From NCBI GenBank assembly GCA_949291445.1, contig CASEVT010000058.1, forward strand, positions 1 through 52,438: a stretch of 52,438 nt of DNA, in the 5' to 3' direction. The notes under the pieces were generated by a model. That model was not told the DNA's origin and did not search any database. It saw nothing but the letters and a program-made list of their open reading frames with translations. The translations under genes were made by a program, and so were the position numbers. The stretch comes from an uncultured bacterium (GTDB taxonomy: Bacteria; Cyanobacteriota; Vampirovibrionia; Gastranaerophilales; Gastranaerophilaceae). This document shows positions 1 through 52,438 of this stretch, one piece after another (within the stretch, counting starts at the first letter, position 1; each line of letters starts with the position of its first letter).

Positions 1-460
1 ATATTTTTTTGAACCCATCCTTAATCTTAGTACCAATATTTTTAAACCAATTGCCAATACTATTTAAAACTGAGTTGCCATTGGCAGAGAAATTTTTAAG
101 TTTATTATAAAGATCTTTACCTTTTACCACCCCAAGAACAGCAAGTCCGCCAAGGAATAAACCTGTCAGGACTTTCTTAGCGGTATTCCATTTAGCATTT
201 TTATCATCAACAGTATTAACGGGCGGATATATAGTTTTCGCAGGCGTTTGATAAGTATCACTCACAGGAGTTCTTTGAAGGGGAACGTTGGGAAGCGGAT
301 CGGGCAATGGTTGACCGGGCAATGACGGTGTACCACCCCGTTGAGCAACATAATTTTGCAAATACACAGATGGCGTACCTGTGACATAACCAACCAGATC
401 TTCTGTAATTATGCCATTTGTTGTTAACACATCAAAACAATTCGGATAGATCGGATACAT
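1..460 (-). CDS. Proline-rich single-pass membrane protein, C-terminus cut by window edge
   Basis: Reading the minus strand from an ATG at 460 gives an open frame of 153 codons that runs off the left edge, so the C-terminus is missing. Residues 43-80 are rich in Pro and Gly and look like an unstructured linker. Residues 96-113 form one hydrophobic Gly/Leu/Val segment (TGLFLGGLAVLGVVKG region), then a basic, amphipathic tail begins. There is no signal peptide and only a weak ribosome binding site. I do not recognise a family. The layout suggests a membrane-anchored structural or lineage-specific protein. I am confident that the frame is coding but not of any function. Confidence 0.6.
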   Translation of the reverse strand, partial: MYPIYPNCFDVLTTNGIITEDLVGYVTGTPSVYLQNYVAQRGGTPSLPGQPLPDPLPNVPLQRTPVSDTYQTPAKTIYPPVNTVDDKNAKWNTAKKVLTGLFLGGLAVLGVVKGKDLYNKLKNFSANGNSVLNSIGNWFKNIGTKIKDGFKKI

Positions 461-579
461 AGATAAATCTCACACTATTAAACTTCACAACTTAATAAAG
501 TTCTTTTAGCGCCAAGAATTGCCTCAAAAAGAAAAGCAAGCTTAACAAATTTTAACACTCAGAAGAAATCATCCGGATA

Positions 580-1842
580 TTACAAGGATTTTAGGGTATT
601 AATAACATAATCAACAGCGCCACGATTTTTCTCAAAAATCAAAGCCGCATCAGCGCAAGCCTGATTGTAGTAATTATTATCATCAAGTAATTTTTTCATA
701 TCGGAATATAACTCATCGGCATTAGCAGAAAGCTTAGCCGCAGTAGTTTTTGTAAGGTAAGAATATATATCTTTAAAATTAAATACACATTCACCTGATA
801 GAACCGGCTTATCCCAAATATTAGCTTCCAAAGGGTTATGTCCGCCTGTGGAAGAGAAGCTGCCGCCGATAAATGCAAAATAACATATTGAAAAGAACTT
901 CATTAATTCACCCATAGTATCAAGCATTATAATCTCATTATTTACAAAAGTATCAGACTTGCTTCTTCTACCGCAAGAAAAACCGGCATTAACAATGAGC
1001 TGTTCAACCTGATTATATCGTTCAGGATGCCGAGGTGCTATTAGCAATTTGATATCAGAATATTCTTTTTTCAATCTTGAAAAATTACTGATAATTATTT
1101 CATCTTCGCCCTTGTGTGTACTTGCGGCAATAATCAAACGAGAAGCACCCAGCATCATTTCATCTTTCAAATCCGCAATTTTTTTCTCATCCTTATCAGC
1201 GGAGATATCAAACTTCAAATTCCCCATAACTTTTGTAATTGAAGGTTCTGCCCCCACATTTACAAGTCTTTGTGCATCACCGTCAGTTTGCATCAAAATA
1301 CCTTTATACTGAGCCAAAACAGGTTTAAAGAAGAAAGAGAACTTCTTATACCCCTGATAAGAATGCGGAGAAATCCTTCCGTTTATAATATAAACCGGTA
1401 TATTTCTTTTTTTAGACGAATAAACAAACTCAGGCCAAATCTCAGTTTCTGCAATCAATATAACATCAGGTTTGACAACATTTAAAAATGCATTTACAGA
1501 GAAAAAGAAATCAAAAGGAAAATAAGTTATCAAATCAACAACAGACGAAAGCTTTTTTTGCGCAATCTGTTGACCGGTTCTGGTCGTAGTAGATAAGACA
1601 ATATTGCTATCCTTAAACTCCTCTCTGGTGCGCCGGATTAAAGATTCTACGGCATTAACTTCACCAACAGAAACAGCATGAAAGAAAATTGTATGTTTTT
1701 TTTCTAACTTAGAATGATAAAAGCCCAATTTAGTAAAAAAACCTGCCCTAAACTTTGGTTTAATCAAAAGCGCAACAAGGATTACAGGACTCAATACCAA
1801 TGCAGCAAGTATTAAAAATAAATTATAAAAGAAAGAAAACAT
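580..1842 (-). CDS. waaA: 3-deoxy-D-manno-octulosonic acid (Kdo) transferase
   Basis: This is a GT30-family glycosyltransferase that moves Kdo from CMP-Kdo onto the lipid A precursor at the cytoplasmic face of the inner membrane. At 420 residues it has the normal family length. Residues 5-27 form the N-terminal membrane anchor. The HAVSVGE motif near residues 55-61 holds the glutamate known as the catalytic base in this family, and AETEIWPE is the family's other hallmark. The C-terminal GGSFSSTGGHNPLEA stretch is the nucleotide-sugar site. A GAGG sits 7 bases before the ATG. The gene implies a Gram-negative, LPS-type outer membrane. It lies downstream of ahcY but a terminator separates them. 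Confidence 0.95.
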   Translation of the reverse strand: MFSFFYNLFLILAALVLSPVILVALLIKPKFRAGFFTKLGFYHSKLEKKHTIFFHAVSVGEVNAVESLIRRTREEFKDSNIVLSTTTRTGQQIAQKKLSSVVDLITYFPFDFFFSVNAFLNVVKPDVILIAETEIWPEFVYSSKKRNIPVYIINGRISPHSYQGYKKFSFFFKPVLAQYKGILMQTDGDAQRLVNVGAEPSITKVMGNLKFDISADKDEKKIADLKDEMMLGASRLIIAASTHKGEDEIIISNFSRLKKEYSDIKLLIAPRHPERYNQVEQLIVNAGFSCGRRSKSDTFVNNEIIMLDTMGELMKFFSICYFAFIGGSFSSTGGHNPLEANIWDKPVLSGECVFNFKDIYSYLTKTTAAKLSANADELYSDMKKLLDDNNYYNQACADAALIFEKNRGAVDYVINTLKSL

Positions 1843-1867
1843 ACAAACCTCATTTTCAACAAAACGG

Positions 1868-1893
1868 TAAAAAGCCCGCTAAATGCGGGCTAA
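1868..1893 (-). terminator. Intrinsic terminator after ahcY
   Basis: A 7-bp GC-rich stem (AGCCCGC/GCGGGCT, 1873-1879 and 1885-1891) with a 5-base loop is followed on the minus strand by five T residues. It lies just past the ahcY stop codon and before waaA, so the two genes are probably separate transcription units. Confidence 0.75.
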
Positions 1894-1896
1894 AAC

Positions 1897-3219
<1,323 letters not shown>

Positions 3220-3377
3220 TTAATATAATCCAGTATAAGCATATGCAATTAGTTAGCCGACACAAAATATTCAAGTCCAACTTTTAACACACTGATACCA
3301 TCAACATAACAGCGGTTAAAAAGTTATTCGGTTAATTTGGAATTTATTACTAAATTTACTCAGACAATTTAAAGTCT

Positions 3378-3406
3378 TTTACAAAATTATATTAATAAAT
3401 TATAAT
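3378..3406 (+). promoter_or_regulatory. Sigma-70-type promoter for gpsA
   Basis: TTTACA at 3378-3383 and TATAAT at 3401-3406 are separated by 17 bases. Transcription would begin about 15 bases before the gpsA start, leaving just enough leader for the GGGG ribosome binding site. Confidence 0.6.
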
Positions 3407-3428
3407 AAACCTGATAAGGGGAACAATA

Positions 3429-4418
3429 ATGAAATTAACAGTACTAGGCGCAGGATGCTGGGGATTAACGCTTACGTGGCTATTAAGCGACAATTTTGAA
3501 AAGGTAACTCTCTGGGGCAGACACGTTGATATTTCTGACGAACTCAGATTGAACAAATCGGTTAAGCACCCATTTGAAATACAACTTCAGCAAAAAGTGG
3601 AAGTAACCTCAGATTTGAATCTGGCAATAAAAGATGCAGATATAATATTGCTGGTTGTAGCAACCGGCGGAATAAGAGAAGTCTGCCAAAATATAGCTAA
3701 AATAGGTCTAAAAAAAGAACAAATCATCGTTAATACGTCAAAAGGACTTGAATTGCCATCATTAATGAGAATGAGTGAGGTGATTAAGTCAGAACTTCCC
3801 GAAGCGAATATTGCAATCTTATCAGGACCAACTCTTGCAAAAGAAGTGCTAATGGGCTGTCCTACTGCAGCATCTGTTGCTTGCGAGAATATGGAGATTG
3901 CAAAATTAGTACAAGAAAAATTGACCGTACCCTCAAAATTTAGACTATACACAAATGACGATGTTATAGGCGTAGAACTTGGCGGTAGCCTCAAGAATGT
4001 TATCGCAATTGCGTCAGGATTTGCCGGCGCCATCAATCTGGGTGACAACTGCAAAGGTGCACTTCTAACACGAGGAATGGCTGAAATTGTAAGAGTCAGT
4101 ACTGCATTGGGCGCAAAACCCTCTACACTTTACGGCCTTTCCGGTATGGGCGATTTAATAGCTACCTGTTCCAGCCCTTTATCTAGAAATTACACCGTAG
4201 GCGCAATGATCGGCAGAGGCAAAAAAATTGATGATATTCTAAACGAGTTAGGTTCTGTCGCAGAAGGCGTTAAAACCTCTAAAGCGGTCTGTGAACTCGC
4301 TAATAAACTTAACATTGAAGTGCCTATATCAACTGCTATTTATGAAGCTGTTTACACCGACATAACCCCCAAAGAAGTACTCGATAAACTTATGAACAGA
4401 AAACTTAAACAAGAATAA
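3429..4418 (+). CDS. gpsA: Glycerol-3-phosphate dehydrogenase [NAD(P)+]
   Basis: This enzyme makes sn-glycerol 3-phosphate from dihydroxyacetone phosphate for phospholipid synthesis. At 329 residues it is full length. The NAD(P) loop is GAGCWGLTLTWLL at residues 7-19. The catalytic lysine lies in GGSLKNVIAIASG, and GLSGMGDLIATCSS is the C-terminal family signature. A small oddity is TGGIRE where many relatives have a proline-serine turn (VPSxxxR). The ribosome binding site AAGGGG sits 8 bases before the ATG. It stands alone between a good promoter and a bidirectional terminator. Confidence 0.95.
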   Translation: MKLTVLGAGCWGLTLTWLLSDNFEKVTLWGRHVDISDELRLNKSVKHPFEIQLQQKVEVTSDLNLAIKDADIILLVVATGGIREVCQNIAKIGLKKEQIIVNTSKGLELPSLMRMSEVIKSELPEANIAILSGPTLAKEVLMGCPTAASVACENMEIAKLVQEKLTVPSKFRLYTNDDVIGVELGGSLKNVIAIASGFAGAINLGDNCKGALLTRGMAEIVRVSTALGAKPSTLYGLSGMGDLIATCSSPLSRNYTVGAMIGRGKKIDDILNELGSVAEGVKTSKAVCELANKLNIEVPISTAIYEAVYTDITPKEVLDKLMNRKLKQE

Positions 4419-4445
4419 AACAAAACAAATGCTATATTAATAAAA

Positions 4446-4486
4446 GTAAAAACCGAAATAGTCCACTACTTCGGTTTTTATTTTTA
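4446..4486. terminator. Bidirectional terminator between gpsA and map
   Basis: A 10-bp stem (AAAAACCGAA at 4448-4457 with TTCGGTTTTT at 4470-4479) is flanked by A and T runs. It can stop transcription of the convergent gpsA and adk-map units from either side. Confidence 0.75.
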
Positions 4487-4511
4487 AGCAAATATGATTT
4501 TCAAAAATCAG

Positions 4512-5264
4512 TTATGACAATATAGTCAAGATATCCGGTTCCCCATCAGTAACGTGAATTGTATGTTCAAAGTGAGCGGATGGCTTGTGATCTTTTGTTG
4601 TAACAGTCCACTTATCCTCTTGAACGTACACATCATCAGTACCGAGATTCAACATCGGCTCAACAGCAATCGTCATGCCTGATTTCAATAAATATTTACT
4701 ACCGACTCTGTAATTAAAAACAAAAGGTTCTTCGTGCATTTGATGCCCAACTCCATGCCCGCCGTACTGTCTGACGATACCAAGCCCCTTTGAGAGCGCA
4801 ACATCTTCAACAGCACCGGAGACTTCATCGAGAATAGCCCCGTCGCGCATTTTTTCTATGCCTGCAAACAAAGCTTTTTCCGTAGTTTCAAGAAGCATTT
4901 TACAATCATCGGAAATCTCCCCGACAGGATAAGTCCAAGCACTATCACCCACCATACCGTGATAAGTTGCCCCAACATCAATACTTATAATATCGCCTTC
5001 TTTTAGTATTTCATCATCGGAAGGAATACCATGTACGACGTTATCATTAACAGAAGTACAGATTGTCGCCGGAAATCCGCCATAACCGAGAAAAGTCGGC
5101 ACGCATTTGTTTTCTTTTATAATCTTTGCCGCCACCTCATCAAGATACTTAGTTGAAACACCTGGTTTCACCTCATTTTTCATAGCTTGATGAACCAGTG
5201 CAACGACATTACCGGCATAGCGCATTATTTTAATTTCTTCACGGGATTTTCTTCCGGCAGACAT
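4512..5264 (-). CDS. map: Methionine aminopeptidase, type I
   Basis: It removes the initiator methionine from new proteins in the cytosol. The protein is about 250 residues, the plain type I length without an N-terminal extension. The five metal ligands of the pita-bread fold are visible: two aspartates in DVGATYHGMVGDSAW, the histidine in GGHGVGHQMHEEP, the glutamate in AVEPML and the glutamate in FEHTIHV. The frame opens at a TTG at 5270, but the ATG at 5264 has GAGG 9 bases upstream and is preferred. It follows adk by 19 bases and is surely co-transcribed. The adk-map pair is a remnant of the ribosomal-protein operon order (secY-adk-map), here without the ribosomal genes. Confidence 0.94.
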   Translation of the reverse strand: MSAGRKSREEIKIMRYAGNVVALVHQAMKNEVKPGVSTKYLDEVAAKIIKENKCVPTFLGYGGFPATICTSVNDNVVHGIPSDDEILKEGDIISIDVGATYHGMVGDSAWTYPVGEISDDCKMLLETTEKALFAGIEKMRDGAILDEVSGAVEDVALSKGLGIVRQYGGHGVGHQMHEEPFVFNYRVGSKYLLKSGMTIAVEPMLNLGTDDVYVQEDKWTVTTKDHKPSAHFEHTIHVTDGEPDILTILS

Positions 5265-5283
5265 AATCAAATACCTCTTGTCA

Positions 5284-5937
5284 CTAAATTACTGTTTTTA
5301 ACTTTTCATATATTTCGTCAATTGAACCTGTAGCATCCAATTTAACGAGATTACCGCGTTTTTCATAAAAATCGATGAGCGGAGCAGTTTGTGAAAAATA
5401 GGTTTCAAACCGTTTTTTCGCAATCTCCTCTGTATCGTCTTTTCTTTGCACAAGCTCGGTTTGACAATAATCACAAACGCCTTCTTTTATAATCGGCATA
5501 GTTTTTATATTGAAAATAGCACCGCACTTCGGACAAGAACGTCTATAGACTATTCTCTCCATTAAGTTATCAATCGGGATATCAAAATAGATAACAGTAG
5601 TTTTGACTTCTTTGCCGGCATCAATCTCCTTTAGCATATCATCAAGCATATGAGCCTGTTCCAAACTGCGTGGAAAACCGTCAAGAATAAAGCCTTGTTG
5701 TACATCATCCTGCTTAAGGCGTTCTTTGATTATATTCGCAACAACTTCAACAGGAACAAGCTGACCTTTTTCAACATAATCCTTTGCAATCTTGCCTGCA
5801 TCAGTGTTATTTGCCATAGCCTCACGCAAAAGAGAACCTGTATCAACATGAACAAAGCCTGTATCTTTTGCAAGTTTCTTAGTTTGTGTACCCTTACCGC
5901 TGGCGGGTGGTCCCATAAATATCAGTTCTTTTTTCAT
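5284..5937 (-). CDS. adk: Adenylate kinase with zinc-type LID
   Basis: It interconverts ATP plus AMP and two ADP. The P-loop is GPPASGKGTQ at residues 9-18, and DGFPRS marks the AMP site. The LID domain carries CPKC...CDYC, the four-cysteine zinc form seen in many Gram-positives and some other phyla. The length is 217 residues, the long-LID form. A clear AGGAG lies 7 bases before the ATG. It is the first gene of the adk-map unit. Confidence 0.95.
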   Translation of the reverse strand: MKKELIFMGPPASGKGTQTKKLAKDTGFVHVDTGSLLREAMANNTDAGKIAKDYVEKGQLVPVEVVANIIKERLKQDDVQQGFILDGFPRSLEQAHMLDDMLKEIDAGKEVKTTVIYFDIPIDNLMERIVYRRSCPKCGAIFNIKTMPIIKEGVCDYCQTELVQRKDDTEEIAKKRFETYFSQTAPLIDFYEKRGNLVKLDATGSIDEIYEKLKTVI

Positions 5938-6053
5938 ATAAACTCCTGTCTATTAAAAACGAGATTATTTTAGCACAGTGAAAAACCATTTGCAAAAAGC
6001 ATACGATATATTTCTATATAGCCTTAAATATGTTACAATGTAGCCGGAGAGTT

Positions 6054-8306
6054 ATGCGAGAGTTTATGAAAAAGAAATTATCAATAGCGATCATCTGGCA
6101 CATGCATCAGCCTATATACAGAGCAGGAAAAGATCAAATCTATCTGATGCCTTGGGCTAGATTACATGCTGTCAAAGATTACCTTGATATGCTCGTTATG
6201 ATTGATAAATATCCGAACTTAAAGTTGAACTTCAATTTAGTACCCGTTCTTTTGGATACAATTTATGAATACGGATACAATGAAGCTCATGATATTTATT
6301 CAAAACTCACAATTACACCGGTTGAAGAGCTAAATGATGAAGAAAAGACTTTTATTATCAACCACTTTTTTGACGCAAATTACCAGAACATGGTGCTTCA
6401 TCACGGTGCTTATAAAAAACTTTATGACAAGAGATTCTCAAGTGACGAAATAGGAATTAATGATTTTTCAGCACAAGAGTACTCCGATATTATGGCATGG
6501 TTTAACTTGGCCTGGTTAGATCCGCACTGGCGTTCACATCCTATAATTGAAGAGCTGGCATCACGTGAAGTAGGGAATTTTACCCTGAAAGATCGTATAG
6601 CAATCATAAAATGTCAACGAGACATAATCCGACAAATCATTCCGACCTACAAAAAATATCAGCAGGAAGGAAAAATAGAACTCTCAACAAGTCCCTATTA
6701 CCATCCGATCCTGCCATTGCTGATAGATATGAAAGATGCAGAACGCTCAAATCCGAATATTATTCAGCCGGAAATAGAATCAGACTTGAAAGAGGATGCA
6801 GTCTTTCAAGTTCAAAGTGCATTGGACAAATTTGAAAATATATTCGGACAAAGACCTAACGGTATTTGGCCTTCTGAACATTGCATAAGTGAAAAAACAC
6901 TGCAAACACTGCAAGAGCTAAACGTCAAATGGACAATATCTGATGAAGGAGTGCTTGAACAGTCATTAAAAAGAGAATTTGTGAGAGATTTCAGAGGCTA
7001 TCTTGAAAACCCTTATGATCTATGCCACGCATACGAATATCAGAAGAATAAAAAATCGATCAATATAATTTTTAGAGATGCAGTTTTACCAAATTTGATA
7101 GGCTTTGAATATCCGAATTATGATCCCGAAAAGGCAGCTAATGACCTTTATGAAAGAATAAAATCCATTCACTCAAAATTACAAAATTCACCCGACAAAA
7201 AACATCTTCTTACAATAGCAATGGATGGTGAAAACTGCTGGGAAAATTACACAGAAGACGGAAATGTCTTTTTGGAAACTCTATACAAACTAATATGTGA
7301 TGATGAAGATTTAGAAACTACCAGAGTTTCTGACTATCTTGAGAGCGGAATTAAAACAATGCCATTGAAAAAAGTTCACCCCGGCTCTTGGATTAACCGT
7401 GACTTTATGCTTTGGGTCGGTGAACCCACAAAGAATCTTGCCTGGCAATATTTAGACAGAACAAGACAAGATTTGAAAGAGTTTGAAAAAGAAAATTACG
7501 ATGAAAATCTAATAAAACAAGCCTGGCAAGAAATATACATTTGTGAAGGCAGTGATTGGTTCTGGTGGTACGGCGAACCGAACGACTCCGGACAGGACAA
7601 CATTTTCGATCTGCTCTTTCGTTCAAGATTAAAAAATGTATACAAAATTCTGAATAAACCCATTCCGGAATATCTCGACACCGCACTGGAAGACTCATTA
7701 TACAATAATTCACGTTATCCCAAAGGAGAAGTTGCGGGATTTGAGCTCACCGGATACGATGACGCAAAATGGACAAATGCCGGCTGCATAGAAATCCCCG
7801 CTAAACCGACTATGCAGAAAAATCGGTTTTTTAACAAAATTTTCTTTGAATTTGATAAAAATAATTTGTACCTCAGATTTGACGTAAACAAATATATTCT
7901 GGATGAACAAAACGGGTTCAAAGATTTTCATCAAATATATATCTACCTGAAAAATGAAAATATGCTTCCACAGACGGGCGCAAACATAAGAACAATAAAT
8001 AAAACCGATTCTATTTTGCCGTTATTAAAAGAAAAATATACACACGAAGTTAAAATGACATTTTTTAAACAATTTAATTTCAGCGCACAAATAGCAGAAG
8101 CAAACAGGGATAACCTTTGGACTATACGATTAAGAAACAATATACACCACGTAATCGACGATTTTATAGAAATAAAGATCCCATTTGAGGATTTAGGGAT
8201 AAAAAAAGGTGACAATTTACAGTTCTTTATCATACAAGGTTCATTAGGATTAGTTGATGACTTTTTTCCGAGAGATGCCTTGTTATCAGTTACCCGCCCT
8301 GCTTAA
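6054..8306 (+). CDS. Glycoside hydrolase family 57 alpha-glucan enzyme with C-terminal beta-sandwich-like domain
   Basis: GH57 enzymes hydrolyse or transfer alpha-glucans such as starch and glycogen. Four of the family's conserved regions can be read in order: WHMHQP near the N-terminus; the GKIELSTSPYYHP region; NGIWPSE, where the Glu matches the nucleophile; and MDGENCWENY, where the Asp matches the acid/base. The helical region around WFWWYGEPND follows. The last ~190 residues resemble the glucodextranase C-terminal/DOMON-like carbohydrate-binding module (inference). There is no signal peptide, so it probably acts on cytosolic glycogen. Starts are possible at 6030, 6054 and 6066. I chose 6054 because GGAG lies 4 bases before it. 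An extended -10-like TGTTACAAT at 6031-6039 is close enough that 6066 is also credible. Whether it is an amylase, a pullulanase or a transferase cannot be told. Confidence 0.85.
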   Translation: MREFMKKKLSIAIIWHMHQPIYRAGKDQIYLMPWARLHAVKDYLDMLVMIDKYPNLKLNFNLVPVLLDTIYEYGYNEAHDIYSKLTITPVEELNDEEKTFIINHFFDANYQNMVLHHGAYKKLYDKRFSSDEIGINDFSAQEYSDIMAWFNLAWLDPHWRSHPIIEELASREVGNFTLKDRIAIIKCQRDIIRQIIPTYKKYQQEGKIELSTSPYYHPILPLLIDMKDAERSNPNIIQPEIESDLKEDAVFQVQSALDKFENIFGQRPNGIWPSEHCISEKTLQTLQELNVKWTISDEGVLEQSLKREFVRDFRGYLENPYDLCHAYEYQKNKKSINIIFRDAVLPNLIGFEYPNYDPEKAANDLYERIKSIHSKLQNSPDKKHLLTIAMDGENCWENYTEDGNVFLETLYKLICDDEDLETTRVSDYLESGIKTMPLKKVHPGSWINRDFMLWVGEPTKNLAWQYLDRTRQDLKEFEKENYDENLIKQAWQEIYICEGSDWFWWYGEPNDSGQDNIFDLLFRSRLKNVYKILNKPIPEYLDTALEDSLYNNSRYPKGEVAGFELTGYDDAKWTNAGCIEIPAKPTMQKNRFFNKIFFEFDKNNLYLRFDVNKYILDEQNGFKDFHQIYIYLKNENMLPQTGANIRTINKTDSILPLLKEKYTHEVKMTFFKQFNFSAQIAEANRDNLWTIRLRNNIHHVIDDFIEIKIPFEDLGIKKGDNLQFFIIQGSLGLVDDFFPRDALLSVTRPA

Positions 8307-8512
8307 ACCGATTTTTCATATTTTGTTAAACTCTATCGACTTTACAATTCTACAAAGTAGCATGACAAATTTCTGTCATTAATATATTATTAACATATAC
8401 TCAAGAGAGTTAAACGGAGATTAGGACTATTAAAGAGAATCGTAATTACATAGAGAATACAACGGTTACAGAACAAAGTGCCCTGTCGGATGAATACGAT
8501 AAATTCAGTAAT

Positions 8513-8905
8513 TTGAGCACATCAGCATTACTGGCGAAAGTAGATGTTCCGCTATCACATATTCTCGTGGCAGACAACTATATGGTCATAAAGAAAATCT
8601 ATGGTACGCCGGTTGTAAAAAGCAGGATTACAAATCAAGAACGAGCACTGCTTGCCAAGTATGATTTCAATCCGCTTGAATATTCCACAATTAAACAGAT
8701 TAACGAAGAACTGGCATTGCTTAAGAGGTGGTCATTGTCTTTAGAACCGGAATTAAAAAAAGACTCGGATGAAATTATTAATATACGTTGCAAAGAGCTT
8801 AAATATCTTGCGGCTAACAGATATACACTTATAACCAATGAAATTTACAACGGATATATGGCATTGGAAAAATATTTTGAGGATATTTCTAAATACAGAA
8901 TGTAA
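8513..8905 (+). CDS. Conserved-looking hypothetical protein, start uncertain
   Basis: This is a 130-residue soluble, mostly helical protein with no signal peptide and no motif I recognise. The first standard start is a TTG at 8513, which has no ribosome binding site. The same frame stays open upstream to 8414, and the upstream codons read like protein (KENRNYIENTTVTEQSALS). GGAG lies 9 bases before an ATT at 8429 in that frame. The true N-terminus may therefore be about 28 residues longer with a non-standard start codon, or an ATG may have been lost. A terminator follows directly. Confidence 0.6.
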   Translation: MSTSALLAKVDVPLSHILVADNYMVIKKIYGTPVVKSRITNQERALLAKYDFNPLEYSTIKQINEELALLKRWSLSLEPELKKDSDEIINIRCKELKYLAANRYTLITNEIYNGYMALEKYFEDISKYRM

Positions 8906-8937
8906 CTTGAATTTTCTGCATTATAAATATAAATACT

Positions 8938-8968
8938 AAAGACCGCCCCAAGAGGCGGCCTTTTTTTC
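8938..8968 (+). terminator. Intrinsic terminator
   Basis: A GC-rich 7-bp stem with one mismatch (GACCGCC at 8941-8947 with GGCGGCC at 8954-8960) is followed by seven T residues. It ends the transcript of the 8513 gene and faces the stop codon of the small minus-strand gene at 8994. Confidence 0.8.
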
Positions 8969-8993
8969 AGATATTCAGTTTTTATGATTTCTA

Positions 8994-9155
8994 CTAGTAA
9001 TCCCAGGCGGGTTTGTTTCTAAATTTTTTCTCCTTTTTTTTCATTTTAAAACAACTTTTTTCGTTGAACATAGTCTTGAATTCGTTCAGCTCGGTTTCAA
9101 TATCCTCCAAACTGTCTTCTAAATCCATGCCGTAGTACTTGTTCTTAGAAATCAC
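8994..9155 (-). CDS. Small basic 53-residue protein
   Basis: A GTG start at 9155 is preceded, 7 bases upstream, by a perfect AGGAGG. The frame reads 53 codons to TAG. The first half is acidic and helical (EDSLEDIETELNEFKTMF), and the second half is strongly basic (KMKKKEKKFRNKPAWDY). There is no membrane segment. The strong ribosome binding site and the charge-segregated composition argue that it is expressed. The function is unknown; charge-split small proteins of this kind can be nucleic-acid or ribosome associated, but that is only a guess. It is divergent from pilT, with about 170 bases between them. Confidence 0.6.
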   Translation of the reverse strand: MISKNKYYGMDLEDSLEDIETELNEFKTMFNEKSCFKMKKKEKKFRNKPAWDY

Positions 9156-9323
9156 GAATGTACCTCCTATCGGTTTGTTCTATTGGACCGAAACTAATCT
9201 TTCGGTTCACATTATATATAACGGCATATTTTTAAAAAACTTGAGTAAAGATTTGTTAAAATTTATAAAAAATTTTTAAATCGAATAAAAAGAAGCTAAA
9301 ATATACTGGGAGGAGATTAATCA

Positions 9324-10433
9324 GTGGTAGAAAGCACTTTTGACATAAACGGATTTTTAACAGAAGCAGTAAAAGAAGGTGCTTCGGATGTTCACTTGAG
9401 AATAAACGAGGTTCCTGTAGTCAGAATAGACGGTAAAATAATAAAAAAACCTCTTCCGCAAATAGAAGAAAAAGATATTTCACGTGTATTAAATATAGTT
9501 TTGCCTAAATACCTCAGAACAAAGGTTCAATCAGCGTTTGATCTGGATTTTTCGTACGAAATAAAGGGAGTCTCCCGATTCAGAATCAACATGGGCAGGC
9601 AATTAGGAAATACCTCACTGGTATTCAGGATTATTCCGTACGAAATTCCCACCTTTAAAGAACTAAAACTTCCTCCGTCGCTGGAAACCTTTTCGAAATT
9701 TCATAACGGAATAGTACTGGTTACAGGTCCGACCGGATGCGGAAAATCCACGACTATTGCCTCTCTTATTGATTTAATAAACCAAAAAGAACAAAAACAC
9801 ATTATAACTATAGAAGATCCGATTGAGTACATTTACACGAATAAAAATTCTATCATTACCCAAAGACAGGTCGAAATAGACACTTTATCCTTTCCGGATG
9901 GTGTAAAATACGCATTGAGGCAAGATCCTGATGTAATACTTATTGGCGAAATAAGAGATGTTGAGACAATGACATCAGCACTAAAGGCTTCAGAGACCGG
10001 TCATTTGGTAATAGCCTCATTGCACACAAACGATGCTATACAAACAGTTAATCGTATAGTTAATATGTTTGAAGTTAAAGATCGTGAACATATAAGAAAG
10101 CAGCTTGCAGAAACATTGAGAGGAAGTATTGCTCAAAAACTTATTGTCAAAAAAGACGGACACGGTCGAATACCGGCTTGTGAGATTATGGTAGTCACAC
10201 CGACAATCAAGGATTTCATAATCAAAGATGAACTTGAACAGGTCTATGATCTGGTAAAAAAAGGCAGCTACAACGATATGATTACAATGAATATGTCGTT
10301 AATGCAGCTTATAAAAGAAGGAATGATTTCGCAGGAAGTGGCTCTTGATGTAAGCGATAATAAGGTAGAAATGAGTCAAATGCTCAGAGGAGCTTATCAC
10401 GGAACTGTTGAAAGATTCAACATTAATTACTAA
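9324..10433 (+). CDS. pilT: Type IV pilus retraction ATPase, PilT-like
   Basis: PilT is the hexameric cytoplasmic motor that pulls back type IV pili. The length of 369 residues is normal. An N-terminal PAS-like part (1-110) contains the GASDVHLR signature. Walker A is GPTGCGKST at 135-143. An Asp box (TIEDPIEYI), a Walker B (VILIGEIRD) and a His box (ETGHLVIASLHTND) follow. The classical C-terminal AIRNLIRE motif is not obvious, replaced by SLMQLIKEGMI, so a PilT paralogue such as PilU is possible. The start is GTG with GGGAGGAG about 9 bases upstream. It leads a three-gene unit with recO (8-base gap) and deoC (9-base gap). No pilus assembly genes are nearby. Confidence 0.9.
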   Translation: MVESTFDINGFLTEAVKEGASDVHLRINEVPVVRIDGKIIKKPLPQIEEKDISRVLNIVLPKYLRTKVQSAFDLDFSYEIKGVSRFRINMGRQLGNTSLVFRIIPYEIPTFKELKLPPSLETFSKFHNGIVLVTGPTGCGKSTTIASLIDLINQKEQKHIITIEDPIEYIYTNKNSIITQRQVEIDTLSFPDGVKYALRQDPDVILIGEIRDVETMTSALKASETGHLVIASLHTNDAIQTVNRIVNMFEVKDREHIRKQLAETLRGSIAQKLIVKKDGHGRIPACEIMVVTPTIKDFIIKDELEQVYDLVKKGSYNDMITMNMSLMQLIKEGMISQEVALDVSDNKVEMSQMLRGAYHGTVERFNINY

Positions 10434-10441
10434 ACACAACG

Positions 10442-11206
10442 ATGCAAAACTTTACTACAGATGCAATTAATCTTAAATCATATAACCTTAGCGAATCAGA
10501 CAAGATAATAGTCCTGTACTCAAAAGATAAGGGCATAATGCGCTGCGTGGCAAAAGGGGTAAAAAAAACCACAAGCAAATTAGGCGGACGGATGGATATG
10601 CTTATTGCGAACAAGTTAATGCTTCATAAGGGCAAAAATCTTGATACAATCTGTCAGGCAGAAGCCATCAATACATTTAAGAACACTCGCAATGATCTAA
10701 ACAAATTATTTTATTCCATGTACTGTTCAGAAGTTGTGAATAGCTTCGGTATCGAAAATGACCCCAACAGCAAGGAGATTTACGAATTATTGTACACAAC
10801 GCTCCAAAGTATTTCTAAAGCCGAAAATAAAGTCCAGTTAATTATATCCGTATTAAAATTTCAACTGAAATTAACTAATATAGCCGGTTATGCAATGGAA
10901 TTGGATAACTGTATAAGCTGCGGATGTACACTAAAAGATACGGAAGAGATATACTTCAGCGCAAAACAGGGCGGTACACTTTGCAAAGAATGTAAAAACA
11001 GAACAATTGGAGCAATTAAGCTGCATAATAAGCTTAGGTTATTTTTGCTCACACTTCTCCAACTTGATTACAACACAAAATCCAGATATGAAGAACTTGC
11101 GAACGAAAAGGTATGCGATTTTTGTTTTAACTTATTAAAAAATTATGTAGAAGAATATTCACCAAAGAAAATTAAGTCAGCACAAATGCTTGAATTTACA
11201 AAGTAA
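10442..11206 (+). CDS. recO: DNA repair protein RecO
   Basis: RecO helps RecR load RecA onto SSB-coated single strands. The 254-residue protein has an N-terminal OB fold (residues 1-80, with SESDKIIVLYSKDKGIMRCVAKGVKK as its core) and a helical C-terminal part. The latter holds a zinc site of the CxSCGC ... CxxC type at about residues 157-181, as in the Deinococcus protein. No ribosome binding site is visible before the ATG, which lies 8 bases after the pilT stop, so translation is probably coupled to pilT. The gene recA lies about 10 kb downstream. Confidence 0.92.
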   Translation: MQNFTTDAINLKSYNLSESDKIIVLYSKDKGIMRCVAKGVKKTTSKLGGRMDMLIANKLMLHKGKNLDTICQAEAINTFKNTRNDLNKLFYSMYCSEVVNSFGIENDPNSKEIYELLYTTLQSISKAENKVQLIISVLKFQLKLTNIAGYAMELDNCISCGCTLKDTEEIYFSAKQGGTLCKECKNRTIGAIKLHNKLRLFLLTLLQLDYNTKSRYEELANEKVCDFCFNLLKNYVEEYSPKKIKSAQMLEFTK

Positions 11207-11215
11207 GGAGTAATT

Positions 11216-11869
11216 ATGGAGCTTTCAAATTATATAGAACACACTCTTTTAAAACCGGACGCAACAAAGGAGGAACTTGAAAAGCTTTATGAAGAAGCAA
11301 AAAAATATAAATTTAAAGGTGTCTGCATAAATCCGTGCAATGTAAAACACGCCGCAATATACCTAAAAGACAGCAATGTAAAAATAGTTACAGTAGTGGG
11401 ATTTCCTCTCGGGGCAAATTTGTCGGAGGTAAAAGTATTTGAAACACAAAAGGCTCTGGATGATGGTGCAGATGAAATTGATATGGTCATAAATATTGGT
11501 GAATTAAAAAATCGAAATTACGACTATGTACTTTCAGATATTCAAAAAGTAAAAAGAATGTGTGGCGAAAAAATATTAAAGGTTATTATAGAAACTGATC
11601 TTTTGACGAAGGAGGAGATCATAAAGGCTTGCGAACTATCTGCAAAAGCCGGTGCAGACTTTGTAAAAACATCAACCGGATTTGTAAAAAACGGTATCGG
11701 TGCAACTGCAGAGAATGTAGAATTGATGTATAAAACAGTTTCTTCCCAAGGGCTTCAAGTCAAGGCATCTGCTGGAATAAGGGACAAAGAAAAAGCTCTG
11801 GCACTTATAAAAGCAGGCGCGACAAGGCTAGGGACAAGCTCAGGAGTTGCAATCGTCGAAAGTAGATGA
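11216..11869 (+). CDS. deoC: Deoxyribose-phosphate aldolase
   Basis: It splits 2-deoxyribose 5-phosphate into glyceraldehyde 3-phosphate and acetaldehyde in deoxynucleoside salvage. The 217-residue class I aldolase has the Schiff-base lysine in GADFVKTSTGF and a second active-site lysine in LQVKASAGIRD. The start is supported by AAGGAG 7 bases upstream. It is the last gene of the pilT-recO-deoC unit. No other deo genes are present. The gene's final bases form the left arm of a long imperfect inverted repeat. Confidence 0.95.
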   Translation: MELSNYIEHTLLKPDATKEELEKLYEEAKKYKFKGVCINPCNVKHAAIYLKDSNVKIVTVVGFPLGANLSEVKVFETQKALDDGADEIDMVINIGELKNRNYDYVLSDIQKVKRMCGEKILKVIIETDLLTKEEIIKACELSAKAGADFVKTSTGFVKNGIGATAENVELMYKTVSSQGLQVKASAGIRDKEKALALIKAGATRLGTSSGVAIVESR

Positions 11870-11912
11870 TATAAACCAATATCAATAAAAACTCTACTTT
11901 CAAGCGATTGCA
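11847..11912. repeat. Long imperfect inverted repeat overlapping the end of deoC
   Basis: The last ~20 bases of deoC (11847-11866) pair with 11893-11912 across a 26-base loop, with about 19 of 20 positions matching. No T run follows on the plus strand, so it is not a standard terminator. It could stabilise the 3' end of the mRNA or be a duplicated, inverted tail of the gene. Confidence 0.5.
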
Positions 11913-11942
11913 AGAATAAAATTATTAAACCCTAGCAAACAG

Positions 11943-12497
11943 TTAGATTTCGTCTTCTTTGGGATAAAGGTTGTCAATAAGGCTTGACGGTTCGTCATTC
12001 GAAGCATTCTCATCACCATAAAAAACAGTCATACTGCTTGGTTTAAATGATTTATATTCGGTTGTGAGGCGTTCTTCCTCAGCTTTCAAGCTAAACGCAC
12101 GAATTTCTGCATCAGTAACTCTACCGTCGTTGTTTTGATCAATCTTATCAAAGTAATTCAAAACAGTATTCATAAGACTGCTGTTACCCATAGCACCACT
12201 AGAGCAGAGTTGAACTATTTCCTGATAAGAAAGTCCTTGTTGTTGCAATTTTGAAGCCAAATCATTTACATCATTTGCATTAATTGTTCCGTCACCATCT
12301 TTATCCAATGCAGAGAAATTAGAAGTAAGATATTGCGCGAAAGAATTGTTGTATCCAATTTGTTGTAAAACCTCAGTAGAAGGATTGGTCAAGTCTTCAA
12401 AGCTCAATGAGCCGCTATTTTTTGAAAGTATTGCATACGTATTGGTAAGTCCGTATATAGCAGTATTAAAAAGACCGGTTCCATTGTAAACGCTCAT
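11943..12497 (-). CDS. EF-hand calcium-binding protein
   Basis: This is a 184-residue protein with two canonical EF-hand loops, DKDGDGTINANDV and DQNNDGRVTDAEI, about 55 residues apart. Both have Asp/Asn at the calcium-ligand positions and the central Gly. No signal peptide or membrane segment is seen, so it is probably cytosolic or exported by a route that leaves no N-terminal signal. The frame opens at 12524, but AAGGAG lies 7 bases before the ATG at 12497, which I take as the start. The C-terminus is acidic and disordered. The role is unknown; a calcium buffer, a sensor or a surface-associated protein are all possible. Confidence 0.75.
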   Translation of the reverse strand: MSVYNGTGLFNTAIYGLTNTYAILSKNSGSLSFEDLTNPSTEVLQQIGYNNSFAQYLTSNFSALDKDGDGTINANDVNDLASKLQQQGLSYQEIVQLCSSGAMGNSSLMNTVLNYFDKIDQNNDGRVTDAEIRAFSLKAEEERLTTEYKSFKPSSMTVFYGDENASNDEPSSLIDNLYPKEDEI

Positions 12498-12576
12498 AAA
12501 CAGCTCCTTTCTGTAGTAGGACATGATTAGTTTAATAATTTTTCAACAAAAGTAAACCGTTTATTTAATGTATATT

Positions 12577-12605
12577 CAAAAGGTCCTGTTAAACAGGACC
12601 TTTCA
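12577..12605 (-). terminator. Intrinsic terminator after the cysteine-rich gene
   Basis: A near-perfect palindrome (AAAGGTCCTGTT with AACAGGACCTTT) sits 12 bases past the stop of the 12618 gene on the minus strand, with a short T tail. It separates that gene from the EF-hand gene. Confidence 0.65.
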
Positions 12606-12617
12606 GACTGAAAATTA

Positions 12618-13139
12618 TTATTTACAAGGACATTCAACCTTAACTTCTTTGCATTTATCGTCTTTGATTTTTTTAAACTGTTTTTTCTGGCAATCATTGA
12701 GGATACACTTAAAGTTTTCCTTATGAGATTTTTTCATTTCCTTAATTTGTTTTTTCAAAGCTCTGACTTTTTTCTTTTGAGATTTAATGTCGGATGAGCA
12801 GGCATTAGAGCATTCCATCTGGTAAAGCCGGCATTTTTCTTCTTTGTAACATTTTTTAAGCGGATAAAAATCAGTAAAGAATTTTTCATCTATACATTTA
12901 GCCTGCTGGCATTGTGCCTCTGTCAGACAGAGTTGTTTGTAAATAGCCATTCTTTTGTTCCAAAATTTTTCTTTCATAGTAGATTCATCTTCGATAGCAC
13001 AAGGCGGCTCACAAGTTTGTTGTTGAGCACAAGGTTGATTTAACGGGCAGCTTACTTGCACATAATTTGAAGGTTGAGCACAAACACTCATAACAGAACA
13101 AACAACCGCCCCCAAGAATGTAACCGCAAATTTTTTCAT
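12618..13139 (-). CDS. Exported cysteine-rich Spy/CpxP-like (LTXXQ) protein
   Basis: This is a 173-residue protein. Residues 1-21 are a signal peptide (basic MKK, hydrophobic core, cleavage near VCA-Q). The mature part contains about sixteen cysteines. It has two LTxxQ-like motifs, LTEAQCQQAK and LNDCQKKQFKKI, placed as in the helical hairpin of the periplasmic chaperones Spy and CpxP. The stretch between them is strongly basic. In the known family these motifs are present but cysteines are scarce, so the cysteine load is unusual and suggests disulfide cross-linking or metal binding outside the cytoplasm (inference). GGAG lies 7 bases before the ATG at 13139; the longer frame to 13211 has no support. 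Confidence 0.7.
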   Translation of the reverse strand: MKKFAVTFLGAVVCSVMSVCAQPSNYVQVSCPLNQPCAQQQTCEPPCAIEDESTMKEKFWNKRMAIYKQLCLTEAQCQQAKCIDEKFFTDFYPLKKCYKEEKCRLYQMECSNACSSDIKSQKKKVRALKKQIKEMKKSHKENFKCILNDCQKKQFKKIKDDKCKEVKVECPCK

Positions 13140-13340
13140 ATAATTACTCCTTTTGCTCCAATTTAAATACAAATACATTATAAAGATTAGATTTAAGAAT
13201 TTTATGCCCAATGGACTATGCCAACGGAGCTATTTCTTATTAAGAAGTATTAAAACAACTAAAATAAAAACAAAAATTTAGCAATTTTTTATATTTAACT
13301 TACTTTATTAGACTAAGGGGAAGAACTGTAAGACAAACGA

Positions 13341-14294
13341 ATGGGAATATTAAACACACTCTCGGAGATTGCAAAAAATAAAAGCAAATTTGACCAATAC
13401 GAAGAAACACAAAATGACACAAAACTCCAAAGAGACGAACTAAACCGACGCAGAGAACATACACAACAAGAAATAAAAGCAGCTAAAGAACTGGGCGAAA
13501 CAATCATAGATGTTGTAGATATAATGGATCAACACTCTGAAGACATCGCAGAAAATGTAGAAACGGTTACAGAACCGCTAATCGGGCTTTCGCCTATTCT
13601 GGGATTTTTGCTTTCGGGCTTTTTGAGCAAAGAATTTATCGGAAAGCCGTCAGTGAGTAGACAGAGCAAGATTCATGAACAGTTTGTCAACTCAGAAGAA
13701 GTAAAAAATCTTGTTGACGAAATTCAAAAAGCACAAAAACAAGAAATCCCCAAAGGTCTCAGCAATGAAGAACGAATAAAATTTATCAACAATCAGACTA
13801 AAGGCTATATTCCCTTCAGTAGTTATAGTGTTACAAGAAAAAATGAAATTAATCGTTTAAAGAAAGTATTACCTGAATTAGGAGAAAAAGCGGAAGTATT
13901 AAATAAAAAATACAAAAAACTGATTGCACCTGAACTAAGAAAAGTCAAAATAGCAGTCGGAATTCCTATTTTTACAGCAATTGCGTCTTTTGTTGCAGCA
14001 AATATTTATTCAACAAAATTGCAAGTCCAAAGTTCACGTGTAGCAAGATACCAAGCAAGAAAAGTTCTTGAAGACCCCAAATATTTTGTAAAATACACGC
14101 CTGAACAAATCGCCCAGGCAAAAAAAATCCTTGAAAATGATCCTGAATATAAAAAATCCAAGAAAAAACTGCACACAGACAAATTAAAAGGCGGAATTAT
14201 AAAGGGATTAATAAGCATAATTCGTGATAATAAAGAATACAAAAACTGGAAAAAACCGATAAAGATGATTCAAAAAAAGTTACGAGGGAACTGA
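13341..14294 (+). CDS. N-terminal part of a frameshifted three-repeat membrane protein
   Basis: This is a 317-residue frame. Residues 1-50 are charged and coiled. Residues ~80-105 are a hydrophobic segment (PLIGLSPILGFLLSGFLS) after an acidic amphipathic helix. Residues ~205-225 are a second membrane segment (IPIFTAIASFVAANIYS). The signature SSRVARYQARK...DPKYFVKYTPE follows and returns twice in the next frame. It stops at 14294 just after an A7 tract (14272-14278). The coding sense continues in another frame (VTRELTPEEIK) straight into the 14390 gene. I therefore read 13341-17101 as one gene of about 1250 codons broken by a frameshift. The ATG at 13341 has no well-placed ribosome binding site. 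No family is recognised. Confidence 0.65.
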   Translation: MGILNTLSEIAKNKSKFDQYEETQNDTKLQRDELNRRREHTQQEIKAAKELGETIIDVVDIMDQHSEDIAENVETVTEPLIGLSPILGFLLSGFLSKEFIGKPSVSRQSKIHEQFVNSEEVKNLVDEIQKAQKQEIPKGLSNEERIKFINNQTKGYIPFSSYSVTRKNEINRLKKVLPELGEKAEVLNKKYKKLIAPELRKVKIAVGIPIFTAIASFVAANIYSTKLQVQSSRVARYQARKVLEDPKYFVKYTPEQIAQAKKILENDPEYKKSKKKLHTDKLKGGIIKGLISIIRDNKEYKNWKKPIKMIQKKLRGN

Positions 14295-14389
14295 CTCCAG
14301 AAGAAATTAAAAATGCTATTAAAGACAAGGAAGTTATTCAACGGGTTGTAAAAAATATTAACAACCAAGCTGAAGTCTACTCAGAAAAC

Positions 14390-17101
14390 ATGGAAGTTGC
14401 AGCGAATGTTATAATCGGAACCACACCTTGGCTTGGACTGGGAATCGGAGCATTAGTTTCAAATATAATGAACCGAATGAAAATTATACCGAATTTTGTA
14501 AATAAAATTGTCCAAACATATGGCAGTGAAGAATCCAAGGCTGCTTATGCAGAAATGATTAAAAAAGGCGAAGGAAAACCGGGTTACAATTCTGCTCGTA
14601 GCAATTTCATCTCTCAATTTTTATATTTAGACAAATTAAACGAAAAAAATGCAAAAACAGCAACGGAATTAGAAAAGAATATCAAGCAGGCAAAAAAAGT
14701 ATTTGCCACGGCGATGACAATGAAAAGGTCAAGACAATTTGTCTTCGGGCTCATCGGTGGAACGATTACATCTTTGGTTGGAAGCCTTATCGCCTTAAAA
14801 CTACAAAAAGCATCATCACGAGCCGGAAGATTTATCGCAAAACGAGAGATGGAACAAGATCCGAAAAATTTCATCGGTTATACAGAAGAAGATTACGCAG
14901 AAGTAAAAGATATTAAAGCACCAAAACCGACATTAGGTAAAAAAATAAAAGATTACGCACTCTTTCTTCCGAACGTAATCAAAAACTATATCGACTATCA
15001 AAAATACAAAAGAACAACAATGAAACAAGATAAAATGCTCAAAGAAGAGCTGACCAAGACCGAAGTAACACCCGAACAACTCAAAGATGCAAAGAATTTA
15101 CAAAGAAAAATTTTCAATACATTTGAAAAAGTTGACGACAAATCCCAAGAATACTCCGAATCAACAGAAGCAGCCATAGAAATAGCTCAACCATTCGTTC
15201 TTGGTATGGGAATGCTTGCAGTTGCCTCACCGTTACTCTACGGAGGTTATCTGGCATACAAAGGCAAACTCAATGCAAAATCAATTATTAATAAAATACT
15301 GACCTTGCTTTCAACCAGCAGTAAAATTACTGAATCAAAGTATTTCAAAAAATATCTTAATGAAATTGCGGAACAAATTCCATACAAAGTCCAAAATAAT
15401 ACCCCATCATCAAAAATTTTGTCCAAAATTCTCAACGGAATTGATCTCCAAAAAACTCCGCTGCCGGAAATAATCCAAAAATTGTCAAAAAATTCATACG
15501 AGACAATGAAAAACTTCTCAAACCTCAGTCCGACAGAACAAAGACAAATTTTGTGGGATTTAGAAAAATTGTTACCGCAGAATAGTAAACTAAAGAACAT
15601 CACTCAAACATTGCAAAATATGAATAATGAAAATCGCAATTTTGTATTCTCTGCATTCATGAATCCACAAACAATAGGAAAATCCATATCCAAAATGCCA
15701 AAAGATGAATATATGGAACTAAAATACCAATTAAAAACAATCTTCAAAGAAAATTCAGATACTCCGAACTTATTTGAAACGGTTTTGGACTTGCCGCAAG
15801 AGGCATTCGGAAAATTTGTCGACCTTTTGTTGAACAAAGAAACCATAACAAACCTTTCAAAATTACCCAAGTCCGAATTTGATGCACATATAAACAAAAT
15901 CACTGAACCAATGTTGAAACATTGCAAAGAAAATTACGATTTACTCTCCGCTTCAGCAAACTACGGTTCCTTTGGCGAAAATAACCTAAAAAAAATAGAA
16001 CACTATAAAATTATAGGTAAATTATTTAGCGCAATAAAATTAGTAGATCAAAATGACTTTAAACTTGTAAATCAATTCCTCGAAAACAGAATCGACTTTC
16101 TAAAAAATATTTCGAAAATCAATGATTCAGACTTCGAAAGAATAAAAAATTATCTCCTGTCCGTAAGTCAAATGCTACAAATACCAAGCGAAATATCGCA
16201 AAAAATAGCAACCAGCACAAAAACTGACTGGCAAAATTATACGAATAAATTCTTAGCAATCACCGACAAAATTAAAGAAGCAAAAGAAATTAAAACTGAA
16301 CAGTTTGAAAAAGAGCTTTTACCGCTAATTAAACAACAATTTGCAGAACTAAAAATTGAAGGCTTTGAAAATATAAGCACGAAAGAAGAATTCTTAAGTG
16401 CTGCAGAGCTTTTACTAAAAAATGGTCTAAATATAGCAAAAGAAAAGAAAATACCGGAAATTGTAACAAATTATCTTGAAAAAAACAGCAGAAGAATTAT
16501 TAGCAATCCTAAAAACATAATAGATGATATTAAAAACATGAAAGTTAAGGATTTATTTGAATATCTAGAATCAAAAATCAATGCCCAAAGTGATACGGAA
16601 ATTAACAAAATGTTGCAAAGACTGGAATATAACAACATGGTTGCATACAAACTAAAGACCAGCACAATGGACAAAGCATATTTGCTCGATTGCATAAACA
16701 AACTTAAAATTATTTCAGAAAAACTGCCGGAAAAAGAGTTTAAAACAATTCTAAGTTCAATGCTAAAAGAATTCAACGAACATCCTGATGAATTTCTAGC
16801 TTATATCAGAACCGGCAAAATTTTGAACATCTATCAAACTCCATCGCTTCAAAAAGCTGCATTAGCAGCAGGCATAAGCTGGACAGTTTTGAACGTAATT
16901 ATAACTTACACAATCGAAGCAATTCTTGCGGACATTCAACTAAAAGCCGGAAGATTAGGGGTAATGAAAGCATTAGATTCTCTGGATGATCCGGCATATT
17001 ACGCAAATATTGAAAATATAACCGATACAGATATAAAGCCGGCTCAACCTATAAAAGCCCAAACCGATTCCAACAGTGTTTGGAGCAAATTTTTCAAATA
17101 G
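14390..17101 (+). CDS. C-terminal part of the same three-repeat membrane protein
   Basis: This is a 903-residue frame whose first ATG (14390) has no ribosome binding site. The frame is open upstream to 14234 and reads as good protein there, so it is the continuation of the 13341 frame. It holds repeat 2 (TPWLGLGIGALVSNIM; FGLIGGTITSLVGSLIAL; SSRAGRFIAKRE...DPKNFIGYTEED). It also holds repeat 3 (FVLGMGMLAVASPLLYGGYLAY ... LNVIITYTIEAILADIQL; KAGRLGVMKALD...DPAYYAN). The third repeat carries an insertion of about 550 residues, all helical, charged and without cysteine, between its two membrane segments. The function is unknown. The architecture suggests a large membrane-anchored scaffold with a long internal or external helical arm. 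The C-terminus ends in a short hydrophilic tail. Confidence 0.7.
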   Translation: MEVAANVIIGTTPWLGLGIGALVSNIMNRMKIIPNFVNKIVQTYGSEESKAAYAEMIKKGEGKPGYNSARSNFISQFLYLDKLNEKNAKTATELEKNIKQAKKVFATAMTMKRSRQFVFGLIGGTITSLVGSLIALKLQKASSRAGRFIAKREMEQDPKNFIGYTEEDYAEVKDIKAPKPTLGKKIKDYALFLPNVIKNYIDYQKYKRTTMKQDKMLKEELTKTEVTPEQLKDAKNLQRKIFNTFEKVDDKSQEYSESTEAAIEIAQPFVLGMGMLAVASPLLYGGYLAYKGKLNAKSIINKILTLLSTSSKITESKYFKKYLNEIAEQIPYKVQNNTPSSKILSKILNGIDLQKTPLPEIIQKLSKNSYETMKNFSNLSPTEQRQILWDLEKLLPQNSKLKNITQTLQNMNNENRNFVFSAFMNPQTIGKSISKMPKDEYMELKYQLKTIFKENSDTPNLFETVLDLPQEAFGKFVDLLLNKETITNLSKLPKSEFDAHINKITEPMLKHCKENYDLLSASANYGSFGENNLKKIEHYKIIGKLFSAIKLVDQNDFKLVNQFLENRIDFLKNISKINDSDFERIKNYLLSVSQMLQIPSEISQKIATSTKTDWQNYTNKFLAITDKIKEAKEIKTEQFEKELLPLIKQQFAELKIEGFENISTKEEFLSAAELLLKNGLNIAKEKKIPEIVTNYLEKNSRRIISNPKNIIDDIKNMKVKDLFEYLESKINAQSDTEINKMLQRLEYNNMVAYKLKTSTMDKAYLLDCINKLKIISEKLPEKEFKTILSSMLKEFNEHPDEFLAYIRTGKILNIYQTPSLQKAALAAGISWTVLNVIITYTIEAILADIQLKAGRLGVMKALDSLDDPAYYANIENITDTDIKPAQPIKAQTDSNSVWSKFFK

Positions 17102-17119
17102 ACTACAGAAGTTTTAAAA

Positions 17120-18160
17120 CTATTTTTCCAAGTCCAAAAGTTCCCTATAAAGCTCAATTTGCTTATCAGACAGATTCTTAGGAATATTAATACTTATCTT
17201 TACATTCAAATTACCGAAACCGCCGGATTTTTTTGGTAATCCAAGCTCCTTCAAACGCAGCTTTGCACCACAAGAAGTTTTTGGCGGAATTTTTATATTA
17301 ATGTTGCCATGAAGAGTTGCAATCTCTTTTTTCGTACCAATTACCGCCTCGGCAGGTGTAATTTCAGCCGTCATTGTAAGATCGGAACCCGAAATTTCAT
17401 AATCTTTATCCTTAAACTTAACAATAAGATACAAATCGCCTCTTTGCCCCTTAGTAGTAGTTTTGCCTTCACCCTTAAGTCGAATCTTTTGTCCTTCCTT
17501 AACTTCAGAAGGGATTTTAACACTCAAAGACTTTGTTTGGCTAACAATACCAGCCCCGCCGCAATTGTAGCAAACAGAGCCAACACCATGACATTTAGGG
17601 CACTTTTCAATTGTATTAACCTTCACTGTCACAGGCTTTTGATTATAGATGTCTTTTGCGCTAACATACAAATCTTGTGTTATATCCAAATCAAGTTTTT
17701 CGTTTTTTTTAGCCGATTGTTTCCGTGAGAACCCGCCGGCAAAATCATCATAAAACGACTCTCTGGAACGTGTTCTGCCGGTACCCTGAGCAGATTGTGA
17801 AGCGAATCCACCAAATATAGTATTAAAGAAATCAGAAAATCCGCCCAAATCTTCAAAACCTGAATATCCGGCACCGGAACCGCCGCCAAAATCAAAGTGG
17901 ATATTTTCATACCCGGGGGGCGGCGTAAAATTAGAACCTGCCTGCCAATTAGAACCAAGACTGTCATATCTTTGTCGTTTTTCTTTATCAGAAAGTACCT
18001 CAAATGCCTCATTTATATCCTTGAATTTTGCAGAAGCTTCAGGCGTTTTGTTCACGTCAGGATGGTATTTTTTTGCCAATTTTCGGTATGCAGACTTTAT
18101 CTCTGCCTCGGTTGCACTGCGTTTTACGCCTAATATCTCATAATAATCTTTATATTCCAT
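17120..18160 (-). CDS. DnaJ-family co-chaperone with a half-size zinc domain
   Basis: This Hsp40 stimulates DnaK ATPase. The J domain spans residues 1-70 with HPD at 33-35. A Gly/Phe-rich linker (70-150) follows. Only two CxxCxGxG units are present (CPKCHGVG and CYNCGGAG) where DnaJ has four; the two C-terminal beta domains are normal ([20 protein letters not shown]). At 346 residues it is between CbpA and DnaJ in length. Two units cannot make the two zinc centres of DnaJ but could bind one zinc. The start has GGAG 8 bases upstream. It is convergent with the large membrane gene, with 18 bases between the stops. No dnaK or grpE is adjacent, so this is probably an accessory J protein. Confidence 0.88.
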
Positions 18161-18303
18161 TTTTACATCTCCGAAGAGTTTTTCATCTTATATCTTTATA
18201 TTAATACAAAATCTGCACTAATTAGTTGATTTTAATTATTTATTAATAAATTATTCTTTATTTTAGCCGTAATATAAAGTAGAAGTTATAATAAAATAAA
18301 GTC

Positions 18304-20175
18304 ATGAAAAAAATTATAGCTAATTTATTAATTCTAATGTTTATACTTGCGGGCAACAGTGGAGCCTTAGTTTTTGCTGCAATAACAGGTAACAATAACA
18401 CAAACCAAAACGGCAGCAATAATAAATTAGCAAACCAACCGCCGGTTGAAGGTATCCTGAAACAAGCGTCAATTAAAATAGATGATATAGACCCCAATGC
18501 CGGTCTAAATTTGAAAGGCAGTTTCTACCCCGGCGGACGCGGAAATAATCAACTAATAATCTATACCCCCAAAAACGGTCTAAGAACAGGTACAAATGAA
18601 TTCGGTGCAGAAGCAATCGTCATAAATAACACAGTCGTGCAACTAAGCGGAGCTGACACAATAATACCGCAAAATGGTTTCATAATTAGCGGTCATGGTA
18701 AAGCAAAAACATGGATCAACCAAAACCTTACCGTTGGAACAAAAGCTTATATCGATAAAAAAACAAAAACACTCAACGTCTATCTTACAAACGAAAGTTT
18801 TCTCTATGCTACACAAGAAATTATAAAAGAAGTAGACAAGATGATGAGATACTATAGAGATAACGATATTTATTACAATGGAAAAACATCTCAAAGTTAT
18901 GTAGATAAAGCTATTGACAACCTGAAAAAAGCCCAGAAACGTCCTGATGATACGCAAAAATATTCAGCAGCAGCAATAGCAAACGCAAATAAAGCTATGC
19001 AACATGCTCTACCGTATTATAAAGATGAATTTAAAGGCGTATGGGTTCGTCCAAAAGAAACAAATCCCGATGATATAATCAAAACGATTGAAAAAATAAG
19101 AAGCTACGGCATAGAAAACATTTTTTTAGAAACATATTTTCAGGGAAAAACCATATACCCGAGCGCCGTACTCGCAAGATACAATGTTCAGTCGCAACGA
19201 AATGAATTTAAAAATTTTGACCCGTTAAAAATATGGATAGATGAAGCACATAAAAGAGGAATAAAAGTTCATATATGGTTTGAAACATTCTATGCCGGCA
19301 ACGAAAACCCGATGAACAACCCCAAGAACGTACTCAGCGTCTATCCCAAATGGGGGAACGTAACTAAAGCACAATATGATTCAGCAATGCCGGTTGCATC
19401 ACTATCCGAACATAACGGCTATTTTCTGGATCCTGCAAACCCCGAAGTTCAACAGTACTTGCTTTCACTGATTGAAGAAATAATTGTAAATTACCACCCA
19501 GATGGCATAAATCTCGATTACATAAGATATCCTCAAGCAATTAGCGCAAAATTCACAGGATACGATATGACAAACTGGGGCTACACTAAATATGCAAGAG
19601 AAGAATTTGAAAATGCAACTGGGGTTGACCCTGTAGAAATAAAATATGGTACACCGCTTTGGGATACCTGGGCAAAATATAGACAAGATAAGATAACGAG
19701 TTTTGTATTTAAAACAAAAAAACTCACATCAAAACATCAAATACTGTTAACAACAGTAATCTTTCCGGATAGACAAAAAAGTCTTGAAGTAAAAATGCAA
19801 GATTGGAAAACTTGGTCACAAAACAACTATGTAGACGGATTTACCCCGCTAATCCTGACCTGTGACAGAGATACGGCTGACTTTTTAATCGATGATATAA
19901 GAAGTAACTCCTCACCAAAAACGAAAATTTATCCCGGACTTTTTGTAGCGTTTATGAACGGTAATCCTGATGATTTGTTAAGACAAGTTCATCAAAGCAG
20001 AAAATTAAAAACCGCAGGTGTAATAATGTTTGATTACGCACACTTAAACCCCAAATACACAGATGTTCTTCTGACAAGCGCATTCAAACCGGTTAAAGCA
20101 AAACCAATCGAACCGCCGAATTACTTACCTGACAGAAAAATAAAGAAGAAAAAACATTTCTTCTGGCAAAAATAA
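18304..20175 (+). CDS. Secreted glycosyl hydrolase-like protein of the GHL10 (DUF187) family
   Basis: This is a 623-residue exported protein. Residues 1-26 are a signal peptide. Residues ~50-160 form a beta-rich domain seen in cyanobacterial relatives (LIIYTPKNGLRTGTNEFGAEAIVI). A helical linker follows (FIVAR-like, KMMRYYRDN to NKAMQHALPYY). From about residue 240 the GHL10 TIM barrel begins (FKGVWVRPKETNPDDI, GIKVHIWFETFYAG, HPDGINLDYIRYP, WDTWAKYRQDKITSFV). The usual enzyme activity is unproven; a role on peptidoglycan or another surface glycan is likely. A TATAAT at 18287-18292 lies only 11 bases before the ATG and there is no ribosome binding site, so the mRNA may have almost no leader. 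The C-terminus is basic (KIKKKKHFFWQK). Confidence 0.85.
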   Translation: MKKIIANLLILMFILAGNSGALVFAAITGNNNTNQNGSNNKLANQPPVEGILKQASIKIDDIDPNAGLNLKGSFYPGGRGNNQLIIYTPKNGLRTGTNEFGAEAIVINNTVVQLSGADTIIPQNGFIISGHGKAKTWINQNLTVGTKAYIDKKTKTLNVYLTNESFLYATQEIIKEVDKMMRYYRDNDIYYNGKTSQSYVDKAIDNLKKAQKRPDDTQKYSAAAIANANKAMQHALPYYKDEFKGVWVRPKETNPDDIIKTIEKIRSYGIENIFLETYFQGKTIYPSAVLARYNVQSQRNEFKNFDPLKIWIDEAHKRGIKVHIWFETFYAGNENPMNNPKNVLSVYPKWGNVTKAQYDSAMPVASLSEHNGYFLDPANPEVQQYLLSLIEEIIVNYHPDGINLDYIRYPQAISAKFTGYDMTNWGYTKYAREEFENATGVDPVEIKYGTPLWDTWAKYRQDKITSFVFKTKKLTSKHQILLTTVIFPDRQKSLEVKMQDWKTWSQNNYVDGFTPLILTCDRDTADFLIDDIRSNSSPKTKIYPGLFVAFMNGNPDDLLRQVHQSRKLKTAGVIMFDYAHLNPKYTDVLLTSAFKPVKAKPIEPPNYLPDRKIKKKKHFFWQK

Positions 20176-20207
20176 ACAGATCAAAAATAATCTCAACACC
20201 AATCATT

Positions 20208-20456
20208 TTATTCCTGTATTGAATAATCTATCTCCAGCTGGCTTAAGATCGCATCTAAAGGGATTTGCAGTCCACGAGCATACTTTATAAGCGTACAAAA
20301 TTTTGTATCAACCAGACCGTTCTCAATTCTGCTAACCGTAGCCGTCGTCAGGTCATTTTCATAGGCAAACGAATTCAATGAGACTCCTTTGGATTCTCGC
20401 AGAGTCTTCAAATACCTTCCTAGCTTTTTCGTTAACATTTTGTCGTATTGTTCCAT
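20208..20456 (-). CDS. XRE-type helix-turn-helix regulator
   Basis: This is an 82-residue protein that is almost entirely one Cro/CI-type domain. It reads LGRYLKTLRESKGVSLNSFAYENDLTTATVSRIENG, with the recognition helix at TTATVSRIENG, followed by KFCTLIKYARGLQIPLDAIL. The frame opens at 20489. I prefer the ATG at 20456 because the earlier codons lie inside a dyad that looks like the operator; the next ATG at 20438 is also possible. There is no partner toxin or metabolic domain. It is convergent with the GHL10 gene (32 bases apart) and divergent from recA. It probably represses itself. Confidence 0.75.
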   Translation of the reverse strand: MEQYDKMLTKKLGRYLKTLRESKGVSLNSFAYENDLTTATVSRIENGLVDTKFCTLIKYARGLQIPLDAILSQLEIDYSIQE

Positions 20457-20470
20457 ATATGCAATTATAT

Positions 20471-20507
20471 TGGTTACAATAATACACATATTACATAAAT
20501 GTAACCA
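20471..20507. promoter_or_regulatory. Nested dyad, likely operator of the XRE regulator
   Basis: A perfect 8-bp inverted repeat, TGGTTACA (20471-20478) and TGTAACCA (20500-20507), is separated by 21 bases. It encloses half of a second dyad, TTACAT-AA-ATGTAA (20491-20504). It lies just upstream of the XRE gene start, where an autorepressor would bind. Confidence 0.45.
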
Positions 20508-20600
20508 GAGTTCATAACAAGGAAAATTATTAACAATAATACGAAGAAAGAATAAACCTAATACACAGCGATTATGTAAATAAAAATTTAAGCAAAGGTA

Positions 20601-20629
20601 TTGAATAAAGGTAAAATGTAGGGTAGAAT
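20601..20629 (+). promoter_or_regulatory. Sigma-70-type promoter for recA
   Basis: TTGAAT at 20601-20606 and TAGAAT at 20624-20629 are spaced by 17 bases, placing the transcript start about 22 bases before the recA start. I saw no clear LexA box (GAAC-N4-GTTC or CTG-N10-CAG) over it. Confidence 0.65.
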
Positions 20630-20657
20630 CGAATTATTATTGTAATGGAGAAGATAG

Positions 20658-21680
20658 ATGGCAGTAAAAGAAAAAGATACTCCGGATATATCCGAAGAAA
20701 GAAATAAAGCACTAAAACTTGCAATAGAGAAGATTGAAAAGGATTTTGGAAAAGGCTCAATAATGAAATTGGGTGATAAGACCGCCGTTTCAGTAGAGGC
20801 TATCCCGACAGGTGCATTGTCATTAGATATAGCACTTGGCATAGGTGGTGTTCCCAGAGGCAGAGTGATAGAAGTATACGGACCTGAAGCTAGCGGCAAA
20901 ACTACACTTGCACAACACATTGTTGCAGAATGTCAGAAAAAAGGCGGTATTGCTGCATTCATTGATGCTGAACATGCTCTTGATCCTGAATATGCCCAAA
21001 ATCTTGGCGTAAACGTTGATGAATTACTAATATCACAGCCCGACACAGGTGAACAAGCGCTTGAAATTGCAGAAGAACTTGTTCGCTCTTCTGCCGTAGA
21101 TATTGTGGTCATTGACTCGGTTGCCGCATTGGTTCCGAAAGCTGAAATTGAAGGTGCAATGGAAGACCAACAAATGGGGCTGCAAGCCAGACTTATGAGT
21201 AAGGCTCTTAGAAAATTAACAGGTATTGTAGGTAAAACTAATACGACCGTTATTTTTATTAACCAGCTGCGTCAAAAAATAGGTGTTATGTATGGTAGTC
21301 CTGAAACAACCACCGGTGGTAACGCATTAAAATACTACTCAAGTGTAAGACTCGATATAAGACGATGCGATACTATTAAAAAAGATGACAAAGATATCGG
21401 CAACCGCGTTAGAGTTAAGGTTGTAAAAAATAAAGTTGCGCCACCATTTAAACAAGCAGAATTCGACATTATTTTTGGTAAAGGAATATGCAAACTCGGT
21501 TGTATTCTTGATGTTGCAGTAAACTTTGATATTGTAAAAAAAGCAGGTGCATGGTTTAGCTACAACGATGAAAAACTGGGTCAGGGCAGAGAAAAAGCTA
21601 AAGAATTCTTTGAACAACACCCGGAAGTCCTTCAAGAAGTAGAAGCAAAAGTCAGAGAAAAGCTTGCAGCAAAAGATTAG
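20658..21680 (+). CDS. recA: Recombinase RecA
   Basis: RecA forms the strand-exchange filament and the SOS co-protease. The 340-residue protein has Walker [10 protein letters not shown] near residues 75-83, Walker [12 protein letters not shown], loop 1 [25 protein letters not shown] and loop 2 [29 protein letters not shown]. All are canonical. The C-terminal tail is less acidic than in E. coli. The ribosome binding site is ATGGAGA, 8 bases before the ATG. It is monocistronic, with its own promoter and a strong terminator. Confidence 0.98.
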
Positions 21681-21701
21681 TTCAGAAAACTATTGATAAA
21701 T

Positions 21702-21745
21702 AAAAACCCCGAACCGGATTTGAAACACAGGTTACGGGGTTTTGT
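21702..21745. terminator. Bidirectional terminator between recA and the zinc-ribbon ATPase gene
   Basis: AAAACCCCG-AACC (from 21703) pairs with GGTT-ACGGGGTTTT (to about 21743) around a loop of about 13 bases. T runs lie on both sides. It serves the convergent recA and 21821 genes. Confidence 0.8.
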
Positions 21746-21820
21746 TATAAGAAAATATTTTACCAAAACATTTCTGCATTCAAATCAGTAAAAGCTCGCA
21801 TCAGAGTAAATTATATATTC

Positions 21821-24800
21821 TTAAAGTTTTATAGCATTCAATTGGCAAAAAGCTCTAAACGAAGAGAAATTTTTCTGCAATTCCTCTTCAATTGCAGGCA
21901 TATTTAGCTCCTTAACCATAACAATCGCCTTTTTATAAGTGCTAATAGCATTATGGGCGTAGACGTTTTTATTCTTAGGTTTTCTCAGAACCATTTCCTC
22001 AAGATACTTGGCATATAACTGATAGAGCATAATTTTATGAAGTTTCATATCATAATTTTTGACTATCAAAAGTGCCTTTTCAATGTACATTTTGGCAGCT
22101 TCCAAATCACCCTTAATAATAAAGATTTCAGCTATCAATTTTTTATACATAACCATAAAATAGTAGTTGAAAATTTTAGGGTTTTTAGATACTTCGAGCG
22201 CTTTTTGTGCAATATCAAGAGCTTTGTCACTGCCATCTGTTACTAGCGTAATTTTAGCAATATAATACCAGCATAATAATGCGCCTATCGCAATTTTTTC
22301 TTTAGCAAACAGTGTTACCTGCTCGTTATAAATATCGAGTGCCTTGGCGAGATTTCCTTCTTCCTGAAGCACTTTACCAAGAAATATTTTCAAAAGATTC
22401 TTAACCAAAACATCATTGTAGTTGTTTGCGAATGTCACAACCGAATACATATCCTCTTTGATGTTAGCCCAATCTCGTTTGTACAATTTGTTAAGGATAT
22501 TAATAAAATTCCACTGGGATATAATTTCAGGCTCAACAATCTCGTTTGCGGTTTTTTGAGATATATCAATCAGCAGATCTTCAGATTTTTTGATATCACC
22601 CTGTATTGAATAAGCCAGTGCCTTGGCGAGTGCAACTCGATTGAGATAATTTTTATTATCAACATTATTTTTTGAAATAATTTCATCAATAAAAGAAAGC
22701 ACCTGAAAACATTTGTTATTACCTTGAATACTCAGTGCATTCGCTACTATAAGATTTGTCTCAAGCCAAGTTTCATAGATAATCTCCATTGGAATATTTT
22801 TTATCGGGATTAATTTCGAAATAGCTTGCTCAATCACGGGGATAATTTCATTGCTTGCAAGGTTATAAATTTCTTCTGAATTACCTATTGAAAATAGAGC
22901 CTTTAATTTTTTGTATTTTATTAAAGCAGCCTCTAATTTATATTCGGGATTATCAATAAGTTTCAAGATTGTATCAACTGCCTCAATAACCCCGTAATAA
23001 TTGCCTATAATAGAGCAGCTCTTCATAAGATAACCCGACAATTCAATTGTCTTAGGAATATTAGAAACTTTAATCGCCTGATTCAAAGCATAAGAAATAT
23101 ACTCTACAGCCTCTGTCGGCTTTGAAGAATACAAAAGTTTTCCCAAACGTTCGTAAATGTTGTTAATTATAATGCGGTTATTCTGAGGCGTAACCTCCTG
23201 AACAATCTTCAACGACTGCTTTTGAGAAAGCGTCCACAAATGTTCATCACCCAAATATGAACACAGCTTCGTGTTTTCAGTCCAGATATTCAATGCTAGA
23301 AGTTTTTGGTTCAAATTCTGTGCAATCAACGCTTTTATCGCATTGCTCGATAGCGTAACAGTGTTTATAACATCGAATATACGCTCATTTAATGTCACAA
23401 AGTCCTTATTCTGCTTTGATTTTTCATAAATAATCTTCCAGAGCAGCGTATTTTTAAATACAAATAAACTGTTATTAAACTGGGTTATGTAGGCAGAATT
23501 GGTAAGCAATTTCAAAATATTTTGAAAATCGGCAGAATTGAGCTTCATAATCTGCTCTAAAAGTTGAACATTGAATTTGTTACCCATAATTGCTGCCGTA
23601 CAAAGTGTCTTATAGACCATCGGGAAGTTCTTCTTAAGCTGTTCCAGACGGTGGGTAATCACATCGAAAATTGTTTTTGGCAACTCAAGTTCTATCGGAG
23701 TAGACCTGTATTTGATCTCATTGTCCTCGGGGTAAAATGCTTCATTTTCGTTTAATAAAATAAGTACCTGTTCAACATACGCACTGCTGCCTTTGGAATT
23801 TGTGCAAATTTCTTTGAAAAGTTCTTCCGGCAGAGGATTAAATCCGTTTAAGTATAATTTAACAAGTTTATCTATATATTCATTGTCCAGCTTGCCCAGA
23901 TGAATATCCTGATACTGATTTTCTTTAATTTTTTCAGAATAGAAATACCCCTGCGCAATTCGTTTATCTTTATAAGATATGACCAATTTGAGATTTGGTG
24001 ATAAATTTTCATTTTCAATAAATCGAACTAAAAACTCATAAGACGCACCGTCTATCATATCGAAATCATCAATTGTAATGATTAACTTGGATTTTTTAGA
24101 AATCTCAAGCAAGGTTTTTTCGAGCAAGTTGAAAGTAACTTCTTTATTTATCAAAATATCTTCAAAATGGGCGTTTAATGTCGGATACAAAAAGTTGAAC
24201 AGGTTAGTAACATCCTGCCTGTTGAATGAGGTGAAATAATTCTTAAAAGCCGTCTCGACACTCAGTTGAAACTCCTGAGACATTGTCGTATAGTTCGGAC
24301 AATTGAAAAATGTCAAAAGCATTTCCTGAAAAATACCAAACGGACTAATCTGCGTATTAGCGCTACATTCGCCCCATAACCAATTGTAATTCTGGTTAAT
24401 CAAATCATTAAAAAGATACTTGAGAATAGTAGACTTTCCATGTCCTTCCTCACCACTGAGTCCTATAATAAGCTTATCATCACTTCGTATTGCCTCAGCC
24501 ATAACATTTTTACATTTTGACTGATCATTTGTCGATATATTAATAGCCTTATCAACTGGAGAATCATCATCGCCCGTATCATCAGCTCCATTTTCAACCT
24601 CAGTATCTTTCTCAGATATTACTTTGGTGTCATTGGCTTTTGCCGGAATTTTTGTTTTGGACACATCCTGTTTATCACCGTCGTTCATTTGCAATTCCAT
24701 TGCGGGAACGACCTTTTCCTTAGACTGCGGAAGCGACGGTTGCAAGTTTTTCTTTGACTCATCACCATTTGAAGAACCGGTAATTTTCTCAGAATCAGTT

Positions 24801-25669
24801 TTATTTTGCTCCTTAGCGGAATCGGAGTGTTTAGTTTTGTCAACCTCATCGACACTTTTCACTGTATCTGAGAACGACTGTTCAACCGCTGCAACTTCTT
24901 CAGAATTCTCATCCGCAAGCGAACTCAAATCAAAAGACCCATCATCAACCGCCGGCTCACAATCCACCTGTGAATCAGGCTCTGTATCAGGAGCTTGGAT
25001 GGCAATTTCGGCTTGGGATTTCGTTTCGAGCTGACTATTTTCTTCCGTTTGAATCTCAACATCTGATTGATTTTCTGCCACGGAAGAGGTTTCATCAATT
25101 ATATCAATTTGCGCATCACCTTCATCTGTGACAACATCAGGTTCAACTTCCTTATCATCAAACGGCTCGAGCTCGACAACATCAGTATAACCCTCGCTCA
25201 ACGGCAATTCTTCTATTTGCTCAACTTGATCAGACAAATCCAACAACAAATTCTCATTAGAATGTTCATCTTGTTGAACACTTTCCCTATCAACAGTATC
25301 AACAGCATTAACAGCATCAACAGCATCAACGGATTCAGCTTCAGTATGAGAAGGATTGTTTTGAGCAGTTAGAATATCATGAGCAGAATCATCAACCTTT
25401 TCAGACAAAAGGGCGGTAATAGTTATCATATCTTCGTCAAGTTCTTCAAACTCATGCCCGCATTTACGACAAATTTTTGCATCAGGTCGGTTAACCTTGT
25501 TACAGGCAGGACAATACTTTATAAGCTGTAGACCACAGCCTTGACAGTATTCTGTTGTTATAAGATTTTTCGTTTTACAGACAGGACAAACGGTCTGCAC
25601 CTTGGTATTACAATACTCACAGCGCAACACGTCATCAGCTATCTCTTTTTTGCACTTAATGCAACGCAT
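21821..25669 (-). CDS. Zinc-ribbon / AAA-type ATPase / TPR protein (STAND-like)
   Basis: This is a 1282-residue protein with four parts. Residues 1-75 carry eight CxxC pairs in tandem zinc ribbons (CIKC, CEYC, CPVC, CQGC, CPAC, CRKC). Residues ~80-390 are acidic and low-complexity, with a short VDAVNAVDTVD mini-repeat. An ATPase domain follows, with P-loop GEEGHGKST near residue 410 and Walker B IITIDDFDMID near 531. From about 870 to the end lie helical TPR-like repeats. This order resembles AAA_16/MalT-type signalling ATPases, but no helix-turn-helix, cyclase or kinase output is visible at either end. The output may be the zinc-ribbon part or protein-protein contacts. It is convergent with recA and follows the ABC permease gene after about 95 bases. 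Confidence 0.7.
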   Translation of the reverse strand: MRCIKCKKEIADDVLRCEYCNTKVQTVCPVCKTKNLITTEYCQGCGLQLIKYCPACNKVNRPDAKICRKCGHEFEELDEDMITITALLSEKVDDSAHDILTAQNNPSHTEAESVDAVDAVNAVDTVDRESVQQDEHSNENLLLDLSDQVEQIEELPLSEGYTDVVELEPFDDKEVEPDVVTDEGDAQIDIIDETSSVAENQSDVEIQTEENSQLETKSQAEIAIQAPDTEPDSQVDCEPAVDDGSFDLSSLADENSEEVAAVEQSFSDTVKSVDEVDKTKHSDSAKEQNKTDSEKITGSSNGDESKKNLQPSLPQSKEKVVPAMELQMNDGDKQDVSKTKIPAKANDTKVISEKDTEVENGADDTGDDDSPVDKAINISTNDQSKCKNVMAEAIRSDDKLIIGLSGEEGHGKSTILKYLFNDLINQNYNWLWGECSANTQISPFGIFQEMLLTFFNCPNYTTMSQEFQLSVETAFKNYFTSFNRQDVTNLFNFLYPTLNAHFEDILINKEVTFNLLEKTLLEISKKSKLIITIDDFDMIDGASYEFLVRFIENENLSPNLKLVISYKDKRIAQGYFYSEKIKENQYQDIHLGKLDNEYIDKLVKLYLNGFNPLPEELFKEICTNSKGSSAYVEQVLILLNENEAFYPEDNEIKYRSTPIELELPKTIFDVITHRLEQLKKNFPMVYKTLCTAAIMGNKFNVQLLEQIMKLNSADFQNILKLLTNSAYITQFNNSLFVFKNTLLWKIIYEKSKQNKDFVTLNERIFDVINTVTLSSNAIKALIAQNLNQKLLALNIWTENTKLCSYLGDEHLWTLSQKQSLKIVQEVTPQNNRIIINNIYERLGKLLYSSKPTEAVEYISYALNQAIKVSNIPKTIELSGYLMKSCSIIGNYYGVIEAVDTILKLIDNPEYKLEAALIKYKKLKALFSIGNSEEIYNLASNEIIPVIEQAISKLIPIKNIPMEIIYETWLETNLIVANALSIQGNNKCFQVLSFIDEIISKNNVDNKNYLNRVALAKALAYSIQGDIKKSEDLLIDISQKTANEIVEPEIISQWNFINILNKLYKRDWANIKEDMYSVVTFANNYNDVLVKNLLKIFLGKVLQEEGNLAKALDIYNEQVTLFAKEKIAIGALLCWYYIAKITLVTDGSDKALDIAQKALEVSKNPKIFNYYFMVMYKKLIAEIFIIKGDLEAAKMYIEKALLIVKNYDMKLHKIMLYQLYAKYLEEMVLRKPKNKNVYAHNAISTYKKAIVMVKELNMPAIEEELQKNFSSFRAFCQLNAIKL

Positions 25670-25763
25670 AATAGGGCACTCTATGATATATCACAGTGGT
25701 AATTATAATATAAACGAAAATTTGAATCTATCATATAAAGAATGCATTTTTATGATACATACA

Positions 25764-26666
25764 TTAGTCAGATTCGCTAAACACCCATTTTTTGCGAAGC
25801 CACCATTGCAGCAAGGTGAGTGTAAAAACAATCAAAAAGAGTATATAAGCGCCTGCAGAAGCCTGACCAACATTGAAAAACTCAAAAGCATTCTTATATA
25901 TCCAATAAACCAATACATTTGTACTGTCAAGCGGCCCGCCTTGCGTCATTAAATAGATTAAATCAAATACCTGAAATGAAGAAATTGTTGTCACAATAGA
26001 TACAAAAAATATTGACGGACTAAGCAAAGGCAGCGTTATTTTAAAAAAGATCCGAAACGGATTAGCACCGTCAATTTTCGCCGCATCATACACAGAATTA
26101 TTTATTCCGGAAAATCCGGTCAAAAGAATTACCATATTATACCCGATCAACTTCCACGCAGAGACGATTATCAACGAATACAAAGCAATATCAGGATCAT
26201 AAAGCCAATTTATGTGCAACTTCAAAATGTAATTCAACAGACCAAAAGCAGGATCAAAAATCCATTCCCAAATAATTGCAATAACAATCATAGGTGTAAT
26301 AAAAGGTAAGAAATACACACCTTTAAAAAACTCAGCACCTCTTATTTTGCTATTCAAAACTGCCGCCAGTACAACAGGAATAACAACAGCAATAAACGTA
26401 GTAGCAAATGCAAAAACGAATGTATTTTTCATTATTAAACCAAAAGAATGACTTTTGAAAAGCCCGAGATAATTATCAAAGCCAACAAAATTAATTGAAG
26501 AAATCAAATCCCAACTGCAAAAACTCAATCCGAATGAAAAGAATACAGGAATAACAATAAAAATGAAAGTACCTATCAAAGCAGGTAACAAAAAGAGCAT
26601 ACCGACATATTTGTCAAACTTAAAATCAGACACTGGCGTGATCTTCCACATTTTCAAAATTGTCAT
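25764..26666 (-). CDS. Sugar-type ABC transporter permease (MalF/UgpA-like)
   Basis: This is a 300-residue inner-membrane protein with six predicted membrane segments. The first is at about residues 23-45 (MLFLLPALIGTFIFIVIPVFFSF). The EAA loop that contacts the ATPase reads YDAAKIDGANPFRIFFKITLPLL. Such permeases work as a pair with a second permease, a binding protein and an ATPase, and none of these is next to it. Its start overlaps the end of the glutamate synthase gene by 41 bases in another frame, so it is the last gene of that operon. The partner may be elsewhere in the genome. The substrate cannot be read from the sequence. Confidence 0.85.
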   Translation of the reverse strand: MTILKMWKITPVSDFKFDKYVGMLFLLPALIGTFIFIVIPVFFSFGLSFCSWDLISSINFVGFDNYLGLFKSHSFGLIMKNTFVFAFATTFIAVVIPVVLAAVLNSKIRGAEFFKGVYFLPFITPMIVIAIIWEWIFDPAFGLLNYILKLHINWLYDPDIALYSLIIVSAWKLIGYNMVILLTGFSGINNSVYDAAKIDGANPFRIFFKITLPLLSPSIFFVSIVTTISSFQVFDLIYLMTQGGPLDSTNVLVYWIYKNAFEFFNVGQASAGAYILFLIVFTLTLLQWWLRKKWVFSESD

Positions 26667-28962
26667 GCATTTTCCAAATTCCGCAAGGACAAACCCCCGC
26701 GCAAATACCGCAACCTATACAACGTTCCTCATTGGAGACATAAACAGTTTGACCCTTATCATTTACATATTTGCTAATAGCCTGTTGAGGACAAGCTTGC
26801 AAGCAAAATTCACAATCCCGACATAATCCGCAAGACATACATCTGTTTTTTTCATCCCACGCATTAATCTGCTGAACTTTAAGCGGGGACAATCCCTGAT
26901 AATAAACACTTTTTACCCTGTCTCGCGGCAGCATTGGCGCCATTGAAAAATCTTCCAATTCGTCACCGTTAAACATATGATCGATATTTTTTGCAACCCG
27001 ATTACCCTCTGCTATAGCATTTGTAAACAGCCCCTGTTTCAGTACATCACCGGCTGCGAAGATTTTTGAATCAATTTCAGACTGTTTGTATCTGTTAACC
27101 TTTAAAAATCCGCGCTCATCAAGGAATTCCTGTTCTAAAAATTCTAAATTTGGTCTGTCGCCAACAGAAATTATTACACTATCAGCCTCAAGAAAACGTC
27201 CGTCCTTCAGATACACACCATTTTCATCTATTTTTTCAGTAAAACACGGATAAAGAATTTGAGCCCCGAGCGATTTTGCATGATTCAATTCCTTGTCAAA
27301 AGCGGCAGGTTTTTGGATATCAATAGCAACAACCGACTCAGCACCCATCTTATATGCCCCGATAACAACATCCATTGCAGCATTACCCGCACCGATTATG
27401 ACTACTTTCTTTCCAACCTGAGGCTGTTTACCGTCATTTATCGCCTTTAAAAAGTCCAAACCCTTTATCAATAGATGACTTCCCTCAACAGGCAACACAA
27501 CCGGACTATGAGCACCACACGCTATTATGACGGCATCAGAGTTATCTTTTACATAATTAAAAGTTTCCTTATCAAGCTTGCTATCGGTATGAAAGATTAT
27601 ACCGGACTTTTTCATCCTTGAAAGCTCTGCCTCAAGAGTACTTTTGTTGAGACGTTCCTGAGGTATAACCTGTCTTAATTTTCCGCCAATCTCCTTGTCC
27701 TGTTCAAAAACGGCAACATTATATCCCATTTTCTTCAACTGCCAGGCCGCAGCCAATCCGGCAACTCCGGCACCCACAACAGAGACCGACTTGTCCTTAG
27801 TCGAAGCAAATTCACCGACTTCAACGTCACGACTCATCACACCAAGCGCATCAATTTTTATATGTTCATCTACCAACTCACGGTTACACTCTTCCATACA
27901 CAGCTGCGGACACAAATTTCCGCACACCGATGCAGGAAAAGGACTGTATTCAAGGACTAACTCAACAGCTTCTTTTAATTTCTCATCCTTAATAAGGTTA
28001 ATCCTTTTTTGAGTAGGTATACCTATAGGGCAATTGTATTCACAAGGCGCACAATAAGTGTGATTCTCCCAAACCGGATATCTTAATCGATGTTCCCGCT
28101 TCCCGACAATTGGCGCAACCTCAAAATCATCTTCATATACATCCGAAAAAATCCCGCCCTCAACCCAACTATTTAAGCGAAAATCTTTCATCGGGATCAA
28201 ATGACTTGCCTGACGCTCTTCATAAGTTTTTGCAACAATTTTTCTCCACTGTGAAAAATCCAATAATAACTCCAGCAAATCTTCACGTTCAATCTTGCTT
28301 AAAAACTCTCTAATCCCGTTTTGCAAAAAACAACAATCATCATCATTCAAATCCACTAAATAAACATCATCAGAAAGATCCCGCACAGCCCCTCTGACAT
28401 AAACAGTACCGCCGACCATTCCGACGCAAGAACGTGCCCCAATGACAGAATCATAATTTTCACAATCGACACCGCAAACGACAGCAACACCGCCACCCAT
28501 AAACTCAAACGAAAAAGAACCCGTATTTTTCAATACCCAAAACTCAGGCGCACTATACTTGGGGTCATGTTTCATCAAAGCACCGGAACGAGTGCCGACA
28601 CGTCCGCCAATAAATATTTTTCCACTTGCCGCACAATGAGCCGTAGTATCTCCGCCATCACCTTTTACAATAATTTCAGCACCGGAATTTAGCCAGCCCA
28701 CATCCGCCGGCGCAGAACCGTTTACGATAATTTTTGTACCAGGCATCCCCATAGAGCCGACTCTTTGACCGGGGTTTCTTACAATAAATTCCAACGGTGT
28801 TCCGTCATTTGACCATAATGGACCACCTATATTATGCTGCCCTGATGCAGTTATTTCAAACTCGCTAAAACCTTCTTTTATTTTTTCGTTTATTATCTGT
28901 AAAAGCTCCTGTGTGGAAAGCCTTTTATTATTCATCAAACTGTTTATAATAAATTTATTCAT
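26626..28962 (-). CDS. Glutamate synthase subunit: GXGXG domain fused to GltD-like NADPH oxidoreductase and ferredoxin domain
   Basis: This is a 778-residue fusion. Residues ~10-250 are the GXGXG beta-helix that ends GltB in standard enzymes (GGPLWSNDGTPLEF, GAEIIVKGDGGD, GGRVGTRSG, GGGVAVVCG). Residues ~290-690 are a GltD-like part. It has an N-terminal cysteine cluster (CAPCEYNCPIG, CGNLCPQLCMEECNR), an FAD loop (VVGAGVAGLAAAW) and an NADPH loop (VVIIGAGNAAMDV). The end is a ferredoxin domain with 4Fe-4S cysteines (CEFCLQACP; CIGCGICAGVCP). With the two upstream genes it rebuilds the electron path NADPH to FAD to Fe-S to FMN. It starts 20 bases after the stop of the synthase-core gene. Confidence 0.88.
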   Translation of the reverse strand: MNKFIINSLMNNKRLSTQELLQIINEKIKEGFSEFEITASGQHNIGGPLWSNDGTPLEFIVRNPGQRVGSMGMPGTKIIVNGSAPADVGWLNSGAEIIVKGDGGDTTAHCAASGKIFIGGRVGTRSGALMKHDPKYSAPEFWVLKNTGSFSFEFMGGGVAVVCGVDCENYDSVIGARSCVGMVGGTVYVRGAVRDLSDDVYLVDLNDDDCCFLQNGIREFLSKIEREDLLELLLDFSQWRKIVAKTYEERQASHLIPMKDFRLNSWVEGGIFSDVYEDDFEVAPIVGKREHRLRYPVWENHTYCAPCEYNCPIGIPTQKRINLIKDEKLKEAVELVLEYSPFPASVCGNLCPQLCMEECNRELVDEHIKIDALGVMSRDVEVGEFASTKDKSVSVVGAGVAGLAAAWQLKKMGYNVAVFEQDKEIGGKLRQVIPQERLNKSTLEAELSRMKKSGIIFHTDSKLDKETFNYVKDNSDAVIIACGAHSPVVLPVEGSHLLIKGLDFLKAINDGKQPQVGKKVVIIGAGNAAMDVVIGAYKMGAESVVAIDIQKPAAFDKELNHAKSLGAQILYPCFTEKIDENGVYLKDGRFLEADSVIISVGDRPNLEFLEQEFLDERGFLKVNRYKQSEIDSKIFAAGDVLKQGLFTNAIAEGNRVAKNIDHMFNGDELEDFSMAPMLPRDRVKSVYYQGLSPLKVQQINAWDEKNRCMSCGLCRDCEFCLQACPQQAISKYVNDKGQTVYVSNEERCIGCGICAGVCPCGIWKMHDNFENVEDHASV

Positions 28963-28982
28963 ACACCTATCTCAATCCAAAA

Positions 28983-30638
28983 TCAGCAAACATGCTGAAT
29001 ATCCAACCTAGTAGCAACATTCTTATCGACCGTAATAAGAGCATCAGAACGTCCGACAGGCAGAGAACTGTTTCCTATAGGGGCTAACAGCTTTTTCAAC
29101 TCCGTATTTGTGGCGATAAAATAATTTACAATATTCTCAGCGACCTTATCAACATCAAGCCGATCCATCAATGTCTTATTTTGAGTGGTAATACCAACAG
29201 GACACAAACCTGTATTACAAGCATTGCATCTACCAAAATCATTGCCTATGCAGCCGGCAATTTGTAAAATTAGCTTACCCGTAAACACGCCGTTCGCACC
29301 AAGACAAATCATTTTAAAAGCGTCAGCAGCAAGAGTTCCTCGCATACCCAGACCTCCGGCCGCCCACAGCGGGATTTGACCCTGCTTACCCTGATGCACT
29401 GCCGCCAGATAACAATCTCTTAATCGAGAAACTATAGGGTGCCCCGTATGATCCAAAGAAATTTCATGTGCCGCTCCCGTACCGCCTGCTATTCCGTCAA
29501 GGAAGAAGCCTCCGACTATATTGTACGGATCCCTGAGCAAATTATTATACACACTCACACTGGTGACAGATGCCGCAACCTTAATTGCCACAGGAACCCT
29601 AAATTGAAATGCAGCATTCATGGACAAAAACATCTTCTGAACACTTTCCTCAATAGAATATAACCCCTGATGGTTAGGAGGTGACAACAAATCAGATTTT
29701 GGAACTCCTCTAATCTCCTGAATATGACGGGCAACTTTTCTGGCAAGTAACAATCCTCCATCACCCGGTTTCGCCCCCTGACCGATTTTTATCAATATAC
29801 CGGCAGGGTCCTCAACCATCTCTGGCATTGCATTTATTATCCTGTTCCATCCAAAGTGTCCTGATGCAATCTGCAAAATCATATATTTTAAATATCGTGA
29901 TTTTAAAAGCTTTTGCGGCATTCCACCCTCGCCGGAACACATCCTCACCGGCAATCCGACAACTTCATTCAAATATGCCGTAGCTATTGCAACAGCCTCC
30001 CACATCCTCGTAGACAATGCACCAATCGACATATCACCAATAATTATCGGATAAATCCAATTTGTATTCGGTGCATTTTTAGACATCCGCAGCTCGTTAC
30101 CCTCAATATCAAACGGCAGTGACTCAGGCGGCAATACACGTCCAAACGGTGCAAGTATATCGAAAGTATGCCGCATAGCATCCAACGACGGATCCGTCAT
30201 TTGAGATATTCTGCCTATTTTAATCTTATCTAAAGTCCGACCTTCTGTGTGCAAGTTCGTTCTCCCGCCTCGTTTGGGAGACTCAGCATTTTCACTTCTG
30301 TATTTTACATTTACCCTGTTGTGCTCGTTGAAAACAGGTTTTATTGCTTCGTTCGGGCACACCTTCTTACACATTGCACACCCTACACAATTTTTGTTTT
30401 CAGTTACAACCTGCTTTACTACTGGTTCACTTACCCACTTCACCTGCGGATTGGGCAACGGTCCCTCGGAATAAACTTTTTTTCGCCGCTCGACATCAAC
30501 TTTTATAGCATTAAAAGTACAAGCTGCAACACATTTGCCACAGAGCGTACATCTTTGCGGATTGTATTCAATCTGCCATCTTAAATCATCTTTACAGATG
30601 TCGTTTGTTTTTATATCTCGAGTATCTATTGTGCCCAC
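28983..30638 (-). CDS. Glutamate synthase FMN/synthase-core subunit with N-terminal ferredoxin domain
   Basis: This is a 551-residue protein equal to the middle (FMN-binding, 2-oxoglutarate) part of GltB. The N-terminus has two 4Fe-4S clusters (CTLCGKCVAAC and CVGCAMCKKVC). The FMN barrel contains GQGAKPGDGGLLLARKV and HQGLYSIEE, and the 3Fe-4S cysteines read CNACNTGLCPVGITTQ. It makes glutamate from 2-oxoglutarate and channelled ammonia. The start is a GTG at 30638 overlapping the amidotransferase stop by 13 bases, so the two are translationally coupled. This split form is known from archaea and scattered bacteria. Confidence 0.9.
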   Translation of the reverse strand: MGTIDTRDIKTNDICKDDLRWQIEYNPQRCTLCGKCVAACTFNAIKVDVERRKKVYSEGPLPNPQVKWVSEPVVKQVVTENKNCVGCAMCKKVCPNEAIKPVFNEHNRVNVKYRSENAESPKRGGRTNLHTEGRTLDKIKIGRISQMTDPSLDAMRHTFDILAPFGRVLPPESLPFDIEGNELRMSKNAPNTNWIYPIIIGDMSIGALSTRMWEAVAIATAYLNEVVGLPVRMCSGEGGMPQKLLKSRYLKYMILQIASGHFGWNRIINAMPEMVEDPAGILIKIGQGAKPGDGGLLLARKVARHIQEIRGVPKSDLLSPPNHQGLYSIEESVQKMFLSMNAAFQFRVPVAIKVAASVTSVSVYNNLLRDPYNIVGGFFLDGIAGGTGAAHEISLDHTGHPIVSRLRDCYLAAVHQGKQGQIPLWAAGGLGMRGTLAADAFKMICLGANGVFTGKLILQIAGCIGNDFGRCNACNTGLCPVGITTQNKTLMDRLDVDKVAENIVNYFIATNTELKKLLAPIGNSSLPVGRSDALITVDKNVATRLDIQHVC

Positions 30639-31735
30639 CTTTCAATATTTAAATCATTTCCCACCACGACCATCTCTCTTTCGTTCGGATATATATCCTC
30701 CGAAATATCGCGCTCGGGCATTAACTCATTTATTCCCGTAACTTCTGATGTAACAATGACCGTATCATCATTTTTTCCGACAACTACAGGTCTCAATTTT
30801 TTTGAATCACAAGTTGTAAACAATGTTCCGTCAGGGATTACCGAAATCACAGCGTTCGGACCGTTTATCTCCAAATGTGCCAACGATGCTTTTATTCTCA
30901 ACAATATTTCTCTGTTATCTCTGTTTAAAATTTCATCATACGGCAAGGGAGTTATAACATGTTTAAAATATTTCAACGGCCACTTCAAAATTTTATTCAC
31001 ATAATGCAACGTATACAAAAAGCATTGTGAATCGCTTTCAAAACCTATATAACCTTTGTACAAACTTTGCTGAAAAAGTTTGTTTTTCTCATAAAAAGTA
31101 TTTTCACCATTCACAAGTGTTGTATACCCTTGCAAAAAGAAAGGATGCGCAGCATACCTGACTATGTCATAGTTAGTGTTTTGCCTGCACTGCGCTGTTA
31201 TAATTTTTGCCGTAAAATCCGTATTCTCTTCCCAAAGTCCAAAATAAGTCCCAATATCACGGGGATCACCTATTTCTTTCAATGTCAAAACATCCGGCCA
31301 AAAAGAATAAACATAACCCTCATCAGTTTTTTCCAGTGCTTTTCTCAGCTTCAATCTGGTATCAATCAGCAGTTCTTCTTTTTCTTCTTTTGGTGCATAT
31401 TTATAAGAATGCGGATAATTAAAAACCTCAAAAACATAATTAGGCATCGGTTGTATATTCAAACCGCTTATTTCCGGATGGACGTCCGGTGACCATTGCA
31501 TTACGCGTACAAACCCTATTGAATGCAATATATCTTCAGCTATATGCATTCCATCATTGGTACAAGCCATCGATAAAATAGGCAGCTCTTTATAATTCTC
31601 GAACATCCCGCCCAGATCCTGCATTACAAACGCAAAACCCGAATTATCGTGACCTTTTTGTTGTGATCTCATCAAACGTAATGCGTTTGACGGGTGCAAA
31701 TATCTTTTTGACTTTATTGCTCCTATTCGGCACAT
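30626..31735 (-). CDS. Glutamate synthase class II glutamine amidotransferase subunit
   Basis: This is a 369-residue Ntn-type glutaminase corresponding to the first domain of GltB. The nucleophile is Cys2 (MCRIGAIKS), exposed by removal of Met1. RSQQKGHDNSGFAF fits the glutamine-site loop, and a beta-rich C-terminal half follows. It hydrolyses glutamine and passes ammonia to the product of the next gene. It is the first gene of a four-gene unit: amidotransferase, synthase core, GXGXG-GltD, ABC permease. GGTGGAAG precedes the ATG closely. Confidence 0.88.
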   Translation of the reverse strand: MCRIGAIKSKRYLHPSNALRLMRSQQKGHDNSGFAFVMQDLGGMFENYKELPILSMACTNDGMHIAEDILHSIGFVRVMQWSPDVHPEISGLNIQPMPNYVFEVFNYPHSYKYAPKEEKEELLIDTRLKLRKALEKTDEGYVYSFWPDVLTLKEIGDPRDIGTYFGLWEENTDFTAKIITAQCRQNTNYDIVRYAAHPFFLQGYTTLVNGENTFYEKNKLFQQSLYKGYIGFESDSQCFLYTLHYVNKILKWPLKYFKHVITPLPYDEILNRDNREILLRIKASLAHLEINGPNAVISVIPDGTLFTTCDSKKLRPVVVGKNDDTVIVTSEVTGINELMPERDISEDIYPNEREMVVVGNDLNIERWAQ

Positions 31736-31738
31736 ACT

Positions 31739-32036
31739 TCCACCGTTATTCTACTTTATTCTCGGCAACAAACTATTTTGACAACTATTGTGTATCCGCC
31801 GCCATAAGTCTGACTTTTTTCTTTCCACTCCCCTGACGGAATTCTTTACACATATCGTTTTCAGTTATCACATACTTGTGCGTCCGTATTCAAGCATATT
31901 TTTATTTTTTTCTTATGTCAATATTCATCATCAAATTTTAATAAAATCTTTATCTCTAAAAATTCTCAAATATTATGTAAACATTTGTAAAGATTGATGT
32001 TAAATTTCTAAAGTTTTAAAAAAAAATGCCGATGTA
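31739..32036. other. Intergenic region between divergent genes
   Basis: This is an AT-rich gap of about 300 bases between the amidotransferase start (minus) and the 32069 gene (plus). No open frame here looks coding. It should hold the promoters of both units. I can point only to the -10 of the right-hand gene. Confidence 0.4.
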
Positions 32037-32042
32037 TATAAT
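32037..32042 (+). promoter_or_regulatory. -10 element for the 32069 gene
   Basis: A consensus TATAAT lies 26 bases before the ATG, with a weak TTTTAA about 17 bases further up. The resulting leader would be about 20 bases and include the AAGGGG ribosome binding site. Confidence 0.45.
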
Positions 32043-32068
32043 ATAAGCAATAAGGGGTATAAAAGATA

Positions 32069-32593
32069 ATGAGTCTTGGCATCACAAATTTAACATCAAA
32101 CAGAAGCTACATCGACACACAATCCATCAATGAAGTTACAAAACAAATTTTTGCTAACGCAGAATCAAAATCTTTTGATATAAACCAAGTTGATCTTACA
32201 AAATTCAGAAGACCTGAAGTCGGTCTGGATTTGTATAACAGCAAAAACTCAATCGACGTAACAAAACAAGTAGCCATCAGAAATGCAGGGCTCGACATTA
32301 ATCTTAATGCCAACTTTATTGCCAACGTTCAATACTTAAATTCTCAAGCAGCTATGCAAAATACTGCCGTTCAAAAAAATGTTGAAGGAAAACTCATGGC
32401 ACCGGTTACAGAAGGTGAAGGCGCTCAACAAAGAGAAGTTGTTGCTCTGCCCAAATCTGTTGAACTCAACAATTCAAAAAGCCTTGATAAGGATAAAAGA
32501 GGATCTAACCCGTTCTCTTTCTTCGCTATGAATACAAAAAAAGAAAGCAACCAATCTAATCAACAAGATAAAAATATTAATATCTTCGCATAA
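32069..32593 (+). CDS. Hypothetical protein, Asn/Gln-rich, cytosolic
   Basis: This is a 174-residue hydrophilic protein, rich in Asn, Ser, Lys and Gln, with no signal peptide, membrane segment or cysteine. The short phrase VTKQ(I/V)A occurs twice (EVTKQIFANAES and DVTKQVAIRNAG), hinting at two weak internal repeats in the first 80 residues. The C-terminus is disordered. A good ribosome binding site (AAGGGG), a TATAAT and a strong terminator frame it as an independently expressed gene. It is probably lineage-specific. No function can be proposed. Confidence 0.6.
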   Translation: MSLGITNLTSNRSYIDTQSINEVTKQIFANAESKSFDINQVDLTKFRRPEVGLDLYNSKNSIDVTKQVAIRNAGLDINLNANFIANVQYLNSQAAMQNTAVQKNVEGKLMAPVTEGEGAQQREVVALPKSVELNNSKSLDKDKRGSNPFSFFAMNTKKESNQSNQQDKNINIFA

Positions 32594-32624
32594 AGGTTAA
32601 CACATATACTTATTGCTTAAACAC

Positions 32625-32660
32625 AGATGAGTCCATAAAGCTCATCTTTTTATTTTTTAT
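32625..32660 (+). terminator. Intrinsic terminator
   Basis: AGATGAG (32625-32631) pairs with CTCATCT (32641-32647) and a long T-rich tail follows. It ends the 32069 gene and faces the end of the 32716 gene. Confidence 0.75.
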
Positions 32661-32715
32661 AAAAAGCATCAGCTTAATTTATAAAAATTGTATAAAAATT
32701 TTTGCTCGCTAGAAC

Positions 32716-33123
32716 CTATACATTATCAACCAATTTCATCAAATCTTTTGGATAGAGTTTTTTCTCTGAAATATCAATAACTTTTTCAATATCTCTTTTG
32801 TAAAGATACCCGACGACCTCTTTGTTCCACAAATGTCTGACAACACCAATTTTATCAATATTAAGCTTATACATAATTTGCAACACTTCATCAAGCTCAG
32901 ATTCAGGAAATACAACGACTCTGTCATTTGTTCTTTCATTTTTCAATGATGTATCGTCAGGAATATCTGACCCATCCGGAATTTTTGCTCTTTGTTCAAA
33001 CGCCTTAAACTCTGCATAACAGATTTCTATCAATTTTTTTAACTTGATTTCAAAACTGTCCATTGATGCAAATATTCTGTCGGAAGTCGGAATTGCAGAA
33101 TTAGAAGTTGCCATCGTTTTCAT
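32716..33123 (-). CDS. Small protein with a half-CBS-like C-terminal part
   Basis: This is a 135-residue protein. The N-terminal half is helical. The C-terminal ~55 residues (RVVVFPESELDEVLQIMYKLNIDKIGVVRH...EVVGYLYKRDIEKVI) follow the beta-alpha-beta-beta-alpha order of one CBS motif: an exposed strand, a helix with 'iDkIGVV', and a closing 'GYLYKRDI'. CBS motifs normally come in pairs to bind adenosyl ligands, so this would have to dimerise. The start at 33123 has a very strong AAAGGGGG 7 bases upstream; the longer frame to 33141 is not supported. The CBS assignment is tentative. Confidence 0.55.
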   Translation of the reverse strand: MKTMATSNSAIPTSDRIFASMDSFEIKLKKLIEICYAEFKAFEQRAKIPDGSDIPDDTSLKNERTNDRVVVFPESELDEVLQIMYKLNIDKIGVVRHLWNKEVVGYLYKRDIEKVIDISEKKLYPKDLMKLVDNV

Positions 33124-33190
33124 ATAAAGCCCCCTTTGCATATTAAATTTTTAAGACCATTTTGTAATATAATCAACTAATACATTTGTA

Positions 33191-33230
33191 ATACTTAATA
33201 TATTTTAAGTATATAGCCTATATCGGCTAT
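33191..33230. repeat. Two inverted repeats upstream of the 32716 gene
   Basis: ATACTTAA (33191-33198) and TTAAGTAT (33205-33212) form a perfect 8-bp dyad. ATAGCC (33213-33218) and GGCTAT (33225-33230) form a second dyad directly beside it. They lie in the 125-base gap between thiE and the 32716 gene. They could be operators or a weak terminator for thiE. Confidence 0.35.
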
Positions 33231-33248
33231 TTGTAAAATAGTTTACAA

Positions 33249-34262
33249 TTATTCATCCAAAAGAGTCCTAAAAGATTTAGCAGCTGAAGAAGGAGACTCA
33301 ACATTCATTATAGCCCTAACAACCGCAATCCTTTTTGCACCGGATAATAATACATCCTTGCAATTTTCAAGATCGATCCCGCCTATTGCAAAGAAAGGGA
33401 TATTAACATTTTGAGAAGCCCAACGAATATACTCAAGCCCGACGGACGCTCTACCGGGTTTTGTAGGCGTAGTGAAGACAGGACCCACACCTATATAATC
33501 TGCACCGGATTCTACAGCTTTCAGAGCTTGTGCCGGTTCGTGCGTAGAGATACCCACGATCGCATGCTCGCCCAGAATACTGCGTGCAGAAACAATATCC
33601 GCATCATCCTGACCGAGATGAACACCGTCAGCTTCGACTATTTTTGCAATATCGATCCTATCGTTAACAATAAACAATGCGCCGTACATAGAGCATAAAT
33701 TGCGTATTTTCTTGCCTAAATCAATAATTTTTTTTGCACAACAAGTTTTTTCACGTAATTGAACAATATCAACCCCGCCATCCAATGCAGCTGCAACCGC
33801 ATCCAAAAAATCGTCCTCTGTGGCAAATTTATCCGAATTAGTAACCAGATACAATCTTTTATCTTTCAAACGAAATTTATTCAACTTCATTTTCAACTTC
33901 TCCCACATAATTTTTTCACAGGTATAAGAAGCATACCTCAAATTTTCAAAAGCAGGGTCAATTTGAGAATACTCAGCCAGAACTCTCAATGCCTGTTGCA
34001 ACCTTTTTATATTTGCCTTAAAAATCCCCAAAATATCTGTTCTCAAGGTTTTATTTTCAATATGGACACCGACATCGTTGACAGTATCTCTTGAAGACAA
34101 AAGTTCATCGTATTTGCAATCCGTTTTTGTACACAATTCATGCCTCATATTTTTCAACATAATAGACAGCTCCTTGTCGTCAAGATAAAATCTTGCAATC
34201 TCTTCAAGAACTCTCATTGCCTCGGTTGCTCTGTTCAAATTTGCATCTATAATTCTTTGCAT
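33249..34262 (-). CDS. thiE: Thiamine-phosphate synthase, cyanobacterial long type
   Basis: ThiE joins HMP-diphosphate and thiazole phosphate to thiamine phosphate. This 337-residue protein has the typical ThiE barrel in its C-terminal two thirds (LYLVTNSDK, VDIVQLREK, FIVNDRIDIAK, ADGVHLGQDD, VGISTHE, YIGVGPVFTTPTKPG, FAIGGID). It also has a helical N-terminal domain of about 130 residues (RIIDANLNRATEAMRVLEEIARF) that plain bacterial ThiE lacks. That long form is characteristic of cyanobacteria, and the extra domain is related to ThiD2-type sequences. It is one of the better lineage clues in the window. No thi genes are adjacent and no TPP riboswitch was recognised upstream. Confidence 0.92.
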   Translation of the reverse strand: MQRIIDANLNRATEAMRVLEEIARFYLDDKELSIMLKNMRHELCTKTDCKYDELLSSRDTVNDVGVHIENKTLRTDILGIFKANIKRLQQALRVLAEYSQIDPAFENLRYASYTCEKIMWEKLKMKLNKFRLKDKRLYLVTNSDKFATEDDFLDAVAAALDGGVDIVQLREKTCCAKKIIDLGKKIRNLCSMYGALFIVNDRIDIAKIVEADGVHLGQDDADIVSARSILGEHAIVGISTHEPAQALKAVESGADYIGVGPVFTTPTKPGRASVGLEYIRWASQNVNIPFFAIGGIDLENCKDVLLSGAKRIAVVRAIMNVESPSSAAKSFRTLLDE

Positions 34263-34369
34263 AATTCTAATTTTTACCCTGTTTAAAATACTCTACCTGA
34301 TTATATTACAAAGGTTAATTTAAATCTTGGAATTATAAATTAATTTTATACAGAAAGGGAGAGACAGAT

Positions 34370-34975
34370 TTGATATCGTTAAACAGAAAACATTACAAGG
34401 GATTGCCGACAGAGGAGCTTGTTCTCAGAGCTCAAAATGATGATATCGAAGCATTAGAAGAGCTTATAAAACGTTATCAGAACATGATTTATGCATCATT
34501 TTACTATTTAAGTAAAGAATGCGAAGATATTTTGGACTTAACGCAAGACACTCTGGTCAAAATGTCAAAAAATATAAAAAATTTAAGAGACCCCAAAAAG
34601 TTCAAAAGCTGGCTCAATCAAATAGTAACAAACATTTTTTATGACCACATCAGAAGCAAAAACAGAAAATTACAAACAGTATCCATCGAAAAAAAAGAAG
34701 AGGATATGAAAGAAAATTGCAATGTAATAGAATTGCCTTCAAAATGCAAAAATCCCGAAGAAAAAACGCTCGGCAGTGAATTAAACGAACTGATTGAAAA
34801 ATCAATCCACAAGCTCCCTGACTCGTTCAGACTTGCAATAGTACTTCGAGAGTTTCAAGGACTAAGTTACGAAGAAATTGCAACCATAACAAACACAAAC
34901 GTAGGTACTGTAAAATCCAGAATCGCAAGAGCTCGAAATAAATTACAAGAAGATTTGAAACCATACATAGCTTGA
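34370..34975 (+). CDS. ECF-type RNA polymerase sigma factor
   Basis: This is a 201-residue sigma-70 family protein with only regions 2 and 4. Region 2 runs from IKRYQNMIYASFYYLSKECEDILDLTQDTLVKM to SWLNQIVTNIFYDHIRSKNR. Region 4 includes LPDSFRLAIVLREFQGLSYEEIATITNTNVGTVKSRIARARNKL. The start is a TTG at 34370 with GGGAG 8 bases upstream. The stop is followed 10 bases later by an anti-sigma gene, so this is a classical sigma/anti-sigma pair, probably responding to envelope or redox stress. The region 4 linker is rich in lysine. Confidence 0.9.
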   Translation: MISLNRKHYKGLPTEELVLRAQNDDIEALEELIKRYQNMIYASFYYLSKECEDILDLTQDTLVKMSKNIKNLRDPKKFKSWLNQIVTNIFYDHIRSKNRKLQTVSIEKKEEDMKENCNVIELPSKCKNPEEKTLGSELNELIEKSIHKLPDSFRLAIVLREFQGLSYEEIATITNTNVGTVKSRIARARNKLQEDLKPYIA

Positions 34976-34985
34976 GGAAAACAAA

Positions 34986-35651
34986 ATGCCCGAAGATTTA
35001 TTATGCAAAAAAGTTTCATCACTTTTGTCTCAATATATTGATAACAAAGTTACCAGACAAGAAAAAGAATTCATTGAAGAACATCTGGCAATGTGTCCTG
35101 ACTGTTACAAAAAATTTATTTACCTGAAAAACTTAATAAATAGTCTGAAAGATTCATACAAAAAAGTTATGAACATGGCGTTGCAAAAACAAAGAAAAGC
35201 CACATTCAGTATTAGAGATCATGAAAATTTTCGCACCAACCTCTCTCCCTATCTGGACAATGAACTTCCAACCGGAGAAAGCTTCACTTTCAGAAAATAT
35301 TTAGTAAAATCCAAAATGGCACAAAGAGAACTAAGACAAGCTTATTCATTGCAAAAAAAATTACATAATTCATTTGAATTAACTAAAAAACAGCTTAAAA
35401 CAGACTTTTCAAAACTTGTTCTCTCAGAAATAAAAGAGCAAAGAAAATTTTTGTACAAACAAAAAACTGCTAAAATTGCAATTCTTGCAGGTCTCTTACT
35501 TTTTGGAGGATTTGAATTCACCCAATTTGCCACACCTATCGTGCAAAAATTTGAGAACAAATTGCACCAAAAAGAAACGATACAATACCCTCCCTCACAA
35601 AGTTCTTCAACTATCAAAAAAAGCAACGACGCACTTGTGAAGCAAAAGTAA
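34986..35651 (+). CDS. Membrane-bound zinc-finger anti-sigma factor
   Basis: This 221-residue protein is the likely inhibitor of the sigma factor encoded just before it. Residues 5-50 hold a ZAS-type anti-sigma domain with the zinc motif HLAMCPDC (HxxxCxxC). A second, weaker copy without the cysteines (FRTNLSPYLDNELPTGESFTFRKYL) lies near residues 80-110. One membrane segment is at about 158-178 (KIAILAGLLLFGGFEFTQFA), followed by a short outer tail of about 40 residues rich in Ser, Gln and Pro. The topology puts the ZAS domain in the cytoplasm and leaves a short sensor tail outside. Confidence 0.85.
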   Translation: MPEDLLCKKVSSLLSQYIDNKVTRQEKEFIEEHLAMCPDCYKKFIYLKNLINSLKDSYKKVMNMALQKQRKATFSIRDHENFRTNLSPYLDNELPTGESFTFRKYLVKSKMAQRELRQAYSLQKKLHNSFELTKKQLKTDFSKLVLSEIKEQRKFLYKQKTAKIAILAGLLLFGGFEFTQFATPIVQKFENKLHQKETIQYPPSQSSSTIKKSNDALVKQK

Positions 35652-35670
35652 CAGATTACCTTAAAGACAT

Positions 35671-37773
35671 CTAATGCTGAATTTGAGGCAGTCTCGGTGC
35701 GGACGGTACCGGCGGAGCCAGTGGTGCAGATTGTTCACCTTGAGTTGATTGTGTTCCTTTAGAGGATTGATCTAAAAACGTATTATTAAATGATACAGGA
35801 TTTACGGCAGAATTCACCTGCTGATTTTGCTGCGTATCCAAAGCCGCATCAATCGCATTACCCACTGCGCCGTTTGTTGCACCATCTTCTTCCGTTTCTG
35901 CATCTTCCTCTTCTTTGGCCGGCAGGGCTGCTTTTTTCAACTCTACGGGAGGATAATCAAAATTAGACGCACCAAATTTTTTTGTAGCAACCTTCATTGT
36001 ATCACGCCAGATCATTGCCGGTATTGTACCGCCATATATACCGTTAGTTTTTGTGTTGTCATCGTTACCCACCCATATACCCGTTACAATATCGGGAGTA
36101 TAACCGTAGAATGAAGCATCTTTGTTATCATCGGTTGTTCCGGTTTTTGCAGCAGACGGAACCCCGATATTTGCCGCACGACCGGTACCGTGCTCTATTA
36201 CCGTTTCCAACATCGCCGTCAATATTGCCGCGGTATTCAAGTTCAATACCTTCATTACTCTTGTTTTAGGCGCAACATATATAATCTTGCCTCTTGAAGT
36301 TTCAACCTTTTCTATCGCATATGGTTTAACTTTAAAACCGCCATTGGCAAATGCACCGAAAGCAACCGTCATTTCATAAAGTTTTACACCGTTAGACCCC
36401 AGTGCAATTGTCATATCATATTCCAAAGGTGTTGTTATACCTAAAGATCTTGCCAGTGTTATAACATTACGCACACCGACTTCCTTAATGAGTCTTGCAG
36501 CCATAACGTTTGATGAAATAGTCAAACCCTGAAACAATGGGAGCTTTCCGCGATAACGGTTCCCGTAATTCCTTGGTTTCCACCCGTTTATATCAACAGG
36601 CGTATCATCGAGATAATCATTAGGTCCCCAGCCCTTTTCTATTGCAGCAGCATAAACAAAAGGCTTAAACGCTGATCCGGGGGGTCTTACAGCCTGAGTT
36701 ACACGGTCGTACTGGCTTTCTCCGTAGTTTTTACCACCTATATAAACATAGATTTCACCGGTTATAGGAGAGAATGAGAATACGGCAGCCTGTCTTTTTC
36801 CGGTTGTGCCGATATTTCTTCTCACGGATTCTTCAGCAGCTTTTTGTGCTGCATAATTTAATGTCGTAGTAACTTTATAACCGCCTTGAGAAATTTCTGT
36901 TTCATCAAACCCCAATTCCTCAAGCTCTTTCATTGCATAATCAACAAAATAAGGCGCCCTGTTGAGAGAATATATATTCGGATTTCCGTTCAAATGAAGT
37001 TCTTCTTCTTTTGCATCCTCATATTGCTGGCGGGTAATATAGCGCATTTTGAACATTCTTAACAAAACCTGATTACGTCTTTCGACCGCCAATTTCTTAT
37101 CGTTGTAGGGAGAATAGACAGAAGGTGCTTGCGGTAAACCGGCTATCAAAGCCGACTCAGCAAGCGTCAAATCCTTCAATGGTTTGTTAAAATATATTTG
37201 AGCAGCACCCGCAACTCCGTAAGCACCGGAACCAAGGTATACATTATTCAAATACATTTCAAGGATTTTGTCCTTGGATATTGTTTTTTCAATTCTTGCT
37301 GCGACTATAAATTCTTTTATTTTCCTGTCAAAAGTCTTTTCATTGTTCAAAAAGAGTATTCTCGCCAATTGTTGAGTAATAGTACTGGCACCCTGAACAG
37401 AGCTGCCGGCTTTTATATTTGCAAGTGTTGCACGCGCCAGACCTAACGGATCGTAGCCTCTGTGATGATAGAAATTTTTGTCTTCCGTTGCTATTATTGC
37501 ATTTTTGATATTGTCAGGAACATCTTTTATATCAACTTTTTCAAACCTGTATGCGGTAAATGTTTTTATTACTTCGCCATCTTCGGAATAGAATTTTGTA
37601 ACAATATTGGGCTTAAAATCATCCAAATGTTGAATAGGAGGAAGTGAACTCAAATACAAATTAACGCCTATAAATGCTGCCAGACCGGCAGATACAACCA
37701 TAACAAAGAATGATTTCAATTTAGAATTTTTCTTCGGGTTTCTTATTCTTCTTGGCACTTCAAATTCTGACAT
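35671..37773 (-). CDS. Class A penicillin-binding protein (PBP1A-like)
   Basis: This bifunctional peptidoglycan synthase has one N-terminal membrane anchor (residues ~20-42), a GT51 glycosyltransferase domain and a transpeptidase domain. GT51 is marked by EDKNFYHHRGYDPLGLARA and QGASTITQQLAR. In the transpeptidase the SxxK is in PPGSAFKPF, SxN in TISSNVMAA and KTG in SAAKTGTTDDNKDA. Residues after ~620 are a disordered Glu/Asp/Gln-rich tail ending in Pro-rich APPVPSAPRLPQ. The frame opens at 37809, but AGAGGA lies 7 bases before the ATG at 37773. It is convergent with the anti-sigma gene and lies downstream of anmK-murQ, a second wall-metabolism unit. Confidence 0.95.
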   Translation of the reverse strand: MSEFEVPRRIRNPKKNSKLKSFFVMVVSAGLAAFIGVNLYLSSLPPIQHLDDFKPNIVTKFYSEDGEVIKTFTAYRFEKVDIKDVPDNIKNAIIATEDKNFYHHRGYDPLGLARATLANIKAGSSVQGASTITQQLARILFLNNEKTFDRKIKEFIVAARIEKTISKDKILEMYLNNVYLGSGAYGVAGAAQIYFNKPLKDLTLAESALIAGLPQAPSVYSPYNDKKLAVERRNQVLLRMFKMRYITRQQYEDAKEEELHLNGNPNIYSLNRAPYFVDYAMKELEELGFDETEISQGGYKVTTTLNYAAQKAAEESVRRNIGTTGKRQAAVFSFSPITGEIYVYIGGKNYGESQYDRVTQAVRPPGSAFKPFVYAAAIEKGWGPNDYLDDTPVDINGWKPRNYGNRYRGKLPLFQGLTISSNVMAARLIKEVGVRNVITLARSLGITTPLEYDMTIALGSNGVKLYEMTVAFGAFANGGFKVKPYAIEKVETSRGKIIYVAPKTRVMKVLNLNTAAILTAMLETVIEHGTGRAANIGVPSAAKTGTTDDNKDASFYGYTPDIVTGIWVGNDDNTKTNGIYGGTIPAMIWRDTMKVATKKFGASNFDYPPVELKKAALPAKEEEDAETEEDGATNGAVGNAIDAALDTQQNQQVNSAVNPVSFNNTFLDQSSKGTQSTQGEQSAPLAPPVPSAPRLPQIQH

Positions 37774-37878
37774 TTTTGTTCCTCTTAAAAGATATCGACA
37801 AATACGCACTGTTAGACAATACGATACTCAAATGTATTTTAGCAGACAAAAAAAATAAATACTACAAGCTTATAATTT

Positions 37879-38769
37879 TCAATTCTCCAAATGTAGAAAA
37901 ACTTTACGTAAAACCCCGTTATACTGCGCTAACAACCTGTCAGCCGCATCAAAATCCAAGCCATACTTAACATTCAATACAGCATGCTTAATTTTGTAAT
38001 TGTTATTTTCAAGAACATCTTTAGCAACACTTTGAGAACATCCGCAAATTTCACAAACAATCAGAACAGCACGCCTCTTCAATTTTTGATTAGTCGGATT
38101 AACGTCTATCATCAAGTTATGAAAGGTTTTTCCTATCTTAATCATTGATGCAGTAGTAAGCATATTAAGAATCATTTTTTGAGCGGTTCCCGCCTTCATT
38201 CGAGTCGAGCCTGAAATAACCTCAGCACCGGTTTGCGCACAAATAAAAACATCCGCATACTCCTTCATCGATGCCAAAGGATTACAACACACTCCAATAG
38301 TTTTACACCCAATATTTTTCGCCTCTTTTAGAACTTTCACGACATATTTTGCATTACCCGAAGCAGAAACTGCAACGACAGTATCGTTAACGCACAACGA
38401 ACACTCCGCCAAATCCTTGCACGCCAATTCTTCAGAATCCTCAGCGCCTTCGATTGCAAACCTTAATGCCCTGTCACCGCCTGCAATAATACCGTTAACC
38501 ATTGATGACGGAGAACTAAACGTAGGAGGACATTCTGATGCATCCAATACCCCGAGTCGTCCGCTTGTACCAGCACCAAAATAGAACAACCTTCCCCCGC
38601 TGCTAAAATTACCGGCTATAATATCTACCGCATCAGCAACCTTATCCAAACATTTATTCACAGCTTGTGCAACTTGCAAATCTTCATCGTTAATCATCTT
38701 TACCATCTCAATAGTTGGTACAAGATCTATATTTTCAGTATTTTTATTTATTTTCTCGGTTTCAATCAT
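37879..38769 (-). CDS. murQ: N-acetylmuramic acid 6-phosphate etherase
   Basis: MurQ removes the lactyl ether from MurNAc-6-phosphate, giving GlcNAc-6-phosphate, in cell-wall recycling. It is about 296 residues with a single SIS domain (FYFGAGTSGRLGVLDASECPPTF, VSASGNAKYVVKVLKEAK, GSTRMKAGTAQKMILNML). The ATG at 38769 overlaps the anmK stop as ATGA, so the pair is translationally coupled. The longer frame to 38817 is a read-back into anmK and is not the start. Confidence 0.95.
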   Translation of the reverse strand: MIETEKINKNTENIDLVPTIEMVKMINDEDLQVAQAVNKCLDKVADAVDIIAGNFSSGGRLFYFGAGTSGRLGVLDASECPPTFSSPSSMVNGIIAGGDRALRFAIEGAEDSEELACKDLAECSLCVNDTVVAVSASGNAKYVVKVLKEAKNIGCKTIGVCCNPLASMKEYADVFICAQTGAEVISGSTRMKAGTAQKMILNMLTTASMIKIGKTFHNLMIDVNPTNQKLKRRAVLIVCEICGCSQSVAKDVLENNNYKIKHAVLNVKYGLDFDAADRLLAQYNGVLRKVFLHLEN

Positions 38770-39908
38770 GAATAAGCAATCTCTCCCATAACAACCTTGG
38801 ATTTTGCACCGGTACAAGAAGGTAAATTGTTTGCTATACGATTAACGGTGCAATACCCCAACATCGCAAAAGCGAGTGCTTCTTTGTACTTATCATTTAT
38901 TCCATAGTCGGCGTGTGTTTTTATACTAATATCCGGCAATAAAAATCTCAGATATTTTATCAAAGTTTTATTGTATGCACCTCCGCCACCCAAAACTATT
39001 TCATCAAGTGCAGTTTTCGGGTACACAAATTTTTTGTAAGAATCGACTATTGTTCTTGCTGTCAGCGCCGTTACGGTTGCAACTATATTATAAGGATTCT
39101 GCGGCGCATACTTGAGCATATTTAGCGCATATTCATCATTAAACAACTCACGTCCGGTTGTCTTTGGCGGGGGCAACTGATAATAAGGTTCTTCCATCAA
39201 TAGCTTGAGCCACTTTTCATCGACCTGACCTTTTTGAGCAATTTCACCATTTTTATCGAAAGTTTTATTAAAAAATTTTCTCACACAAAAATCAATCAGC
39301 ATATTACCGGGACCGCAATCGTAAGCAAATGTCTCAATATCAGGTGACAATATTGTTACATTTGCAATTCCGCCGATATTTTGTATCGCCCGTTTTTGCG
39401 AGCGTGAAAAAATCAACTCATCTGCAAACGGTACCAATGGCGCACCCTGACCACCGGCAGCTATATCGCGGGGCCTGAAATTTCCCACCGTGGTTATTCC
39501 GGTTATTTGTGCAATGACCGACAAATCACCTATTTGCAGAGTTGAGGCGCTCATCACTCCGGCATATTCCCGAGGACTCGGCACATGGTAGACAGTTTGC
39601 CCGTGTGACGCAATAAAATCAATCTTTTCCCTATCTATACCGTACTTATTTACAAGCTCATTTGCACATTGTGCAAAAAATTTCGCCACAATAAAATTCA
39701 AACTGCATATATCAAACGTAAACCCGCGTCCGTTCGCGGTTTCAAGCAATGCCTGCCTGACTTGCAGTGGGTATTCGATCGAATGAACACCCATTATCTG
39801 ATAAGAGTTATCCCCGCCTATTCTCACCAGACAAGCATCTATTCCATCCATCGATGTACCTGACATCATTCCTATGCATATTTTAGATTCTAAATTTATC
39901 AAATCCAT
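38766..39908 (-). CDS. anmK: Anhydro-N-acetylmuramic acid kinase
   Basis: AnmK hydrates and phosphorylates 1,6-anhydro-MurNAc to MurNAc-6-phosphate, the substrate of MurQ. The 380-residue ASKHA-fold kinase has MMSGTSMDGID at residues 14-24 (ATP loop and catalytic Asp) and DFIASHGQTVYH. It also has NIGGIANVT, a GPGNMLIDF loop and EIVLGGGGAYN. With murQ it forms a two-gene recycling operon. The anhydro sugar implies lytic transglycosylases and an import permease elsewhere in the genome. Confidence 0.95.
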   Translation of the reverse strand: MDLINLESKICIGMMSGTSMDGIDACLVRIGGDNSYQIMGVHSIEYPLQVRQALLETANGRGFTFDICSLNFIVAKFFAQCANELVNKYGIDREKIDFIASHGQTVYHVPSPREYAGVMSASTLQIGDLSVIAQITGITTVGNFRPRDIAAGGQGAPLVPFADELIFSRSQKRAIQNIGGIANVTILSPDIETFAYDCGPGNMLIDFCVRKFFNKTFDKNGEIAQKGQVDEKWLKLLMEEPYYQLPPPKTTGRELFNDEYALNMLKYAPQNPYNIVATVTALTARTIVDSYKKFVYPKTALDEIVLGGGGAYNKTLIKYLRFLLPDISIKTHADYGINDKYKEALAFAMLGYCTVNRIANNLPSCTGAKSKVVMGEIAYS

Positions 39909-39972
39909 AACTAATATTATAGAAAAACATCGATTATTTAGCCTAATATTACAAATTGTAAACTTCTCTGCA

Positions 39973-40001
39973 TTGCACTTCTGACCTAAGTATGGTATTA
40001 T
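39973..40001 (+). promoter_or_regulatory. Sigma-70-type promoter for the 40085 gene
   Basis: TTGCAC at 39973-39978 and TATTAT at 39996-40001 are separated by 17 bases, with a TG one base before the -10 (extended -10). The leader would be about 75 bases and contains a short AAGGC/GCCTT pairing. Confidence 0.6.
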
Positions 40002-40084
40002 TTGAGAGTTGAGTTGTCGAAATCGGAAGGCAATTTTTTGAATCCCCGAGCCTTATATCTTTAAGTGAAGAAAAGGAAACTATT

Positions 40085-41008
40085 ATGAATGTTAATCCCC
40101 AATCGAATAATATAACTGCTAATAACTATACGGAGAATAAAGGTGCAGATGCGGTGTACACGGGTATAGCAGGTGCGCTTATGGGCGGTTCCGCCGGTGC
40201 ACTTTACGGTGCCGTTCGTAAACCTAATTTTGACCAGTTCTCAAAAACCGCTTTTACTCTTTTAGAAGACATTAGCAAAAATGATCAAAAACAATTAAGA
40301 AAAATTGCTGACAGACTTTCGAAAGACCCTAATTTCGAACTGACAAAGGAACAACAAGCATTACTTGAAAGATTCAAGCTTAACGGCAAAACACCTAAAG
40401 AAATAAAAATTGCCGCAAGCAAAAACGCAAGAGTCCACGATTATCAATCAATTAGTGAACGCTTGCAAAGGTCTGTCGATAAGATTAAGCTGCACTTGCA
40501 AAATATTATCGATATTCCGGCATCGAGTAAAAAAGATTCAATTACCGTAAAAGAAAAGATTAACAAATATATTAATGAATATGCCTCTGAGTTTACGGGG
40601 GACAAAACATTCAACAGCAGAAAAGAAGCTGTTTCTTTTTTCAATAAAAAAATCAAAGCAATAAAAGAGTTCCAAAAAACTGTTGCACACAGCGCCCAAA
40701 AACAAGCTCAAGGCACATTCGAATTGGCTAATACGCTTATGACCCTGTTTAAATCTAAACAAAATGAACTCAAAGATTCCATAGTCACAGCTTTTAAAGA
40801 CGGTCAATCCAGAAAATATATGCTTCTGGGCGGTTTTATTGCCGGAATTGCAGCAGGAATTACAGCTTTCACACAAAAAACTAAAGTCAAAGAAATATAT
40901 GTTCCCGTAAAAGAAGATTTTTCTTCTAATAACAGCAAGTCTCCGTCTGAAACGGAATTGGAGAATATTAGTCAGGAAGTAGATAACGAAAGAGAAATTG
41001 ACGATTAA
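40085..41008 (+). CDS. Hypothetical membrane protein with long helical middle
   Basis: This is a 307-residue protein. A Gly/Ala-rich hydrophobic segment lies at about residues 24-45 (YTGIAGALMGGSAGALYGAV) and another at about 242-262 (YMLLGGFIAGIAAGITAF). About 195 charged, helical residues lie between them, and an acidic tail of about 40 residues ends the protein. There is no signal peptide. The hairpin-like two-membrane arrangement with a long helical middle recalls the repeat units of the large 13341-17101 protein, but I saw no convincing sequence match. The ribosome binding site is AAAGGA, 8 bases before the ATG. The gene has its own promoter and terminator. Confidence 0.6.
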   Translation: MNVNPQSNNITANNYTENKGADAVYTGIAGALMGGSAGALYGAVRKPNFDQFSKTAFTLLEDISKNDQKQLRKIADRLSKDPNFELTKEQQALLERFKLNGKTPKEIKIAASKNARVHDYQSISERLQRSVDKIKLHLQNIIDIPASSKKDSITVKEKINKYINEYASEFTGDKTFNSRKEAVSFFNKKIKAIKEFQKTVAHSAQKQAQGTFELANTLMTLFKSKQNELKDSIVTAFKDGQSRKYMLLGGFIAGIAAGITAFTQKTKVKEIYVPVKEDFSSNNSKSPSETELENISQEVDNEREIDD

Positions 41009-41020
41009 TCTCGTTTAATA

Positions 41021-41053
41021 TAAAAAAGAGCCGTTTAAATGGCTCTTTTTTTG
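41021..41053 (+). terminator. Intrinsic terminator
   Basis: AAAAAGAGCC (41023-41032) pairs with GGCTCTTTTT (41041-41050), and the T run continues. It ends the 40085 gene. Confidence 0.85.
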
Positions 41054-41089
41054 TTCGAATTTATTCATTTAATCTGTTATTTTTTTAAA

Positions 41090-41130
41090 CTAAAAAAAAA
41101 TACCTCCGGAATATAACGACTCGGAGGTTA
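41090..41130 (-). terminator. Hairpin with a T9 tail on the minus strand, upstream of the DUF2769 gene
   Basis: ACCTCCG (41102-41108) and CGGAGGT (41122-41128) form a 7-bp GC-rich stem. On the minus strand the hairpin is followed, one base later, by nine T residues, the form of a terminator. However, no minus-strand gene ends here. On the plus strand the same stem hides a GGAGG in the leader of the DUF2769 gene. Which strand matters is open. Confidence 0.5.
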
Positions 41131-41169
41131 AAACTTTTAATGCACACGGATAAACTTTAGAAGTCGGCT

Positions 41170-41200
41170 AAAAAAGATAAAAAGATAAAAAGATAAAAAA
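41170..41200 (+). repeat. Short tandem AAAAAGAT repeat in the leader of the DUF2769 gene
   Basis: Three or four tandem copies of an 8-base A-rich unit lie 25-55 bases before the start codon. Such tracts can vary in copy number and change translation or leader structure. Confidence 0.5.
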
Positions 41201-41227
41201 ACAAAAAAGTGAAACAAGGAGAATGAA

Positions 41228-41506
41228 ATGAGTATAGTAGCCAAAACACAAGAAAACTTGAATATGTGCAAATGCATGAGCTGCCCTTCTTATACAACCT
41301 CTTGCAAAATAAAAGAAATGCCCCACAACATTCTTGAAGAACTCAAAGGCATTGAAAACACTGATAATCTTGAGAATCTTTTCTGTGCATACACAAAGAG
41401 CAGATGCATTGATGCGGATAAAGGCTGTTTGTGCTCTCAATGTGAAGTTCATGACAAATATGATTTGGAAGACGGACACTATTGTTTAAGCGATGGCGGG
41501 TATTAA
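41228..41506 (+). CDS. Small cysteine-rich DUF2769-like protein
   Basis: This is a 92-residue cytosolic protein with nine cysteines arranged as MCKCMSCPSYTTSCK ... FCAYTKSRC ... GCLCSQCEVHD ... YYCL-like. The start CxCxxCPSY and the CxCxxC pair fit DUF2769, a small family known mainly from methanogenic archaea and anaerobes and presumed to bind metal or Fe-S. The ribosome binding site AAGGAG is 6 bases before the ATG. It is a single-gene unit. It may have been gained from an anaerobic archaeon, or the family may be wider than I know. Confidence 0.65.
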   Translation: MSIVAKTQENLNMCKCMSCPSYTTSCKIKEMPHNILEELKGIENTDNLENLFCAYTKSRCIDADKGCLCSQCEVHDKYDLEDGHYCLSDGGY

Positions 41507-41555
41507 TTTATAGATTTTATACGATCAAAATTCTTCACCCTATAGTAACAATCAA

Positions 41556-41586
41556 ATAAAGGGCTCACTTGTGACGCCCTTTTTAG
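41556..41586. terminator. Terminator after the DUF2769 gene
   Basis: AAAGGGC (about 41558-41564) pairs with GCCCTTTTT (from 41576) around an 11-base loop. The T run on the plus strand ends the DUF2769 transcript, and the hairpin also faces the stop of the 41583 gene. Confidence 0.6.
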
Positions 41587-42227
41587 TTTGCGGAACTATT
41601 TACAACATAATCAGCCTTATCAACCTTAAATTTTGGGACATAGTCTTTTAAAATCATCATCTTATTTATTTCACCGCTTAAACCCGCAAATGAAAGTGCT
41701 ATTTGCGAAGGGTTAAGGCTGTTTCTATCGTGAATAAACCCTATAACAGTGTTCAATATCTCAATCAACATTTTTTTATTTATATGGGCATAATCATAAT
41801 CTTCAAAAACTTCCATCAAAAACGGGTAAGCATCTTTTGCGTTTTCGCAGTTAATCTCCTCAATCTTGGCTCTAATATCAGGATCTTTAACATCGGCAAA
41901 AGATATTCTCAAAAAATAAAGTGAATACTTGTACAAATTCCGTAAAATCAACTCTTTAGACTGAAATTTAGCGGCATTAGCATAAAAATTGACAAAATTG
42001 TTCATCAATTCATCTCGTTTAGGGATGACACCATTACTCTGAATGGTCAAAAAATCAACGAAAAACTGTTCAAGCAGATCGACCCGTTCCAGCTTCAAAA
42101 AATTATTCTCAAGCTCAAGCCAGTAGTTATTATACGCCTCAAGCGACTTTGGATTGCCACTATTTTTCAGATCAGCAAAGACGAACTTCCTTATTTTAGT
42201 CAATTCCGATAGACAAGTTTCACGCAT
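41583..42227 (-). CDS. Orphan fragment of a DUF262 (GmrSD-type) protein
   Basis: This is a 214-residue frame that resembles the region after the catalytic N-terminus of DUF262 proteins. It has a ...FFVDFLTIQSNGVIPKRDELMNNFVNFY stretch, then KDAYPFLMEVFEDYDYAHINKKMLIEIL and SLNPSQIALSFAGLSGEINKM, matching the usual PFL-E--EDY--G-I-KEE and L------FA-L--EI order. The N-terminal DGQQR-type motif and the C-terminal HNH (DUF1524) domain are both missing. No ribosome binding site is seen before the ATG, and a stop lies four codons upstream. It is either a decayed piece of a modification-dependent restriction enzyme or a stand-alone derivative. It lies between DUF2769 and lepB. Confidence 0.5.
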   Translation of the reverse strand: MRETCLSELTKIRKFVFADLKNSGNPKSLEAYNNYWLELENNFLKLERVDLLEQFFVDFLTIQSNGVIPKRDELMNNFVNFYANAAKFQSKELILRNLYKYSLYFLRISFADVKDPDIRAKIEEINCENAKDAYPFLMEVFEDYDYAHINKKMLIEILNTVIGFIHDRNSLNPSQIALSFAGLSGEINKMMILKDYVPKFKVDKADYVVNSSAN

Positions 42228-42289
42228 AATTAGATTTTAGATGACATAAAGAGAAAATACAACCATATTAAGAATTTTTCATAAGAAAG

Positions 42290-42919
42290 TTAATACAACG
42301 GTCGAGAAAAATAATTAACTCTATTAAGCGGCCAGAACAAGAACACAGCACGACCAATCATTCTTTCCTTGGGCAGCAATCCCCAGAAGCGTGAATCCTG
42401 AGAGTTACCGCGATTATCGCCCATCATAAAATACTGACCCGCAGGAATTTTCATAGGCCCGCAATACATATCCTCCGAGCAAGGAATATAATCCTCATCA
42501 CTCAATATATACGGCTCACTCAACTGCTTGTCATTAATAAAAACGTGATAATACCCATCTGATGCCATTTTGACTTCGAATTTATCACCCGGCATACCTA
42601 TAACTCTTTTTATGTAGGCAATATCTTTGCAAAAGAAACCGGTAAGCCTTGAAAAAATCGACACCGGATCTGTTTTAATATCTTCAAACGGCGGATAAAA
42701 AACCATTATATCACCCCGTTTAGGCTCGGCATAAAATCGTGAAAATCTTTCCACAAAGATCCTATCCCCTTCTATCAAAGTCGGATGCATTGATGCTGAA
42801 GGTATCCACCTGATTTCCCCGACAAAAAACCTGATAATTATAACCATGACCACAACAAAGACTATTGTTTCCACGGTTTCTTTTAAGACTGCTTTTATTT
42901 TTTCCTTATTAAATTTCAC
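42290..42919 (-). CDS. lepB: Signal peptidase I
   Basis: It cleaves signal peptides on the outer face of the cytoplasmic membrane. It is about 209 residues with a single N-terminal membrane segment (ETIVFVVVMVIIIRFFV). The nucleophile serine is in PSASMHPTL, the general-base lysine in YIKRVIGMPGD, and GDNRGNSQDSRFWG is box E. The frame can be opened to a TTG at 42955. A GTG at 42919 has AAGGA 7 bases upstream, made from the last codons of the preceding gene, and gives the normal length. It lies immediately downstream of the polyprenyl synthase gene. Confidence 0.93.
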   Translation of the reverse strand: MKFNKEKIKAVLKETVETIVFVVVMVIIIRFFVGEIRWIPSASMHPTLIEGDRIFVERFSRFYAEPKRGDIMVFYPPFEDIKTDPVSIFSRLTGFFCKDIAYIKRVIGMPGDKFEVKMASDGYYHVFINDKQLSEPYILSDEDYIPCSEDMYCGPMKIPAGQYFMMGDNRGNSQDSRFWGLLPKERMIGRAVFLFWPLNRVNYFSRPLY

Positions 42920-42923
42920 TCTT

Positions 42924-43868
42924 CTATCCTTCAACATATAGCCTACAAATTTCAATCAAAGCTTGTTTATAATGATTATCCTCAAGATCCGCAAGATTTT
43001 CAATAGCCTTGTTGATATATGTATAAATCAATTGTTTGGTCTTTTCAACGGCTGTGGAGTTTTTAAGAGAGAGCAGAGCACTTTCTATATTTTCCTTATC
43101 CTCTGTATTCTCAATTTTGTTCAAGCCGCAATCCTGCAAATAAAATATCCAAGGTGCAGTGTAAATCCCGTTTTTAATATCCTCATTCATTTTATTACCG
43201 GCAGAAAATATATCGTCCAAATCGTTATGAATCTGAAAAGCAATCCCAAAATTTAACGCAAATTGTTCGATATTGGGGATAAATCGCTGCTCCCCGCACA
43301 AAACACAAGCGCTGCATAATCCGGCTTTAAAAAGCTCAGCGGTTTTATTTTTAGATTTAACAAGATAAGAGTCAATACCAATCAATTCTTTATGAGAAAA
43401 ATACTGTCCAATCTCACCGCAAACAAGATTCTCTATAGCAGATGAATGTATTTGTATAATACGTTCATCTTTAAACACAGACAGAGCCTTCAACGCCATA
43501 GCCAATAAATAGTCGCCGACAAGTACAGCCAGCTTGGAATCATACTTATCAGAGAGCGTTTGTTTACCTCTTCGTGTGGTGGAAGAATCAATAATATCAT
43601 CATGCACCAGAGTTGCATTGTGAATCATCTCGCTCGCAAAAGCAAGTTTATAATGTAAATTGTCAACTGAAACATTCATCGCTCGACACAAAAGAAAAAT
43701 TAGCACAGGACGCAATAACTTTCCCTTGGCCGCAAAATATTCCGCTAATACAGGTTCCAGCGCACATTCGTTGCCGGATTTCAACAAAGAATCGAAAAGC
43801 CGCTCAAATTCGCTCAGCTCACTATCGATAACCTTAATTATATTTTTGTATTTAAGGGTAAAATCCAA
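42924..43868 (-). CDS. Trans-polyprenyl diphosphate synthase
   Basis: This is a 314-residue all-helical prenyltransferase. The first aspartate-rich motif is VHDDIIDSSTTRRGK and the second is IHNDLDDIF. It extends an allylic diphosphate with IPP to an all-trans chain. The small residues before the first motif suggest a medium or long product, such as a quinone side chain, but chain length cannot be read reliably. It is coupled to lepB downstream and follows uxs by about 12 bases, so it may belong to the ugd-uxs transcript. Confidence 0.9.
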   Translation of the reverse strand: MDFTLKYKNIIKVIDSELSEFERLFDSLLKSGNECALEPVLAEYFAAKGKLLRPVLIFLLCRAMNVSVDNLHYKLAFASEMIHNATLVHDDIIDSSTTRRGKQTLSDKYDSKLAVLVGDYLLAMALKALSVFKDERIIQIHSSAIENLVCGEIGQYFSHKELIGIDSYLVKSKNKTAELFKAGLCSACVLCGEQRFIPNIEQFALNFGIAFQIHNDLDDIFSAGNKMNEDIKNGIYTAPWIFYLQDCGLNKIENTEDKENIESALLSLKNSTAVEKTKQLIYTYINKAIENLADLEDNHYKQALIEICRLYVEG

Positions 43869-43880
43869 ACCGACCCCTTA

Positions 43881-44825
43881 CTATTTCTGTAAAACATTAA
43901 GTCTTTGTGCAAAATACTCAATAGTTTTTAAAATACCGTCTTTAAGTTCGGTAGTCGGTTGCCAATTCAATTTTTCTTTTGCAAGGCTCAAATCAGGACG
44001 ACGTTGAGTCGGATCATCCGACGGTAACGGTTTATAAACAATTTTAGATTCAGTATTTGTCAATTCTACTATAATATTTGCAAAATCAGATATAGGACGT
44101 TCAGAATTGTTACCGAGATTAACAGGACCGCAAAACCCTTCACAATTCATCATTTTAATCATACCGTCAACCAGATCATCAACATAACAGAAAGAACGTG
44201 TCTGAGAACCGTCACCGTATATTGTTATATCCTCACCTTTGAGTGCCTGTACAATAAAATTAGATACAACTCTGCCGTCATTCTCTGCCATTTTAGGTCC
44301 ATACGTATTAAAAATTCTTATAATACGAATATCAGTCCCATACTGGCGGTGATAATCACACATCAAAGTTTCAGCGGCACGTTTCCCCTCATCATAGCAA
44401 CTTCTTATACCGTTAGGATTAACATTGCCCCAATAAGTCTCCACCTGCGGGTGCACTTTAGGATCACCGTAAACTTCAGAAGTAGAGGCTTGCAATATTC
44501 TCGCATTATTATTCCGTGCCAACTCCAACATGTTCAATATTCCCAATACAGAAGTCTTAAACGTTTTAACAGAATCATACTGATAATGAACGGGGCTGGC
44601 AGGACAAGCAAGATTATATATCTGCTCAACATCACAATCATATCCATCGACAATATCATGTTCAACAAGTTCAAAATTCGGGTTAGAAAGAAGATGTTTC
44701 ACATTCTCCAACGAACCGGTAAAAAAGTTGTCCAAACATATAACCTTCTCACCCATATTCAATAATTTTTCACACAAATGGCTGCCGATAAATCCAGCAC
44801 CGCCGGTTACTAATATTTTTTTCAT
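43881..44825 (-). CDS. uxs: UDP-glucuronate decarboxylase (UDP-xylose synthase)
   Basis: This is a 314-residue short-chain dehydrogenase/epimerase-type enzyme. The NAD loop is [14 protein letters not shown] at residues 8-21, and the active-site Tyr and Lys are in [22 protein letters not shown]-like and [17 protein letters not shown] signatures follow. The [13 protein letters not shown] stretch and the CYDEGKR form distinguish UDP-glucuronate decarboxylases from dTDP-glucose dehydratases. It turns UDP-glucuronate into UDP-xylose and follows ugd, which makes that substrate, by 8 bases. Confidence 0.9.
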
Positions 44826-44833
44826 CGTAATAC

Positions 44834-46135
44834 CTATTTCTTTCCGATACAGAAATATTCTATTCCGTATTCTTTCATTAACTTTGGATTATACTGATTT
44901 CTTCCGTCAAAAATGATCGGACACTTCAACTCTTTTTTGATTAATTCAAAATCCGGATTCCTAAACTCATTCCATTCAGTAGCCAAAATCAGAGCATCAG
45001 CATCTTTTAGTGCTTCATATGCCGAGTCTACATACTCAATTTTATCGCCAAATATGCCCCTAGCCGTGTCAATCGCTTTTGGATCGAACGCCTTTATTTT
45101 AGCCCCATGTTTCAATAGTTCGTTGACAATTGATATAGAAGGAGCCTCTCTCATGTCATTGGTATTAGGTTTAAAAGCCAGCCCCCAGAGCGCAAATGTT
45201 TTACCCTTAATTTCACTGTTATAACGCTTTAAAATTTTATTAATAAAAATATAACGCTGGCGCAAGTTTATATTATCGGTAGCTCCGAGCATTTCGCAAG
45301 TATAACCATTATCCTTCGCAAGTGAAACCAAAGCCCTAACATCTTTTGGAAAGCACGAACCGCCATAACCCAAACCGGGGAATAAAAATTGGTTACCAAT
45401 CCTCCTATCAGAGCACATGCCTTTTCTGACCATTTCAGCATTAGCCCCGACGCATTCACAAATATTCGCAATCTCATTTGCATAAGAAATCTTAACCGCA
45501 AGAAAAGCATTAGACGCATACTTTGTCATTTCAGCAGATTTAACATCCATAATAATTATAGGATTACCCGTTCTGACAAAAGGCGAATATATCTCCTGCA
45601 TTATTTCCGTAGAACGTTCGCTATCAGAACCGATAACAACTCTGTCCGGCTTAAGAAAATCATCAACAGCAGCACCCTGTTTTAAAAATTCAGGATTGGA
45701 TACAACATCAAAATCATTTTCAGTATTTTCTTTCAATATTTGTGCAATCTTCTCACAAGTCCCAACAGGAACAGTAGACTTGTTAACTATAACTTTATAA
45801 TCGTCCATAGCCAGTGCAATGCTTTTTGCAACATCAAAAACAGCACTCAAATCCGCAGAGCCGTCAGATTTTTGCGGGGTACCAACAGCAATAAAACAGA
45901 CCTGACTCGCCTTAACCGAAGCAGACAAATCATTCGAAAATCTTAATCTTTTCTCCTTTACATTTTCTTTTATCAAATCCTCTAACCCCGGTTCATAAAT
46001 CGGAATGATACCTTTCTCTAGCTTTACCAATTTATCAGTGTCTTTATCGACACAAATAACATCATTACCCATAGATGCAAGACAAGTACCGGCAACCAAA
46101 CCAACATATCCGGTACCAATTACGCACAACTTCAT
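44834..46135 (-). CDS. ugd: UDP-glucose 6-dehydrogenase
   Basis: It oxidises UDP-glucose twice to UDP-glucuronate using NAD. The 433-residue protein has [14 protein letters not shown] at residues 7-20, the [14 protein letters not shown] stretch, and the catalytic cysteine in [10 protein letters not shown]. The C-terminal UDP-binding domain is complete. Together with uxs it supplies UDP-glucuronate and UDP-xylose for surface polysaccharide or LPS decoration. No glycosyltransferases are adjacent. Confidence 0.95.
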
Positions 46136-46245
46136 ATATCAACTCCTCATTGCTGCTTTCATTATGGGATCTATTTTAGCACAACCAATACTAAAACAAT
46201 AAATTAGCTTCAATTTTTACAAAATTTCGCATAAGCATATACATA

Positions 46246-46728
46246 CTATTTAATATACTTTTGAAGCAGCAATTTTTTCAAAGCCCTTGCATTAATTGCA
46301 TCAGGCTCAATCTCAAGAAGCCGTTCAAGATGTTCGAGTGCTTCATTGTAATTTCCCAACTTTTTATGCGCCGCCGCAAGCGCATACATTGCATCAATAA
46401 ATTTTTCATCCAGCTCCAATGCCTTTTTCAAATCCGCAATTGCATTTTCAATTTTAGGGTTATCAATATCTTTTCTTGTTAAAATTATCCTTGCCCGATT
46501 ATAATAAGCATCCGTCATTCGCTCATTTAGTTCAAGCGACTTTGTATAATCTAACATTGCATCGTCATAATCGCCGAGCGCATGCTCCGCCACTGCACGA
46601 TAAAAATACGGAATCTCCCAATCATTTTTTAATTCAAGCGATTTGTTAATATTTTCAATACCTTGCTTAAAATTACCGTTTTTTATATCAAAAATTCCGT
46701 TATCCAAATATTCCTTATAATCAGCCAT
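46246..46728 (-). CDS. TPR-repeat protein
   Basis: This is a 160-residue soluble protein made of about four tetratricopeptide repeats (ALGDYDDAMLDYTKSLELNE; AIADLKKALELDEKFIDAMYALA; KLGNYNEALEHLERLLEIEP). There is no signal peptide or other domain. It is a protein-protein adaptor whose partner is unknown. It sits alone between ugd and the ABC ATPase gene. Confidence 0.8.
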   Translation of the reverse strand: MADYKEYLDNGIFDIKNGNFKQGIENINKSLELKNDWEIPYFYRAVAEHALGDYDDAMLDYTKSLELNERMTDAYYNRARIILTRKDIDNPKIENAIADLKKALELDEKFIDAMYALAAAHKKLGNYNEALEHLERLLEIEPDAINARALKKLLLQKYIK

Positions 46729-46820
46729 AAATTATCCCTTTAAAATTATAGATTACAATATAATAATAGAAAAACATTACTATTTAAAACACGGTAAAAA
46801 GAATATATATACCGGAACTA

Positions 46821-47606
46821 TCAATCAATGACATCTATAGAATATTTGCCGTTCCGGCAAGTCAATCCAAGCTCAAGTCCAAAAATCTCAGACAAATTTT
46901 GAGCGTTCAAAATATCTTCTTTTCTACCCTGACGATAAATCGTTCGATTATGCATAAGAGCCACATGCGTAATCTCAGTAAATATTTCATTAACATCGTG
47001 TGTTATGAGTATAATCGGAATCTCATTGGAAAGTTTTTTAATAGTATTGATAAACGCAATTTGAGCACCAATATCAAGTCCGCAAGTAGGCTCATCCAAG
47101 ATCAGCGCCTCGGGCGAATGAATCAATGCTCTTGCAATAATACAACGCCGCAATTGACCTGTACTCATTTGCGAAACCTTTTTATCTTTTATTTCGGAAA
47201 TATTAAGAAACTCCATAACCTCCAGCGCATCTGCTATTTGCGACTTTGAAAATTTATTATTTGAAGCAACAGAACTGTCATAACCGCTTAAAACCACCTC
47301 ATGAGCAGATAAATATGAACCAAATGCCAGAAATTGATTGTGTAAATCATTTGTCACAATACCGAGATATTTTTTAAGCTCAAATATATCCCAACGTTCT
47401 TTGCCGAATATTTTTTTCTTAAACTCATAAGCAGTATTGGGATAAATATCCTGTGAGAACAATTTTATTAATGTCGACTTACCGCTGCCGTTCGGACCAA
47501 GGATTACCCAATTTTGATTTTTGCAGATCTTAAGATTAATTTTTTCAAGTACCGTCTCCGTCCCATAGTTTACATATATATTCTCAAAATCAATTATCTC
47601 ATTCAT
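46821..47606 (-). CDS. ABC transporter ATP-binding protein
   Basis: This is a 261-residue ATPase: Walker A GPNGSGKSTLIKLF, Q-loop near the VTNDLHNQF stretch, a signature with an altered start (QMSTGQLRR instead of LSGGQ), Walker B ALILDEPTCGLDIG and the switch histidine in LITHDVNEIF. The closest architecture is the iron/molybdate-type single ATPase. No permease or binding protein is adjacent, so it may be an orphan partner of a transporter encoded elsewhere. It is followed by two tRNA genes on the same strand. Confidence 0.85.
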   Translation of the reverse strand: MNEIIDFENIYVNYGTETVLEKINLKICKNQNWVILGPNGSGKSTLIKLFSQDIYPNTAYEFKKKIFGKERWDIFELKKYLGIVTNDLHNQFLAFGSYLSAHEVVLSGYDSSVASNNKFSKSQIADALEVMEFLNISEIKDKKVSQMSTGQLRRCIIARALIHSPEALILDEPTCGLDIGAQIAFINTIKKLSNEIPIILITHDVNEIFTEITHVALMHNRTIYRQGRKEDILNAQNLSEIFGLELGLTCRNGKYSIDVID

Positions 47607-47684
47607 AAAAACTTCAACAACCGCACCAACAGAAGTGAACTAAACCTCAAATAAAAAGCAACACAGCCGTAAATATCAAATAAA

Positions 47685-47755
47685 AGGCGGCACCCAGATT
47701 CGAACTGGGGATAAAGGCTTTGCAGGCCTCTGCCTTACCACTTGGCCATGCCGCC
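47685..47755 (-). tRNA. tRNA-Cys (GCA)
   Basis: A complete cloverleaf reads on the minus strand: acceptor GGCGGC...GCCGCC, D arm, anticodon loop CTGCAAA (anticodon GCA), and T loop TTCGAAT. The discriminator is T(U), as expected for Cys, and CCA is not encoded. Confidence 0.95.
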
Positions 47756-47767
47756 ACAAACAAAAAA

Positions 47768-47839
47768 AGCGGAAGACGAGGCTCGAACTCGCAACAGCCT
47801 GCTTGGAAGGCAGGTACTCTACCATTGAGTTACTTCCGC
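47768..47839 (-). tRNA. tRNA-Gly (TCC)
   Basis: The minus-strand cloverleaf has acceptor GCGGAAG...CTTCCGC, anticodon loop CTTCCAA (anticodon UCC), T loop TTCGAGC and discriminator T(U). CCA is not encoded. It lies 12 bases before tRNA-Cys, and the two are surely one transcript. Confidence 0.95.
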
Positions 47840-47886
47840 ATCATAACTATTTGTTTGTAAAAGTGCTACTGCGCTTATCCTTGTCT

Positions 47887-47914
47887 AATATAACACACAC
47901 AAAAATTTTTTCAA
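47887..47914 (-). promoter_or_regulatory. Promoter of the tRNA-Gly/tRNA-Cys unit
   Basis: On the minus strand TTGAAA (47914-47909) and TATATT (47892-47887) are separated by 16 bases, about 50 bases before tRNA-Gly. Confidence 0.55.
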
Positions 47915-47957
47915 ATACCAATTTTCTATATACCAATGGTGTGTATTTCATTCTAAC

Positions 47958-47986
47958 TTGACGCTATTGTTTGTTATTGTTAGACT
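47958..47986 (+). promoter_or_regulatory. Promoter of tRNA-Pro
   Basis: TTGACG at 47958-47963 and TAGACT at 47981-47986 are separated by exactly 17 bases, about 60 bases before the tRNA. Confidence 0.6.
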
Positions 47987-48045
47987 TAAGTTGAGGTTGA
48001 TAGTTTAAAAGATAAATAACTATTTACTCAATCTCCCATTTACTT

Positions 48046-48122
48046 CGGGATGTAGCGCAGCTTGGTAGCGCACCTCGCTTGGGACGAGGGGGTCGCAGGT
48101 TCGAATCCTGTCATCCCGACCA
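48046..48122 (+). tRNA. tRNA-Pro (TGG)
   Basis: A complete cloverleaf is present: acceptor CGGGAT...ATCCCG, anticodon loop CTTGGGA (anticodon UGG), T loop TTCGAAT and discriminator A. CCA is encoded, unlike in the two other tRNAs here. Gene content and base composition change just downstream. Confidence 0.96.
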
Positions 48123-48706
48123 TTTACTCAAAAGACTTTCAAAAACAATTTGAAAGTTTTTTATTTTTATACTGCACAACTATGTCTAAATCGCTTAAAA
48201 TAATACGCTCAAAGCTTATTTTATTAATTAGGCAAATAAGGCCTTTGGAATCATTTAAATATTTTGAATGGAACAATTTTTTAAAACCATAGTTATCTTT
48301 TACTTGGTTGTAAGTATTAACACAATTTGTCCGAGAACCTTATTTTGCGAGCTGTTCAAATTTGCCTGTTACCTCCCTTTAAATTATAAGTATTCTAGTA
48401 TATGCTATACGCAATCCGTCTGTAAAATATAACACCAGAACTTAAGCTTTTATTTAACACAATAATAGGCAATTAGCAGCACCATAAGCAGAGAAAACAA
48501 TAATATTAACAAAATGTGATAGACAAGCTTTTATATAGAACCAATGAGAATTTTCCATCAGAAAATCCGAATCGTGAGAGTACAGAAAAAGACTCCCTTA
48601 AGCTCCTTTCAAATGTCAAAAATCCAGTCCGTGTAGCATTACTGAAACTTCGTGTATATTCGGAAGTAATGTTCTTAACCAATACAAAAATGGAAAAACA
48701 AACACT
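48123..48706. other. AT-rich region after tRNA-Pro without a convincing gene
   Basis: About 580 bases hold no frame with normal coding features. The only notable part is a 65-codon frame from a GTG at 48516 to 48710. It starts with the direct-repeat segment also found at the right end of the window and translates to RTNENFPSENPNRES and KNPVRVALLKLRVYSEVMFL. I take it as the remnant of a repeated element rather than a working gene. Confidence 0.4.
48536..48564 (+). repeat. Left copy of a 29-base direct repeat
   Basis: It matches 52410-52438 at 27 of 29 positions. Both copies keep one frame, reading RT(N/S)E(N/D)FPSE, and both contain TTTTC-CATCA-GAAA, the core of a small hairpin. The right copy runs off the window, so the repeat may be longer. 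Confidence 0.7.
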
Positions 48707-48937
48707 TTAAATAATAAAAAAGCACTCCAGACAAAGAAGATAAAAAAACAAATATATGATTATATTTTTGTCAATATTTTCGCCATCTTTTGCAAACAGA
48801 GCAAAGACATATTCCATAAAGTATATTCCTGAACTAAAAAATAAGTTAACCATTGCCAAAAACAGAAATTCAGTGAATTTAAAAATTCTTTTCAAAAACA
48901 AGATTATATAAAAAAATCCTGAAAATGCACAAGACAA
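48707..48937 (-). pseudogene. Fourth, partial immunity-like membrane protein fragment
   Basis: This is a 76-codon frame from a TTG with no ribosome binding site. The middle reads KFTEFLFLAMVNLFFSSG, which resembles the first membrane segment of the 50343 protein (KFEYFLFICLNIFFSTS). A second hydrophobic segment follows (IIIYLFFYLLCLECFFII). No toxin module precedes it; the frame begins just after the stop of the 48962 gene. I read it as what is left of a further immunity gene whose toxin has been lost. The match is by eye and short. Confidence 0.4.
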
Positions 48938-48961
48938 AAGCGGGCTATAATTGAGTTTATG

Positions 48962-49411
48962 TTAGTTTTTAAATCTTTTTTCAATCCACGGTGTAACTAA
49001 AAAAGATAAATAACTTATTAATGCACCGCCTAAAGAAAAAAGATAAATAAAAGGTAAAGCTTTTATGTTCCAGCCTAGATTTTTAAACGCAAAATAATTC
49101 ATAGCTAAAAATAACATATCAACTATAAAAACTGATATTAAAACATTATTCCGTAATTTTTTATTACACCTTATATTATTCAAAAATTTTGAAGCGTATT
49201 TAAAAAATTGAGAATATTTTACAAAGAATGAAAATATTTCCAGTTTAAAAATTCCATAAAAAATTGAAAATAAAATATAAGCTATTCCTGTATATGCCAT
49301 TATATCGATAGAATCACCAACATTTAATATGTAATTCCAATTTAAAATAATCCAAATTGGTAAATTCGTTGACATAATTAAGTTTAATAAAATGAAAGAA
49401 AGTTGTCTCAT
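48962..49411 (-). CDS. Putative immunity membrane protein, cassette C
   Basis: This is a 149-residue protein with four predicted membrane segments, roughly at residues 4-28, 36-56, 88-110 and 118-142, and a longer basic loop between the second and third. It directly follows the orphan toxin module of cassette C (49464-49844). The arrangement and topology match the 50343 protein of cassette A, so the two are probably paralogues. The likely role is protection of the producing cell from the neighbouring toxin module at the inner membrane (inference from position). There is no ribosome binding site; an extended -10 lies 6 bases before the ATG, so the transcript may be leaderless. Confidence 0.6.
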   Translation of the reverse strand: MRQLSFILLNLIMSTNLPIWIILNWNYILNVGDSIDIMAYTGIAYILFSIFYGIFKLEIFSFFVKYSQFFKYASKFLNNIRCNKKLRNNVLISVFIVDMLFLAMNYFAFKNLGWNIKALPFIYLFSLGGALISYLSFLVTPWIEKRFKN

Positions 49412-49417
49412 AAATTT

Positions 49418-49426
49418 ATTATAACA
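49418..49426 (-). promoter_or_regulatory. Extended -10 promoter of the cassette C immunity gene
   Basis: The minus strand reads TGTTATAAT, an exact TG-N-TATAAT. Only 6 bases separate the hexamer from the start codon, so transcription should begin at or next to the ATG. Confidence 0.5.
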
Positions 49427-49454
49427 AATAGGGTCTATTTTTAGACCCTATTTG
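49425..49454 (-). terminator. Hairpin between toxin module C and its immunity gene
   Basis: This is a perfect 13-bp stem (49425-49437 with 49442-49454) and a 4-base loop, 9 bases after the toxin stop. The downstream T tract on the minus strand is short, so it may be a weak or partial terminator. Confidence 0.6.
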
Positions 49455-49463
49455 CAGCAATGC

Positions 49464-49844
49464 TTAATAATTTATCCAAACATTTTTAGGTAAAACTATT
49501 TCTGTGATTGTGTAATAGGTCTGAATTTTATTTTTTTCTTGCAATTCTCTTGCTATTTTAACTTTCCAATCTTTTTCATTGGGGTTATAGTCATAAGTGT
49601 CAAGAATTTTGGTATGTAAATTCCCTTGTGTGTCAATATATGTCTCTATAACATCGACATTATGCAATGCATTTTTTAAATTACCATTGTTAAAACTTAT
49701 TGACTTATTTTCTAATGTTCCGGTTTTGATTAAAGTATTTTTATTATCTGTAATAAATTTTCTTAATTCATCTGAATTTTGTACAGCTTTAGATAAGGAA
49801 CTGTCTTTATCAAAAACAATTCCTCTGCTATCACTAATATTCAA
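49464..49844 (-). CDS. Orphan toxin C-terminal module, cassette C
   Basis: This is a 126-codon frame from a TTG that overlaps the stop of the truncated immunity B frame. It matches the last ~110 residues of the 50906 toxin along its length: FDKDSSLSKAV against LHSDSSMAKKI; NGNLKNALHNV against KNDLYNALHGA; DTQGNLHTKILDTYDYN against DTQGNLTLTVQDLWNFN; then a closing TYYTITEIVLPK against NYYIIIDIKIPK. It has no N-terminal delivery part. It is either a silent reserve module that could replace the end of the main toxin by recombination, or a relic. The function of the module is unknown. Confidence 0.6.
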   Translation of the reverse strand: MNISDSRGIVFDKDSSLSKAVQNSDELRKFITDNKNTLIKTGTLENKSISFNNGNLKNALHNVDVIETYIDTQGNLHTKILDTYDYNPNEKDWKVKIARELQEKNKIQTYYTITEIVLPKNVWINY

Positions 49845-49963
49845 ACAGGTTGAATGCCAAAACTAAAATGTTCTGATAAAAAGAATATTAGAAGCGAAAA
49901 GCTAAAAAATAAATTTATTAAAATAAACAATATTTCCTCTAAACTAAACCATTTTTTATTCAT
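49841..49963 (-). pseudogene. Truncated immunity-like peptide, cassette B
   Basis: This is a 40-codon frame from an ATG at 49963. The text KKWFSLEEILFILINLFFSFSLLIFFLS parallels the first membrane segment of the 50343 protein (MDKQRKKFEYFLFICLNIFFSTS). It then runs straight into the start of toxin module C. Three of the expected four membrane segments are missing, so it is a fusion scar between immunity gene B and cassette C. Confidence 0.5.
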
Positions 49964-50032
49964 TAAATGATTACATAAAAAAATAGCCGCATTATATATT
50001 CTTACAAGCAGAGCTATTTGCGCCTAAAGATT

Positions 50033-50255
50033 TTATTGAAGCACTTTTTGCCATTTTTCTTGAGGAATTTTTATTATTATTAAAATACCATGATTGGTAA
50101 GTTCGCCATTTTCTTGATATTTCTCACCAAGACGTCCTCTTAAACTCGGACGATTTTTGTTAAAATTCCAAACATCTGTTATTTGTATATTTAAATTTCC
50201 ATGCATATCTATTGGGGCTTCACTGATTACAGCCCCATGCAATCTTATACAAATG
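50033..50255 (-). pseudogene. Decayed toxin C-terminal module, cassette B
   Basis: The frame from 50242 encodes LHGAVISEAPIDMHGNL..., ending KIPQEKWQKVLQ, clearly related to the final ~70 residues of the 50906 toxin (LHGAVIKDARTDTQGNL ... KIPKEELEKYKI). The DNA match continues about 15 bases further upstream but with a 2-base deletion that breaks the frame. The first ~45 residues of the module are absent. It is a 5'-truncated, frameshifted remnant, followed by the truncated immunity B. Confidence 0.6.
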
Positions 50256-50342
50256 AGAAATAGGCTGAAATAACTTTGAGAGCAGTATAAAAAATAAAAT
50301 ATTTTTGTAGTTAAATAGTTAAATTTATATTAATTATTTTTT

Positions 50343-50849
50343 TTACTTATTCCAATTACTTAACTTTAGATAAACAAACATAACTATGTATGGCAAAACT
50401 ACTCCGCAGCCAAAAATAAAATACATACAAATACTAATTTCTATTGTAGATACAACTGATGATTGTACTTTACGCAACAGGGAGTATACTATATCTGCAA
50501 AAACACATATTGTATCCAAAAATAATGCACTCAAAAACACTATATATTTTCTGTTTGGAACAGTCACGAGTTGTTCAAAAAACTCATGAATATAAGGAAA
50601 TGCTTTTTTCATTGAATACAAAACAGGAAATAAAAATATCTTAGATATTATATAAATCAAATAAAATAGAATACCCCATAAAATAAATGGTGTGACATTT
50701 TCAGAACAAGTTACATCTATCTTAGAGATATATTTTGATGCAAGATGGCCTAAATACACGATTAATATTGCCATTAAATAGCTTGTGCTAAAAAAAATAT
50801 TAAGGCATATAAATAAAAAGTATTCAAATTTTTTCCTTTGTTTATCCAT
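50343..50849 (-). CDS. Putative immunity membrane protein, cassette A
   Basis: This is a 168-residue protein with four predicted membrane segments (about residues 9-34, 53-76, 101-124 and 134-162), a basic N-terminus and a loop holding FPYIHEFFEQLVTVPNRK. It follows the full-length toxin gene by 57 bases on the same strand, as expected for the immunity partner of a polymorphic toxin. A membrane immunity protein suggests that the toxin acts on or at the membrane, although cytosolic targets are not excluded. The start has no ribosome binding site and lies just after an extended -10. Confidence 0.6.
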   Translation of the reverse strand: MDKQRKKFEYFLFICLNIFFSTSYLMAILIVYLGHLASKYISKIDVTCSENVTPFILWGILFYLIYIISKIFLFPVLYSMKKAFPYIHEFFEQLVTVPNRKYIVFLSALFLDTICVFADIVYSLLRKVQSSVVSTIEISICMYFIFGCGVVLPYIVMFVYLKLSNWNK

Positions 50850-50858
50850 ATATTGTAT

Positions 50859-50867
50859 TTTATAACA
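50859..50867 (-). promoter_or_regulatory. Extended -10 promoter of the cassette A immunity gene
   Basis: The minus strand reads TGTTATAAA (TG-N-TATAAA) 9 bases before the ATG. The same element precedes the cassette C immunity gene, so it appears conserved across copies. It predicts a 0-4 base leader. Confidence 0.45.
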
Positions 50868-50905
50868 AAATAGCCCATTTGTTTAATATACAAATGGGCT
50901 ATTTT
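50867..50905 (-). terminator. 16-bp perfect hairpin directly after the full-length toxin gene
   Basis: Arms 50867-50882 and 50890-50905 are perfectly complementary around a 7-base loop. They abut the toxin stop codon. On the minus strand a TTTTG tract follows; on the plus strand a longer T-rich tract does. It probably reduces read-through from the toxin into the immunity gene and blocks antisense transcription. Confidence 0.65.
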
Positions 50906-52084
50906 TTATTTTATTTTGTATTTTTCTAGTTCCTCTTTAGGGATTTTTATATCAATTATTATATAGTAATTTTCAAGTGAACCTTCATTTTGTAACTTTT
51001 CACCGATTCTACCTTTTACACTGGTACGACCTTTATTAAAATTCCATAAATCTTGCACTGTTAATGTAAGGTTGCCCTGTGTATCAGTTCTTGCATCTTT
51101 TATTACTGCACCATGCAAAGCATTATACAAATCATTTTTCTGAAAAGTAATTTTAGCTTCTTGTAAAGAACCGTTTGGTTTGAGCAGATTAGGATTATTG
51201 ATAAGAAAATCTTTAAAATCATCACTGCTTTCGATTTTCTTAGCCATTGAACTATCTGAATGCAACTTTAAAACTTTACAATCTTCTTTTCCTGTTTCAG
51301 ATTTAAGTCTGGCTTCTATTTCCCGTTCAAGATTTGTATTTTTTAAATCATTTATAGAATCATATAATTTACCGTTTTTTTGTACGTATTCAGGGTTATT
51401 ATTTAATCCCGGTGAGCCAACTCTATACAATTGATAGGCTTCAGGCGAATCTAATGCTATTGCAGCTATAGGCGCCAAGAAATTAGTAATTCCCTTTGTT
51501 ATATTTTCAATAATTTTATTTTCAATTATTTCTTTTACATAATCTTTTATTTTCTGTAATTCTCTTTGAAGTCTTGATATTTCTTCAATTGTTTCTGTTG
51601 TAGCAATTTTATCTTTCAATATTGAAATATCTTTCTTAGCTTTCCCCCCTTTGTACTTCGCGTAATCTATTTTCTCTTTCACCTCTGATAATTTTTGCCT
51701 GTCTTTTTGCTCAAGTTTAGCAGCATCAATAGTGCTTTCAAACTTTTCAACTTCTCTATCCTGTACATCCAGTCTTTTGATGTATTCATCAATCTCTTGT
51801 TCCAAAGACTTTAGAGCACCCATCAGTTTTGCTAATTCTAATTCCTTTCTTTTTCTGTCTTTAATTTTTTCTCTACGTATTTCTATAGGGTCTGTTGTGT
51901 CTGTATCTTTTTCAAGAATTTCAATATGACATTTACAATTTGGGTGTGGTCTGTCCGGGATATCATTTGCAGAATCATAAATTGTACCATTCAATCCCTG
52001 ACATACTTCACAAGCTCCCGATTCTGATTTCCATTCGTACTCAATATTTTCTTTTGAGACATATCCGTACAATCTTTTACCCAT
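50906..52084 (-). CDS. Putative polymorphic toxin with MuF-like N-terminal motif
   Basis: This is a 392-residue protein with no signal peptide. Residues 20-55 carry CEVCQGLNGTIYD...RPHPNCKC (Cys25, Cys28, His47, Cys50, Cys52). This is the metal-binding end typical of phage Mu gpF-like head proteins and of MuF-type polymorphic toxins. Residues ~65-190 are a long charged coiled coil. Residues ~195-260 are a short Ala-rich linker then a YVQKNGKLYDSINDL stretch. Residues ~275-392 are the variable-looking C-terminal module, present again at 49464 and 50033. The toxic activity is not recognised. There is no ribosome binding site before the ATG. No phage genes are nearby, so delivery might be by a phage-like or type VII-like route elsewhere. 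Confidence 0.6.
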   Translation of the reverse strand: MGKRLYGYVSKENIEYEWKSESGACEVCQGLNGTIYDSANDIPDRPHPNCKCHIEILEKDTDTTDPIEIRREKIKDRKRKELELAKLMGALKSLEQEIDEYIKRLDVQDREVEKFESTIDAAKLEQKDRQKLSEVKEKIDYAKYKGGKAKKDISILKDKIATTETIEEISRLQRELQKIKDYVKEIIENKIIENITKGITNFLAPIAAIALDSPEAYQLYRVGSPGLNNNPEYVQKNGKLYDSINDLKNTNLEREIEARLKSETGKEDCKVLKLHSDSSMAKKIESSDDFKDFLINNPNLLKPNGSLQEAKITFQKNDLYNALHGAVIKDARTDTQGNLTLTVQDLWNFNKGRTSVKGRIGEKLQNEGSLENYYIIIDIKIPKEELEKYKIK

Positions 52085-52171
52085 TTTAATGCTTTTTCTT
52101 TATAAAATATTAGTAATTACTTAACTGTCAATGAAGTTTTTCATAAAACCTGACTTTAAATCAACCTTTAT

Positions 52172-52369
52172 TTGGTAGAGTTAATAATCTCATTTGACGA
52201 TAAAGAATATTCAGAAGAAGAAACAGCAATTCTTTATCAACAATTTTTTGAGTGTTTAGCAAAAATCAAAGGAGTAAAAATTCCGAAATATACTGAAAAG
52301 GCTTTTACTAAGGCTCATAGAGGCAAAGAAAAAATACCCAAAGAGACTCAAGACTCGCCTGAGTCGTAG
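52172..52369 (+). CDS. Small acidic hypothetical protein or gene remnant
   Basis: This is a 65-codon frame from a TTG at 52172 with no ribosome binding site. It reads LIISFDDKEYSEEETAILYQ then KGVKIPKYTEKAFTKAHRGKEK, which looks like real soluble protein, possibly the C-terminal end of a larger one. Its last ten codons lie inside the GC-rich structured element, so the original stop may have been replaced by the inserted sequence. Confidence 0.35.
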   Translation: MVELIISFDDKEYSEEETAILYQQFFECLAKIKGVKIPKYTEKAFTKAHRGKEKIPKETQDSPES

Positions 52370-52411
52370 GCGAGCGGCACGAGCCGTACGAATCAGGATG
52401 CCCTTTGGGTA
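52335..52411. repeat. GC-rich multi-stem structured element
   Basis: An outer 9-bp stem (TACCCAAAG at 52335-52343 with CTTTGGGTA at 52403-52411) encloses several inner pairings. These are GACTCA/TGAGTC (52345-52350, 52360-52365), CTCGCC/GGCGAG (52354-52359, 52369-52374) and CGGC/GCCG (52375-52378, 52383-52386). The first two are mutually exclusive. The patch is far richer in GC than its surroundings and ends at the 29-base repeat. Confidence 0.6.
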
Positions 52412-52438
52412 GAACCAGTGAGGATTTTCCATCAGAAA
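52410..52438 (+). repeat. Right copy of the 29-base direct repeat
   Basis: This is 27/29 identical to 48536-48564 and reaches the window end, so its true length is unknown. It starts on the last bases of the structured element, which the left copy lacks. Confidence 0.7.

Follow-up and report, generated by a model that had tools for sequence, protein, structure and literature searches.

The gene at 13341-17101 (plus strand) of the window, i.e., of the whole stretch of 52,438 nucleotides analyzed here, is a gene copy that was broken or mis-assembled in an ordinary way, without any special decoding trick. It was probably disrupted by a recent single-base loss-of-function indel in a run of six A residues at 14250-14255, and mutation or consensus error, taken jointly, very probably caused the one-base indel at this site. 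According to the preferred reading, one base would have been dropped recently from the A6 run of a single ancestral gene. Translation from the ATG at 13341 would consequently end at 14294 and yield a 317-aa N-terminal fragment containing the first repeat unit only, and the remaining approximately 900 codons, which have no recognizable start of their own, would probably be hardly translated. We infer that the base is truly missing in the DNA of the organism and that the frameshifted allele is non-functional.

The first open frame, ORF1 (13341-14294, plus strand, 317 aa), represents the N-terminal part of the gene with the first repeat unit and one hydrophobic segment and is closed by a TGA at 14292-14294. 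The second open frame (14234-17101, plus strand, 955 aa) lies at -1 relative to ORF1, features its first ATG at 14390 and holds the rest of the gene, with a contiguous alignment to the same orthologues that are matched by ORF1. Compared with the two congeners of the window genome (G000), ORF1 aligns to about residues 1-315 of the open frame in G002 (locus L003; 67% identity) and to residues 8-296 of that in G001 (locus L002; 57% identity), and the second frame carries on in both proteins where ORF1 leaves off, with zero residues missing. Judged from these alignments, the two frames are two halves of one gene of about 1,250 codons, counting both, and relatives hold both halves in one frame. This agrees with the original prediction, which had described a gene of this size split by a frameshift, a first frame ending at 14294 and a second frame open from 14234. 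Likewise, the codons of the second frame preceding the ATG (VTRELTPEEIKNAI...QAEVYSENM) had been noted to resemble a later internal repeat, which they do; they are coding, and the alignment to orthologues shows the frame to be truly coding from about 14256. The annotation is hence corrected, and both ORFs are to be read as one disrupted gene and not as two proteins.

Nucleotide alignment to both congeners places the frame change at the A6 run at 14250-14255 (plus strand), where the window features a net loss of one base. Between 14103 and 14448, the window and L003 share 77% nucleotide identity with a sole gap of 1 base in this run, and the alignment to L002 likewise puts a one-base gap there; at the same site, G002 has GGAAGAAAACA and G001 has GGAAAAAATCC. 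Across the junction, the congeners read WKK-TDKDESKKI and WKK-SDVDESKKV. In the window, WKK is followed by TDKDDSKKV in the second frame, matching TDKDESKKI and SDVDESKKV, and the ORF1 residues after about 14255 (PIKMIQKKLRGN, approximately the 12 last codons) are out of frame and match nothing in the relatives. The A7 run at 14272-14278 (plus strand), which had been named in the original prediction, is gap-free in the L003 and L002 alignments, and the frame is not shifted there.

Even though either half is a long open frame, it is extremely improbable that the locus comprises two genuine genes, each starting on its own or linked by translational coupling. The ATG at 14390-14392 (plus strand), called as the start of the second ORF, sits 95 bases past the ORF1 stop and encodes a conserved internal methionine within SENMEVAANV, corresponding to M335 of the G001 protein. 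This residue is invariant across 18 aligned orthologues and internal in all of them, and it is not a true start. Upstream of it, a Shine-Dalgarno-like sequence was looked for and is absent, in line with the predicted lack of a ribosome binding site. This is weak evidence, since such a tetramer occurs at only 12 of the 30 starts checked in the window; the ATG of ORF1 at 13341 also does without one. At the junction, comparable orthologues are all single-frame except for those broken independently. Homologues that form two genes with starts of their own, which the original prediction had named as counter-evidence to a split gene, were found in none of the lineages surveyed.

Orthologues in related genomes are encoded in one frame and span about 880-1,480 codons. 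A match to the gene was present in 62 of 288 genomes of the family, and among 383 genomes drawn from the order in a second round, 61 had a strong match, 60 of which reached the N-terminal half. The proposed comparison with homologues showed an uninterrupted junction in 56 of the 60 order-wide copies covering the region, both congeners included (the end of the otherwise intact G002 copy is the contig end and not a stop); the copies of G333 and G371 were inspected individually and are intact. The lesions of the four broken copies are all different. The window copy features a one-base shift, G282 (L062) a frameshift approximately 22 codons upstream of the window-equivalent site with an intact WKK motif, G040 (L203) a TAA at codon 49, and G379 (L201) both a TAG at codon 20 and the loss of about 310 internal residues by an out-of-frame deletion. 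The G040 copy could use a start downstream of the TAA, and loss of function is only putative there. These different and independent disruptions across relatives suggest that an accessory gene was lost recurrently. As nonsense codons do not arise as homopolymer artefacts, the gene seems to have been truly lost more than once, and the distinct lesions in three relatives thus characterize it as accessory, fast-evolving and repeatedly lost. The breaks in G000, G282, and G379 are located near protein residues 283-337, a clustering which was seen post hoc and in an A-rich linker. We consider it very unlikely that ending after the first repeat unit serves a function, with an N-terminal form of approximately 290-320 aa being favored in these three lineages, or that low-level slippage at A_AAA_AAG gives some full-length protein. 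A second copy of the gene was looked for in G000 and none was found. In the GTDB contig scan, no second assembly of the species was found, the single match being the C-terminal half of one relative with 57% identity. The genes present would be reminiscent of gut Gastranaerophilales (Vampirovibrionia).

With regard to evolutionary rates, dN relative to G002 amounts to 0.20-0.31 for the gene versus 0.01-0.06 for four neighbors (the EF-hand protein, DnaJ, GHL10, and the 20658 gene), all dS values being close to or past saturation; the Cys-rich neighbor was left out, as its value derived from a mis-framed stretch. Despite the fast evolution of the gene, third codon positions change most, and the gene has therefore been under constraint. 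Within 11943-21680, flanking genes share 85-98.5% amino-acid identity with G002 versus the 67% of ORF1, and the same two G002 contigs hold conserved counterparts of the genes flanking 13341-17101. Branch-specific amino-acid changes number 99 for the window and 97 for G002, a comparison which would say nothing about a very recent break. Since the window branch is without an excess of such changes, the break is either recent or unreal.

The latter case, a consensus or assembly error, is the main rival to the loss-of-function indel and is regarded as possible, albeit less likely. The gene of the organism would then be intact, and the base would have been lost in the A6 run during assembly, e.g., by mixed strains or low coverage. 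Equal rates on the window and G002 branches would fit such an error, as would the intact gene in both congeners, the draft state of the G000 assembly (134 contigs) and the isolated, single lesion, given that only this one occurs in approximately 1,250 codons and that besides the indel nothing marks the gene as dead. Moreover, homology-confirmed singleton frameshifts are expected to be mostly sequencing errors and not real indels (PMC3711429). Nevertheless, in an assembly check by blastx, which included about 290 kb of G000, 798 kb of G001, and 439 kb of G002 and was counted with overlapping frames removed, the shift at 14250-14255 was the sole one among the 115 kb of G000 coding sequence that was aligned; the comparison assemblies featured one frameshift in 188 kb (G001) and zero in 153 kb (G002) of aligned coding sequence. 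About 405 A/T runs of at least 6 are contained in the aligned G000 coding sequence, and the lack of any other shift at these runs makes a systematic or general homopolymer error unlikely. The assembly is thus unlikely to be generally error-prone, and a single local error is compatible with the data. An error is further opposed by the fact that the same gene was hit by other lesion types in other lineages. With intact homologues and a disabling lesion in the window copy, the gene is a candidate frameshifted pseudogene.

Besides an indel and an assembly error, both of which stay live, programmed or slippage-based expression had been put forward. This option is not supported: an interruption at the window site was sought among the 60 comparable copies and occurs in no relative, and there is no conserved shift site. 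A rescue of the frame, either by -1 ribosomal slippage at 14273-14279 or by polymerase slippage on the A runs, with some full-length protein as a result, is accordingly judged highly improbable. What speaks for it is a dnaX-type heptamer, A_AAA_AAG, at 14273-14279 (plus strand), which lies in the ORF1 frame four codons ahead of the stop. Still, this heptamer is fortuitous. It results when the conserved SKKV codons (TCA AAA AAA GTT) are read out of frame, and the intact G001 gene also contains it off frame; it was therefore not selected as a shift site. In-frame A_AAA_AAG is not rare in G000 either, with 33 occurrences in 88,188 codons of sampled long open frames. The downstream RNA (14280-14360) showed no excess of structure over shuffled sequences (z 0.62), and in the 20 bases upstream of the heptamer no Shine-Dalgarno-like element was seen. 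For polymerase slippage, runs of six to seven A residues are short. In E. coli, A_AAA_AAG is highly shift-prone, which is tied to the sole tRNA-Lys, and in insect endosymbionts genes are rescued by polymerase slippage on long A runs (PMC5009743). A second tRNA-Lys was suggested to pair AAG more tightly and to cut slippage (PMC5009743), and the tRNA-Lys(CUU) encoded in G000 should accordingly bind AAG tightly and lower slipping; tRNA-Lys(UUU) was found in G001 and is absent from the tRNAs found in G000, an incomplete draft. Residual slippage is possible, but a programmed role is not supported.

The encoded protein is an uncharacterized, accessory, repeat-containing protein of this bacterial family, which is probably helical and membrane-associated. 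Pfam and NCBIfam searches yielded no hit above cut-off with the two halves, and among 18 orthologues no Pfam family was common to more than one. A Diphtheria_T match in ORF1 (16.9 bits, cut-off 27) is unmatched in the 18 aligned orthologues and was taken as chance. A profile of the 18 orthologues gave only weak matches to PDB sequences, namely designed coiled coils and DNA polymerase beta, which lie in the C-terminal part of low complexity, and the AlphaFold model of ORF1 alone (mean pLDDT 44.7) was too poor for a fold search. Inspection of the alignments revealed a repeat unit composed of a charged helical stretch ending in (S/A)E..EN.E, a hydrophobic segment, and a KLQ..SSR..R..AK...DPK.F..YT motif. 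Two clear copies come first, with 29% identity to each other, and a degenerate third one (KAGRLGVMKAL..L.DPAYYA) is located close to the C terminus. The hydropathy profile points to a few membrane segments, and a membrane-associated structural or surface role would be a guess. Taken as a whole, the gene points to an unnamed family of membrane-associated repeat proteins of ~900-1,480 aa, which have a patchy distribution in this group, evolve fast and were disrupted repeatedly.

Other repeats were observed elsewhere in the window. At 41171-41207, about 4.6 copies of the 8-bp repeat AAAAAGAT are located just upstream of a likely ribosome binding site and are followed by a 92-aa, Cys-rich ORF (41228-41506, MSIVAKTQENLNMCKCMSCPSY...). 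A changed copy number of this repeat could alter expression of the ORF, and phase variation is possible there. A 9-bp tandem repeat (ATCAACAGC, 4.7 copies, a unit that is a multiple of three) at 25289-25330 lies within a 1,282-aa ORF on the minus strand.

In comparison with known systems, homopolymer phase variation shares with the disrupted gene an indel in a homopolymer within coding sequence, but here the run consists of 6 residues only and is not common to relatives, and the other broken copies differ in site and lesion type. A tandem repeat was looked for in 13341-17101 and none was found; the gene was accordingly rejected as phase-variable. The -1 programmed frameshift of the dnaX type is similar in featuring A_AAA_AAG in the appropriate frame a short way ahead of the ORF1 stop, whereas the site here is unconserved and without a stimulatory structure, tRNA-Lys(CUU) is present, and the ancestral state is a full-length in-frame gene. 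The rescue by polymerase slippage on poly(A) in Buchnera and Blochmannia (PMC5009743) is alike with regard to the A-rich genome and the one-base shift at an A run; in contrast, the A6 run is short, and corrected transcripts would be hypothetical here. The singleton frameshift or hypothetical pseudogene class of GeneTack (PMC3711429, 2013) likewise includes an unconserved frame transition and homology spanning the junction, but here three relatives with lesions elsewhere point to repeated real loss.
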